This document shows positions 1 to 32,854 of a stretch of 32,854 bases of DNA, piece by piece (within the stretch, counting starts at the first letter, position 1; each line of letters begins with the position of its first letter). The notes beneath the pieces were generated by a model, which saw nothing but the letters and a program-made list of their open reading frames with translations, made no database searches and had not been told where the DNA came from. The translations under genes were made by a program, and so were the position numbers. Source of the DNA: Candidatus Gastranaerophilales bacterium (GTDB taxonomy: Bacteria; Cyanobacteriota; Vampirovibrionia; Gastranaerophilales; Gastranaerophilaceae); assembly GCA_944322665.1 (NCBI GenBank), contig CALUPM010000016.1, positions 1 through 32,854 on the forward strand. The letters are read 5' to 3'.

Positions 1-340
1 GCTTAACATATTCATTAACACTCACTCCGCCTGTCAGGGCTGTATTTCCGCTGTCCTTGATTGCGCTTGCGGCTCCGGTCAGGAATCCGTCTGAACCATG
101 ACCGGGTCTTGAGCGATAATAGGCACGGACTTTTGTGCCGTCCGAGCGGGTGTAGCTTCTTACATAAACTTCATCTGAACCCGCCAGATCAGCTTCTCTT
201 GGAATTCCAAGATTGTTTAGCTGGAAATCTATAGCCGGTTCATTCTGTCGGAATTCGTCAGGGGTCATTCCTCCTATTTCTTCCGCATAATAGATTTTGT
301 CCGAGTTTAATACTTTGTTAAAAAAATCCTTAATTTTCAT
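1..340 (-). CDS. Unrecognised protein, N-terminal part only
   Basis: The gene reads leftwards from an ATG at 338-340 and is still open at the window edge, so only about 113 N-terminal residues are visible. It starts MKIKDFFNKVLNS. The purine-rich AAGGAAG just upstream is a good Shine-Dalgarno site. The middle holds YVRSYTRSDGTKVRAYYRS, a motif of the type 'V..YtR.DGT.V..yyRS' that recurs in short bacterial proteins of unknown function. No signal peptide or membrane segment is visible in this part. Function unknown; the frame and the ribosome binding site make it a convincing gene. Confidence 0.7.
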   Translation of the reverse strand, partial: MKIKDFFNKVLNSDKIYYAEEIGGMTPDEFRQNEPAIDFQLNNLGIPREADLAGSDEVYVRSYTRSDGTKVRAYYRSRPGHGSDGFLTGAASAIKDSGNTALTGGVSVNEYVK

Positions 341-418
341 ATCACTTCTTCCTTTCTTGTTTGATTTTTTAACATTCTATAACTTTATTATTTTGAACTA
401 TTTTTAATATTTCCACAA

Positions 419-464
419 GTCCGTATTTTTACTTAAGTAATTTTACGTACGTATTTTTACGGAC
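419..464. repeat. Nested palindromes in the intergenic region before the phosphatase gene
   Basis: GTCCGTA at 419-425 is matched by its reverse complement TACGGAC at 458-464. Inside lie ACTTAAGT (431-438) and TACGTACGTA (444-453), both perfect palindromes. The words CGTATTTTTAC also repeat directly. The block could be an operator or a structured RNA end. There is no T-run in the right place for a clear terminator. Confidence 0.5.
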
Positions 465-535
465 ATCAAATTTCCAAAAACCATGACAGCTTCGGTTTTT
501 AGTGATTTATATTTTTGTTGAAATTCTTGTCTTTT

Positions 536-541
536 TATAAT
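536..541 (+). promoter_or_regulatory. -10 box of the phosphatase gene, near-leaderless
   Basis: A perfect TATAAT ends 11 nt before the ATG at 553. Transcription would start about 4-5 nt before the start codon, and no Shine-Dalgarno site lies between them. The -35 region is poor (TTTTTG at 512-517 or TTGTTG at 515-520). Confidence 0.5.
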
Positions 542-552
542 AATTTTTAGTT

Positions 553-1182
553 ATGGCAAGACTAATCGGCATATCGGATATTCACGGAGAACTGGAAAAA
601 CTTTGCAGGGTCTTAGAAAAAGTTAATCCTCAAAAAGAAGATACCATTGTTTTTATGGGGGATTACATAGACAGGGGCGCAAAGTCCAAAGAAGTTGTTC
701 AAAAAATTATTGATATGAAAGAGGTCTGCAATTGTGTTTATCTGATAGGGTCTCATGAATATGCGCTTCTGCACGCTGACACGGATGACTATTATCACTA
801 TCTTTTCTGGAATTACGGCGGAGTGCAGACTGTTGAAAGTTACGGAAGTTTTGATAATATTTTAAAAACCCACGGCGAATTTTTCAGAAGCCTTAAATTC
901 TATTACATAAACGGCAGATATTTATTTGTTCATGCCGGCCTTCGAGACGGGATTCCGATTGAGAGCCAGAATGAAGTTGATATGGTATATATAAGAAGGG
1001 AATTCTACGAAAAACCGCACCATTTTCCTTACAAAATAATCTTCGGGCACACGGAATTTGACAAACCGCTTGTGCAGAATGACAAAATTTGCATTGACAC
1101 AGGCTGCGGCAAGTACAAAAATTCTCCGCTCACTGCCATAGTCCTGGAAAACGGAACTGAAACGTTTGTCAACTCGTTTTAA
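553..1182 (+). CDS. PPP-family metallophosphoesterase (PrpE / lambda phosphatase-like)
   Basis: A 209-residue calcineurin-type phosphoesterase of the PPP group, which includes Ser/Thr phosphatases and diadenosine tetraphosphatases. The blocks appear in order: SDIHG (D9, H11), GDYIDRG (D37, D40, R41), a GNHE-like block at 66-69, HAGLRDG near 126 and FGHTEF near 165. The length fits the small bacterial enzymes of this family. The odd point is the third block, which reads GSHE: the asparagine that normally ligands the second metal is serine 67, while the proton-donor histidine 68 is kept. It may have altered metal preference or activity. It appears to be a single-gene unit, followed directly by a palindromic element that begins at its stop codon. 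Substrate cannot be told from sequence. Confidence 0.85.
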   Translation: MARLIGISDIHGELEKLCRVLEKVNPQKEDTIVFMGDYIDRGAKSKEVVQKIIDMKEVCNCVYLIGSHEYALLHADTDDYYHYLFWNYGGVQTVESYGSFDNILKTHGEFFRSLKFYYINGRYLFVHAGLRDGIPIESQNEVDMVYIRREFYEKPHHFPYKIIFGHTEFDKPLVQNDKICIDTGCGKYKNSPLTAIVLENGTETFVNSF

Positions 1183-1342
1183 AAGGGATGTATATAGCAA
1201 ATTCCACCAAAAATTTTCAAAACAGCGTCATACTGAGCGTTAGCGAAGTATCTCAATAAAAAAGATTCTTCGGACTAAAATCCTCAGAATGACGGGCTTT
1301 TATTGTATCTGCGGAATTTGCTATATAAGTCCCGTTTAAAAT
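1177..1342. repeat. MITE-like nested inverted-repeat element, copy 1
   Basis: The outer arms TATATAGCAAATTCC (1191-1205) and GGAATTTGCTATATA (1313-1327) are perfect complements, and the match continues outward with few mismatches to about 1177 and 1342. An inner pair, CGTCATACTGAG (1226-1237) and CTCAGAATGACG (1283-1294), carries the widespread 'GTCATTCTGAG' word. The core holds GATTCTTCGG. The left arm overlaps the phosphatase stop codon. Copies or fragments occur at 9336, 14279 and 25225. Confidence 0.75.
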
Positions 1343-1352
1343 CCGGAGATTT

Positions 1353-2357
1353 TTATGTTACAGCATTATCTCTGATTTGTTGTTTAATATCTGCGAACCA
1401 ATCCGGATTTTCCTGAACTTTTTTAAGATCGTCTTTAAGTTTTCGGAAATAACATTTGCCGGTAACATCACATTCAGCGATATCTCCCGCAATAAAAGCT
1501 TCCTGCTCGGTTAGATTGTTTAAATATCTGCCCATATTTATAGTTCCGTCAGGATTATAATAATCGCATGCTGTCAGGGTTTTGAAATACTCCTGAACAA
1601 GTTCGCTTCCTTTTGAATTCGCTTTTACAGGCCCCCATAATCTGATTACGTTTTTTCTGAGTGTATTTAACTGATCTTTGTATTCCTTCAGATTTGTTTC
1701 TAAAAATTTTTCGTATTTTTCAGGGTTGTTTTCATATAAAGCTTTCAGATTTAAAATTTCCTGAATTTGCTGCGGGTTGTCGCCGCACCTTAGAATTTCA
1801 TCAAAAGGAAGAGCAATTAAAGAATCAAAAATTAGCTTTTCTTTTTGCGCTGTAATGTTTGTATAGAGTTCAACAGCCTTTTCGCCTAAAGTTTCGTGGC
1901 TCAAAATTTTTAAATTCTGCATGCAGTGCTGAAATTCATGTCTTAATGCCCAGAGAATTTGAGTTTTGTTTAAGTTTTTGTTTGCTTCGGGATTTGTATT
2001 AATACTTATACGATGTTCATTACTGATATAACGCATCAAAGATTCAGTGTAATAATCCGCACTTAAGCCGGGACGAATTTCATCTGACAGCCCTAATTTT
2101 TTGCATAATAAGTTATAAGCTGAAATATAAAAATCTTCATCTTCCAGTGCAAACAGGCTATCAATCTCAGGTTTTGTTATTCCCGTACGCATACGGGTAC
2201 CGATTATATATGTTTTGAAAAAATTTACATCTACAGGCGTCAACTTTTCAAAAACAGATTTGGAATTTTGCACGACTTTTTGCGCGGTTTTGTTAATTGA
2301 GCCTGCATTATTTGTAACTATTCCGTAAAATTTTGCAACAGCTGGGTTAATCCACAT
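1353..2357 (-). CDS. Unknown protein with HExxH motif, possible metalloprotease
   Basis: A 334-residue protein with a good ribosome binding site (AAAGG, 6 nt before the ATG at 2355-2357). The recognisable feature is WALRHEFQHCMQNL with H140, E141 and H144, the zinc-binding HExxH of many metallopeptidases. Possible third ligands lie nearby in SHETLGEK (about 154-161) or much later. No signal peptide is visible; the N-terminus MWINPAVAKFYG is mildly hydrophobic. The rest is charged and helical in character. The downstream end abuts the right arm of the palindromic element. HExxH occurs by chance, so protease activity is only a suggestion, although its placement after a helical WALR segment is typical of real sites. 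Confidence 0.6.
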   Translation of the reverse strand: MWINPAVAKFYGIVTNNAGSINKTAQKVVQNSKSVFEKLTPVDVNFFKTYIIGTRMRTGITKPEIDSLFALEDEDFYISAYNLLCKKLGLSDEIRPGLSADYYTESLMRYISNEHRISINTNPEANKNLNKTQILWALRHEFQHCMQNLKILSHETLGEKAVELYTNITAQKEKLIFDSLIALPFDEILRCGDNPQQIQEILNLKALYENNPEKYEKFLETNLKEYKDQLNTLRKNVIRLWGPVKANSKGSELVQEYFKTLTACDYYNPDGTINMGRYLNNLTEQEAFIAGDIAECDVTGKCYFRKLKDDLKKVQENPDWFADIKQQIRDNAVT

Positions 2358-2436
2358 AAAAATCCTTTCTGTTTATTTTTAAATTCAAACACAGAAAAAA
2401 TTGCGCTGTAAATTGCAAATTTTTAAGATATTTTAA

Positions 2437-3336
2437 CTAAAATTGAATAAACTTATATCCTCTTTTCGGAGAAGAAGTTTGAATTTGGACAGCCGGCTGT
2501 GTGTTATTTTTAGCAGGCTGTTCATATTTTATTTTTACATTAGATGACGGTAACGTCTGAAGACCTTGTTTGCCGGAACTTACGGTTCCGCGCGGAACAT
2601 TAAAGGCATCCTCAAAAGCGGTTTCAAATTTTTGTCTGCTTCCGTCGACTTTATAAAAAGTTCCGCCGGTGGCGGTCGGAAGACACCTCAGCGCATTGTC
2701 CGAACCTAACTGAACGACATCAATCTGCAAATCGCTGTGGCTTTTAATAATTGATTTTATGTAAGCGCAGGGGTCACCTCCGCATGATTCGCCGCCGTCT
2801 GTGACGAGAATTATTTTCTTCAGCTGCACCGGAGCTTTTTGATTGTCTTTTGTTAAAATAGTTACACCTTTAAGGTCTTTGTTTACTGTTTCACGGAGTG
2901 CAAATTCAATAGGAGTTGCGCCGCCGATTCTGGCATCTTCAAGTGCTTTAATAAGTTTTGATTCATTGTTTTTCTTAAAGTAAACCGCAAGGCGGGAGGC
3001 TTTGCAGGCGTCGACATAGGTAAATGATGTCAGCGAAGCTCCTTCTCCGAAAACTCTTAGAGCAACTGCAGAAGTATCGGGGATTTTAGGAAGAATATAG
3101 ACAAGAGTATCTTTTGCAATCTCAATCCATTTGTCCATACTTCCGGAATAATCGACGAGAAGTTCAATTGCTTCACCTTGAATATTTGCGTTTTTGGGAC
3201 TCTGGACAATTTCCACCTGTTTGTAAGTCGCCGGTGTATAAACATTGTACTGCCGTGCCTGTACAATAGAAAAAATTCCGCTTGTTAAAAATATGGCAGA
3301 TAAAGCGCATATATTTTTTAATACTTTCGCCTTCAT
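2437..3336 (-). CDS. Secreted von Willebrand A domain protein (copy 1)
   Basis: A 299-residue protein with a signal peptide (basic MKAKVLKN, hydrophobic core, cleavage after about IVQA at 27) and one VWA domain. The metal-ion-dependent adhesion site is intact: D62-Y-S64-G-S66 in VDYSGSM, a threonine in the GGATPIEF block, and the aspartate of VTDGGESCGGDPC. The cysteine pair in the last block fits an oxidising periplasm. It is a close paralog of the next gene upstream (3383-4273), with matching motifs along the whole length, so the pair is a tandem duplication. It has its own promoter immediately before the ATG (3343-3371). VWA domains bind protein ligands through a metal ion; the partner may be encoded by the divergent envelope operon. 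This is inference from position only. Confidence 0.85.
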   Translation of the reverse strand: MKAKVLKNICALSAIFLTSGIFSIVQARQYNVYTPATYKQVEIVQSPKNANIQGEAIELLVDYSGSMDKWIEIAKDTLVYILPKIPDTSAVALRVFGEGASLTSFTYVDACKASRLAVYFKKNNESKLIKALEDARIGGATPIEFALRETVNKDLKGVTILTKDNQKAPVQLKKIILVTDGGESCGGDPCAYIKSIIKSHSDLQIDVVQLGSDNALRCLPTATGGTFYKVDGSRQKFETAFEDAFNVPRGTVSSGKQGLQTLPSSNVKIKYEQPAKNNTQPAVQIQTSSPKRGYKFIQF

Positions 3337-3342
3337 AGTTTA

Positions 3343-3371
3343 ATTATAGTAAAATTAAACAGTCATTGCAA
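3343..3371 (-). promoter_or_regulatory. Sigma70-type promoter, leaderless, for VWA copy 1
   Basis: On the minus strand TTGCAA (3366-3371), a 17-nt spacer and a perfect TATAAT (3343-3348) stand only 6 nt before the ATG. The expected transcription start therefore falls at or next to the start codon, and there is no room for a Shine-Dalgarno site. Confidence 0.7.
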
Positions 3372-3382
3372 GAAAGCCGTCA

Positions 3383-4273
3383 TCAATTATCCCCATAATT
3401 TACGAATTTATAGTTAGACGCAAGCGGCTGGTTATTTAAACATTTTTTTGTTCTTCTTGGTTTAACTATTTTTTCGTTGTATGTTCTGACTCTCAGGTTG
3501 GATTCTTTTGAAGAAACTTTCTCTTCATTTCTTGACTCTGACACTGTTCCGACAGGAACATTAAAGGCTGCTTCAAAAGCGTTTTCAAACTTCTGTCTGC
3601 TTCCGTCGATTTTATGGAAAGTTCCGCCTGTGGCATCAGCAAGGCAGGCTAGTTTGTCGCTGTTGCCAAGCTGGATAACATCAATTTTTATATCTTTTCT
3701 CTTTTGCATAACTTCTCTTATATAAGCGCACGGGTCGCCCCCGCAGGTTTCGCCGCCGTCAGTAACGAGAATTATTTTCTTCTTTTTTCTTGTGGTATTC
3801 TTATCAAAAGCCCTGACATTTTTCAAATCTTCTTCTACTGTTTTCTGCAAACCGTACACAAGCGGCGTCAAGCCGCCAAGATTTGCCCCGGACAAACCTT
3901 CCGAAATTTGCGATTGATTTCCTTTCCTGAGCGAAGTTACAAGTCTTGAAGAAGTGCAGGCAGCGGCTCTGTCAGAACCTGCTTCCGCCCTCTCGCCGAA
4001 AACCCTTAGAGCAACCGCCGACTTATACGGAATACGCGGCAGAATGTATTCTAAAGTTTCCTTTGCCTCTGTTATCCACCTGCCCATACTTCCTGAAAAA
4101 TCCACAAGAAGCATTACAGCTTCCCCGTTTATTGATATATGAGAAGGCCCTCTGAGTTTTGCCATCTGTTTGTAACCGTTTGCGGAATACACTTTGAATT
4201 CCCCTGCCTGTACAGGCATAGCGCAAGCTGCAATCACGCTTAATCCGATTAAGAACGATAAAATTTTCTTCAT
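3383..4273 (-). CDS. Secreted von Willebrand A domain protein (copy 2)
   Basis: Paralog of the neighbouring VWA protein, 296 residues from the ATG at 4271-4273. A GTG two codons upstream is possible, but AAGG is spaced 5 nt from the ATG. Signal peptide MKKILSFLIGLSVIAACAM, cleavage near VQA (about 23). The VWA metal site is complete: VDFSGSM (D58, S60, S62), GGLTPL with the threonine, and VTDGGETCGGDPC. The end has a basic stretch (KPRRTKK). It lies head to tail with copy 1, 46 bp apart, and divergent from the envelope operon at 4410. Likely a periplasmic or surface binding protein. No transmembrane helix follows the domain, so it is probably soluble or attached to a partner. Confidence 0.85.
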   Translation of the reverse strand: MKKILSFLIGLSVIAACAMPVQAGEFKVYSANGYKQMAKLRGPSHISINGEAVMLLVDFSGSMGRWITEAKETLEYILPRIPYKSAVALRVFGERAEAGSDRAAACTSSRLVTSLRKGNQSQISEGLSGANLGGLTPLVYGLQKTVEEDLKNVRAFDKNTTRKKKKIILVTDGGETCGGDPCAYIREVMQKRKDIKIDVIQLGNSDKLACLADATGGTFHKIDGSRQKFENAFEAAFNVPVGTVSESRNEEKVSSKESNLRVRTYNEKIVKPRRTKKCLNNQPLASNYKFVNYGDN

Positions 4274-4311
4274 TTTCACCTTTTAATAATTTTTCCCTGT
4301 TATTTATATAA

Positions 4312-4321
4312 AGTCCGGACT
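4312..4321. promoter_or_regulatory. AGTCCGGACT palindrome between divergent promoters
   Basis: A perfect 10-bp palindrome sits in the 130-bp gap between the two divergent transcription units. On the minus strand it lies between a weak -35 (TTTTTG) and a -10 (TATAAA), a common place for a repressor site. The core GTCCGGAC recurs in the spacer at 15083-15090 before the radical SAM gene. Function is inferred. Confidence 0.35.
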
Positions 4322-4364
4322 GAACAAAAAATTTACAAAATCGTTAAGTATATATAAAGTTTTG

Positions 4365-4393
4365 TTGCAAAAGGAGTGTCATACAACTATAAT
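4365..4393 (+). promoter_or_regulatory. Sigma70-type promoter of the envelope operon
   Basis: TTGCAA (4365-4370), a 17-nt spacer and TATAAT (4388-4393). The transcript should begin near 4400, where AAGGA (4400-4404) forms a ribosome binding site 5 nt before the ATG at 4410. This rules out an in-frame TTG start at 4362, which lies upstream of the promoter. Confidence 0.75.
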
Positions 4394-4409
4394 ATTTTTA
4401 AGGATGAAA

Positions 4410-5666
4410 ATGAAAAAGTTTTGTATTCTTTTAATAACTTTATTACTTACGGCGGTTTCCGCTTATGCTGCGGACGTATCCAGATTGTACAGAATAAAAA
4501 ACGCTGATAAAGAAAGCGTAAACAAAGTTCTTGCACCTTACCTTAAAAAACTTTTTCCAGATATGATACGCCAACGAAACGGATATATTCTGGAGAACAA
4601 AGATAAGGGATATTATTACGTTATTATTGTCACGGAAAAAGATAACAACTGCTATTTTTATTACATGTCAAACAACGAGGACGAAGATTTACGGAAAGAT
4701 ATACTAAAAACCTTAAAGAACAATGACCTTAAGAACCGCAGAGTTATTGACTCGAGCCTGAAGAGCTATTTTTACGGGGAAGCCTACACAAACCTTGCCC
4801 ACAGCAGCGCAAGAGTAAACCTCAGATCAAAAGAAAATCTTAACAGCTCTGCAGCTTCAAGCCAGAATCCCGTAAACGCAAAAGAAATAAACTACGATTT
4901 CAGCGACGAAGCGCAGGAAAGATTTAATTCTACGCACAATCCTGATATTATAAACCTTGAACTTCCGGACAATAACGAACAAAAAGCAGAAATCAACCCG
5001 AAACGCAATATTATAAGACTTCCGCAAATCGGAGATTCAGGAACAACAAGTGCTTACAATCCGTACGCAGGGCAGTCATATCAGACACAACACGTTCAAA
5101 AACCGACAAATGTTTTAAGCGGAAGCGTAGTTTATATTCCTGACGGAACATCTTTTACAGCGGCACTTTTGTCAGATATTAGCTCGGAAAGTATTGTTAA
5201 TAATGACAGAATAAGCGCAGAACTTGATCAGGACTGGACATATAACGGACAGCTTATTGCGCCTGCCGGAAGCATCTTAAACGGACGCGCTGTTGACACC
5301 AAATCTGCATCTTTTGCTATGGGAAACGGGCAGATAGGACTTCTTTTCGATGAGGTTATGACACCTGACGGAAATATTATCCCGCTCAAAACCAACAAAG
5401 TTTATATAGTAGGCAACAACTCCCGCGCGCTTAATATAACCAAAAGGGTTGCCGGAGGAGCGGCGGCAGGACTTTTGCTGTCTGCTGTTTCAATGCTTCT
5501 CGGGGCTGACCCGACGCACGCGCTTGTTTACGGAATGTCAATAGGTGCAGGCGGCGGCGCAATTTCCGCAATCTCAACAAGAGGGGAAGAAATTCAGCTT
5601 ATTGAAGGGTCACAACTTCAGATTATGCTCACCGAACCGCTTTCAATCCAGACTTACAGGCAATAA
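4410..5666 (+). CDS. Exported protein with C-terminal beta-domain and glycine zipper
   Basis: First gene of the envelope operon, 418 residues from the ATG at 4410; the start is fixed by the promoter and AAGGA. Signal peptide MKKFCILLITLLLTAVSAYA. After a small N-terminal domain and a low-complexity linker, residues about 245-340 contain IPDGTSFTAALLSDISSE, LIAPAGSILNGRAV and TPDGNIIPLKT. This is the pattern of a beta-rich domain found in TrbI/VirB10-like and other envelope proteins. A stretch rich in small residues follows (AAGLLLSAVSMLLG, then SIGAGGGAIS), resembling a glycine zipper that could insert in the outer membrane. The 14-nt gap to the next gene implies co-transcription. The link to VirB10-type proteins is a weak resemblance; function unknown. 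Confidence 0.65.
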   Translation: MKKFCILLITLLLTAVSAYAADVSRLYRIKNADKESVNKVLAPYLKKLFPDMIRQRNGYILENKDKGYYYVIIVTEKDNNCYFYYMSNNEDEDLRKDILKTLKNNDLKNRRVIDSSLKSYFYGEAYTNLAHSSARVNLRSKENLNSSAASSQNPVNAKEINYDFSDEAQERFNSTHNPDIINLELPDNNEQKAEINPKRNIIRLPQIGDSGTTSAYNPYAGQSYQTQHVQKPTNVLSGSVVYIPDGTSFTAALLSDISSESIVNNDRISAELDQDWTYNGQLIAPAGSILNGRAVDTKSASFAMGNGQIGLLFDEVMTPDGNIIPLKTNKVYIVGNNSRALNITKRVAGGAAAGLLLSAVSMLLGADPTHALVYGMSIGAGGGAISAISTRGEEIQLIEGSQLQIMLTEPLSIQTYRQ

Positions 5667-5680
5667 CAAAAAGGAATTTT

Positions 5681-7288
5681 ATGTCAGTAACCATTACGTC
5701 TAAAAATAATGAAAAAACATTCAGGGAAAAAGATTTTATAATCATCGGCTCAAATTCCGACTGTGATTTTAAGATTGACGCCGGATTTGATTTTATTTTG
5801 ACCGTCCAATATAACGAAGCCGAAAAAAAATGCACGGTCATTAACAACTTTGAAAACCCGAAAATTCTTTTTAAAGGCGAACCTTTCAGAGGCAGGCTTG
5901 TCCTTACAAAATTCTGCAAACTTAAAATTGCGGACTCGGGCGAATTTATCGGGATAAAAATTACGGAAACTGCGGAAGAACCGGCATCAAAAACCGCTCA
6001 GAAAGAATTGACACGGGAAGAATTTAAAGAACTTTACGGGAACGACGTAAACACTGAAATTAAACTCAAACTGGACAAAATCAAATCAGACATCGAAAAA
6101 GAAAGAATTGCTGTTGCAAAACAAACCTCTTTTGCGATTACGGATATAAAAAAGAGGCTTTCGCTGAATTTTAAAGCGGCTATTGTTTTAAATATTGCGC
6201 TTGTCATAAGCACGATTGTTATGACCTTCGGGATTACAAATTATTTGATGGGGCTTCCGATATCTGACACGGTTGCATTTATGACAATGCCCTTAAACAT
6301 CAAAATGCTTGCACTTTTTTCGGTTTTAACTTATGCGGTTTCGCTTTCTCTGAAGCAGGGAGTTTTTCTCTATCTTCAAAACAGAGATTTAAATTCTCCT
6401 GCGCACGGCGCAAAATTTGCACAAAACTTTTTTATTATTTTGCCGACGCTTTTTATGCTCGGATTTTACGGGGTGAATCTTATTTATTATATGAACCCGA
6501 ACGGAAGAATAGTCTACGGCGCGCTGGTTGCGTTGTTTTTTGTAATGCTAAATGCGGCGACAGCTTTTGCCTGCGGATATTTCAAGTACAGCGGGCATAA
6601 GCTTTCAATGGAGCTTAACAAATACGAGTACAGGGAAGATTTTGAAATAATTCTGAACAAGTACCAGAGCTGGATAGATATGTTTGTAAACAGTCTCGGG
6701 ACTGTAAAATTGAATTACTTAAAAGATAAAGTTTTCACACTGCAGTTGAAGGGACTCGGAGAAACAATTCTCGGAATTTTAACCGCACCTTTTCTTGCGT
6801 ACGGGGTTTCAAACACTCTTGCGATGTGTTTTCCGGAAGCTGCAGGATGGGTTAGAATTTCCGGATTAAGATTTTCGCCGGTGTTTTTAATCTTAGCCAC
6901 AATGCTTGTTATATTTGCATTCTTCACAATCACTAACGGATTTTTAAACATAAGAAAAGTCAACGGCTCGGACGTTATCAAACTTGACGGATTCAGAAAT
7001 TATCTTTCTCACGGGGTGGATATTTTCGGGCTTCAGAATGTTCGCTCGCTTGAAAGAGAACGGGTTAGACTTTTTGTAATAGGAATTTCCATTATATTTA
7101 TAGAATTCACCATGAACACTTCGTTTTTTATGACAGAAATCGGTGCGGATTTAAGCGGAATTTTCATAAGTTTTGTGGCAGCGGCTGTTCCGACAGCGCT
7201 TTTGATTGCGGAAACCTACATACTCAGCCGCACAAACTATGAACTTTTTGTCTGTGACTCTCTGATTTCAAAGCTGGATAGAAAATGA
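5681..7288 (+). CDS. Polytopic membrane protein with degenerate FHA-like head
   Basis: 535 residues, with AAGGA before the ATG. Residues 1-95 look like a forkhead-associated fold: FIIIGSNSDCDFKID matches the first strand and glycine turn of FHA domains, and LTKFCKLKIADSGEFIGIKI the last. The conserved S-x-x-H phosphothreonine pocket is absent, so phosphopeptide binding is doubtful. A charged helical segment (about 110-160) follows, then roughly eight hydrophobic helices between 168 and 520, in pairs split by loops. The head is expected in the cytoplasm. The stop codon overlaps the start of the next gene by 4 nt (ATGA), so translation is probably coupled. No transporter or enzyme signature is recognisable. 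It may sense or gate for the TonB-like proteins that follow; that is inference. Confidence 0.6.
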   Translation: MSVTITSKNNEKTFREKDFIIIGSNSDCDFKIDAGFDFILTVQYNEAEKKCTVINNFENPKILFKGEPFRGRLVLTKFCKLKIADSGEFIGIKITETAEEPASKTAQKELTREEFKELYGNDVNTEIKLKLDKIKSDIEKERIAVAKQTSFAITDIKKRLSLNFKAAIVLNIALVISTIVMTFGITNYLMGLPISDTVAFMTMPLNIKMLALFSVLTYAVSLSLKQGVFLYLQNRDLNSPAHGAKFAQNFFIILPTLFMLGFYGVNLIYYMNPNGRIVYGALVALFFVMLNAATAFACGYFKYSGHKLSMELNKYEYREDFEIILNKYQSWIDMFVNSLGTVKLNYLKDKVFTLQLKGLGETILGILTAPFLAYGVSNTLAMCFPEAAGWVRISGLRFSPVFLILATMLVIFAFFTITNGFLNIRKVNGSDVIKLDGFRNYLSHGVDIFGLQNVRSLERERVRLFVIGISIIFIEFTMNTSFFMTEIGADLSGIFISFVAAAVPTALLIAETYILSRTNYELFVCDSLISKLDRK

Positions 7289-8298
7289 TTAAACTATATC
7301 TGACAGTAACCGCAATATTAATGCTGATAATAACGATTGCCGCAGGGATTATAAAACCCGGCATCAATAAGCCCGTGCACTTTGCCGGAAGTGATTTTGA
7401 GATAACAAACACCAAACTTGCGCGCCATCCGGAGGCAACCCACGAGCCGCCGGCGCAGACGAAAATTGTTAATACCGGACTTTCAGACACAAAAACAGTT
7501 GAAAAAATTATAGAAACCACCGCCCCGAAAACGGGAAATAAAACTCAAATTATTGAAACAAAATCAGAAACAACAACGAACACAAAAGAAGTAAAAATTC
7601 AGCCGCAAAAAACGAAAACAATAACAAAAACTGTTACAACATCCAAACCTCAGACTGTTACAAAAACAGTTACAAAACCGGCTCAAAAAACTTCACAGCA
7701 GACAAAAAACGTCGCGCCCTCAGCGCCCGAACAGAAATCTCAGACTGTTACAACAGCCCAGCTTCCGCAATCCGTAAAAAATATTCTAACAGGCGCTCAA
7801 TTAGAAAAGCCTGAAAAAGAACAAAAGACAGAACCAGTTAAGGAATTGCCTAAAACAACAGTGCTTCCTGACATTCAGCCGACAAAGACACCTGAGCAGA
7901 TTGTTCAGGATATCGGGAAAGAAGACCGCCCCCTGACAGAACAGGAAGAAATAATCGTCTGGAACATCTGGCGAAGTAATCTCCAAAACCAGATTATGCG
8001 CGACACAAAAATTTCAGCGCCCTTAGGCACAACTTTTAAATTCTCTTTCACGGTCGATAAACGAGGCAGAATTTCAAACCTCAAAACCTGGGCTTCTCCA
8101 TCAGACTACAACACGGTTGCCGTAAATTACTTAAAGCCGCTCATATTAAGTTATCAGGGACAGTCTATTTTGAACTTTCCTTCCCGCACAAAACGTGTTA
8201 TAACTAATGTAACAGGCGGGTTTGTAATCTCAACTGAGGACAAATTCAGCACTCCCGGAGATTTTTCGGATATAGAAAAAATTAAAACTTATAAGTAG
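7285..8298 (+). CDS. TonB-like periplasm-spanning protein 1
   Basis: 337 residues. One N-terminal membrane helix (about 4-24, LTVTAILMLIITIAAGII), then a long linker rich in Thr, Lys, Pro and Gln (about 55-210) as in TonB/TolA, then a C-terminal domain of about 90 residues. That domain contains LGTTFKFSFTVDKRGRISNLKTWASPSDYNTVAVNYLKPLI, the usual TonB/TolA layout of a strand, a short turn with a conserved glycine, and a helix. Parts of the linker repeat 'TVTK', for example QTVTKTVTKP. The start overlaps the upstream stop, so it belongs to the same operon. TonB couples inner-membrane energy to outer-membrane receptors through ExbB/ExbD; neither partner is in the window. Confidence 0.7.
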   Translation: MIKLYLTVTAILMLIITIAAGIIKPGINKPVHFAGSDFEITNTKLARHPEATHEPPAQTKIVNTGLSDTKTVEKIIETTAPKTGNKTQIIETKSETTTNTKEVKIQPQKTKTITKTVTTSKPQTVTKTVTKPAQKTSQQTKNVAPSAPEQKSQTVTTAQLPQSVKNILTGAQLEKPEKEQKTEPVKELPKTTVLPDIQPTKTPEQIVQDIGKEDRPLTEQEEIIVWNIWRSNLQNQIMRDTKISAPLGTTFKFSFTVDKRGRISNLKTWASPSDYNTVAVNYLKPLILSYQGQSILNFPSRTKRVITNVTGGFVISTEDKFSTPGDFSDIEKIKTYK

Positions 8299-8305
8299 GT
8301 AAAAA

Positions 8306-9280
8306 ATGTACAGATGCACGGAATGTCAGGAAGAATACAAGGAAAAACCCGCATACTGCAATTGCGGGAATGACGAATTTGAAGAAATTCTGGCACCGTC
8401 ACAACAAACTCCGGCACAATTTTTTGACGGAACAGACCGCAGTGCAAGAAAAAAACTTCCGCTTAATTCAATACTTTCGATAAGTTTTCTTATTTTTTGC
8501 ATAATTTTGTCAATCGGAATCTGGTTTATAAAACTACCGGAATCACAGAATTCTGAAACAAAACCGGACACAGAAACACTGCAGCAAAAGATTCCGGCGG
8601 ATGTTGAAAATTTCTGGAAAGATACTGACAAGCCGTCTGCGCCTGAGCAGGAGAAAAACCACCCCACAGCCCCGAAACCATCAACTCAGCAATCACAGGC
8701 AAAAACGACATCAAAGCCCGCGCAAAAGCAGACAGTATCAGCTCCAGAGCAGACTTCAAAATCCACAGCGGCAAAACCGGCTGCCCCAAAGTCTGCGCAA
8801 AAGCCCGTGCAAACAGTTTCTAAACCGGTACAAAAAAATACGCAGGCTTCCACCTCAGCTCAAAGCAAACCGAAACTTCCTGATTCTGTGTTGAATATCG
8901 GAAAATCAAACCAGCAGACAGCAAGACCCGCCCAATCCGCAGCTTCAAAGCCTGCCCCGAAACCAGAACCGCCTAAAATGAGCAGTTCAGAATTTCTCCA
9001 ATACAAAGGGGAAGTAAGAAGTGCTTTGCTTGCAAAGCTCAACGTTGCGGCAATCAAAGGAACAGGCGACTGCGCGGTGGAATTTTCACTCGAGAGCACA
9101 GGAAAACTCATAAACAGAAACTTTATCTACAAATCTTCCAACAAATCCGTTAATGATGAAGTTTATCTTATGCTCATGCGGCTTCCGTACTATAAACAAC
9201 CGCCCAAATACTACAATGGCGAGAAAATAAAGCTTAAATTTTACTTCAACAACGGTTATTACGAAATAACGTTTATTTAA
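8306..9280 (+). CDS. TonB-like protein 2 with cytoplasmic zinc ribbon
   Basis: 324 residues. The N-terminus MYRCTECQEEYKEKPAYCNCGNDEF carries two cysteine pairs (C4/C7 and C18/C20) in the pattern of a rubredoxin-like zinc ribbon. A membrane helix follows (about 50-72), then a Pro/Gln/Lys/Ser-rich linker of about 150 residues. The C-terminal domain (about 230-324) has the TonB/TolA layout: EVRSALLAKLNVAAIKG, then AVEFSLESTGKLINRNFIYKSS, then LMRLPYYKQPP. The ribosome binding site (TAGGTAAAA) is 7 nt after the previous stop. It is the last gene of the operon; repeat-rich spacer follows. A zinc ribbon placed in the cytoplasm of a TonB-like protein is unusual and might bind a nucleic acid or protein partner. 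Confidence 0.7.
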   Translation: MYRCTECQEEYKEKPAYCNCGNDEFEEILAPSQQTPAQFFDGTDRSARKKLPLNSILSISFLIFCIILSIGIWFIKLPESQNSETKPDTETLQQKIPADVENFWKDTDKPSAPEQEKNHPTAPKPSTQQSQAKTTSKPAQKQTVSAPEQTSKSTAAKPAAPKSAQKPVQTVSKPVQKNTQASTSAQSKPKLPDSVLNIGKSNQQTARPAQSAASKPAPKPEPPKMSSSEFLQYKGEVRSALLAKLNVAAIKGTGDCAVEFSLESTGKLINRNFIYKSSNKSVNDEVYLMLMRLPYYKQPPKYYNGEKIKLKFYFNNGYYEITFI

Positions 9281-9283
9281 AAC

Positions 9284-9554
9284 CCTCGCCTGAAATTATT
9301 GTTCACTACTTTATCGCGAAATTTTTTATATTTCACGTCATTCTGAGAGAAGCAAAAAATCTTTTTTATTTTGTCCTCCGGACGGGGGCACTTTTGATGG
9401 CAAAAGTGCCGCAAAACCAGCCGCACGCTCTGTTCACTAATAATTTGTCCGGCTCGGCTTTTAGGCGGGTAAACTCGCTTCGCTCAAACAATACCCGCCT
9501 TTGAGGTTTGCCTCGCCTGAAATTATTGTTCACTTCGCTATCGCGGCATTTTTA
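9284..9554. repeat. Spacer with direct repeat and two hairpins
   Basis: CCTCGCCTGAAATTATTGTTCACT occurs at 9284-9307 and again at 9511-9534, followed in both by a related ATCGCG...ATTTTT tail. Between them are a 10-bp perfect stem GGCACTTTTG/CAAAAGTGCC (9387-9410), a second stem AGGCGGGTA/TACCCGCCT (about 9462-9501), and a lone left arm of the MITE-like family (CGTCATTCTGAG, 9336-9347). There is no coding signal. The duplicated ends suggest a relic of an inserted element. Confidence 0.65.
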
Positions 9555-9568
9555 TAGAAACATCGTGA

Positions 9569-10561
9569 CTATCTGAAAATCGCAAGCTTATTCCAGAAGG
9601 ATTCGTAAGTGCCTGTAAGTTTTTCGTATCTTCTTCTGGTCTTTGAGTCTACAAAATCATTATTTTCTAGGCTGATTTTTTTCATGCGTTCTTCAACCAT
9701 GTTTTTAAATTCTGTTTTGTATGGCTCTGCGACTTCTCTAATCCATGCATAAAACATATTTATCGCAAAAGAATGGAACAGGTCAAAATACTCTTTTCTG
9801 ATATCTTCATTTTCAATTTCCGAGTGAATATATTCATTTATATTATCCAGAGATTTAATCAAATCGAAAACAAGATTAGAACTAAATGCCCCGTAGGTAG
9901 AAGCTGCTTTATTTATTCTGTAATAATAACAGGTTTTACGTGTAAGCGCAATACTGGAAGCAAGCATTGACGCCACAAAAAGGAAATATATATCTTCGCC
10001 GAATTTTACATCACGAACAAATCTGATATTATTATTATTCAATAGCTTTGCTCTGTAGAGTTTGTTGCAAATTACTTTTGATTTTACAAATCTTGCTTTA
10101 TCCTGATTTGTAGAGAACAACGGCTCTTTAACCTTGAATGTCTGACGGGACAGATAATTATTCCCCTGTAATCTGCCATCTTTATCATAAACAATATCGC
10201 TTGCTGTAATATCAGCACCTGTGTCCTGCGCGGTCGCATATAAAGCTGAGAGGAAATTTTTCTTTATATAATCATCGCTGTCTACAAAGGCGATATAATC
10301 ACCCTGTGCCCTGTCTAAAGCTGTATTTCTTGCCGCACTGACGCCGGCATTTTCTTGAGAAATCAATATAATCCGGCTGTCCTGCTTTTTATATTTTTCA
10401 AGAATTTCCGCGGAATTGTCAGTTGAGCCGTCATTAACACAAATGACTTCAAAATCTTTAAAAGTCTGGTTTAATATGCTGTCCAGACACTGTTTCAAAT
10501 ATTTTCCGGCATTATATACCGGAACTATTACACTAACCTTGATACCATTTTTATTTTCCAT
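9569..10561 (-). CDS. Family 2 glycosyltransferase (GT-A fold)
   Basis: 330 residues; transfers a sugar from a nucleotide donor to a glycan or lipid acceptor at the cytoplasmic face. The N-terminal half is textbook GT2: VSVIVPVYNAGKYLKQCLDS, VNDGSTDNS, NAGVSAARN and the metal-binding FVDSDDYI (D94, D96). The C-terminal half has an acceptor-type region with RKTCYYYR, seen in capsule and exopolysaccharide transferases. No membrane helices. It stands alone rather than in a polysaccharide cluster. The extended -10 box directly before the ATG makes a leaderless transcript likely. Sugar and acceptor cannot be predicted. Confidence 0.9.
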   Translation of the reverse strand: MENKNGIKVSVIVPVYNAGKYLKQCLDSILNQTFKDFEVICVNDGSTDNSAEILEKYKKQDSRIILISQENAGVSAARNTALDRAQGDYIAFVDSDDYIKKNFLSALYATAQDTGADITASDIVYDKDGRLQGNNYLSRQTFKVKEPLFSTNQDKARFVKSKVICNKLYRAKLLNNNNIRFVRDVKFGEDIYFLFVASMLASSIALTRKTCYYYRINKAASTYGAFSSNLVFDLIKSLDNINEYIHSEIENEDIRKEYFDLFHSFAINMFYAWIREVAEPYKTEFKNMVEERMKKISLENNDFVDSKTRRRYEKLTGTYESFWNKLAIFR

Positions 10562-10567
10562 AAGAGT

Positions 10568-10576
10568 ATTATACCA
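10568..10576 (-). promoter_or_regulatory. Extended -10 promoter of the glycosyltransferase, leaderless
   Basis: On the minus strand TGGTATAAT (10568-10576) ends 6 nt before the ATG. The TG motif explains the lack of a clear -35 box. No Shine-Dalgarno site is possible in the remaining space. Confidence 0.65.
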
Positions 10577-10602
10577 GAAAAAATCCGATTTGTATCCTAT
10601 AC

Positions 10603-10630
10603 TTTACTTATATTTTTTTTGTTGTATCAT
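10603..10630 (+). promoter_or_regulatory. Promoter of the arginine leader
   Basis: TTTACT (10603-10608), 16 nt, TATCAT (10625-10630), then 7 nt to the ATG of the leader peptide. Matches are 4/6 and 5/6 to consensus. It is divergent from the glycosyltransferase promoter. Confidence 0.5.
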
Positions 10631-10637
10631 ATAAACT

Positions 10638-10700
10638 ATGCAGAAATTAGTTCAACACCGACGCAGAAGATTTAATCAGGAGGTTTTGTTTAAAGACTGA
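10638..10700 (+). CDS. 20-residue arginine leader peptide
   Basis: A short ORF, MQKLVQH, then four consecutive arginines (codons CGA CGC AGA AGA, 10659-10670), then FNQEVLFKD and a TGA. It has no Shine-Dalgarno site but starts 7 nt after a -10 box, so it is probably leaderless. Its last codons (10681-10694) form one strand of an antiterminator that would be free if the ribosome stalls at the arginines and covered if it reaches the stop. The arrangement matches ribosome-mediated attenuators of amino acid operons. The protein itself need have no function. It lies upstream of the unknown gene at 10999. Confidence 0.7.
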   Translation: MQKLVQHRRRRFNQEVLFKD

Positions 10701-10770
10701 ACTTTCCGTTTCTTATGTGCGGATAAAAAGATTTAGACAGAACCTTAAAAACTTTGAGGTTCTGTTTTTT
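10681..10770 (+). promoter_or_regulatory. Attenuator: antiterminator/terminator switch (arginine)
   Basis: Terminator: CAGAACCT (10738-10745) pairs with AGGTTCTG (10757-10764) and is followed by six T. Antiterminator: AGGTTTTGTTTAAA (10681-10694) pairs with TTTAGACAGAACCT (10732-10745) over 14 contiguous pairs, two of them G-U. Both use 10738-10745, so only one can form. Stalling on the Arg codons should free the first strand and allow readthrough into 10852-12462. Confidence 0.7.
10738..10770 (+). terminator. Rho-independent terminator of the arginine attenuator
   Basis: An 8-bp perfect stem with an 11-nt loop and a T6 tail, located 37 nt after the leader peptide stop and before any long ORF, as expected for an attenuator. 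Confidence 0.75.
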
Positions 10771-10851
10771 GTAAAAAAAAGTTAAAAAATTTCAGAAAAT
10801 AAGCAATAAAAATTTTTACGGTACTTAAAATAAAAGTGTGAAAGGAAAGTT

Positions 10852-10938
10852 ATGATATTAAGACTTCGACGAAAATCTATCATAAAAAAAGCGAATGCCC
10901 CGCGCGTTAGACTGATGAACTTAATCTGGGGCTTGTGA
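10852..10938 (+). CDS. 28-residue basic mini-protein or second leader peptide
   Basis: An ORF of 28 codons starting MILRLRRKSIIKKANAPRV and ending NLIWGL, with a strong ribosome binding site AAAGGAAAG 4-5 nt before the ATG. It contains five arginines and three lysines. It lies between the arginine attenuator and the 487-aa gene, so it would be made only on readthrough. TCTATCA (10876-10882) pairs with TGATAGA (10936-10942) across the stop codon, and GCCCC (10897-10901) with GGGGC (10928-10932). It could be a second control layer or a real small protein. Confidence 0.5.
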   Translation: MILRLRRKSIIKKANAPRVRLMNLIWGL

Positions 10939-10949
10939 TAGACAACTGC

Positions 10950-10975
10950 GCAAAAACGTAACTAAAAGTTTTTGC
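10950..10975 (+). promoter_or_regulatory. Hairpin just upstream of the 487-aa gene
   Basis: GCAAAAAC (10950-10957) and GTTTTTGC (10968-10975) form a perfect 8-bp stem with a 10-nt loop, ending 8 nt before the ribosome binding site AAAAGGA (10984-10990). There is no T tail after the stem, so a role at the level of translation or RNA stability is more likely than termination. Confidence 0.45.
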
Positions 10976-10998
10976 CGTAATCGAAAAGGAAATTTTAC

Positions 10999-12462
10999 AT
11001 GATACCCGCAATTTCAGCAAGCAAAATATACTCAACACTCGGAAACGAAAATTCTTTAATACCCCTTGCGATAAAAGATATCGCAAACAGCACCGGATTA
11101 ACGGCAGCCTCCTACCTTGCAGGCGACGAGGCTGAAGGAAGAGACAGATTTATAGACGAATTCGGAACGCAGGCAATCTGGCTTTTCGGCATTCCGGTTT
11201 ACAAAAAACTCCTTGATTTAGGACTGTTTAAAACTCTGGGATTTGACCCGAAAGTCGATGTCAGAGTTCTAAAAAACCCAGATATTTTTGAAAAAGCAAA
11301 AGAATATGCCGCAAATGATAAAATTAAAGCATCTTTGGAAAAAATCGGCAAATCTCAGAAAAATATAAAAATCTTTAAAGGTCTGACATTCGGGAAATTT
11401 GTAGCCTCGACTTTCCTTACAATCGCTTCATACTACGGGCTTACGAAATTCAGACACAAGCACACTGAAGAACATATCAAAGAAGAATTCTTAAAAAAAC
11501 AGGCTGCACTTAAAACGACACCGCACAAAATTAAACCTGCCTTTGCCGCACCTTCGCTTCAAAAAGTACCGTCAGCCTTCGGCGGTGTCCACAACAGCAC
11601 AAAAACTGCTCAAAAACAGGATAAAAATCCGTCCTTCGGCGGCATTCAGGATTTTATGTTCAGCCCGACAAAAAACCTTATGATTGTCGACGGCTCAATC
11701 ACTGCAGAAAGAATTTTTGAATCAAGAAACCCGCAGGACACCATCGGATACATTGTAAAAGAAGGTAGTTTCTGGGCGTTTATGTATCTTCTCGGCGGCA
11801 GAATTCAGAAACACGTTGAAAACAGCACCGAAAAAAAACACAACATGAATATCAAGCTTGACGCAAGGGTTATAGAAAGCGAAGAACTTAAAAATGCGCT
11901 TAAAAACAAAGACCTTCCGACACTTCTTCAGACATTTTCAAACCTTAAAAAAGATGTCGATATTTACGACTTTATCTGCAACCCGAATAACAAAGATAAC
12001 ATTATAGTCAAAATGGCGAAGATGTCTGATATTATAAAAGTTACGCCGACACCTGCAAAAGACACTGACAGAACTTTTGCAAAACTCAAAAACACAATTC
12101 TCCAGCCCAAAGACCTCAACAATCCTATTGACACAAGAGCGTTCATAGATATTGATGCCGTAAAATCAATCAACGAAAACCTCGGAAAACTTTACGAACA
12201 GTTCAGCGCATACAAGGCAAACGCCGGTACAGGCAAGCAGGATGAAGAACTTTTAACCTTCTTTCTTAAAGACCTGAAAAAATACAAACGGATATCAATT
12301 CTCAAAAACATCGGAGCCTGCATAGGCGCACTCGGAATTGTATGTCCTGCGATTATGCTGGCTTTAAGGTTTATAAACAAAGACAACAGAAATTTTAAAG
12401 TTAAAGAAGACATAGAACAAAAGCTTGCGGCAGATATTCAGGCAGGGAAAATCAAAGTTTAA
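10999..12462 (+). CDS. Unknown membrane-associated protein, arginine-attenuated paralog
   Basis: 487 residues, AAAAGGA 8 nt before the ATG. Not recognised. It is a clear paralog of the protein at 25477-26844. Shared blocks in order: start with SALGN-like STLGNEN; RDRFIDEFGTQAIWLFGIP (paralog RERIIDEYLTSAVWLGGIP); GFDPKVDVRVLK; FGKFVASTFL; VDGSITAERI; NIKLDARVI; DTRAFIDIDAV; and a C-terminal hydrophobic helix near 440-465 (LKNIGACIGALGIVCPAIML). Two or three further hydrophobic stretches lie near 55-70 and 130-150. The middle is a charged linker with two FGG motifs (SAFGG, PSFGG). It is probably membrane-bound, with large cytoplasmic loops. Upstream is a complete arginine leader/attenuator, implying induction on shortage of charged arginine tRNA. 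Function unknown. Confidence 0.7.
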   Translation: MIPAISASKIYSTLGNENSLIPLAIKDIANSTGLTAASYLAGDEAEGRDRFIDEFGTQAIWLFGIPVYKKLLDLGLFKTLGFDPKVDVRVLKNPDIFEKAKEYAANDKIKASLEKIGKSQKNIKIFKGLTFGKFVASTFLTIASYYGLTKFRHKHTEEHIKEEFLKKQAALKTTPHKIKPAFAAPSLQKVPSAFGGVHNSTKTAQKQDKNPSFGGIQDFMFSPTKNLMIVDGSITAERIFESRNPQDTIGYIVKEGSFWAFMYLLGGRIQKHVENSTEKKHNMNIKLDARVIESEELKNALKNKDLPTLLQTFSNLKKDVDIYDFICNPNNKDNIIVKMAKMSDIIKVTPTPAKDTDRTFAKLKNTILQPKDLNNPIDTRAFIDIDAVKSINENLGKLYEQFSAYKANAGTGKQDEELLTFFLKDLKKYKRISILKNIGACIGALGIVCPAIMLALRFINKDNRNFKVKEDIEQKLAADIQAGKIKV

Positions 12463-12478
12463 AAGATAAATAACAGCG

Positions 12479-13645
12479 CTATACTCTGCCGGCAGAAACG
12501 CCTTCAGCAGCAAGAAAACCTGTAGACCAGCAGTTTTGCAGGTTAAAGCCCCCGCAAAATCCGTCAATATCAAGCATTTCACCGCAAAAATACAAGCCTT
12601 TATGAAGTTTTGATTCCATAGTTTTGGAATTCACCTCATCAAGCGCAATCCCGCCGGACATCACCACTTCTCCGCCTTTTGCTGGTGAAACCGCTTCAAC
12701 TTCAAATTCCGACAGCGTTTTTAAAATTCTGTCACGGGTTTTGCCGTCAATCTTGTGCGCTTCCGGGTTTTCATTGACGCTGCATTTTTTTAAAACGGTT
12801 TCAGCCAGAGATTTTGGCATAATTTCCGATATTACGTTTTTAATTGTTTTATGCGGATTTTCATTCAACAATTGCTGCAAATTTTCTCCATGCATAAAAT
12901 CAAACCTGATTTTATAAGGAAAATTTTCCCGCGCCATCACAGAACTTATCATATAAACAACAGGCCCTGAAACCCCGTCGTGAGTAAAGAGTAAATCTCC
13001 GGAAAAACTTCTGCCGCGGCATTCTGCTGCAATATTTCTGACAGAAACTCCCGCAAGACAAGAATAATTTTCAGTTGTTTTCAATGCAGTAAGCGCAGGC
13101 CTCGGTTCGATAACACGGTGTCCCAGCCCGCTCACAATAGAAAATGCCGAATGGCCGCCGGCTGCTATAACTACATTTTTGAAAAAGTACGCACCTGACT
13201 CACTTCTAACCTCAAATCCGCCATTGCAGAAGTTTACGGACATCACATTTTCTTGTTGAAATTTGACTCCTGAAAGCGCATTCAAAAAGGCTTTTCGGAC
13301 ATCTGCCGAACTGTTTGACTTTGGGAAAATCCGCATATCGTCCTGAATATAAGTTTCAACACCGATTTTTTCAAAAAAATCTATTGTGTCTGATGTTCCG
13401 AAACGGGAAAACACAGAATATAAAAATTTTTCACCTCTCGGGTAGTTAGAAGCCAGCGCCTTAAAATCAAATTCTGCATGAGCAAGATTGCATCTGCCGC
13501 CGCCTGTCGGAAGAAGAGTTTTCAAAGGAGATTTTTTTTCAAATACAACGGGGATAATTCCTTTTTGTTTCAGGAAATATGCACACGCACACCCTGCAGG
13601 CCCGCCGCCGACAATTGCAGTTTCAGATTTCGACCCGTGTACCAT
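12479..13645 (-). CDS. NAD(P)/FAD-dependent oxidoreductase, HI0933/BaiN family
   Basis: 388 residues from the ATG at 13643-13645; the longer frame begins at a TTG and lacks support. Rossmann FAD motif AIVGGGPAGCACAYFLKQKG at 10-29, the family signature LPTGGGRCNLAH (about 50), VVIAAGGHSAF mid-protein, and the C-terminal FAD closure CGEMLDIDGFCGGFNLQNCWSTGFLAAEG. These blocks define the YhiN/HI0933 family, which includes BaiN, implicated in bile acid double-bond reduction in a gut Clostridium. The substrate here is unknown. Its start overlaps the end of folK by 23 nt, so the two are co-transcribed. It converges on 10999-12462 with a 16-bp gap and no obvious terminator. Confidence 0.9.
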   Translation of the reverse strand: MVHGSKSETAIVGGGPAGCACAYFLKQKGIIPVVFEKKSPLKTLLPTGGGRCNLAHAEFDFKALASNYPRGEKFLYSVFSRFGTSDTIDFFEKIGVETYIQDDMRIFPKSNSSADVRKAFLNALSGVKFQQENVMSVNFCNGGFEVRSESGAYFFKNVVIAAGGHSAFSIVSGLGHRVIEPRPALTALKTTENYSCLAGVSVRNIAAECRGRSFSGDLLFTHDGVSGPVVYMISSVMARENFPYKIRFDFMHGENLQQLLNENPHKTIKNVISEIMPKSLAETVLKKCSVNENPEAHKIDGKTRDRILKTLSEFEVEAVSPAKGGEVVMSGGIALDEVNSKTMESKLHKGLYFCGEMLDIDGFCGGFNLQNCWSTGFLAAEGVSAGRV

Positions 13646-14132
13646 AAAGAAATACCATCTCCGGATTTTCAAGGTCGTTATGGAGTTCTATTATTGATTT
13701 ATGCAAAACAGGATGAATAAAATCAGGAATCAATTCAAGAAGCGGCACAAGCGTGAAAGCTCTCAGGTGAACATATTTGTGCGGGATTGTCAAATTTTCG
13801 TCCTGAATAATTTCATTTCCGTAAAACAGAATATCAATATCAATTGTCCTGTCTTCATAGTTTGAAGAACCTGCAGTTCTTTTGCGCCCGAGCTGAGCCT
13901 CAATTCTCTGACATTCAGCAAGAAGGTCTTTAGGAGAAAGATTTGTTTTAACTTCAAGCACAGCATTAACAAACCATTTGTCAGACGCCATATTCCATGG
14001 TTCTGTTTCATAAAAAGCCGAAGTTCTGATAATGCTTATATTCTCGCAGGCACCCAGAAGGCTTGCCGCCTGCTGCACATAACCTATCCTGTCACCGGTA
14101 TTAGACCCTAAACTTAAGTAAACAATTGCCAT
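13623..14132 (-). CDS. folK: 6-hydroxymethyl-7,8-dihydropterin pyrophosphokinase
   Basis: 169 residues, the usual size. Transfers pyrophosphate from ATP to 6-hydroxymethyl-7,8-dihydropterin in folate synthesis. Family blocks: VYLSLGSNTGDR at the N-terminus, FYETEPW (pterin side), WFVNAVLEVKT, EAQLGRKR, and the signature DRTIDIDILFYG followed by IPHKYVHLRAFTLVPLLEL. No other folate gene is adjacent; it is paired with the flavoprotein downstream through an overlap. A consensus promoter ends 6 nt before the ATG, so the messenger is probably leaderless. Confidence 0.95.
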   Translation of the reverse strand: MAIVYLSLGSNTGDRIGYVQQAASLLGACENISIIRTSAFYETEPWNMASDKWFVNAVLEVKTNLSPKDLLAECQRIEAQLGRKRTAGSSNYEDRTIDIDILFYGNEIIQDENLTIPHKYVHLRAFTLVPLLELIPDFIHPVLHKSIIELHNDLENPEMVFLYGTRVEI

Positions 14133-14138
14133 AACAAT

Positions 14139-14167
14139 ATTTTATAGATTTTTTTATATAATGTCAA
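14139..14167 (-). promoter_or_regulatory. Consensus sigma70 promoter of folK, leaderless
   Basis: On the minus strand a perfect TTGACA (14162-14167), a 17-nt spacer, TAAAAT (14139-14144), then only 6 nt to the folK ATG. This is the best -35 box in the window. Confidence 0.75.
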
Positions 14168-14278
14168 TAAAATTTTGAAGGGGGAAAAAAGCCGCAACTC
14201 TGCTGTTTCTGAATTTTTGTCTATCGGCGACCAAGTTTTCGTGCAGTTCAGGAGATAAGACTGTTTTATAAAATTCAC

Positions 14279-14356
14279 TGTCATTCTGAGCGAAGCGAAG
14301 AATCCCAAAGCATATTTTAAAAGATTCTTCGGTCGTTTCACTCCCTCAGAATGACA
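14279..14356. repeat. MITE-like inverted repeat, short copy
   Basis: TGTCATTCTGAG (14279-14290) and CTCAGAATGACA (14345-14356) are perfect complements, with an inner pair GAAGAATC (14297-14304) / GATTCTTC (14323-14330). Same family as the elements at 1177 and 25225 but without their outer arms. It lies in the 583-bp gap between folK and the gene at 14716; a small CCCCTC/GAGGGG hairpin (14491-14508) is also present. Confidence 0.7.
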
Positions 14357-14531
14357 TGACAGGACAAAATGGGGCGATACCCTGCGCCTTAGCTTTTTGT
14401 CGGAGTGGTAAAATTTGACTGACTGTTGCTGTTCAATCACCCACACGAAATTATAAATTCGCTGAAGCTCACTAACAATTTCTTCCCTCTCCCCTCAAGG
14501 TAGAGGGGATATATTTAACGTAACGAACTTA

Positions 14532-14667
14532 TCGTCTTAACGTCTTAACGTCCTATCGTCTTTCTAAACGTAACCTCCTAGTGCCTTAGTGCCCTAGCGC
14601 CTTAGCATCTTTTTCCGTAACAAACTATTCACCCTTTCACCCGTTCAACTTTTCAACTCTCTTCACT
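14532..14667. repeat. Degenerate octanucleotide tandem array A
   Basis: Three runs of 8-nt units. First: TCGTCTTA, ACGTCTTA, ACGTCCTA, TCGTCTTT (14532-14563). Second: GTGCCTTA, GTGCCCTA, GCGCCTTA, GCATCTTT (14581-14612). Third: TTCACCCT, TTCACCCG, TTCAACTT, TTCAACTC (14628-14659), trailing into TCTTCACT. A related array is at 21018. Resembles in style the short tandem repeats of cyanobacteria, but those are heptamers. Confidence 0.65.
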
Positions 14668-14715
14668 CTTCTTAACATATAGCCATGCCAGCCCTCTGTA
14701 TATTAAACTTGAAAT

Positions 14716-15063
14716 ATGAGTGACGAAATTAACAGGAAAGTAATCAATATATTTTCAAGGCACAATAAAGAGCTTCCGCCGGCGTCTGCAAGCGAAAAGG
14801 TCAAATATTATGCCGGATTTAATTACGTCAAAATTAACAGAGACCACAACGGAAATAAGTTTAACAAAGAACATTTGATTAAATACTCAAAAACGTGCCA
14901 CTATATAGTCAGAGTAATGCGGGAACTTGACGGGGAAGTTGTTTTGTATAATTATGATGTTCCAAACGACAACCTTTTCAGGTTTTTAAAATCGTTCGAA
15001 GATAACACGCTCGACGGCACTATTATTGAAATTGACAAGTATTTTCCTGACAATCCGGCATAA
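14716..15063 (+). CDS. Unknown 115-residue protein
   Basis: A soluble-looking protein, MSDEINRKVINIFSRHNKE, with basic and aromatic residues (FNYVKINRDH, TCHYIVRVMRELDGEVVLYNYD). No signal peptide, helix or motif that I recognise. No Shine-Dalgarno site; a TATATT -10-like box (14699-14704) ends 11 nt before the ATG, so a very short leader is likely. The next gene starts 55 bp downstream on the same strand, so they may share a transcript. Codon use is like its neighbours. Confidence 0.6.
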   Translation: MSDEINRKVINIFSRHNKELPPASASEKVKYYAGFNYVKINRDHNGNKFNKEHLIKYSKTCHYIVRVMRELDGEVVLYNYDVPNDNLFRFLKSFEDNTLDGTIIEIDKYFPDNPA

Positions 15064-15118
15064 AAATTGCCGTTAAAGAAAAGTCCGGACAGTTAAAATA
15101 AATAGCGGAATAGATTAA

Positions 15119-17665
15119 ATGAATTGTTTCTTCAGAAAATATCACGAAAGCTTATACAACTGCACAAAGCCGTACCAATATGTAGGCGGAGAATTTTTAT
15201 CATTTAACAAGGATTTTGATAGGGCAAAAATACGGTTTGCATTCGCATTTCCGGACAAGTACGAAATCGGCATAAGCAATTTAGGCCTTAGAGTTCTTTA
15301 CAATCAGGTCAACACACATCCCGATTTTATGGCGGACAGAGTTTATGCGCCTGAAGCGGATTTTAAACCTAAGCCTCTGTATGCGCTTGAGAGCAAACGT
15401 CCGATTAAAAATTTTGATGCGGTAGGATTTTCAATTCAGTATGAACTTTCTTATCCGACAATTTTAAAAATGCTTGAGATGGCGGAAATACCATACAAGA
15501 ATGCAGATAGAAAAGACGAACATCCGATAATACTTGCAGGCGGCCCATGCGCATACAACCCTTTGCCCGTTGCGGATTTTATCGACGGATTTTTGATTGG
15601 TGACGGCGAAGATTCTATTCTTGAAGTGTGTGAATCTCTCGAAAAAACAAAAGGGCTTCCGAGAGCCGAAAGAATAAAAAAACTCTCGGAAATTGAAGGT
15701 GTCTGGTGTCCGGACTTTTCTAAAAATGTCACAAAAAGAATTGCACAATTAAACTACGAAACGGCGCTCAAATCTTACCCGATTCCGTTTTCGTCATCTG
15801 TTCACGACAGAGCGATTGTTGAAATAAGACGCGGCTGCGGGAGAATGTGCAGATTCTGCCAGCCGGGTCACGTAAACCTTCCCATTCGGGAAAGAAACGC
15901 TGAAGATATTATAAAAATTGCTAAAGAACTGGTTGAAAACACCGGATATGATGAATATTCACTTCTATCGCTTTCGTCAAACGACTACCAAAACATAAAT
16001 GAAGTTATAAAAGAACTTGCAGTTGATTTTAACGAGAAAAAAATTTCCGTATCGCTTCCAAGCCAGCGGATTGACGGGTTTAACCTTGAACTTGCAAACC
16101 TCGTACAGAGTGTCAGAAAATCCACAATGACACTTGCGCCGGAAGCGGGTTCCCAGAGGCTCCGTGACATTATAAAGAAAAACATTACGGAAGATATGAT
16201 TTTGAATGCTGTCCTGACTTTGTACGAAAACGGCTGGTCAAAGGTAAAACTGTATTTTATCTGCGGGCTTCCGACAGAAACCCTTGAAGATATGGACGAA
16301 ATGGCGGAACTCCTTTCTAAACTTAAATACAGAGCAAAACTTATCAAAAAAGAAAAGAGTTTAAAACACGGGCTTGATATAACCTGCACACTCTCAATTT
16401 TTGTTCCGAAACCTTTCACACCGTTCCAGTGGCACGGGCAGATGAATCTGGAGGAAGTAACCGAACATATAAATTATTTGAAAGAAAGAACTTCTCACTT
16501 AAAAGGCGTTAAAATCAATTACCACGACAAATTTGTTTCAAGAATTGAAGCAGTCCTTACCCGCGGTGCCAGAAGCCTGTGCAAATATATAGAAGCACTT
16601 TATAAAAAAGGCTGCTACTTAGACGCGTGGGGCGAATATTTTGACAAAAACGTCTGGCACCAAACAGCGGAAGAGTGCGGAATATCGTTATCAGAGCTTG
16701 CTGAGAAAAATTATGACACGACAATGCCGCTACCGTGGGATTTTATCAATATCGGAGTGGACAAAGAATGGTTCCGGAATGAATACGACAAGGCTCTTGC
16801 GGTACCTCCGGACTGCGGAGGACAGGGAAGCATCCATATCGTTCCGACCTGTGAAAAAGGCTGCGTAAACTGCGGAGTCTGCAAAAATTTGAAAACCCGT
16901 AAAATTCTTGCCCTTCCTTTTAAGGCTTCAGAAAAAGCTCAGAAACTTGATTTTACGCCAATTGACCCGCACACGCACGAAACTGACAAACGTGAAATTT
17001 TCAGATACAGGATTAAACTCACAAAAACCGGAATATTAAGATATTTTTCACATCTTGACTGGCAGAATACATTTTTTAAAGCCTTATCCCGAAGCGGGCT
17101 GAATATTGCGTTTTCTCAAGGTTTTAACCCGGCAATGAAAGTTTCTATGGGAGTTGCGCTTCCTCTTTTTGCGCAGAGCCTGTGCGAATTAGCGGATATT
17201 GAACTTTACGACAATTTACAAACAGAAGATGTCAAACAAAAGTTGGAAAAAGTTCTTCCGGCAGGGTCGGAAATACTAAGTATTGTAAAAATTGATAAAT
17301 CAGCTAAATCCATTGATACAACCGTATGCTGGGCAGAATATGAAATTAAACTTTTTGATGATACCCTTTACGATTTTGAAGATTTTAAGTATAATACGGA
17401 TAGAGTTTTGAATTCTCAGGAAATATTTATTGAGAAGAAAAACAAAAAAGGTTTAATTAAAAAAATAGACATCAAACCGTGCATAAAATCATACAAATTC
17501 AGCGGAAACAGTCTATTCATAATTTTAAAAACCGGTCAGAACCTTGAAGGCGGAATCCCGTCGCTGAGAGCGGATGTGCTTATGAATATTATTGCACCTG
17601 ATGTAAAATTTGACATCACCAGAACAGGGTTCTTTGACGAAAACAATCGAGAGTTAGAGGTTTAA
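15119..17665 (+). CDS. Radical SAM protein fused to DUF2344 (TIGR03960-TIGR03936 type)
   Basis: 848 residues. The N-terminal part (about 1-600) is a radical SAM enzyme of the TIGR03960 type, with a probable cobalamin-type Rossmann region first (ILAGGPCAYNPLPVADFIDGFLIGDGE at about 138-165) and the cluster motif CGRMCRFC at C240, C244, C247. Further SAM-barrel blocks are SLPSQRIDGF, TLAPEAGSQRLRDIIKKN and FICGLPTET. A cysteine cluster CEKGCVNCGVC (about 579-589) may bind a second cluster. The C-terminal part (about 625-848) is DUF2344: RYRIKLTKTGILRYFSHLDW, IAFSQGFNPAMKVSMGVALPL. The pairing with RNase E/G directly downstream is known from many Firmicutes. The chemical substrate is unknown. 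Confidence 0.85.
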   Translation: MNCFFRKYHESLYNCTKPYQYVGGEFLSFNKDFDRAKIRFAFAFPDKYEIGISNLGLRVLYNQVNTHPDFMADRVYAPEADFKPKPLYALESKRPIKNFDAVGFSIQYELSYPTILKMLEMAEIPYKNADRKDEHPIILAGGPCAYNPLPVADFIDGFLIGDGEDSILEVCESLEKTKGLPRAERIKKLSEIEGVWCPDFSKNVTKRIAQLNYETALKSYPIPFSSSVHDRAIVEIRRGCGRMCRFCQPGHVNLPIRERNAEDIIKIAKELVENTGYDEYSLLSLSSNDYQNINEVIKELAVDFNEKKISVSLPSQRIDGFNLELANLVQSVRKSTMTLAPEAGSQRLRDIIKKNITEDMILNAVLTLYENGWSKVKLYFICGLPTETLEDMDEMAELLSKLKYRAKLIKKEKSLKHGLDITCTLSIFVPKPFTPFQWHGQMNLEEVTEHINYLKERTSHLKGVKINYHDKFVSRIEAVLTRGARSLCKYIEALYKKGCYLDAWGEYFDKNVWHQTAEECGISLSELAEKNYDTTMPLPWDFINIGVDKEWFRNEYDKALAVPPDCGGQGSIHIVPTCEKGCVNCGVCKNLKTRKILALPFKASEKAQKLDFTPIDPHTHETDKREIFRYRIKLTKTGILRYFSHLDWQNTFFKALSRSGLNIAFSQGFNPAMKVSMGVALPLFAQSLCELADIELYDNLQTEDVKQKLEKVLPAGSEILSIVKIDKSAKSIDTTVCWAEYEIKLFDDTLYDFEDFKYNTDRVLNSQEIFIEKKNKKGLIKKIDIKPCIKSYKFSGNSLFIILKTGQNLEGGIPSLRADVLMNIIAPDVKFDITRTGFFDENNRELEV

Positions 17666-17679
17666 ACAAAGGATTTTTT

Positions 17680-19590
17680 ATGAACAACAAGAACAACAAT
17701 GCAAATCAGCCCGCACCTAAAAAAATAGTTATTGCAGAGCGTGATAACATTGCGGCTGTCTTAGAAGGGAAAAAAGTTACGGATTTTTTCATCCACAGAG
17801 GTGAAGTTTTATTAGGAGATGTTTACCTTGCAACCGTTGACAACATTTTGCCGAGTATTGACGCGGCATTTGTAAACGTCGGAACGGATAAAATGGGATT
17901 TCTCCACGCTCAGGATGTTATGGGAAAAGGAAGCTTAAAAGAAAAACTTTCTCCGAAACAAAAACTTATCGTTCAGGTTGTAAAAGAACCAACAGGGCAT
18001 AAAGGGCCCAGAGTTACAACCCAGATAAGCCTTCCGGGAAGATTTTTAGTACTGATGCCTTATGAGCCGGGAGTCAGCGTTTCCAAGAAAATTGAAAACT
18101 CCAGAGAACGCGCAAGACTTAAGGCAATTATGAACCTGATAAAACCCGTCGGCGTCGGAGTAATCATCAGAACAGAAGCCGAAGGCCAGAGCGAAGCAGA
18201 TATTCAGGAAGATCTTGAAATTCTGCTCGAAAAATGGAACAACATTATTACGGCAGCCGAAACAATGACGCCGCCTAATCTTCTATACAGAGATCAGGAT
18301 TTGCTTTATCGTGTAATCCGCGAAGCCTGCACGGAAGAAACAAAAGAAATCATTGTCGACACAGCTTTTGCAATGAACAGAGTCCAGAACCTTCTCCAGA
18401 ACTGGCACATGAATAAAAACATTGAAGTCACACTCTACAAAGGCACAGAACCTCTGCTTGTTGCAATGGATATCCATAAAGAAATCAAAGCAGCTTTGAA
18501 TATTAAAGTTAATATGCCTTCCGGCGGATATCTCTTTATCCAGCAGACAGAAGCCCTTACCGTTATTGACGTCAACAGCGGCAAGTTCGTAAGTTCGGCG
18601 ACTCAGGATGAAACAATCTTAAAAACAAACATAGAAGCCGTCCACGAAATTGCACGCCAGCTTAGACTCCGCAACATTGGCGGTATGATTATCATTGACT
18701 TTATTGATATGCTTTCCCGCGCAGACAAATTAGCGATCATGGAAGAGCTTGAAATTGCGCTTGAGCCGGACAAAGCAAAACCGCAGGTCGGACAGCTTTC
18801 CGATCTAGGACTTGTAGAACTTACACGCCACCGTCAGGGACAGAGTCTTGCCGAAATCTTTACGAAAAAATGCCCTCACTGTCAGGGTACAGGCTGCTCG
18901 GTTATTGACTTTAACTTCGCAACCCCGACAGCAGAAGGCGAATACCGCGCAAAAGCCGCTAAACTCAAGCTTCCTGTAAACAATTTCAAGAAAAACAATA
19001 ACAATAAAAACAGAAACCAGAACCCTCAGACTCAGCCTCAGCAGCAGCAAGAGGGTCAAAACATACAGGAACAGCAGCCTGCCCAGCCTTCGATAGAGGT
19101 TGAAAATCCGGCTCAAACGGCTCTTCAGGAAGTCGAGAAGAGAGAAAACAACAAAAAACAAAGAAACAAACGCAAAAAATTCGACCGTCAGGAACGTGAA
19201 ATAAATAACGAAATTCAGGCGGAAATTAAAGCTTCCGAAGAATTTCCGACAGCGGAAACCGTTCTGAAACCGGCAGAAGAAATAAAACCGGTTATAGAAG
19301 AACAAACATCTTCTGAACAACCGGCACAATCTGAACCCGCTCAGGAACAGCCAGCCACCCAGCCCAAAACTCGAACCAAGAAAATCCGCGGCAAACGGAA
19401 TAAAAAGCAGGAGGCAGAAGTCCAGCCGGCACCAATAGAAACAGTACCGGAAATACAACCGCAGGCTGAAATTCCGTCAGAACCAGCGGCAGAAGAAGCG
19501 CCTAAAAAAACAAGACGTCCGAACAGAGGTTCTTCAAGAAAAGGCCGCACTAAAAAAACAACAGAGGAAACCGGTGAAACAACAACATAA
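17680..19590 (+). CDS. rne: Ribonuclease E/G
   Basis: 636 residues, AAGGA before the ATG. Single-strand endoribonuclease of RNA decay and rRNA/tRNA processing. An S1-like RNA-binding domain lies near 40-125 (GDVYLATVDNILPSIDAAFVNVG, MGFLHAQD). The catalytic aspartates are D297 in VIDVNSGKF and D340 in IIIDFIDM, matching E. coli D303 and D346. The zinc link is CPHC (C398, C401). After about residue 430 the chain is disordered, rich in Asn, Gln, Glu and Lys, and ends in a basic RRPNRGSSRKGRTKK. Such tails act as scaffolds in cyanobacterial and proteobacterial RNase E; cyanobacterial enzymes end in a short basic PNPase-binding motif, which this tail recalls. The final codons overlap the next gene. 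The rne/rng choice follows the long tail and is not certain. Confidence 0.9.
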   Translation: MNNKNNNANQPAPKKIVIAERDNIAAVLEGKKVTDFFIHRGEVLLGDVYLATVDNILPSIDAAFVNVGTDKMGFLHAQDVMGKGSLKEKLSPKQKLIVQVVKEPTGHKGPRVTTQISLPGRFLVLMPYEPGVSVSKKIENSRERARLKAIMNLIKPVGVGVIIRTEAEGQSEADIQEDLEILLEKWNNIITAAETMTPPNLLYRDQDLLYRVIREACTEETKEIIVDTAFAMNRVQNLLQNWHMNKNIEVTLYKGTEPLLVAMDIHKEIKAALNIKVNMPSGGYLFIQQTEALTVIDVNSGKFVSSATQDETILKTNIEAVHEIARQLRLRNIGGMIIIDFIDMLSRADKLAIMEELEIALEPDKAKPQVGQLSDLGLVELTRHRQGQSLAEIFTKKCPHCQGTGCSVIDFNFATPTAEGEYRAKAAKLKLPVNNFKKNNNNKNRNQNPQTQPQQQQEGQNIQEQQPAQPSIEVENPAQTALQEVEKRENNKKQRNKRKKFDRQEREINNEIQAEIKASEEFPTAETVLKPAEEIKPVIEEQTSSEQPAQSEPAQEQPATQPKTRTKKIRGKRNKKQEAEVQPAPIETVPEIQPQAEIPSEPAAEEAPKKTRRPNRGSSRKGRTKKTTEETGETTT

Positions 19591-19960
19591 AATTTATTTA
19601 AAAATATTTTCAATAATGCTTTTAGCGGCAGTAATTACGATTATTGCCGCTCAGGCAGGTTTTTGCGACCCGTCGGTAGCAGATCATGCCCCTGATGCAG
19701 CAGCGGCTGCCTCAAAAACTGTGCAGACTGCAGCGCAAACTGCAGATCAGAGCAAAGCTGATGCTATTGCAAAATTTCTTATTGCAATGGGCGGGGTGGC
19801 CCTTTCTTCCATCGCAATTTTTCTCGGGCTTACAATATACAACAAATTTTTTGTAGACAAAAAACTATTTGAACCGAACAATCCTGACGACGCTTTAAAT
19901 ACGCCAAAAACCGTTGAAGAAGCCGTTACACTTTATATAAAAAGGAATAAACTATGCTAA
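19574..19960 (+). CDS. Small exported/membrane protein, overlaps RNase E gene
   Basis: 128 residues from a GTG (19574) with GAGGAAA just upstream; the start overlaps the end of the RNase gene by 17 nt. Basic MKQQHKIYLK followed by a hydrophobic signal (IFSIMLLAAVITIIAAQA), an Ala-rich stretch (VADHAPDAAAAASKT), and a second membrane helix (about 69-90, FLIAMGGVALSSIAIFLGLTIY). The tail contains TPKTVEEAVTLYIKRN. No known family is recognised. Translation is coupled at both ends. Possibly a membrane tether for the RNase or an unrelated envelope protein that shares the transcript. Confidence 0.65.
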   Translation: MKQQHKIYLKIFSIMLLAAVITIIAAQAGFCDPSVADHAPDAAAAASKTVQTAAQTADQSKADAIAKFLIAMGGVALSSIAIFLGLTIYNKFFVDKKLFEPNNPDDALNTPKTVEEAVTLYIKRNKLC

Positions 19961-20178
19961 AACCTGCTTTCGGTGCAGTTGGAATGCTTTTGACGATTTT
20001 AATAATCGGACTTATTGCGGTTATGACTCTTCCGATGATAAAATCAACAGGCGGAAATCTCAACAACTCTTCTATCAAATATGAAAGTGCTGAAGACAAA
20101 GCCAATGAAATGATTGACCAAATTCAAAAACAACGGCAGGAAGCTGTTGAATACTACAATAATCAAACAAATCAATAA
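19954..20178 (+). CDS. Small single-helix membrane protein
   Basis: 74 residues with AGGA before the ATG, overlapping the previous gene by 7 nt. One hydrophobic helix at about 8-28 (AVGMLLTILIIGLIAVMTLPMI), then a polar, Gln/Glu/Asn-rich tail that could form a coiled coil (YESAEDKANEMIDQIQKQRQEAVEYY). Last gene of the radical SAM/RNase unit. It overlaps the LysM gene tail to tail by 7 bp, the two stops being interleaved. Function unknown. Confidence 0.65.
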   Translation: MLKPAFGAVGMLLTILIIGLIAVMTLPMIKSTGGNLNNSSIKYESAEDKANEMIDQIQKQRQEAVEYYNNQTNQ

Positions 20179-20858
20179 AATCTTATCGGATTCTTTTTGT
20201 AGCTTTCATACTGTTTGTAAATCTCATTAAACAGAGCTTCTTTATCTTTTCTGCCGAGTTGTTCTGCGGGACGCTCCGGATATATATCAATCTCCGCTTT
20301 ACCATTGCTGTCAATCTCATAATCATAATGAATGGTATTTATATTTTTCAAATCATCCATGGAAACATCACGGATTTTTTCATTTTCATCAAGCCTGAAC
20401 GATAAAACAGGACTTTCAGAAGAACGGAATCCCGACGGATAAACTTTTTCATGGAATATATGGAATAAATTCAAAAACTCCGGAGTAGCCCGCTTTACCC
20501 GAACTGTTTTATCATTCTGCAAAATATTAATAATACTGTCAACTGACTTTTCTAAATCGGAACGCTCCTTATGATTTTGTGCTGAAATCCGTGGGATTTC
20601 AGCAGGAAGATAAATTTTCTGATTTACATAAAGTTCGTTCATTTTATCAACAGTTGTAAGATTATTGAGCTTTGCAATCAGGAGCATATAATCTCTTATT
20701 TCTCTGTTTGAAAGATTTTTTCCGCCGAGCTCACGCTTAGCAATACTCCATAGAGATTCGCCTGATTTGAGAGTGTGCTCCTTCTTTGACTTAACTTCCG
20801 GAAGCGATGCCATAACCTGATTTATTACAGCCTGCTCTGTTGAAATGTTGTTTGCCAT
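20172..20858 (-). CDS. LysM domain protein
   Basis: 228 residues. A LysM domain (about 26-75) reads HTLKSGESLWSIAKRELGG, then LLIAKLNNLTTVDKMNELYVNQKIYLP, which binds N-acetylglucosamine in peptidoglycan. No signal peptide or lipobox is visible at MANNISTEQAVINQVMASL, so export, if any, would be non-classical or the protein is cytoplasmic or phage-like. The C-terminal half (about 95-228) is acidic with no recognised fold; DSNGKAEIDIYPERPAEQLGRKD is typical. The SD (AAGGAAAA) is rather far (about 11 nt). It is upstream of octamer array B and converges on the RNase operon. Confidence 0.75.
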   Translation of the reverse strand: MANNISTEQAVINQVMASLPEVKSKKEHTLKSGESLWSIAKRELGGKNLSNREIRDYMLLIAKLNNLTTVDKMNELYVNQKIYLPAEIPRISAQNHKERSDLEKSVDSIINILQNDKTVRVKRATPEFLNLFHIFHEKVYPSGFRSSESPVLSFRLDENEKIRDVSMDDLKNINTIHYDYEIDSNGKAEIDIYPERPAEQLGRKDKEALFNEIYKQYESYKKNPIRFY

Positions 20859-20908
20859 ACCAATTCTTTTTCCTTATGTAAAATTCCCCTTAATTTTATA
20901 AAGAAAAA

Positions 20909-20920
20909 TTTACCGGTAAA
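20909..20920. promoter_or_regulatory. TTTACCGGTAAA palindrome upstream of the LysM gene
   Basis: A perfect 12-bp palindrome that sits just upstream of a TATAAA -10-like box (minus strand, 20895-20900), where it would overlap the spacer of the LysM promoter. It may be an operator. The protein that binds it is unknown. Confidence 0.35.
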
Positions 20921-21017
20921 ATTGCCTTTTATTACGAAAGTTTAACAAAAAACCTATATTGAACTTCATTCAGCAAGAGTGAATCGCCCGGAGGATTATT
21001 ATTACATAACAAACTTA

Positions 21018-21117
21018 ACGTCTTATCGCCTTAACGCCTTGCAGTCCTATCGCCTTTTTTGAAACAAACCGTTCACCCATTCAACCCTTAAACCCTCCTC
21101 ACCCTTCACTCTTCACT
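21018..21117. repeat. Degenerate octanucleotide tandem array B
   Basis: Units ACGTCTTA, TCGCCTTA, ACGCCTTG, CAGTCCTA, TCGCCTTT (21018-21057), then GTTCACCC, ATTCAACC, CTTAAACC (21071-21094) and a trailing TTCACTC/TTCACTTT. It is homologous to array A at 14532, with the same order of CTTA-type and TTCACCC-type units. The array runs right up to the stop codon of the ketopantoate reductase gene at 21118. Confidence 0.65.
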
Positions 21118-22047
21118 TTATACAGCCTTATCGTCCTTCTGAATAATTTCAACCATTTCCTTGAGAATTTTGTTGCAGGGGGTTTGAATGCCGTGTTTTT
21201 CGCCGAGTTTTACGACGGTTCCGGAAAATAAATCAATCTCGGTCTTGCGTCCGGCTTCAATGTCCTGAAGCATTGAGGTTTTGCCCTCCGGAACCATTGA
21301 GTGAAAAAGGTTAAGCGCTTCTTCGGGCATTGTTCTGGTGTTATTAATATTTTCCGCCTCCGCAATTTTCTGCACCTCTAGTATTACGTTGTATGCAAAA
21401 TCCATAAACTTTTTATTTGAAAGCATTTCGCCAAATGTCATCCTGAATATTGCACTAAGAGGGTTTGCGCTGACGTTAAGCATGAATTTAAGCCACATTG
21501 AACGCTTTATGTCGTCAGGAATTTTGTAATCAATCTTTGCTTTGTTAAAAAAAGTTTGGAGTTTTAAAATGTTGTCTTTTGCCTGTTTTGAACTTCTGTC
21601 CGTTCCGAAAACAATTGTGCTTACGCCGTCGTGAGTGACAGAACGCCCTTTTCTTACGGCGCTGTGACAGATGCAATAGGAAAGCGGGATATTGTCAGTT
21701 CCGTACTTTTCAGCAAGAATTTCTTCACTTGTAACACCATTAAGAAGCGAAACAATAATCGTGTCATCTTTCACAAAATTTTTGATATTGTCCAGCGCCT
21801 CAAAAAATCCTGCGGCTTTTGTGGAGAGTATAATCAAATCAGCTTTAAAATCAGTTTCTGATGGCAGAATATAATCAAAATTATATTCTGTTCCGTTAAA
21901 AATTAGCGGCGAATTTTTGTAGCGCGCAAGCCTACCGTTATCTACAAGAATTTTGAGCGAAGCACCTTGATAATTTTTGATTTTAACCGCATAAATGCTT
22001 CCGACAGCACCGAGTCCGCAGATTAATACGTTTTTTATTCCGTCCAT
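21118..22047 (-). CDS. panE: 2-dehydropantoate 2-reductase (ketopantoate reductase)
   Basis: 309 residues, the family's usual length; GGTGAG 8 nt before the ATG. Reduces ketopantoate to pantoate with NADPH in pantothenate/CoA synthesis. NADP-binding glycines G11, G13 and G16 in NVLICGLGAVGS, then LIILSTKAAGFFEAL, SLLNGVTSEEIL and the C-terminal KFMLNVSANPLSAIFRMTFGEML, which holds the substrate-side Lys and Asn. The catalytic lysine is expected within the segment before MWLKFMLN. The family also holds paralogs acting on other 2-oxoacids, so the substrate is probable rather than certain. Single-gene unit. Confidence 0.85.
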   Translation of the reverse strand: MDGIKNVLICGLGAVGSIYAVKIKNYQGASLKILVDNGRLARYKNSPLIFNGTEYNFDYILPSETDFKADLIILSTKAAGFFEALDNIKNFVKDDTIIVSLLNGVTSEEILAEKYGTDNIPLSYCICHSAVRKGRSVTHDGVSTIVFGTDRSSKQAKDNILKLQTFFNKAKIDYKIPDDIKRSMWLKFMLNVSANPLSAIFRMTFGEMLSNKKFMDFAYNVILEVQKIAEAENINNTRTMPEEALNLFHSMVPEGKTSMLQDIEAGRKTEIDLFSGTVVKLGEKHGIQTPCNKILKEMVEIIQKDDKAV

Positions 22048-22184
22048 AAATTTTACTCACCGATTTAAATTTATCAAAATGAAAAAATTTCATCAATACG
22101 TAAATTTTTTTTAACATTCATGCAATTCCGACAGATAAAAATACTTTATAAATACAGTGTAGTGAAAAAGGTGTGTAGATTTAT

Positions 22185-22964
22185 ATGGGAATCGAAATAA
22201 ATTCCTTATTACGTGCGTACGGACTAAACAATACAGGATTTTCAGACCGCACAACTCCTGTCGGCTTCAGACAGCAGACGAAAGAGGACAGTTTTGAAAG
22301 TCATTCGCCCGAAAGATTTACAAACGAAGCTGTTATCACAAAGCTTGTCAATTCCAACCCGAAAATCAAAGCTATTTTGAAAGACGTTGAGGTTAAGCCT
22401 GTTTTGAATTTTAAGGATTTAAAAGTTATTTTAGACAATCACTGCACGGATGTCAGAAATATTTCAGCGGGAATAGTTCAAAATCTGCCGTTTTCACTCA
22501 AGAATTTTGCAGATGAAACAGCTTTGTCAGATGCTTCCTATCTTCATGATATCGGAAAAGTTCTTATCCCGCGTGAGATTTTGAATAAGCAGGGCAGGCT
22601 TGATGACAGAGAAACCCGCATTATGCACAAACACTCAGAACTTGGTTACGAAATTCTGAAAAACACCAACCTTGACAAAACAACACTTAATCTTATCCGC
22701 AACCACCACCAGAACGCCCAAAAAAGCGGCTATCCGTTTGTGAACAAAGATTTCAGGGCGGATTTGAATTTACAAATACTTAATATTGCGGACAAATACT
22801 CGGCACTCACTGAAAAACGTCCGTATAAAGACGCTTACACTCCAAAACAGGCGCTTACAATTATTTATGCAGACGTAAAAGACGGAAAGCTTCATCCGTT
22901 TGTATTCAAAGCACTTGCAAATTACGTAAACAGTGTGCAAAATGCTGATTTACAGCGGGCATGA
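22185..22964 (+). CDS. HD-GYP domain phosphodiesterase (probable cyclic di-GMP hydrolase)
   Basis: 259 residues. The HD-GYP domain spans about 75-250: H86 and downstream DVRNIS, YLHDIGK (H121, D122), HKHSELGYEIL (about 148-158), RNHHQNAQKSGYP (H174, H175, G182-Y183-P184), and ILNIADKYSALTEKRPYKDAY. The metal-binding histidines and the GYP motif are all present, so activity is likely. The N-terminal 70 residues have no receiver or other sensor domain; they start MGIEINSLLRAYGLNNTGFS, polar and mostly disordered. It would be cytoplasmic. The symporter gene follows after 64 bp. A weak upstream AAGGTG is 12 nt from the ATG, so the start is less certain. Confidence 0.85.
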   Translation: MGIEINSLLRAYGLNNTGFSDRTTPVGFRQQTKEDSFESHSPERFTNEAVITKLVNSNPKIKAILKDVEVKPVLNFKDLKVILDNHCTDVRNISAGIVQNLPFSLKNFADETALSDASYLHDIGKVLIPREILNKQGRLDDRETRIMHKHSELGYEILKNTNLDKTTLNLIRNHHQNAQKSGYPFVNKDFRADLNLQILNIADKYSALTEKRPYKDAYTPKQALTIIYADVKDGKLHPFVFKALANYVNSVQNADLQRA

Positions 22965-23015
22965 TTTGAACTGTTACAAATATACGTCGCTTAAAACGAT
23001 TATTTATGTTTGTAT

Positions 23016-23021
23016 TATAAT
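23016..23021 (+). promoter_or_regulatory. -10 box directly before the symporter start
   Basis: TATAAT ends 7 nt before the ATG at 23029. AAGGAG (23023-23028) touches the ATG with no spacer, which is too close to work as a normal ribosome binding site. A leaderless messenger fits better, unless translation begins elsewhere. Confidence 0.45.
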
Positions 23022-23028
23022 TAAGGAG

Positions 23029-24552
23029 ATGAGTTTAGACAACCTAATAGACAGTTTTTTATCACCAATAGCCGACAAAATTTCAGGGATAATCTTTTGC
23101 TCCGTTAATATCAACGGGGTGGAAGTTCAGCTTCTTGTTGCGCTTTTGATGGCAGCGGCGCTTTATTTTACCTTTCGCACTGGCTTTATCGGGATCTGGG
23201 GCTTTAAACACGCCATAAAACTCATTACGAAAAACTACGAGCACAAAGACCTCGTTCAAAGGAAAAAAAGGGGTGAAGTTTCGTCATTTCAGGCGCTGAC
23301 AGCAACGATTTCAGCTTCTGCCGGAATCGGAAACGTGGCAGGGTCTGCTGCGGCGGTTTCAATCGGAGGCCCCGGGGTAATTTTCTGGATGATTGTTGCC
23401 GGATTTTTCTCTATGGCATTAAAATTTGCAGAAGTTTTATTAGGGCTTAAATTCAGACAGGTTCAGCCTGACGGAACAGTTGACGGCGGCCCGATGTATT
23501 ATATTCAAAACGGACTTAAAAATCATAAAATATTCGGCAAATTCGCGCCGTATTTATCAAAAATTTACGCACTATGCTGTATTTTTGCGATGATTGGCGG
23601 CTGGAATTTGTTCCAGATAAATGCAATGACAACACAGATTACGGAAGTCACGGGAGGAAAAGACAGTTTCTTTGCCGAACAAAGCTGGCTTTTAGGGCTT
23701 ATTGTTGCGGTTATAACTTATTTTACAATCATCGGCGGCATCAAGGCTATCGGGAAATTCACATCAAAAGTAACGCCTGTTATGTGCAGTTTGTATGTCA
23801 TGACAGCGTTTGCCGTATGCATTTGCAACATGCACCATTTTCCGCATGCAATTGCTCTTGTTATCAAAGAAGCTTTCAAACCGCAGGCGCTTGCGGGCGG
23901 AATGTTTGCGTGCATGCTCTGGGGCTTCAGAAGGGCTATGTTCGCCAATGAAGCAGGACTTGGCACGGCTCCGATTGCATTTTCTGCCGTCAAAACAAGC
24001 AAACCTGCAGTTCAGGCGTTCATTGCCATGCTCCAGCCGTTTGTTGATACGGTTATTGTCGGAAGCGCAACGGCTTTTGTAATCGTAATTTCCGGCGTTT
24101 ATCTTGACAACACCGGATTAGCCGGAATTGAACTCACATCAAAAGCCTTCGGGTCTGTGTGCCCGTTCTTTCCTGTACTGCTGACCGTCATGGCTAGCTG
24201 CTTTGTCTTATCAACCATGCTCTGCGGGTCTTATTACGGAATCAAAAGCTGGAACTTCCTCTTCGGAAACTCAAAAGCAACAACCAGAACGTTTCAGATT
24301 ATATACTGTCTGTTCATAGTAATCGGCTCTGCAATGAACTTTAAGAGCATTATAAACCTTTCCGACGCCTTCACACTATTTTTAGCCGTGCCGAATTTGT
24401 TTGCGGTTTTCATACTTTCGGAGGTTGTTATAAAAGATTTGAAAAGATATTGTAAAAAATATAACGTAGGATTATTCAAAAATAACACACATAAACAAGG
24501 AGAGAGAAACAATGAAAGAACAATGTCTGGAGATAGTAAGACAAAAGTGTAA
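23029..24552 (+). CDS. Sodium:alanine symporter, AGCS family
   Basis: 507 residues from the ATG at 23029; the 32 codons upstream in frame are not hydrophobic family sequence. Imports alanine or glycine with Na+ across the inner membrane. Family blocks: FRTGFIGIWGFKHAI, SSFQALTATISASAGIGNVAGSAAAVSIGGPGVIFWM, VDGGPMYYIQNGLK, CMLWGFRRAMFANEAGLGTAPIAF, and a long set of membrane helices to the C-terminus. GIGN and the NEAGLGTAPIA block are the AGCS signatures. The C-terminal tail (about 490-507) is polar. The stop lies inside the next gene (41-bp overlap). Confidence 0.9.
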   Translation: MSLDNLIDSFLSPIADKISGIIFCSVNINGVEVQLLVALLMAAALYFTFRTGFIGIWGFKHAIKLITKNYEHKDLVQRKKRGEVSSFQALTATISASAGIGNVAGSAAAVSIGGPGVIFWMIVAGFFSMALKFAEVLLGLKFRQVQPDGTVDGGPMYYIQNGLKNHKIFGKFAPYLSKIYALCCIFAMIGGWNLFQINAMTTQITEVTGGKDSFFAEQSWLLGLIVAVITYFTIIGGIKAIGKFTSKVTPVMCSLYVMTAFAVCICNMHHFPHAIALVIKEAFKPQALAGGMFACMLWGFRRAMFANEAGLGTAPIAFSAVKTSKPAVQAFIAMLQPFVDTVIVGSATAFVIVISGVYLDNTGLAGIELTSKAFGSVCPFFPVLLTVMASCFVLSTMLCGSYYGIKSWNFLFGNSKATTRTFQIIYCLFIVIGSAMNFKSIINLSDAFTLFLAVPNLFAVFILSEVVIKDLKRYCKKYNVGLFKNNTHKQGERNNERTMSGDSKTKV

Positions 24553-25168
24553 CGGATGCAAAGGCTGCGCTTTAGCCAAAACCCGTAAAAACGTAGTATT
24601 CGGCGACGGCAACCCCGAAACAGCCAAAATCGTTTTTATCGGTGAAGCCCCCGGTGAAATAGAAGATGAATGCGGAAAACCTTTTGTCGGACGCGCAGGA
24701 CAGCTTTTGGACGAATTTCTTGCTGCTGCAGGAATTTCCAGAGAAGATGATTTATATATAACAAACACTGTAAAATGCAGACCGCCTGAAAACAGAGTTC
24801 CGGCTGACGAAGAAAAAGAAGCATGCCGCAAATTCTTAAATGCCCAGATTGATTTTATAAAACCGCGTGCTATTGTTCTTTGCGGTGCAACTGCCTTAAA
24901 ATCCTTCGTTGAACTCGACAAGAAAACAACAATTTCCAAAATCAGAGGTCAGTGGATGTCAATTACGGTTGACGGAGTTGAATATCCGGCAATGACTATT
25001 TTCCACCCGTCATATCTTTTGAGAAACCACTCTCTTGCTGAAAATGCACCGAGAACGTTGATGGCAAGGGATTTGAGAGAAATCAAAAACACTTATCTGA
25101 ATGATGTTCAAAGATTTACCGATGTTGTAACCGGTGAAGCTGAAAACAGAGAATTGGCCTGTGTTTAA
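24512..25168 (+). CDS. Family 4 uracil-DNA glycosylase (iron-sulfur)
   Basis: 218 residues. Removes uracil from DNA arising from cytosine deamination. AAGGAGAG precedes the ATG at 24512, so this start is well supported even though it overlaps the symporter by 41 bp. Cysteines C13, C16, C19 near the N-terminus with those in VKCRPPENR and EACRKFL supply the 4Fe-4S ligands. Motif 1 is IGEAPGEIEDECGKPFVGRAGQLLDEFL; the second active-site block is FHPSYLLRN. Both match the family exactly. Neighbours are unrelated by function; a strong terminator follows. Confidence 0.92.
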   Translation: MKEQCLEIVRQKCNGCKGCALAKTRKNVVFGDGNPETAKIVFIGEAPGEIEDECGKPFVGRAGQLLDEFLAAAGISREDDLYITNTVKCRPPENRVPADEEKEACRKFLNAQIDFIKPRAIVLCGATALKSFVELDKKTTISKIRGQWMSITVDGVEYPAMTIFHPSYLLRNHSLAENAPRTLMARDLREIKNTYLNDVQRFTDVVTGEAENRELACV

Positions 25169-25189
25169 AAATTATTAAATATAAATTAC

Positions 25190-25217
25190 AAAAAGCGGGT
25201 TCAAAAGCCCGCTTTTT
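25190..25217 (+). terminator. Terminator after the uracil-DNA glycosylase gene
   Basis: AAAAAGCGGG (25190-25199) and CCCGCTTTTT (25208-25217) form a perfect stem with an 8-nt loop and a T-run in the 3' arm. Symmetry allows use from either strand. Confidence 0.8.
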
Positions 25218-25224
25218 GTAACTG

Positions 25225-25433
25225 TTATATCAAATTTCACTAAAATTTTTAAAACTGCGTCATCCTGAGCAGCACGAGCAGAGGGTGAAAGGCGTTAGCC
25301 GTACCCGTTTATCGCGAGTGCGAAGACGAAGTATGATTTGAAAGCGTAAGGAGATTCTTCGGGCTAAAGCCCTCAGAATGACGTACTTTTTATAATATCT
25401 CCGGACTTTACTATAAAAAGCCCGCTTTTTTGT
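25225..25433. repeat. MITE-like nested inverted-repeat element, copy with larger core
   Basis: CGTCATCCTGAG (25258-25269) faces CTCAGAATGACG (25372-25383). The flank TATATCAAATTTCACTAAAA resembles that of the copy at 1191, and the right flank ...TTTACTATAAAAAGCCCGC is the counterpart. The core is about 50 nt longer than copy 1 and holds GATTCTTCGG. This fills the 308-bp gap between the glycosylase and the paralog gene; no gene is visible in it. Confidence 0.7.
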
Positions 25434-25476
25434 ATATAAAATTTTCCGCAAAAACCTGCCGCAGCCTGTGCACTAC

Positions 25477-26844
25477 CTAGTCAATAATTCCGGGTTCCAG
25501 TTTAGATCCGGTGTACCATTCTCTGAACACGTATTGAACTTTCGGCAGACAGTATGCAAGAAGAAAACTGCTTAAACCGACGTTTGTGAGGATATTCAGA
25601 GATTTTACAAACTTAGCTTTTTTAGCGAATTTCTGAACTGCATCTAATGTGGTTGCGCCTGCCGAAGTTCTTGCTTTAGAGGCAAATTCTTCAATTGATT
25701 TTTTGAAATTTGCAAGTTCTTTTATATCCACATAAGCCTTCGGGTCGCGAATTCCGTTCTTTTTAACTTTTGGATTTTCATAGAGAAGTTTTACTTTCTC
25801 AAATTTTGCAGCGTATTTTGTAAACAAAGAATCCGGATTTTCGTCAATAAATCTCAAAAGTTCTTTTCCATCGCAGGATTTTGGAAGTTCAAGAGTCCGG
25901 TCAGCGATCTGGTTTAAAAATTCTTTATCCTCAAGCATGAGAGGATCAAGTTTAACGTCTATATTAAGCGCTTTGTTGGCTGCCGAGTCGAGGATTTTTT
26001 CTATATATTTCGGCGCAACATAGTTCAAAAACATCATCCCGAGCATTTTAAAACCTAAGTCGACAGCTTCATTTTTTTTGCGGGAAGTAATAATACGCCC
26101 TGCAGCATAACCTCCGTCAATCGCTGCCATCTTCTGATAAGTTGTAAAATTAGCAACGGCTGAAGCCATATTGCCGCCAAACGTAACAGGAGAAGACTTT
26201 TTCAAAGACATTGAAGAAAACACATCTCTGTTTAAAGCGGTAAACGGAACTGCGTTTGAAGGGGTGGAGCCTGAAATCTGATTTTTCTCTGCGCGTTTTT
26301 TCTGAGCGGCTTTTGTTTTTGCGGTAAGTCCGAAAACCATCTTCGGAATTACAAATCCCATCAGCGCTACCGGAATCACAGTAGAAGCGGCAAATTTTGC
26401 AGACAGAAGCTTTTCGTACAAACCCTTGCTGCCCTTAACTTTTTTCAAATCTTCAATTGATTTTTCAATTTTACCGGCAAGTTCGCCTTTTATTTCGCCA
26501 TTTTTGAGTTTTTCCGAGAATGTTTTGACGTTATAATCCAGTCCCTGACAATCACTTTCTTTAAATAGCTTCAGATTGACATCCGGATTCAGCCCTTTCT
26601 TTTTAATCACAAATTTGTTGATTAAGCTTTCAACAAGCGGGATTCCGCCGAGCCACACAGCAGACGTCAAATATTCATCTATAATTCTTTCTCTTGTTGC
26701 AAGAAACGCAACGTTTTTGTCGTCTTTATTTTCCTGATAGGTGAGGTAAACTTTCGACGGAATTTCTACCCCGCAGTCACGGAGGATAAGAGGATAAACG
26801 CTGCTGGTATTTCCTATTGCCGATATTATATTTGTAAATGTCAT
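25477..26844 (-). CDS. Unknown membrane-associated protein, histidine-attenuated paralog
   Basis: 455 residues. Not recognised, but a divergent full-length paralog of the protein at 10999-12462: SAIGNTSS, RERIIDEYLTSAVWLGGIP, GLNPDVNLKLF, SAKFAASTVIPVALMGFVIP (helix, about 150-175), AIDGGYAAGRI, DVKLDPLMLEDKEFL, DPKAYVDIKEL, and a C-terminal hydrophobic helix SLNILTNVGLSSFLLAYCLP (about 415-435). The middle contains SPVTFGGNM, echoing FGG in the other copy. It should sit in the membrane with a large cytoplasmic portion. It is preceded by a histidine leader peptide and a terminator/antiterminator switch, hence probably induced when charged histidine tRNA is scarce. No biosynthetic motif is seen, and no histidine-synthesis gene is near. 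Confidence 0.7.
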   Translation of the reverse strand: MTFTNIISAIGNTSSVYPLILRDCGVEIPSKVYLTYQENKDDKNVAFLATRERIIDEYLTSAVWLGGIPLVESLINKFVIKKKGLNPDVNLKLFKESDCQGLDYNVKTFSEKLKNGEIKGELAGKIEKSIEDLKKVKGSKGLYEKLLSAKFAASTVIPVALMGFVIPKMVFGLTAKTKAAQKKRAEKNQISGSTPSNAVPFTALNRDVFSSMSLKKSSPVTFGGNMASAVANFTTYQKMAAIDGGYAAGRIITSRKKNEAVDLGFKMLGMMFLNYVAPKYIEKILDSAANKALNIDVKLDPLMLEDKEFLNQIADRTLELPKSCDGKELLRFIDENPDSLFTKYAAKFEKVKLLYENPKVKKNGIRDPKAYVDIKELANFKKSIEEFASKARTSAGATTLDAVQKFAKKAKFVKSLNILTNVGLSSFLLAYCLPKVQYVFREWYTGSKLEPGIID

Positions 26845-26894
26845 TTTGTTTCTGTTTCTCCAATTCTAAATTTTTACCGCTGCCGCAAAAGAGG

Positions 26895-26937
26895 CAAAAA
26901 ATAACCTTTCACGCTTTTTATCCCGGGAAAGGCTATT
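26895..26937 (-). terminator. Attenuator terminator (histidine)
   Basis: RNA 5'-AATAGCCTTTC (26937-26927) pairs with GAAAGGTTATT (26910-26900) over 11 bp with one G-U; a 16-nt loop separates them and a T-run follows (26901-26896). It is 51 bp before the ATG of the 455-aa gene. Confidence 0.75.
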
Positions 26938-27003
26938 TCTTATTTAGAATTGAATTGATTTTAAAATTTAAAGCGCACCTATCAATTCACAGCCTTTCTC
27001 GGG
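26922..27003 (-). promoter_or_regulatory. Attenuator antiterminator (histidine)
   Basis: CCCGAGAAAGGCT (RNA, 27003-26991), inside the leader peptide ORF just after the His codons, pairs with AGCCTTTCCCGGG (26934-26922): 13 positions, one mismatch. A second paired block GAATTGAT / ATCAATTC (26981-26988 with 26952-26959) extends it. The 26927-26934 strand is shared with the terminator, so the structures exclude each other. Confidence 0.75.
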
Positions 27004-27047
27004 TTGCGATGATGGTGATGATGAAATTTTAAAATCATATTTTTCAT
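26982..27047 (-). CDS. 21-residue histidine leader peptide
   Basis: ORF with CGGAG 8 nt before the ATG. It starts MKNMILKF, has five consecutive histidines (CAT CAT CAC CAT CAT, 27009-27023), then RNPRKAVN and TGA. Compare the histidine-operon leader of enterobacteria, which has seven histidines. A ribosome stalled at the histidines leaves 27003-26991 free to form the antiterminator; one that reaches the stop covers it and the terminator forms. It has its own promoter, and the gene behind it is not a his gene. Confidence 0.75.
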   Translation of the reverse strand: MKNMILKFHHHHHRNPRKAVN

Positions 27048-27066
27048 TATTATTTCTCCGAATTTC

Positions 27067-27095
27067 ATTTTATATTAAAAAAAATTATTTTTCAA
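27067..27095 (-). promoter_or_regulatory. Promoter of the histidine leader
   Basis: On the minus strand TTGAAA (27090-27095), 17-nt spacer, TAAAAT (27067-27072). Transcription would start near 27060, right at the ribosome binding site of the leader peptide. It begins at the 3' end of the gene at 27104. Confidence 0.65.
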
Positions 27096-27103
27096 GACTC
27101 CTG

Positions 27104-27628
27104 TTATTTTCCGGCGATTTTGCTTTTTGCAGTGTAATACAAATCAATAACAGTATCGTCATCCATTTTTTGAACGGCTTTTACTACATCTTTTTCGTTA
27201 TTTTTTGTGTAAAGCAATGCGCGGACAATTACGTTATCCGCCATTGCGACAAGCCCTTTTCTTTTTTCTTCAATAACTTCTTTCAAGATTTTTTCTGCTT
27301 TTTCAATATCCTCAGGCTGAATTTTGAACCACGCTGAAAGAAGGTCGCCCTTTTTGGCCTGCGCAATCGGCTTTTCATAAGCTGTTGTAATTTCAGGATT
27401 TTTTAACATAAAAGTATCATAATCCCTGCCTGTTGCAAGATAAAGTTCTGAACTGTCAAGACCGGAAGCACTCAGTTTGTCAAACTGTTTTTCATAAGCC
27501 GGCATATGTTTTGTCAATTTCTGTCCGTACATCTCATCACAAATTTTCATTGCAACTTTGCCGTCAATCTTTATTCCGAAAGCCGGTTTATTCGTATTAT
27601 TGTTTGGAGTAAACGTACTTATTTGCAT
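27104..27628 (-). CDS. Small lineage-specific protein with N-terminal PxFG tag (copy 3)
   Basis: 174 residues, AAAGGA before the ATG. N-terminus MQISTFTPNNNTNKPAFGIKID carries a tag ending PAFG. The body is charged and helical (IEKAEKILKEVIEEKRKG), with LKNPEITTAYEKP near the middle. It lies in a three-gene tandem of related order: tag, short helical body, a NP-x-I motif, and a DIxxAE block (here EDIEKAEKIL). No signal peptide or membrane helix. Not a known family; probably a lineage-specific protein. It is the last of the three tandem genes, 21 bp after the middle one. Confidence 0.6.
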   Translation of the reverse strand: MQISTFTPNNNTNKPAFGIKIDGKVAMKICDEMYGQKLTKHMPAYEKQFDKLSASGLDSSELYLATGRDYDTFMLKNPEITTAYEKPIAQAKKGDLLSAWFKIQPEDIEKAEKILKEVIEEKRKGLVAMADNVIVRALLYTKNNEKDVVKAVQKMDDDTVIDLYYTAKSKIAGK

Positions 27629-27649
27629 TTTTATATCCTTTCTTTTTTG

Positions 27650-28120
27650 TTATTCAGCGCTTTTGAACAGTTTTAAAGTATCCGCATCAAAAACTCTGCC
27701 TTCTGTTTTGCTGCTTTTTATTATATTTTTTAATTGTTCCACATAAGGCAATCCTGCCTCTTTTGCTCCGCGTTTAACATTTCTGAAAAGTGCGTATTCT
27801 GCAAAATCAATGTCTTTTGATGTAAGATTAAAAATTTTATCCGCAAGTTTTGATTCCATATACTCCGGCTCGTCATTCGTTATTCGAACATTAGGACTGC
27901 CGAGAACTTCATTGCGCAGCCGCAGCATATACCGCAATTTTCCGTTAATTTTAGCATTATAAATTCCGACAACAGTATTTGAGTCACCCCATTTTGAAAA
28001 TTGTTTTATAAATTCATCATATCTCGGGTCTTTCTGCGCATAATAACGGAGTTTGCTGTCAAGTTTTGCCCGGAACACCGGAGGTTTTGAAGTATTAAAA
28101 TTTATTGAATTTACCTGCAT
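27650..28120 (-). CDS. Small lineage-specific protein with N-terminal tag (copy 2)
   Basis: 156 residues; AGGAG before the ATG. Starts MQVNSINFNTSKPPVFRAKLD, where the FG of the tag is FR. The body shows FSKWGDSNT (compare ENWGNKDT in the neighbour), LRNEVLG and SKDIDFAEYALF (compare EKDIRCGEKELLE and EDIEKAEKIL). These shared positions indicate divergent tandem duplication. It is 19 bp from copy 1 and 21 bp from copy 3, so the three form one operon. Function unknown. Confidence 0.6.
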   Translation of the reverse strand: MQVNSINFNTSKPPVFRAKLDSKLRYYAQKDPRYDEFIKQFSKWGDSNTVVGIYNAKINGKLRYMLRLRNEVLGSPNVRITNDEPEYMESKLADKIFNLTSKDIDFAEYALFRNVKRGAKEAGLPYVEQLKNIIKSSKTEGRVFDADTLKLFKSAE

Positions 28121-28139
28121 AAATTACTCCTGTTTGAAA

Positions 28140-28508
28140 TTAGTTGTCAAACATACAAATTGTTTCTAAAAGTTCTTTTTCTCCGCACCTAATATCTTTT
28201 TCTGACAGAGTACTTAAAGCGTCATAAGCATCCGTTCCCTGCGCTACTGTCAAAAATACTCTTTTAGAGATTTTTGGATTTCTCATAATTATATACTTTG
28301 AAGCATCCGCTACAGAATGCCCGAAATCCAGCAACGTATCTTTATTACCCCAGTTTTCAACTTTTGATATCAGATATTTAATCTCGCCGGCATTGCTTAT
28401 GCCTTTTTGCTGAGCTTCCTTTAAAAGTTGTTTTTGCAAACTTGCAGAAACTTTCACACCGAATGATGCTGAATTGTACCCTGTTGTATTAATCCGATTT
28501 ATACGCAT
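28140..28508 (-). CDS. Small lineage-specific protein with N-terminal SxFG tag (copy 1)
   Basis: 122 residues, first of the three-gene unit. Starts MRINRINTTGYNSASFGVKVS; the tag ends ASFG. Body: ENWGNKDTLLDFGHS, MRNPKISKRVFLT, then EKDIRCGEKELLE. AAGGA is 5 nt before the ATG, and a TATAAT -10 box (28521-28526, minus strand) lies a few bases further upstream. Soluble, no export signal. The alignment with copies 2 and 3 is by eye and weak but in the same order. Confidence 0.6.
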   Translation of the reverse strand: MRINRINTTGYNSASFGVKVSASLQKQLLKEAQQKGISNAGEIKYLISKVENWGNKDTLLDFGHSVADASKYIIMRNPKISKRVFLTVAQGTDAYDALSTLSEKDIRCGEKELLETICMFDN

Positions 28509-28578
28509 TTTTGTTCCTTAATTATACACACATAAATATCTTTTGTTTTTATTAAATCCCGTAAAATTTTTTTTTGCG

Positions 28579-28863
28579 CTAATTCAAAAAATCTTTCAAG
28601 TTTTGTAACTTTTCTTCATCAGCTGCTTTAACTGACAATGTTTTATCCTTTGAAGTTTCGCCTTTTACTATAGAAAAAGAGGTTTTCGGAATTTTGAAAG
28701 TTTTTGACAGGAATTCCAGAAGCGCTTTGTTAGCCTTGCCATCGACAGGCGGTGCCGTAATTTTAACTTTAATCGCGCCGTCCGCCTTTATAATTTCGTT
28801 TTTCGAAGAGTTAGGCAGAATTCTTAAAGTAAAAATTATTTCGTTCTGTTTTTTTTCAGGCAT
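28579..28863 (-). CDS. YggU/DUF167 family protein (UPF0235)
   Basis: 94 residues, the usual size. The family signature is present: FTLRILPNSSKNEI, then IKVKITAPPVDGKANKALLEFLSKTFKIPKTSFSIVKGETSKDKTL. AGGAAAGGA precedes the ATG. The fold is small alpha/beta; the function is not established. It is divergent from the Rel enzyme gene, with an 88-bp gap. Confidence 0.9.
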   Translation of the reverse strand: MPEKKQNEIIFTLRILPNSSKNEIIKADGAIKVKITAPPVDGKANKALLEFLSKTFKIPKTSFSIVKGETSKDKTLSVKAADEEKLQNLKDFLN

Positions 28864-28939
28864 GAATTTCCTTTCCTCATGTCGCTTATATGGATGAAAT
28901 TTATCGGTTTTACTTGAAAATTACCGCTAAAATCTGTAT

Positions 28940-28945
28940 TATAAT
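28940..28945 (+). promoter_or_regulatory. -10 box of the Rel/Spo gene, leaderless
   Basis: TATAAT ends 6 nt before the ATG at 28952. TTGAAA (28914-28919) is a possible -35, but the 20-nt spacer is long. No Shine-Dalgarno site precedes the ATG. Confidence 0.55.
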
Positions 28946-28951
28946 TATACC

Positions 28952-31162
28952 ATGTCAGAAAAACCGCTTTTTGATGAAATAAGAGAAAAATTAATAGCCC
29001 AGAACAGGGACGAAGAAGATATAAAGCAGATAGAAAAGGCTTATCTTTTTGCAAAAAAACTTCACGAAGGACAATACCGGATTTCAGAAGAACCATATAT
29101 TATCCATCCGGTTGAAGTTGCCAAAATTCTTGTTGACCTGAAGGTTGACACCCACACACTTATTGCGGCATTTTTGCATGATATTCTTGAAGATACTGAC
29201 ACAAAACCTGAAGAAATCAAAGAACTTTTCGGGGAAGATGTTCTGACCCTTGTGCAGGGAGTTACAAAACTCGGCAAATTACAGTTCAAATCCAACGAAG
29301 AGCGGCAGGCGGAGAATTTTCGCCGGCTTTTTATTGCAATGGCAAATGATATCAGAATAATTTTTCTGAAACTTGCAGACAGGCTTCACAATATGCGCAC
29401 GCTTAATTTTATGGCGCCAAATAAACAGCAGAAAATTGCACGTGAAACTCTTGATATATTTGCACCTCTTGCAAACCGTCTCGGTATCGGGCGTATTAAG
29501 GCTGAACTTGAGGATCTTTCTTTAAGATACCTCGAACCTGACAAATATTTTGAAATTGCCCAGCTTGTGTCGCAGACAAAGGCTGAAAGAGAAATGACCG
29601 TTAATCTTTTGATAGATAAGATTTCTCAGGATGTCAAAAAAAGCGGGATTAATGCGCAGATTACAGGCCGTGCAAAACATTATTACAGTATTTACAGCAA
29701 AATGAAACGGCTGAATATAGCATTTCATGATCTTTACGACATTACGGCAGTCCGCGTAATAGTTGATACTGAAAAAGAATGCTACGAAGTTCTCGGGCTT
29801 ATTCATTCGCAATTTAAGCCTATTCCGGGGCGGTTTAAGGACTATATAGCAATGCCCAAGGGCAACATGTATCAGTCTTTGCACACATCCGTTATCGGGC
29901 CGCGCTCAAAGCCGCTCGAAGTTCAGATTAGAACATGGGAAATGCACGAAGTTGCTGAATACGGGGTTGCCGCGCACTGGAGATACAAAGAGAAAGGCTC
30001 CCAGAAAGCCAACAATCCGACAGATATGCAATTCAGCTGGATGCGCAAAATGGCTGAATACGGCAAAGACATGACAAATGCCGAAGACTATGTAAATTCT
30101 GTTAAACTTGACCTTTTCTCGGATCAGGTTTTTGCCTTTACCCCGAACGGCGACGTTCTGGATTTGCCGGTAAATGCAACGCCGGTGGATTTTGCTTACA
30201 GAATTCACTCCGACGTCGGACACAGAACGGTCGGGGCTTTGATTAACGGACGTATCGCACAGCTTGATACAAAGCTCAACAACGGCGATATCGTCGAAAT
30301 TCTGACTTCCAAAACTCAGGCGCCAAGGCTTGACTGGCTTAATTTTGTCGTAACAAAACAGGCTTCTTCAAAAATAAAACAGTGGTTCAAGAAAAATAAC
30401 AGAGAAGACCACATTGAAGTCGGAAAAGCAAACCTTGAACACGAACTTACAAAAGCTGTTTTTGACGAATATGTGAAAAACGGCGAGTTTGACAAGGTTG
30501 CGGTAGCGATGAACTACCAGTCCGGTGATGATCTTTTTGCGGCTCTCGGGTACGGGGAAACAACATTAAACAAAATTATAAACAAACTCAAAAAACCTGA
30601 AAAGAAAACGCCTGAAACCAGTTTTCACACGACCAGAAAGAAAAAATCAGAAAAGGATATTATCGGGCTAGAAGGGCTTATGTATTCCTTTGCACGCTGC
30701 TGCTCACCGATTCCCGGGGAGCCGATTGTCGGCGTCGTAACCCGATCAAAAGGGGTTTCTGTCCACAGGATTGACTGCAAAACTCTCGAAAATGTTCCGC
30801 CGGAAAGAATGATGGATATCCGCTGGTCCGGAGATCATACGACAAAAACCTACAGCACAACTATCCGCGTCGAAACAGCCGAAAAAATGGGACTTCTAAA
30901 AGACATAATTGCTGCAGTTTCCGACAACAACACAAATATAAATTACGCAAACGTCAAATCCAAAAACAACAAAATCGGTATCATAGAACTCGGGATTGAA
31001 TTAAACAATATCGACACCCTTAAAAAAGTCATCAACAGCATACAATCAATTCCTGACGTTTACAGTGTAAAACGTGTACAGACATCTTATGCGCATTCGG
31101 GACAGCCCCGCAAACAGCAGAACAATAAGCCGAAAAACTCAAAACAACATAAAAAAAATTAA
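28952..31162 (+). CDS. Bifunctional (p)ppGpp synthetase/hydrolase (Rel/SpoT)
   Basis: 736 residues. Makes and breaks the alarmone (p)ppGpp during amino acid starvation. HD hydrolase domain: HPVEVA (H52) and FLHDILEDT (H76, D77), with LADRLHNMRTL at about 143-153. Synthetase: KHYYSIYSKMKR, DITAVRVIVD, GRFKDYIAMPKGNMYQSLHT and EVQIRTWEMHEVAEYGVAAHW. TGS domain near 385-450 (VFAFTPNGDVLDLPVNATPVDFAYRIHSDVGHRTVGA), a zinc-finger-type region with CCSPIPGEPIVG, then a C-terminal ACT domain (about 655-725). All catalytic blocks are present, so both activities are likely. It stands alone next to the histidine- and arginine-attenuated paralogs, thematically close to amino acid starvation. Confidence 0.95.
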   Translation: MSEKPLFDEIREKLIAQNRDEEDIKQIEKAYLFAKKLHEGQYRISEEPYIIHPVEVAKILVDLKVDTHTLIAAFLHDILEDTDTKPEEIKELFGEDVLTLVQGVTKLGKLQFKSNEERQAENFRRLFIAMANDIRIIFLKLADRLHNMRTLNFMAPNKQQKIARETLDIFAPLANRLGIGRIKAELEDLSLRYLEPDKYFEIAQLVSQTKAEREMTVNLLIDKISQDVKKSGINAQITGRAKHYYSIYSKMKRLNIAFHDLYDITAVRVIVDTEKECYEVLGLIHSQFKPIPGRFKDYIAMPKGNMYQSLHTSVIGPRSKPLEVQIRTWEMHEVAEYGVAAHWRYKEKGSQKANNPTDMQFSWMRKMAEYGKDMTNAEDYVNSVKLDLFSDQVFAFTPNGDVLDLPVNATPVDFAYRIHSDVGHRTVGALINGRIAQLDTKLNNGDIVEILTSKTQAPRLDWLNFVVTKQASSKIKQWFKKNNREDHIEVGKANLEHELTKAVFDEYVKNGEFDKVAVAMNYQSGDDLFAALGYGETTLNKIINKLKKPEKKTPETSFHTTRKKKSEKDIIGLEGLMYSFARCCSPIPGEPIVGVVTRSKGVSVHRIDCKTLENVPPERMMDIRWSGDHTTKTYSTTIRVETAEKMGLLKDIIAAVSDNNTNINYANVKSKNNKIGIIELGIELNNIDTLKKVINSIQSIPDVYSVKRVQTSYAHSGQPRKQQNNKPKNSKQHKKN

Positions 31163-31195
31163 AATCCCCTGCTTTTGAACAGAGGATTTTTAAAT
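31161..31195 (+). terminator. Terminator between the Rel gene and the converging gene
   Basis: AAAATCCCCTG (31161-31171) and CAGAGGATTTT (31180-31190) form a stem with one mismatch and an 8-nt loop, followed by an AT-rich T-run. The A-rich 5' arm lets it serve the opposite strand. Confidence 0.65.
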
Positions 31196-31197
31196 TT

Positions 31198-32208
31198 TTA
31201 TTCTGCACCGTTGATTGCCTCATCATACTGAAGCCACTGCATAAACATGTTATAGTCGTTAAAATCGTCTATTCTTTCGTCATATACAGCACCTTCAGGA
31301 TAAGTAATTCTCACGACTTTTTCATTTTCATCAAGAGCGTAAATAACAACTCCTGTAAAGGAATTCCCGTCTTTGTCCTTTAATGTTTCACGGCGGAAGT
31401 ATTCGGTTTTGTAGCCGTTACCGTTATAGCGCATCATTTCTGAATATTTTGCGTCAGAATTATCGCTTTCATATTTATATTTTTCGTAAACGCCTGCAGT
31501 ATTATTAATTCTTGTTACGACCTGCCCGTCATCGTTGTATTGATATCCGTCAATGCCGTCCTGCTTATTGTAAGCGGCATCGTTATCCGGAACAAAAGCA
31601 TCAATTTCCTTCTGAGCATCATCCGTTAAACCTGTAAAATCAAACGCAACAGTTCCGTTCGCCTGCGCTTCTGCAAGTTTAGCGTCAATTCTTTCCATAG
31701 CTTCAATACTGGCAGGATTGTTTTCAACATTTTCAAGGAATTGAATCATCTGTTCGCGTGTTTTTGTGTTATTTTCTGTTTTTTCGGGGATAAGAACCGG
31801 ATCCGGTCTTTTAACACTGTCTGCTCTTACAATTCCTTCGCGGACAAAGAGATTGATTTCTGAAAAACTTATTTTTTTATCGTCTTTCAAAAGCGCCTGC
31901 ATATCGTCGTATGAGGGAATGTTTACACCGGTAAACTCTTTTCCGATTTCTTTTTTAATTTGCTTGCTGATATTTTTAACAGCTTTTTCGTATTCTTCTC
32001 TTGTAATATTAAATTCAGAGGCGTCAATAACACCGTCCGGTTTTTCGTAAGAGTAAGTTTTTGTTTTAACTGTCTGCCCTTTCGTGTCGAAAATTGAAAG
32101 CACAGCAAGACTTGCGAGATCTTCCTGAGAAAGGTCGCGGAAAGCCGAACCTGTCACGTTAGTTTTAAGGAAGTAGGTCATAATATCCTTGAATTTAAAT
32201 TTATCCAT
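31198..32208 (-). CDS. Lineage-specific protein with EF-hand-like segment
   Basis: 336 residues from the ATG at 32206-32208, with AGGAG 7 nt upstream. The start MDKFKFKDIMTYFLKTNVTGSAFRDLSQEDLASLAVLSIFD is helical. Residues about 55-70 (EKPDGVIDASEFNITREEYE) resemble the Asp-rich loop of an EF-hand, but the canonical D-x-D-x-D-G is not intact. The C-terminal third has a YD-repeat-like pattern (YQYNDDGQVVTRINNTAGVYEKYKYESDN, TEYFRRETLKDKDG). No signal peptide, so surface location is not supported. Its stop abuts the Rel terminator. Not a recognised family. Confidence 0.55.
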   Translation of the reverse strand: MDKFKFKDIMTYFLKTNVTGSAFRDLSQEDLASLAVLSIFDTKGQTVKTKTYSYEKPDGVIDASEFNITREEYEKAVKNISKQIKKEIGKEFTGVNIPSYDDMQALLKDDKKISFSEINLFVREGIVRADSVKRPDPVLIPEKTENNTKTREQMIQFLENVENNPASIEAMERIDAKLAEAQANGTVAFDFTGLTDDAQKEIDAFVPDNDAAYNKQDGIDGYQYNDDGQVVTRINNTAGVYEKYKYESDNSDAKYSEMMRYNGNGYKTEYFRRETLKDKDGNSFTGVVIYALDENEKVVRITYPEGAVYDERIDDFNDYNMFMQWLQYDEAINGAE

Positions 32209-32344
32209 TTGTTTTCTCCTTATGTTACACTTCACATTAATTCTGTTTGCAATTTACGGTTTTCTGTCATTCAGATAAATTTGGCACGAAAATCCTGATG
32301 ACTTTTTTTATTCACTTGAATATGCACACTTCACGCTGCCTCCT

Positions 32345-32854
32345 TTACGAATACAGTTTCAAATTACGTTCTATTGTTTTTTCTATTATTGATTTAATGC
32401 TGTCATACTCGGTCTGCAGAGCGTTGTGCTCGGTGTCGAGTATTTTAAGCTGATTGTCAAACTGTTTGTCTTTTGCCTGAATATCGTTTAATGCCTGTTC
32501 GTATTCGACTTCTGCTTTAGTTATTGCGGCTTCATTCTGGCTTTCGGTTATGTCTGCTGCGTTTGTCCAGACGATAGACGTCCACTCGCAGTCAGAAAGA
32601 CCGGTGCCGACTTCGGCTTCTTCTGTAAACTGCACCTGTTCTAATGTTACAGTACCGTTTTCAAGGGCATACTGAAGCCATTCCGGATTGTCCATCAAAC
32701 CGTCTTCCAATACTTTATACAGCGGACGGCCGCCTGTTGTTTTACCGCCTTCGACGACAGTACCGTCTTCAAGAACAGTGCCGGCTTTTTCTTCACTCGG
32801 GCCGTTCATTCTGTGCCACAAATTGATGTACCACTGGCCTTTGTCTTTGTTTTC
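32345..32854 (-). CDS. Unrecognised protein, C-terminal part only
   Basis: The frame runs off the right edge, so only the C-terminal 169 residues are visible. They include WYINLWHRMNGPSEE, a stretch with LEDGTVVEGGKTTGGRPLYKVLEDG, and then a coiled coil with regular charged heptads (AAITKAEVEYEQALNDIQAKDKQFDNQLKILDTEHNALQTEYDSIKSIIEKTIERNLKLYS). The ending 'DTEHNALQTEYDSIK' looks like a conserved tail, which I believe recurs in this lineage, but this was not checked. No known family. Confidence 0.6.
   Translation of the reverse strand, partial: ENKDKGQWYINLWHRMNGPSEEKAGTVLEDGTVVEGGKTTGGRPLYKVLEDGLMDNPEWLQYALENGTVTLEQVQFTEEAEVGTGLSDCEWTSIVWTNAADITESQNEAAITKAEVEYEQALNDIQAKDKQFDNQLKILDTEHNALQTEYDSIKSIIEKTIERNLKLYS

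What the first reader, a model, noticed from the sequence alone, without database searches (positions are those of the whole stretch)
10603..10998. Arginine leader peptide and attenuator upstream of the second paralog
A 20-codon ORF has four consecutive Arg codons (10659-10670). Its last codons (10681-10694) can pair with 10732-10745 over 14 bp, while 10738-10745 can instead form an 8-bp terminator with 10757-10764 plus six T. The mutual exclusion and the position of the Arg run are what attenuation needs. A second 28-aa ORF follows before the 487-aa gene.
Basis: partly seen in the sequence, partly recalled or inferred. Interest (0 to 1): 0.88.

Follow-up and report, generated by a model that had tools for sequence, protein, structure and literature searches.

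The report
Two-step arginine-codon attenuator, starvation-proof gene
A gut bacterium puts two tiny sensor genes, each with rare arginine codons, in front of a gene of unknown function that itself avoids those codons, so the gene can be switched on and still be made when that one arginine tRNA runs short; a sister gene does the same with histidine.

Summary
Among 93 distinct orthologous loci of the 487-aa gene (Gastranaerophilales MAGs), 71 have a strictly scored ORF1 with Arg-Arg followed by competing antiterminator and terminator helices. Region 2 starts 18-31 nt after the first Arg codon.

The reading needs sharpening. Only the first two Arg codons are conserved, as CGA-CGN, codons read by tRNA-Arg(ICG). 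The second ORF is the more conserved part: 88/93 loci encode ...N-L-x-W-G-L-stop with free synonymous change, 77/88 with CGA-CGA, plus a covarying helix from just after the Arg pair to the stop region.

The regulated gene avoids the sensed codons: CGA/CGC/CGT are 1.0% of its Arg codons against 33.9% in flanking ORFs (p=5e-149). The 455-aa paralog has a His5 leader and attenuator and no histidine in 20 of 21 orthologs; it occurs in 2/29 HisG+ but 73/88 HisG- genomes.

Best reading: ribosome-mediated attenuators controlling starvation-proof proteins, probably for acquiring Arg and His. Arginine response, ORF2's mechanism and protein function are untested. Known in kind (trp/his attenuation, orf34-speF); the double leader, NLxWGL peptide and protein family appear undescribed.

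The parts
10603..10630 (+). Promoter of the leader: TTTACT (10603-10608), 16 nt, TATCAT (10625-10630); 7 nt later the ORF1 ATG, so the transcript is probably leaderless
   Evidence: same geometry before ORF1 in 39 of 70 loci, most often 6 nt between -10 box and ATG; 25 of the 70 have an SD-like sequence
10638..10700 (+). ORF1, first leader peptide MQKLVQHRRRRFNQEVLFKD
10659..10664 (+). Conserved sensor codons CGA CGC in ORF1 (the following AGA AGA is not conserved)
   Evidence: 70 of 71 ORF1 use CGA-CGT/CGC/CGA
10681..10694 (+). Region 2: 5' arm of the antiterminator, inside the last ORF1 codons
   Evidence: Pairs with 10732-10745; starts 18-31 nt (median 22) after the first CGA in loci with a strong helix
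10732..10745 (+). Region 3: 3' arm of the antiterminator; 10738-10745 is also the 5' arm of the terminator
10738..10770 (+). Intrinsic terminator: 10738-10745 with 10757-10764, then T6 (10765-10770)
10852..10938 (+). ORF2, second leader peptide MILRLRRKSIIKKANAPRVRLMNLIWGL; SD-like AAAGGA just upstream
   Evidence: C-terminus NLxWGL-stop in 88 of 93 loci, coded with free synonymous variation and all three stops; signature found in 33 of 59 genomes, none in reversed controls
10867..10872 (+). CGA CGA sensor codons of ORF2
   Evidence: CGA-CGA in 77 of 88
10876..10883 (+). P1 5' arm (codons just after the Arg pair)
10935..10942 (+). P1 3' arm, overlapping the ORF2 stop codon in this genome
   Evidence: Own-locus helix score 17.6 against 12.6 (sd 0.3) with arms swapped between loci; paired changes C-G/T-A at several positions
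10897..10932 (+). P2 hairpin inside ORF2: GCCCC 10897-10901 with GGGGC 10928-10932
   Evidence: nearly invariant, so little covariation evidence
10950..10975 (+). P3 hairpin between ORF2 and the gene (GCAAAAAC/GTTTTTGC), no T tail
   Evidence: A hairpin of unrelated sequence sits here in most of 76 loci with room for it; mean z -2.1
10984..10990 (+). SD AAAAGGA of the 487-aa gene
10999..12462 (+). Regulated gene, 487-aa helical protein of unknown family, nearly free of CGA/CGC/CGT codons
26982..27047 (-). His leader peptide MKNMILKFHHHHHRNPRKAVN of the 455-aa paralog
26896..26937 (-). Terminator of the His leader (AATAGCCTTTC...GAAAGGTTATT, then T)
   Evidence: read by eye
25477..26844 (-). 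455-aa paralog, contains no histidine

Best explanation
The leader is a ribosome-mediated transcription attenuator that reads the charged level of one arginine tRNA, tRNA-Arg(ICG). Its transcript probably begins at the ATG of ORF1. When the ribosome waits at CGA-CGN, region 2 is free, pairs with region 3 and prevents the terminator; when it runs to the ORF1 stop it covers region 2, the terminator forms and transcription ends (inferred from the conserved anatomy). A second leader peptide, ORF2, repeats the CGA-CGA test and ends in an invariant NLxWGL-stop next to the gene. A ribosome waiting there would cover the 5' arm of helix P1; ORF2 most likely adds a second, translational or RNA-stability checkpoint, as orf34 does for speF (inferred). 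The gene is nearly free of the codons that ORF1 and ORF2 sense, so its protein can still be made when that tRNA is short (shown as codon statistics). The commonest cause of the signal is probably arginine shortage in an organism that lacks ArgG. The 455-aa paralog applies the same logic to histidine: His5 leader, attenuator, no histidine in the protein, and presence mostly where HisG is missing. The proteins therefore most likely help the cell obtain the missing amino acid.
For: Conserved layout before orthologs. Region 2 at fixed distance from CGA, locus-specific pairing. CGA-CGN in 70 of 71 ORF1 and CGA-CGA in 77 of 88 ORF2, although CGA is 3-6% of Arg codons in this genome. Gene has 1.0% CGA/CGC/CGT among Arg codons against 33.9% in flanking ORFs, while the 455-aa paralog uses these codons in all 20 loci inspected. 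The 455-aa paralog has zero His in 20 of 21 orthologs with background His 1.4%. 455-aa gene in 2/29 HisG+ and 73/88 HisG- genomes, Fisher p 1e-13, with swaps inside genera g21 and g54. All 14 genus members examined lack HisG and a full-length ArgG. P1 covariation. Theory and experiment that leaders use the starvation-sensitive isoacceptor: PMC1183508.
Against: No expression data. The 487-aa gene is also present in 6 of 7 family members that have ArgG, so its tie to arginine auxotrophy is weak. In some copies ORF2 keeps NLxWGL but lacks CGA-CGA, so ORF2 cannot be only an arginine-codon sensor. Modelled accessibility of the gene's SD does not change consistently when the Arg codons are masked (34 up, 31 down), so simple SD exposure by ORF2 stalling is not supported. 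Some loci lack ORF1 altogether. No fold or family match gives a function.
Confidence: 0.8

Rival explanations
1. The sensor detects loss of tRNA-Arg(ICG) itself, for example cleavage by an anticodon nuclease or lack of inosine modification, and not arginine supply; the paralog would detect loss of tRNA-His.
For: Sensor and avoidance concern only the ICG codons; AGA, read by another tRNA, makes up 91.5% of the Arg codons of the 487-aa genes, so the protein does need arginine.
Against: Selective charging theory predicts that one isoacceptor empties first under plain amino acid shortage (PMC1183508). The 455-aa gene tracks loss of His biosynthesis, which points to nutrition. The 487-aa gene is near-universal in the family, unlike most defence genes.
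Confidence: 0.15
2. ORF2 is not a cis-acting leader but a small protein that works in trans, its C-terminus conserved for that function; its CGA-CGA only lowers its own production under starvation.
For: NLxWGL conserved as amino acids, kept even where CGA-CGA is lost.
Against: One copy per genome, just upstream of this gene wherever inspected; locus-specific P1 helix around its stop codon.
Confidence: 0.2
3. The CGACG sequence is an RNA or DNA binding motif, unrelated to decoding.
For: Same hexamer in both leaders.
Against: It is in frame in the scored leaders; other loci carry AGA-CGT, AAA-CGC, CGT-CGA or CGC-CGA, which keep a CGN codon and break the motif; the downstream gene avoids CGC and CGT as well as CGA.
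Confidence: 0.03
4. Chance hairpins and short ORFs without function.
For: Short ORFs and AT-rich hairpins are common.
Against: Conservation across many genera, covariation, codon statistics and zero-histidine paralog.
Confidence: 0.01

Closest known systems
Ribosome-mediated transcription attenuators of amino acid operons (trp, his, leu leaders of enteric bacteria)
   Same: Leader ORF with a run of control codons, exclusive antiterminator and terminator, control codons of a starvation-sensitive isoacceptor
   Different: Controls a gene of unknown family, not a biosynthetic operon; control codons specific to one Arg isoacceptor; followed by a second leader ORF; probably leaderless in many species
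orf34/SpeFL leader of speF in Salmonella (PMC6386406)
   Same: Short ORF with two consecutive Arg codons, conserved peptide, events at its stop codon and a hairpin just after the stop; controls a downstream gene
   Different: No sequence match to its Pfam family; here preceded by an intrinsic attenuator, C-terminus is NLxWGL, downstream gene is unrelated to ornithine decarboxylase
ermB control by two leader peptides ermBL and ermBL2 (PMC8274638, abstract only)
   Same: Two leader peptides before one gene
   Different: Drug-induced stalling; no amino acid sensor codons
Low cognate bias of amino acid biosynthetic enzymes (PMC4209129)
   Same: Proteins needed under starvation of an amino acid contain little of it
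   Different: Here the avoidance is nearly complete, is at codon level for Arg, and matches each gene's own leader

Membership tests
Ribosome-mediated transcription attenuator | Leader ORF with consecutive control codons | tested here: met
   ORF1 conserved with CGA-CGN in 70 of 71; translation itself not shown
Ribosome-mediated transcription attenuator | Mutually exclusive antiterminator and intrinsic terminator | tested here: met
   Window; locus-specific pairing in 70 loci
Ribosome-mediated transcription attenuator | Control codons placed so that a stalled ribosome frees region 2 and a ribosome at the stop covers it | tested here: met
   Region 2 starts 18-31 nt after the first CGA and mostly ends near the ORF1 stop
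Ribosome-mediated transcription attenuator | Readthrough rises when the cognate charged tRNA falls | not testable with these tools
   Needs reporter or RNA-seq
orf34/SpeFL (DUF2618, PF10940) | Sequence membership in the peptide family | tested here: not met
   No Pfam match for ORF2
orf34/SpeFL (DUF2618, PF10940) | Two consecutive Arg codons and a hairpin after the stop | tested here: met
   supports 'works like', not membership
T-box or other Rfam leader/riboswitch | Match at gathering score | tested here: not met
   No match in the window at gathering score; only chance-level hits in the leader
Known amino acid transporter families (for the 487-aa protein) | Pfam or NCBIfam match above cut-off | tested here: not met
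ABC exporter transmembrane fold (for the 487-aa protein) | Clear structural match | tested here: inconclusive
   Foldseek best E 0.25; VIA-align best Z 6.3, within what helical bundles give without relationship

The most novel reading that the evidence does not exclude
ORF2 is the first member of a new class of stop-codon arrest peptides (NLxWGL-stop) that works with a folded ORF2 RNA as a second gate, and the 487/455-aa proteins found a new family of amino acid acquisition proteins, each wired to the tRNA of its own substrate and built without the codons or residue it senses.
Probability: 0.35. Interest if true: 0.88.

Novelty: new variant of a known kind. Interest (0 to 1): 0.75.

Why it matters
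It gives a functional handle on a protein family with no annotation in a largely uncultured gut order: one paralog linked to histidine and one to arginine by independent signs (leader codons, codon or residue avoidance, and for histidine the loss of HisG). It is a natural case in which sensor and target obey the same tRNA logic, which makes selective tRNA charging and cognate-residue avoidance testable in one short construct. The invariant NLxWGL-stop peptide is a candidate new arrest peptide.

Tried and rejected
Rfam at gathering and permissive thresholds: nothing. Pfam, NCBIfam, PDB sequences for the 487-aa protein: nothing; fold search: nothing convincing. Pfam/NCBIfam for the leader peptides: nothing. 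Idea that stalling in ORF2 exposes the SD: modelled accessibility did not change consistently. Idea that the 487-aa gene tracks arginine auxotrophy as the 455-aa gene tracks histidine auxotrophy: the ORF2 signature is rarer in ArgG+ genomes (5/16 against 107/137), but the gene itself is present in 6 of 7 ArgG+ family members, so rejected as a strong claim. P3 as a terminator: no T tail. Third-type paralogs (L080, L087-L090, L092): no comparable leader seen, and CGN and His used normally, which serves as a within-family control. Literature search found no paper on such leaders in Gastranaerophilales; the library holds open-licence papers only.

Full report
What is there. The window belongs to a Gastranaerophilales-type genome (G000:C16; named orthologs). 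Every coordinate in the finding checks out. ORF1 (10638-10700) holds CGA CGC AGA AGA at 10659-10670; 10681-10694 pairs with 10732-10745 (14 bp, two G-U) and 10738-10745 pairs instead with 10757-10764 (8 bp, T6). The stretch folds better than all 200 shuffles (z -3.4). The promoter-like TTTACT-16-TATCAT ends 7 nt before the ATG of ORF1, so the transcript is probably leaderless; the same geometry is found in 39 of 70 loci, and 25 of the 70 have an SD-like sequence before ORF1.

Conservation. A search of 59 genomes found relatives of the 487-aa protein in 42, though some of these matches are its paralogs. With the collection scan there are 93 distinct orthologous loci, nearly all from gut or rumen MAGs. 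By strict criteria 71 loci have ORF1 with Arg-Arg and a terminator. Only the first two Arg codons are conserved: CGA-CGT 38, CGA-CGC 16, CGA-CGA 16, AGA-CGA 1. Region 2 starts a median 22 nt (18-31) after the first CGA in loci with a strong helix and mostly ends near the ORF1 stop. Pairing of region 2 with the terminator arm is better within a locus than after swapping loci (19.9 against 16.8, sd 0.23). This is what a trp-type attenuator needs.

The second leader peptide. ORF2 (10852-10938) is more conserved than ORF1. In 88 of 93 loci it ends N-L-x-W-G-L-stop, 22 to 129 nt before the gene. N, L, W, G and L are invariant in those 88 (the search pattern required most of them), yet the Leu, Gly and Asn codons vary and all three stop codons are used, so selection is on the peptide. 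The DNA signature was found in 33 of 59 genomes, once each, with no hits in reversed controls; in the loci read it lies just before this gene. The Arg pair is CGA-CGA in 77 of 88, although CGA is 0.4% of Arg codons in the downstream genes and 3-6% in this genome. Codons just after the Arg pair pair with the segment at or just after the stop codon (P1): own-locus score 17.6 against 12.6 (sd 0.3) for swapped arms, with C-G/T-A/A-T exchanges at several pairs. P1 encloses GCCCC/GGGGC (P2). A further hairpin of unrelated sequence (P3) follows in most loci with room for it (76 loci, mean z -2.1). In a few copies ORF2 keeps the WGL ending without the CGA-CGA pair (L242, L245, L247, L248), so the two modules are separable. 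In the g44 copies inspected (L255-L257) WGL is lost and CGN avoidance is relaxed in two of the three.

The target avoids what the leader senses. Across the loci CGA/CGC/CGT make up 12 of 1177 Arg codons of the 487-aa genes and 961 of 2837 in flanking ORFs (Fisher p 5e-149). CGG, which has its own tRNA gene in this genome (tRNA-Arg CCG; ACG and CCT genes are also present), is less affected (2.5% against 5.0%). AGA is 91.5%. The 455-aa paralog in the same window has its own leader, MKNMILKFHHHHHRNPRKAVN, with a terminator; His-rich leaders precede most of its orthologs inspected. That protein has no histidine in 20 of 21 orthologs where about six are expected, and it uses CGN codons in all 20 loci checked, while the 487-aa protein has normal histidine. 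Third-type paralogs without such a leader use both normally.

Physiology. The genus lacks HisG and full-length ArgG in all 14 members examined (the weak ArgG hits cover mostly 60-70 positions and look like other PP-loop proteins, an inference). In 117 family genomes the 455-aa gene is present in 2 of 29 with HisG and 73 of 88 without (p 1e-13; genomes are not independent, but g21 and g54 each contain both states with the expected swap). The corresponding claim for arginine is weak: the gene is near-universal in the family and present in 6 of 7 ArgG+ members.

Mechanism. Shown: conserved anatomy, codon logic, covariation. Inferred: stalling at CGA-CGN when charged tRNA-Arg(ICG) falls allows antitermination. 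Selective charging (PMC1183508) explains why a leader uses the codon whose tRNA empties first and why a target would use another isoacceptor. ORF2 resembles Salmonella orf34-speF, where stalling at two Arg codons and pausing at the stop decide between RNA structures (PMC6386406). A ribosome at the Arg pair would cover the P1 5' arm; in the fold model P1 pairing drops from about 8 to 0.1 expected pairs, but SD accessibility does not shift consistently, so how ORF2 acts on the gene is open.

The protein. AlphaFold2 gives a confident all-helical model (mean pLDDT 88, pTM 0.82) with hydrophobic segments in both paralogs; no sequence or fold match identifies it. A role in obtaining His or Arg is the best guess from its regulation and, for the paralog, its distribution; it is not shown.

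Verdict. In kind it is ribosome-mediated attenuation; as a double leader with an isoacceptor-specific sensor, an invariant NLxWGL-stop peptide and a target purged of the sensed codons it is a new variant.

Noticed in passing
window 26896-27047, - strand: His5 leader peptide and attenuator before the 455-aa paralog, which contains no histidine at all; its presence is nearly exclusive with HisG across the family.
   Followed up: yes
window about 10798-10830: Conserved AAGCAATAAAAATTTTTACGGTACTTAAAA between the terminator and ORF2, possibly a second promoter or other signal; kept in L024, a locus that lost ORF1.
   Followed up: partly
window 27104-28508, - strand: Three small adjacent proteins (174, 156, 122 aa) upstream of the His-leader gene with no confident Pfam match; their N-terminal ends look alike.
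   Followed up: no
L244 and L245 (G080), L246 and L247 (G088): Lineage-specific duplicates of the 487-aa family; some keep the WGL ending without CGA-CGA, one has no leader.
   Followed up: partly
L093, L096 (families f2/f3): Short ORFs before family members end in ILNIF-stop instead of NLxWGL-stop.
   Followed up: no
G000 tRNA set: No tRNA-Arg(UCU) gene was found among the tRNA matches although AGA is the main Arg codon; probably an assembly gap in this draft genome.
   Followed up: no

Follow-up and report, generated by a model that had tools for sequence, protein, structure and literature searches.

A candidate histidine-responsive leader upstream of an orphan, histidine-depleted protein gene in Candidatus Gastranaerophilales

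In the his operon leader of enterobacteria (RF00514), a short ORF with His codons is combined with mutually exclusive antiterminator and terminator helices, and ribosome stalling decides between them. An arrangement of this kind was noticed upstream of a gene for a 455-aa protein in a 32,854-nucleotide stretch of DNA (hereafter, the window) from Candidatus Gastranaerophilales, the gut members of a non-photosynthetic cyanobacterial line. The question raised by this locus is whether the leader senses histidine and, if so, what it controls.

Leader region and its alternative RNA structures

The elements listed in an earlier note on this DNA were all located on the minus strand, and their coordinates proved to be exact to the base (Table 1). 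The promoter-like -35/-10 pair, the leader ORF with its ribosome binding site and five His codons, the antiterminator, the 11-bp terminator with a U-run and the overlap of the two helices at 26927-26934 were each found as the note had described them. A TTGAAA-T-rich stretch resembling that of the window was present upstream in the genus. A run of at least five His codons occurred a single time in the genome, namely, in the window leader. A second CAY run, at G000:C4:15246, was rejected as a His run because it was antisense to an Asp-rich repeat.

Table 1. Features of the leader and its target gene in the window
Feature	Position	Strand	Details and basis
Promoter-like pair	27067-27095	-	TTGAAA 27095-27090, 17-nt spacer, TAAAAT 27072-27067; consensus match 10/12, sequence match alone
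Leader ribosome binding site CGGAG	27056-27060	-	Sequence
Leader ORF, MKNMILKFHHHHHRNPRKAVN followed by stop	26982-27047	-	Sequence; His-rich counterpart in 114/114 ortholog upstream regions
Five consecutive His codons, putative sensor	27009-27023	-	Sequence
Strand 2, 5' arm of antiterminator	26991-27003	-	Covariation with strand 3
Strand 2 extension, GAAUUGAU	26981-26988	-	Pairs with AUCAAUUC 26959-26952; strand-2-free fold, modest swap-test support
Tentative pseudoknot strand in antiterminator loop	26970-26976	-	GCGCUUU:AAAGCGU
AUCAAUUC, partner of strand 2 extension	26952-26959	-	Overlaps anti-Shine-Dalgarno strand; strand-2-free fold
Anti-Shine-Dalgarno strand	26942-26954	-	Pairs with 26871-26859 in minimum-energy fold; covariation, conservation
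Intrinsic terminator	26896-26937	-	11-bp, arms 26937-26927 and 26910-26900, U-run 26901-26896
Strand 3, 3' arm of antiterminator	26922-26934	-	26934-26927 common to terminator
Tentative pseudoknot partner of 26976-26970, after strand 3	26911-26917	-	Swap test positive, fixed-register count poor
Shine-Dalgarno GGAG (26861-26858) of the 455-aa gene and sequestering strand (26871-26859)	26858-26871	-	Fold, conservation
Gene of the 455-aa orphan protein	25477-26844	-	All-helical model, three hydrophobic stretches, zero histidine

The 221-nt leader was predicted to fold with an energy of -58.4 kcal/mol, compared with -38.1 +/- 3.9 kcal/mol for shuffled sequences (z = -5.3). In the antiterminator helix (27003-26991 with 26934-26922), 12 of the 13 positions were paired, the remaining one being an A-C mismatch. 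In addition, a 13-bp helix that was absent from the list of the earlier note, formed by 26954-26942 and 26871-26859, was found to cover the Shine-Dalgarno sequence of the gene. When the leader was modelled with strand 2 free, the 2:3 helix formed, extended by pairing of GAAUUGAU with AUCAAUUC, and there was no terminator; when strand 2 was covered, both the terminator and the Shine-Dalgarno helix formed. Because the 2:3 helix encloses the anti-Shine-Dalgarno strand and the Shine-Dalgarno sequence lies outside it, the 2:3 and Shine-Dalgarno helices cannot nest together. A terminator scan tool with a loop limit of 8 gave no match at the hairpin in the window because the loop of this hairpin is 16 nt long. 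The antiterminator loop may also pair with the stretch that follows strand 3. Such a pseudoknot is proposed tentatively; the partner-swap test described below was in its favor, but the fixed-register count was not.

Conservation among relatives and proposed mode of action

The leader was compared with its counterparts at 114 orthologs, which came from many genera of the family; as much as 450 bases of upstream sequence was used for each. A short ORF with clustered His codons was found in all 114 regions. At least four His codons within seven codons were present in 104 of the 114 regions, whereas no such cluster occurred in the 114 reverse strands or in 570 dinucleotide shuffles. Shared ancestry inflates such shuffle statistics, as it does the Fisher statistics given below. 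Leaders L022 and L024 contained just three scattered His codons each. The CAN codons inside the run were CAT (473), CAC (31), CAA (7) and CAG (1); thus, the amino acid was kept while the third base alternated between T and C. The residues interrupting the run varied freely among orthologs. Two lineages had His-rich leaders of other types, namely, the MFTPSVKRHHHNHHHCH type (L017, L048, L049, L053 and L086) and the MKTKNQNRFHHHHHHLG type (L082, L090, L091, L104 and L106). In these L017-like and L082-like lineages, the His run was retained and the downstream complementary segments differed, as if the RNA had been rewired around the same sensor. Since the run was kept while both its interruptions and the surrounding RNA varied, the His codons are the most constant part of the leader.

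Covariation was evaluated on an alignment of 43 diverse sequences (A4). The antiterminator 2:3 was paired in 92.3% of cells, with double changes at nine pairs, and its covariation score was 0.484, compared with 0.282 for shuffled and at most 0.214 for slid alignments. The terminator stem together with the Shine-Dalgarno helix was paired in 93.1% of cells, and the score of this state was 0.334 (shuffled, 0.205; slid, at most 0.126). Columns 103-111 of A4 were common to both alternative structures. In a partner-swap test, each strand was paired with the partner from another species, and the binding energies were compared. Swapping weakened the 2:3 pairing from -22.0 to -14.6 kcal/mol, the 3:4 pairing from -12.3 to -7.3 kcal/mol and the Shine-Dalgarno helix from -8.7 to -7.4 kcal/mol, and no change was found for control pairings of equal relatedness (2:4 and loop:SD). 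The U-run was strong in 75, intermediate in 11 and weak in 18 of 104 relatives, and all helices were still kept in the 18 relatives with a weak U-run. Judging from these comparisons, the output that is retained most widely is the helix over the Shine-Dalgarno sequence of the gene. With a covariance model of the element, one match per genome was obtained in 23 of 59 genomes, always directly upstream of an ortholog, and there was no match elsewhere in the 59 genomes.

The earlier note had proposed a comparison of homologous upstream regions as a check, and in the relatives the His run is indeed retained, and compensatory changes preserve both of the competing helices. The his-operon logic that it had suggested is supported by the kept run and the covarying alternative helices but needs to be extended to the translation start. 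On this basis, the leader is very probably a ribosome-mediated, histidine-responsive attenuator. With charged tRNA-His in short supply, the ribosome would stall at the His codons of the leader, and strand 2 would stay free. Strand 2 with its GAAUUGAU extension would then pair with strand 3, which would block the terminator, and the same pairing would trap the anti-Shine-Dalgarno strand, so that the message could be both completed and translated. When histidine is ample, the ribosome would reach the stop codon and cover strand 2; strand 3 would then form the terminator, and the anti-Shine-Dalgarno strand would shut the gene's ribosome binding site. The first His codon starts 20 bases ahead of strand 2, and a ribosome halted there should therefore leave this strand free; given the ribosome footprint, a ribosome at the stop codon should cover it. 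We infer that stalling occurs and that the gene is induced by histidine shortage.

The target protein and the histidine metabolism of its carriers

Orthologs of the 455-aa protein (E <= 1e-60) were carried by 213 of the 383 family genomes. The next gene downstream in the window is convergent; therefore, the regulated unit consists of one gene. Searches of the protein against Pfam, NCBIfam and PHROGs gave no family match (two single-member stray matches were disregarded), and the best E value in a sequence profile search of the PDB was 0.27. As far as can be judged from this, the statement of the earlier note that the gene is not histidine biosynthetic holds. The AlphaFold model was all-helical and fairly confident (pLDDT 82), and the protein may be called membrane-like because of its three predicted hydrophobic stretches. 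The best Foldseek E value was 1.6 and the VIA-align Z score was at most 6.5, which are not meaningful for a helical protein; with respect to known histidine and amino-acid transporters, there was no sequence family match, and at these structural scores a distant relation is possible. On one side of the gene lies a divergent RelA/SpoT homolog (28952-31162, plus strand), and on its other flank (22933-25168, plus strand) lie a convergent uracil-DNA glycosylase gene and then a sodium:alanine symporter gene. This neighborhood recurs in about half of 63 loci, as a neighborhood only, without implied co-transcription.

The window also encodes a paralog of the protein (10999-12462), preceded by its own leader ORF, MILRLRRKSIIKKANAPRVRLMNLIWGL followed by stop, at 10852-10938 on the plus strand. 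A conserved leader peptide ending in NLxWGL-stop precedes family members throughout the order; the pattern was matched in 43 of 59 genomes, and among the matches that were inspected, most lay just upstream of a family member. It is likely an arrest-type leader peptide, apparently an undescribed one. In other families of the order (L026, L027, L028, L029, L030 and L031), the closest homologs, with approximately 30% identity, had the NLxWGL leader and no His run. These homologs had a short complementary pair, for example, ACUCAAG and CUUGAGU, right before GGAGG. Some His leaders had the C-terminal sequence NLKGL-stop, and because of this ending, the two leader types may share ancestry.

Orthologs with a His leader contained 5 His in 16,770 residues (0.04%; 38 orthologs, 34 of which had none). 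By comparison, homologs with another leader had a His content of 0.99% (2-5 per protein), the paralog in the window had 7 His, and the background for long ORFs of this genome, drawn from 400 kb of genome stretches, was 1.39%. Residues other than His were similar between the orthologs and the homologs with another leader, and none differed in this way. When 70 ORFs of 400 aa or more were sampled, one more, resembling a TolC-type protein by eye, was His-free; thus, a lack of His in one protein is not unique, and what counts as the signal is that it persists in diverged orthologs. Apart from the target gene, the sampled long ORFs without His were L230:1182-2537 and L235:8000-9121, which by eye resemble a TolC-type outer-membrane protein and a DNA polymerase sliding clamp, respectively, and no obvious His leader was seen for either. 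It was previously reported that amino-acid biosynthetic enzymes needed in shortage avoid their cognate amino acid (low cognate bias; PMC4209129). The depletion found here is similar in that a protein needed in shortage would avoid that amino acid, but the depleted protein has no known biosynthetic role, and the depletion is nearly complete.

Neither hisG nor hisD was found in the source genome or in any of 14 genomes of the genus. In an organism without these genes, the switch cannot be feedback on biosynthesis. Among the 383 genomes of the family, which were mostly drafts and mostly more than 90% complete, hisG was found in 6 of the 213 genomes carrying the gene (207 without) and in 94 of the 170 genomes lacking it (76 without), which gives a Fisher p = 3e-34 that is inflated by ancestry. 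The same tendency was observed within two genera: in g21, the numbers of genomes with and without hisG were 1 and 11 when the gene was present and 13 and 3 when it was absent (p = 3e-4), and in g6, they were 3 and 11 versus 8 and 1 (p = 0.003). In the 40 genomes where both were sought, hisD agreed with hisG. The 76 genomes without the gene and hisG are so classified at the threshold used, below which divergent copies may fall. Because six genomes had both and 76 had neither, the gene does not strictly accompany auxotrophy. It appears, however, that the switch serves mostly histidine auxotrophs and that most carriers have lost the histidine synthesis genes.

In these genomes, the depletion of His and the anti-association with hisG may be regarded as two independent signs of a role in histidine shortage, and the protein is probably part of the response to it. 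Whether it helps the cell acquire or spare histidine is the weakest step of the explanation, and such a function is suggested only tentatively, at somewhat less than even chances.

Alternative explanations, known systems and significance

It is improbable, but conceivable, that a His-rich nascent chain, by metal ion binding or within the exit tunnel, stalls the ribosome and flips the same switch irrespective of His-tRNA shortage. Clusters of His are able to bind metals, interruptions of the His runs are frequent (HHxHHH), and the paralog found across the order has another, sequence-conserved leader, NLxWGL-stop, that resembles an arrest peptide. However, the His leader peptide varies freely between lineages both inside and outside the run, and these same lineages have a target that is nearly free of His and tracks the absence of hisG, which a metal sensor would not predict. 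Less probable still, the hairpin may simply terminate the upstream gene (27104-27628), the His run and the short ORF being incidental. The hairpin does lie downstream of this gene on its strand, and no other strong terminator separates the two, but the upstream gene is not the same across relatives, whereas the His run is conserved in all orthologs together with a covarying alternative helix and the Shine-Dalgarno helix. In practice, this conservation refutes such an explanation.

Provided that the leader is a histidine-responsive attenuator, it should be considered whether transcription termination is its sole output, as in a classic his attenuator, with an incidental Shine-Dalgarno helix. 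Consistent with this, the window and 75 of 104 relatives have a good terminator, and the change in predicted Shine-Dalgarno exposure was modest on average (0.42 vs 0.32) and also in the window. Nevertheless, this possibility is unlikely, although it carries more weight than the two above. The 18 relatives with a weak U-run keep all helices, and in such leaders the predicted Shine-Dalgarno opening on stalling was larger (0.30 vs 0.11, p = 5e-4, ancestry uncorrected); moreover, the Shine-Dalgarno helix is conserved and outdoes partner swaps. Since the U-run is strong in just 75 of 104 relatives and the Shine-Dalgarno helix is kept more widely, the attenuator probably controls both transcription and translation start. 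Transcription would be the main lever in the window, and translation may be the main or sole lever in some other lineages.

No Rfam family, including RF00514 (His_leader) and the T-box, matched the window at the gathering score. The leader shares with the his operon leader a short ORF with a His run, exclusive helices and the same stalling logic; it differs in that it occurs in another phylum, has no Rfam match, precedes a gene that is not a his gene, has an extra helix over the Shine-Dalgarno sequence and belongs to an organism without hisG and hisD. In Bacilli, hisZ and a hisS paralog have been described as preceded by histidine leader peptides (PMC2965389), and other Firmicutes have potential histidine attenuators (PMC9413887). 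These leaders likewise have a stretch of His codons and alternative hairpins, but they govern biosynthesis, tRNA charging and known transporters, whereas the present one occurs in a cyanobacterial class and precedes a gene of an orphan family. Histidine transporters of auxotrophic Firmicutes and Actinobacteria are controlled by a His-specific T-box or by HisR (PMC9413887). Histidine sensing is retained after the loss of biosynthesis in these cases too, but by a tRNA-binding RNA or a repressor protein, with known transporters as targets. The actinobacterial LEU element before leuA (PMC1262725) also combines a leader peptide rich in a single amino acid with a candidate pseudoknot and a stem involving the Shine-Dalgarno sequence, although its amino acid is leucine, its target is leuA and its structure is different. 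In the open-access literature, no report on His leaders in this order or before this gene family was found. The principle is thus known, and what is new is the phylum-level setting, the probable translation output and an orphan His-depleted target in organisms mostly without the pathway.

Taken as a whole, the His-leader gene may be the output of a new histidine-shortage system in mostly auxotrophic Gastranaerophilales. An orphan, His-purged membrane protein would replace the lost biosynthesis as a new component of histidine or peptide acquisition, and it would derive from an order-wide family placed under different leader peptides (His run or NLxWGL). This proposal is a possibility to which we give slightly less than an even chance. 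The leader itself, if it acts as proposed, would widen the range of amino-acid leader-peptide attenuation to include gut Melainabacteria as well as organisms unable to make the sensed amino acid, and an orphan family of membrane-like proteins would gain a concrete, testable role. The near-total loss of His from the target, which parallels the leader and the absence of hisG, would constitute an unusually clean genomic record of the amino acid that is limiting for these little-studied gut bacteria. A search strategy is also suggested, in which the genes behind leaders rich in a given residue are screened for proteins depleted in it.
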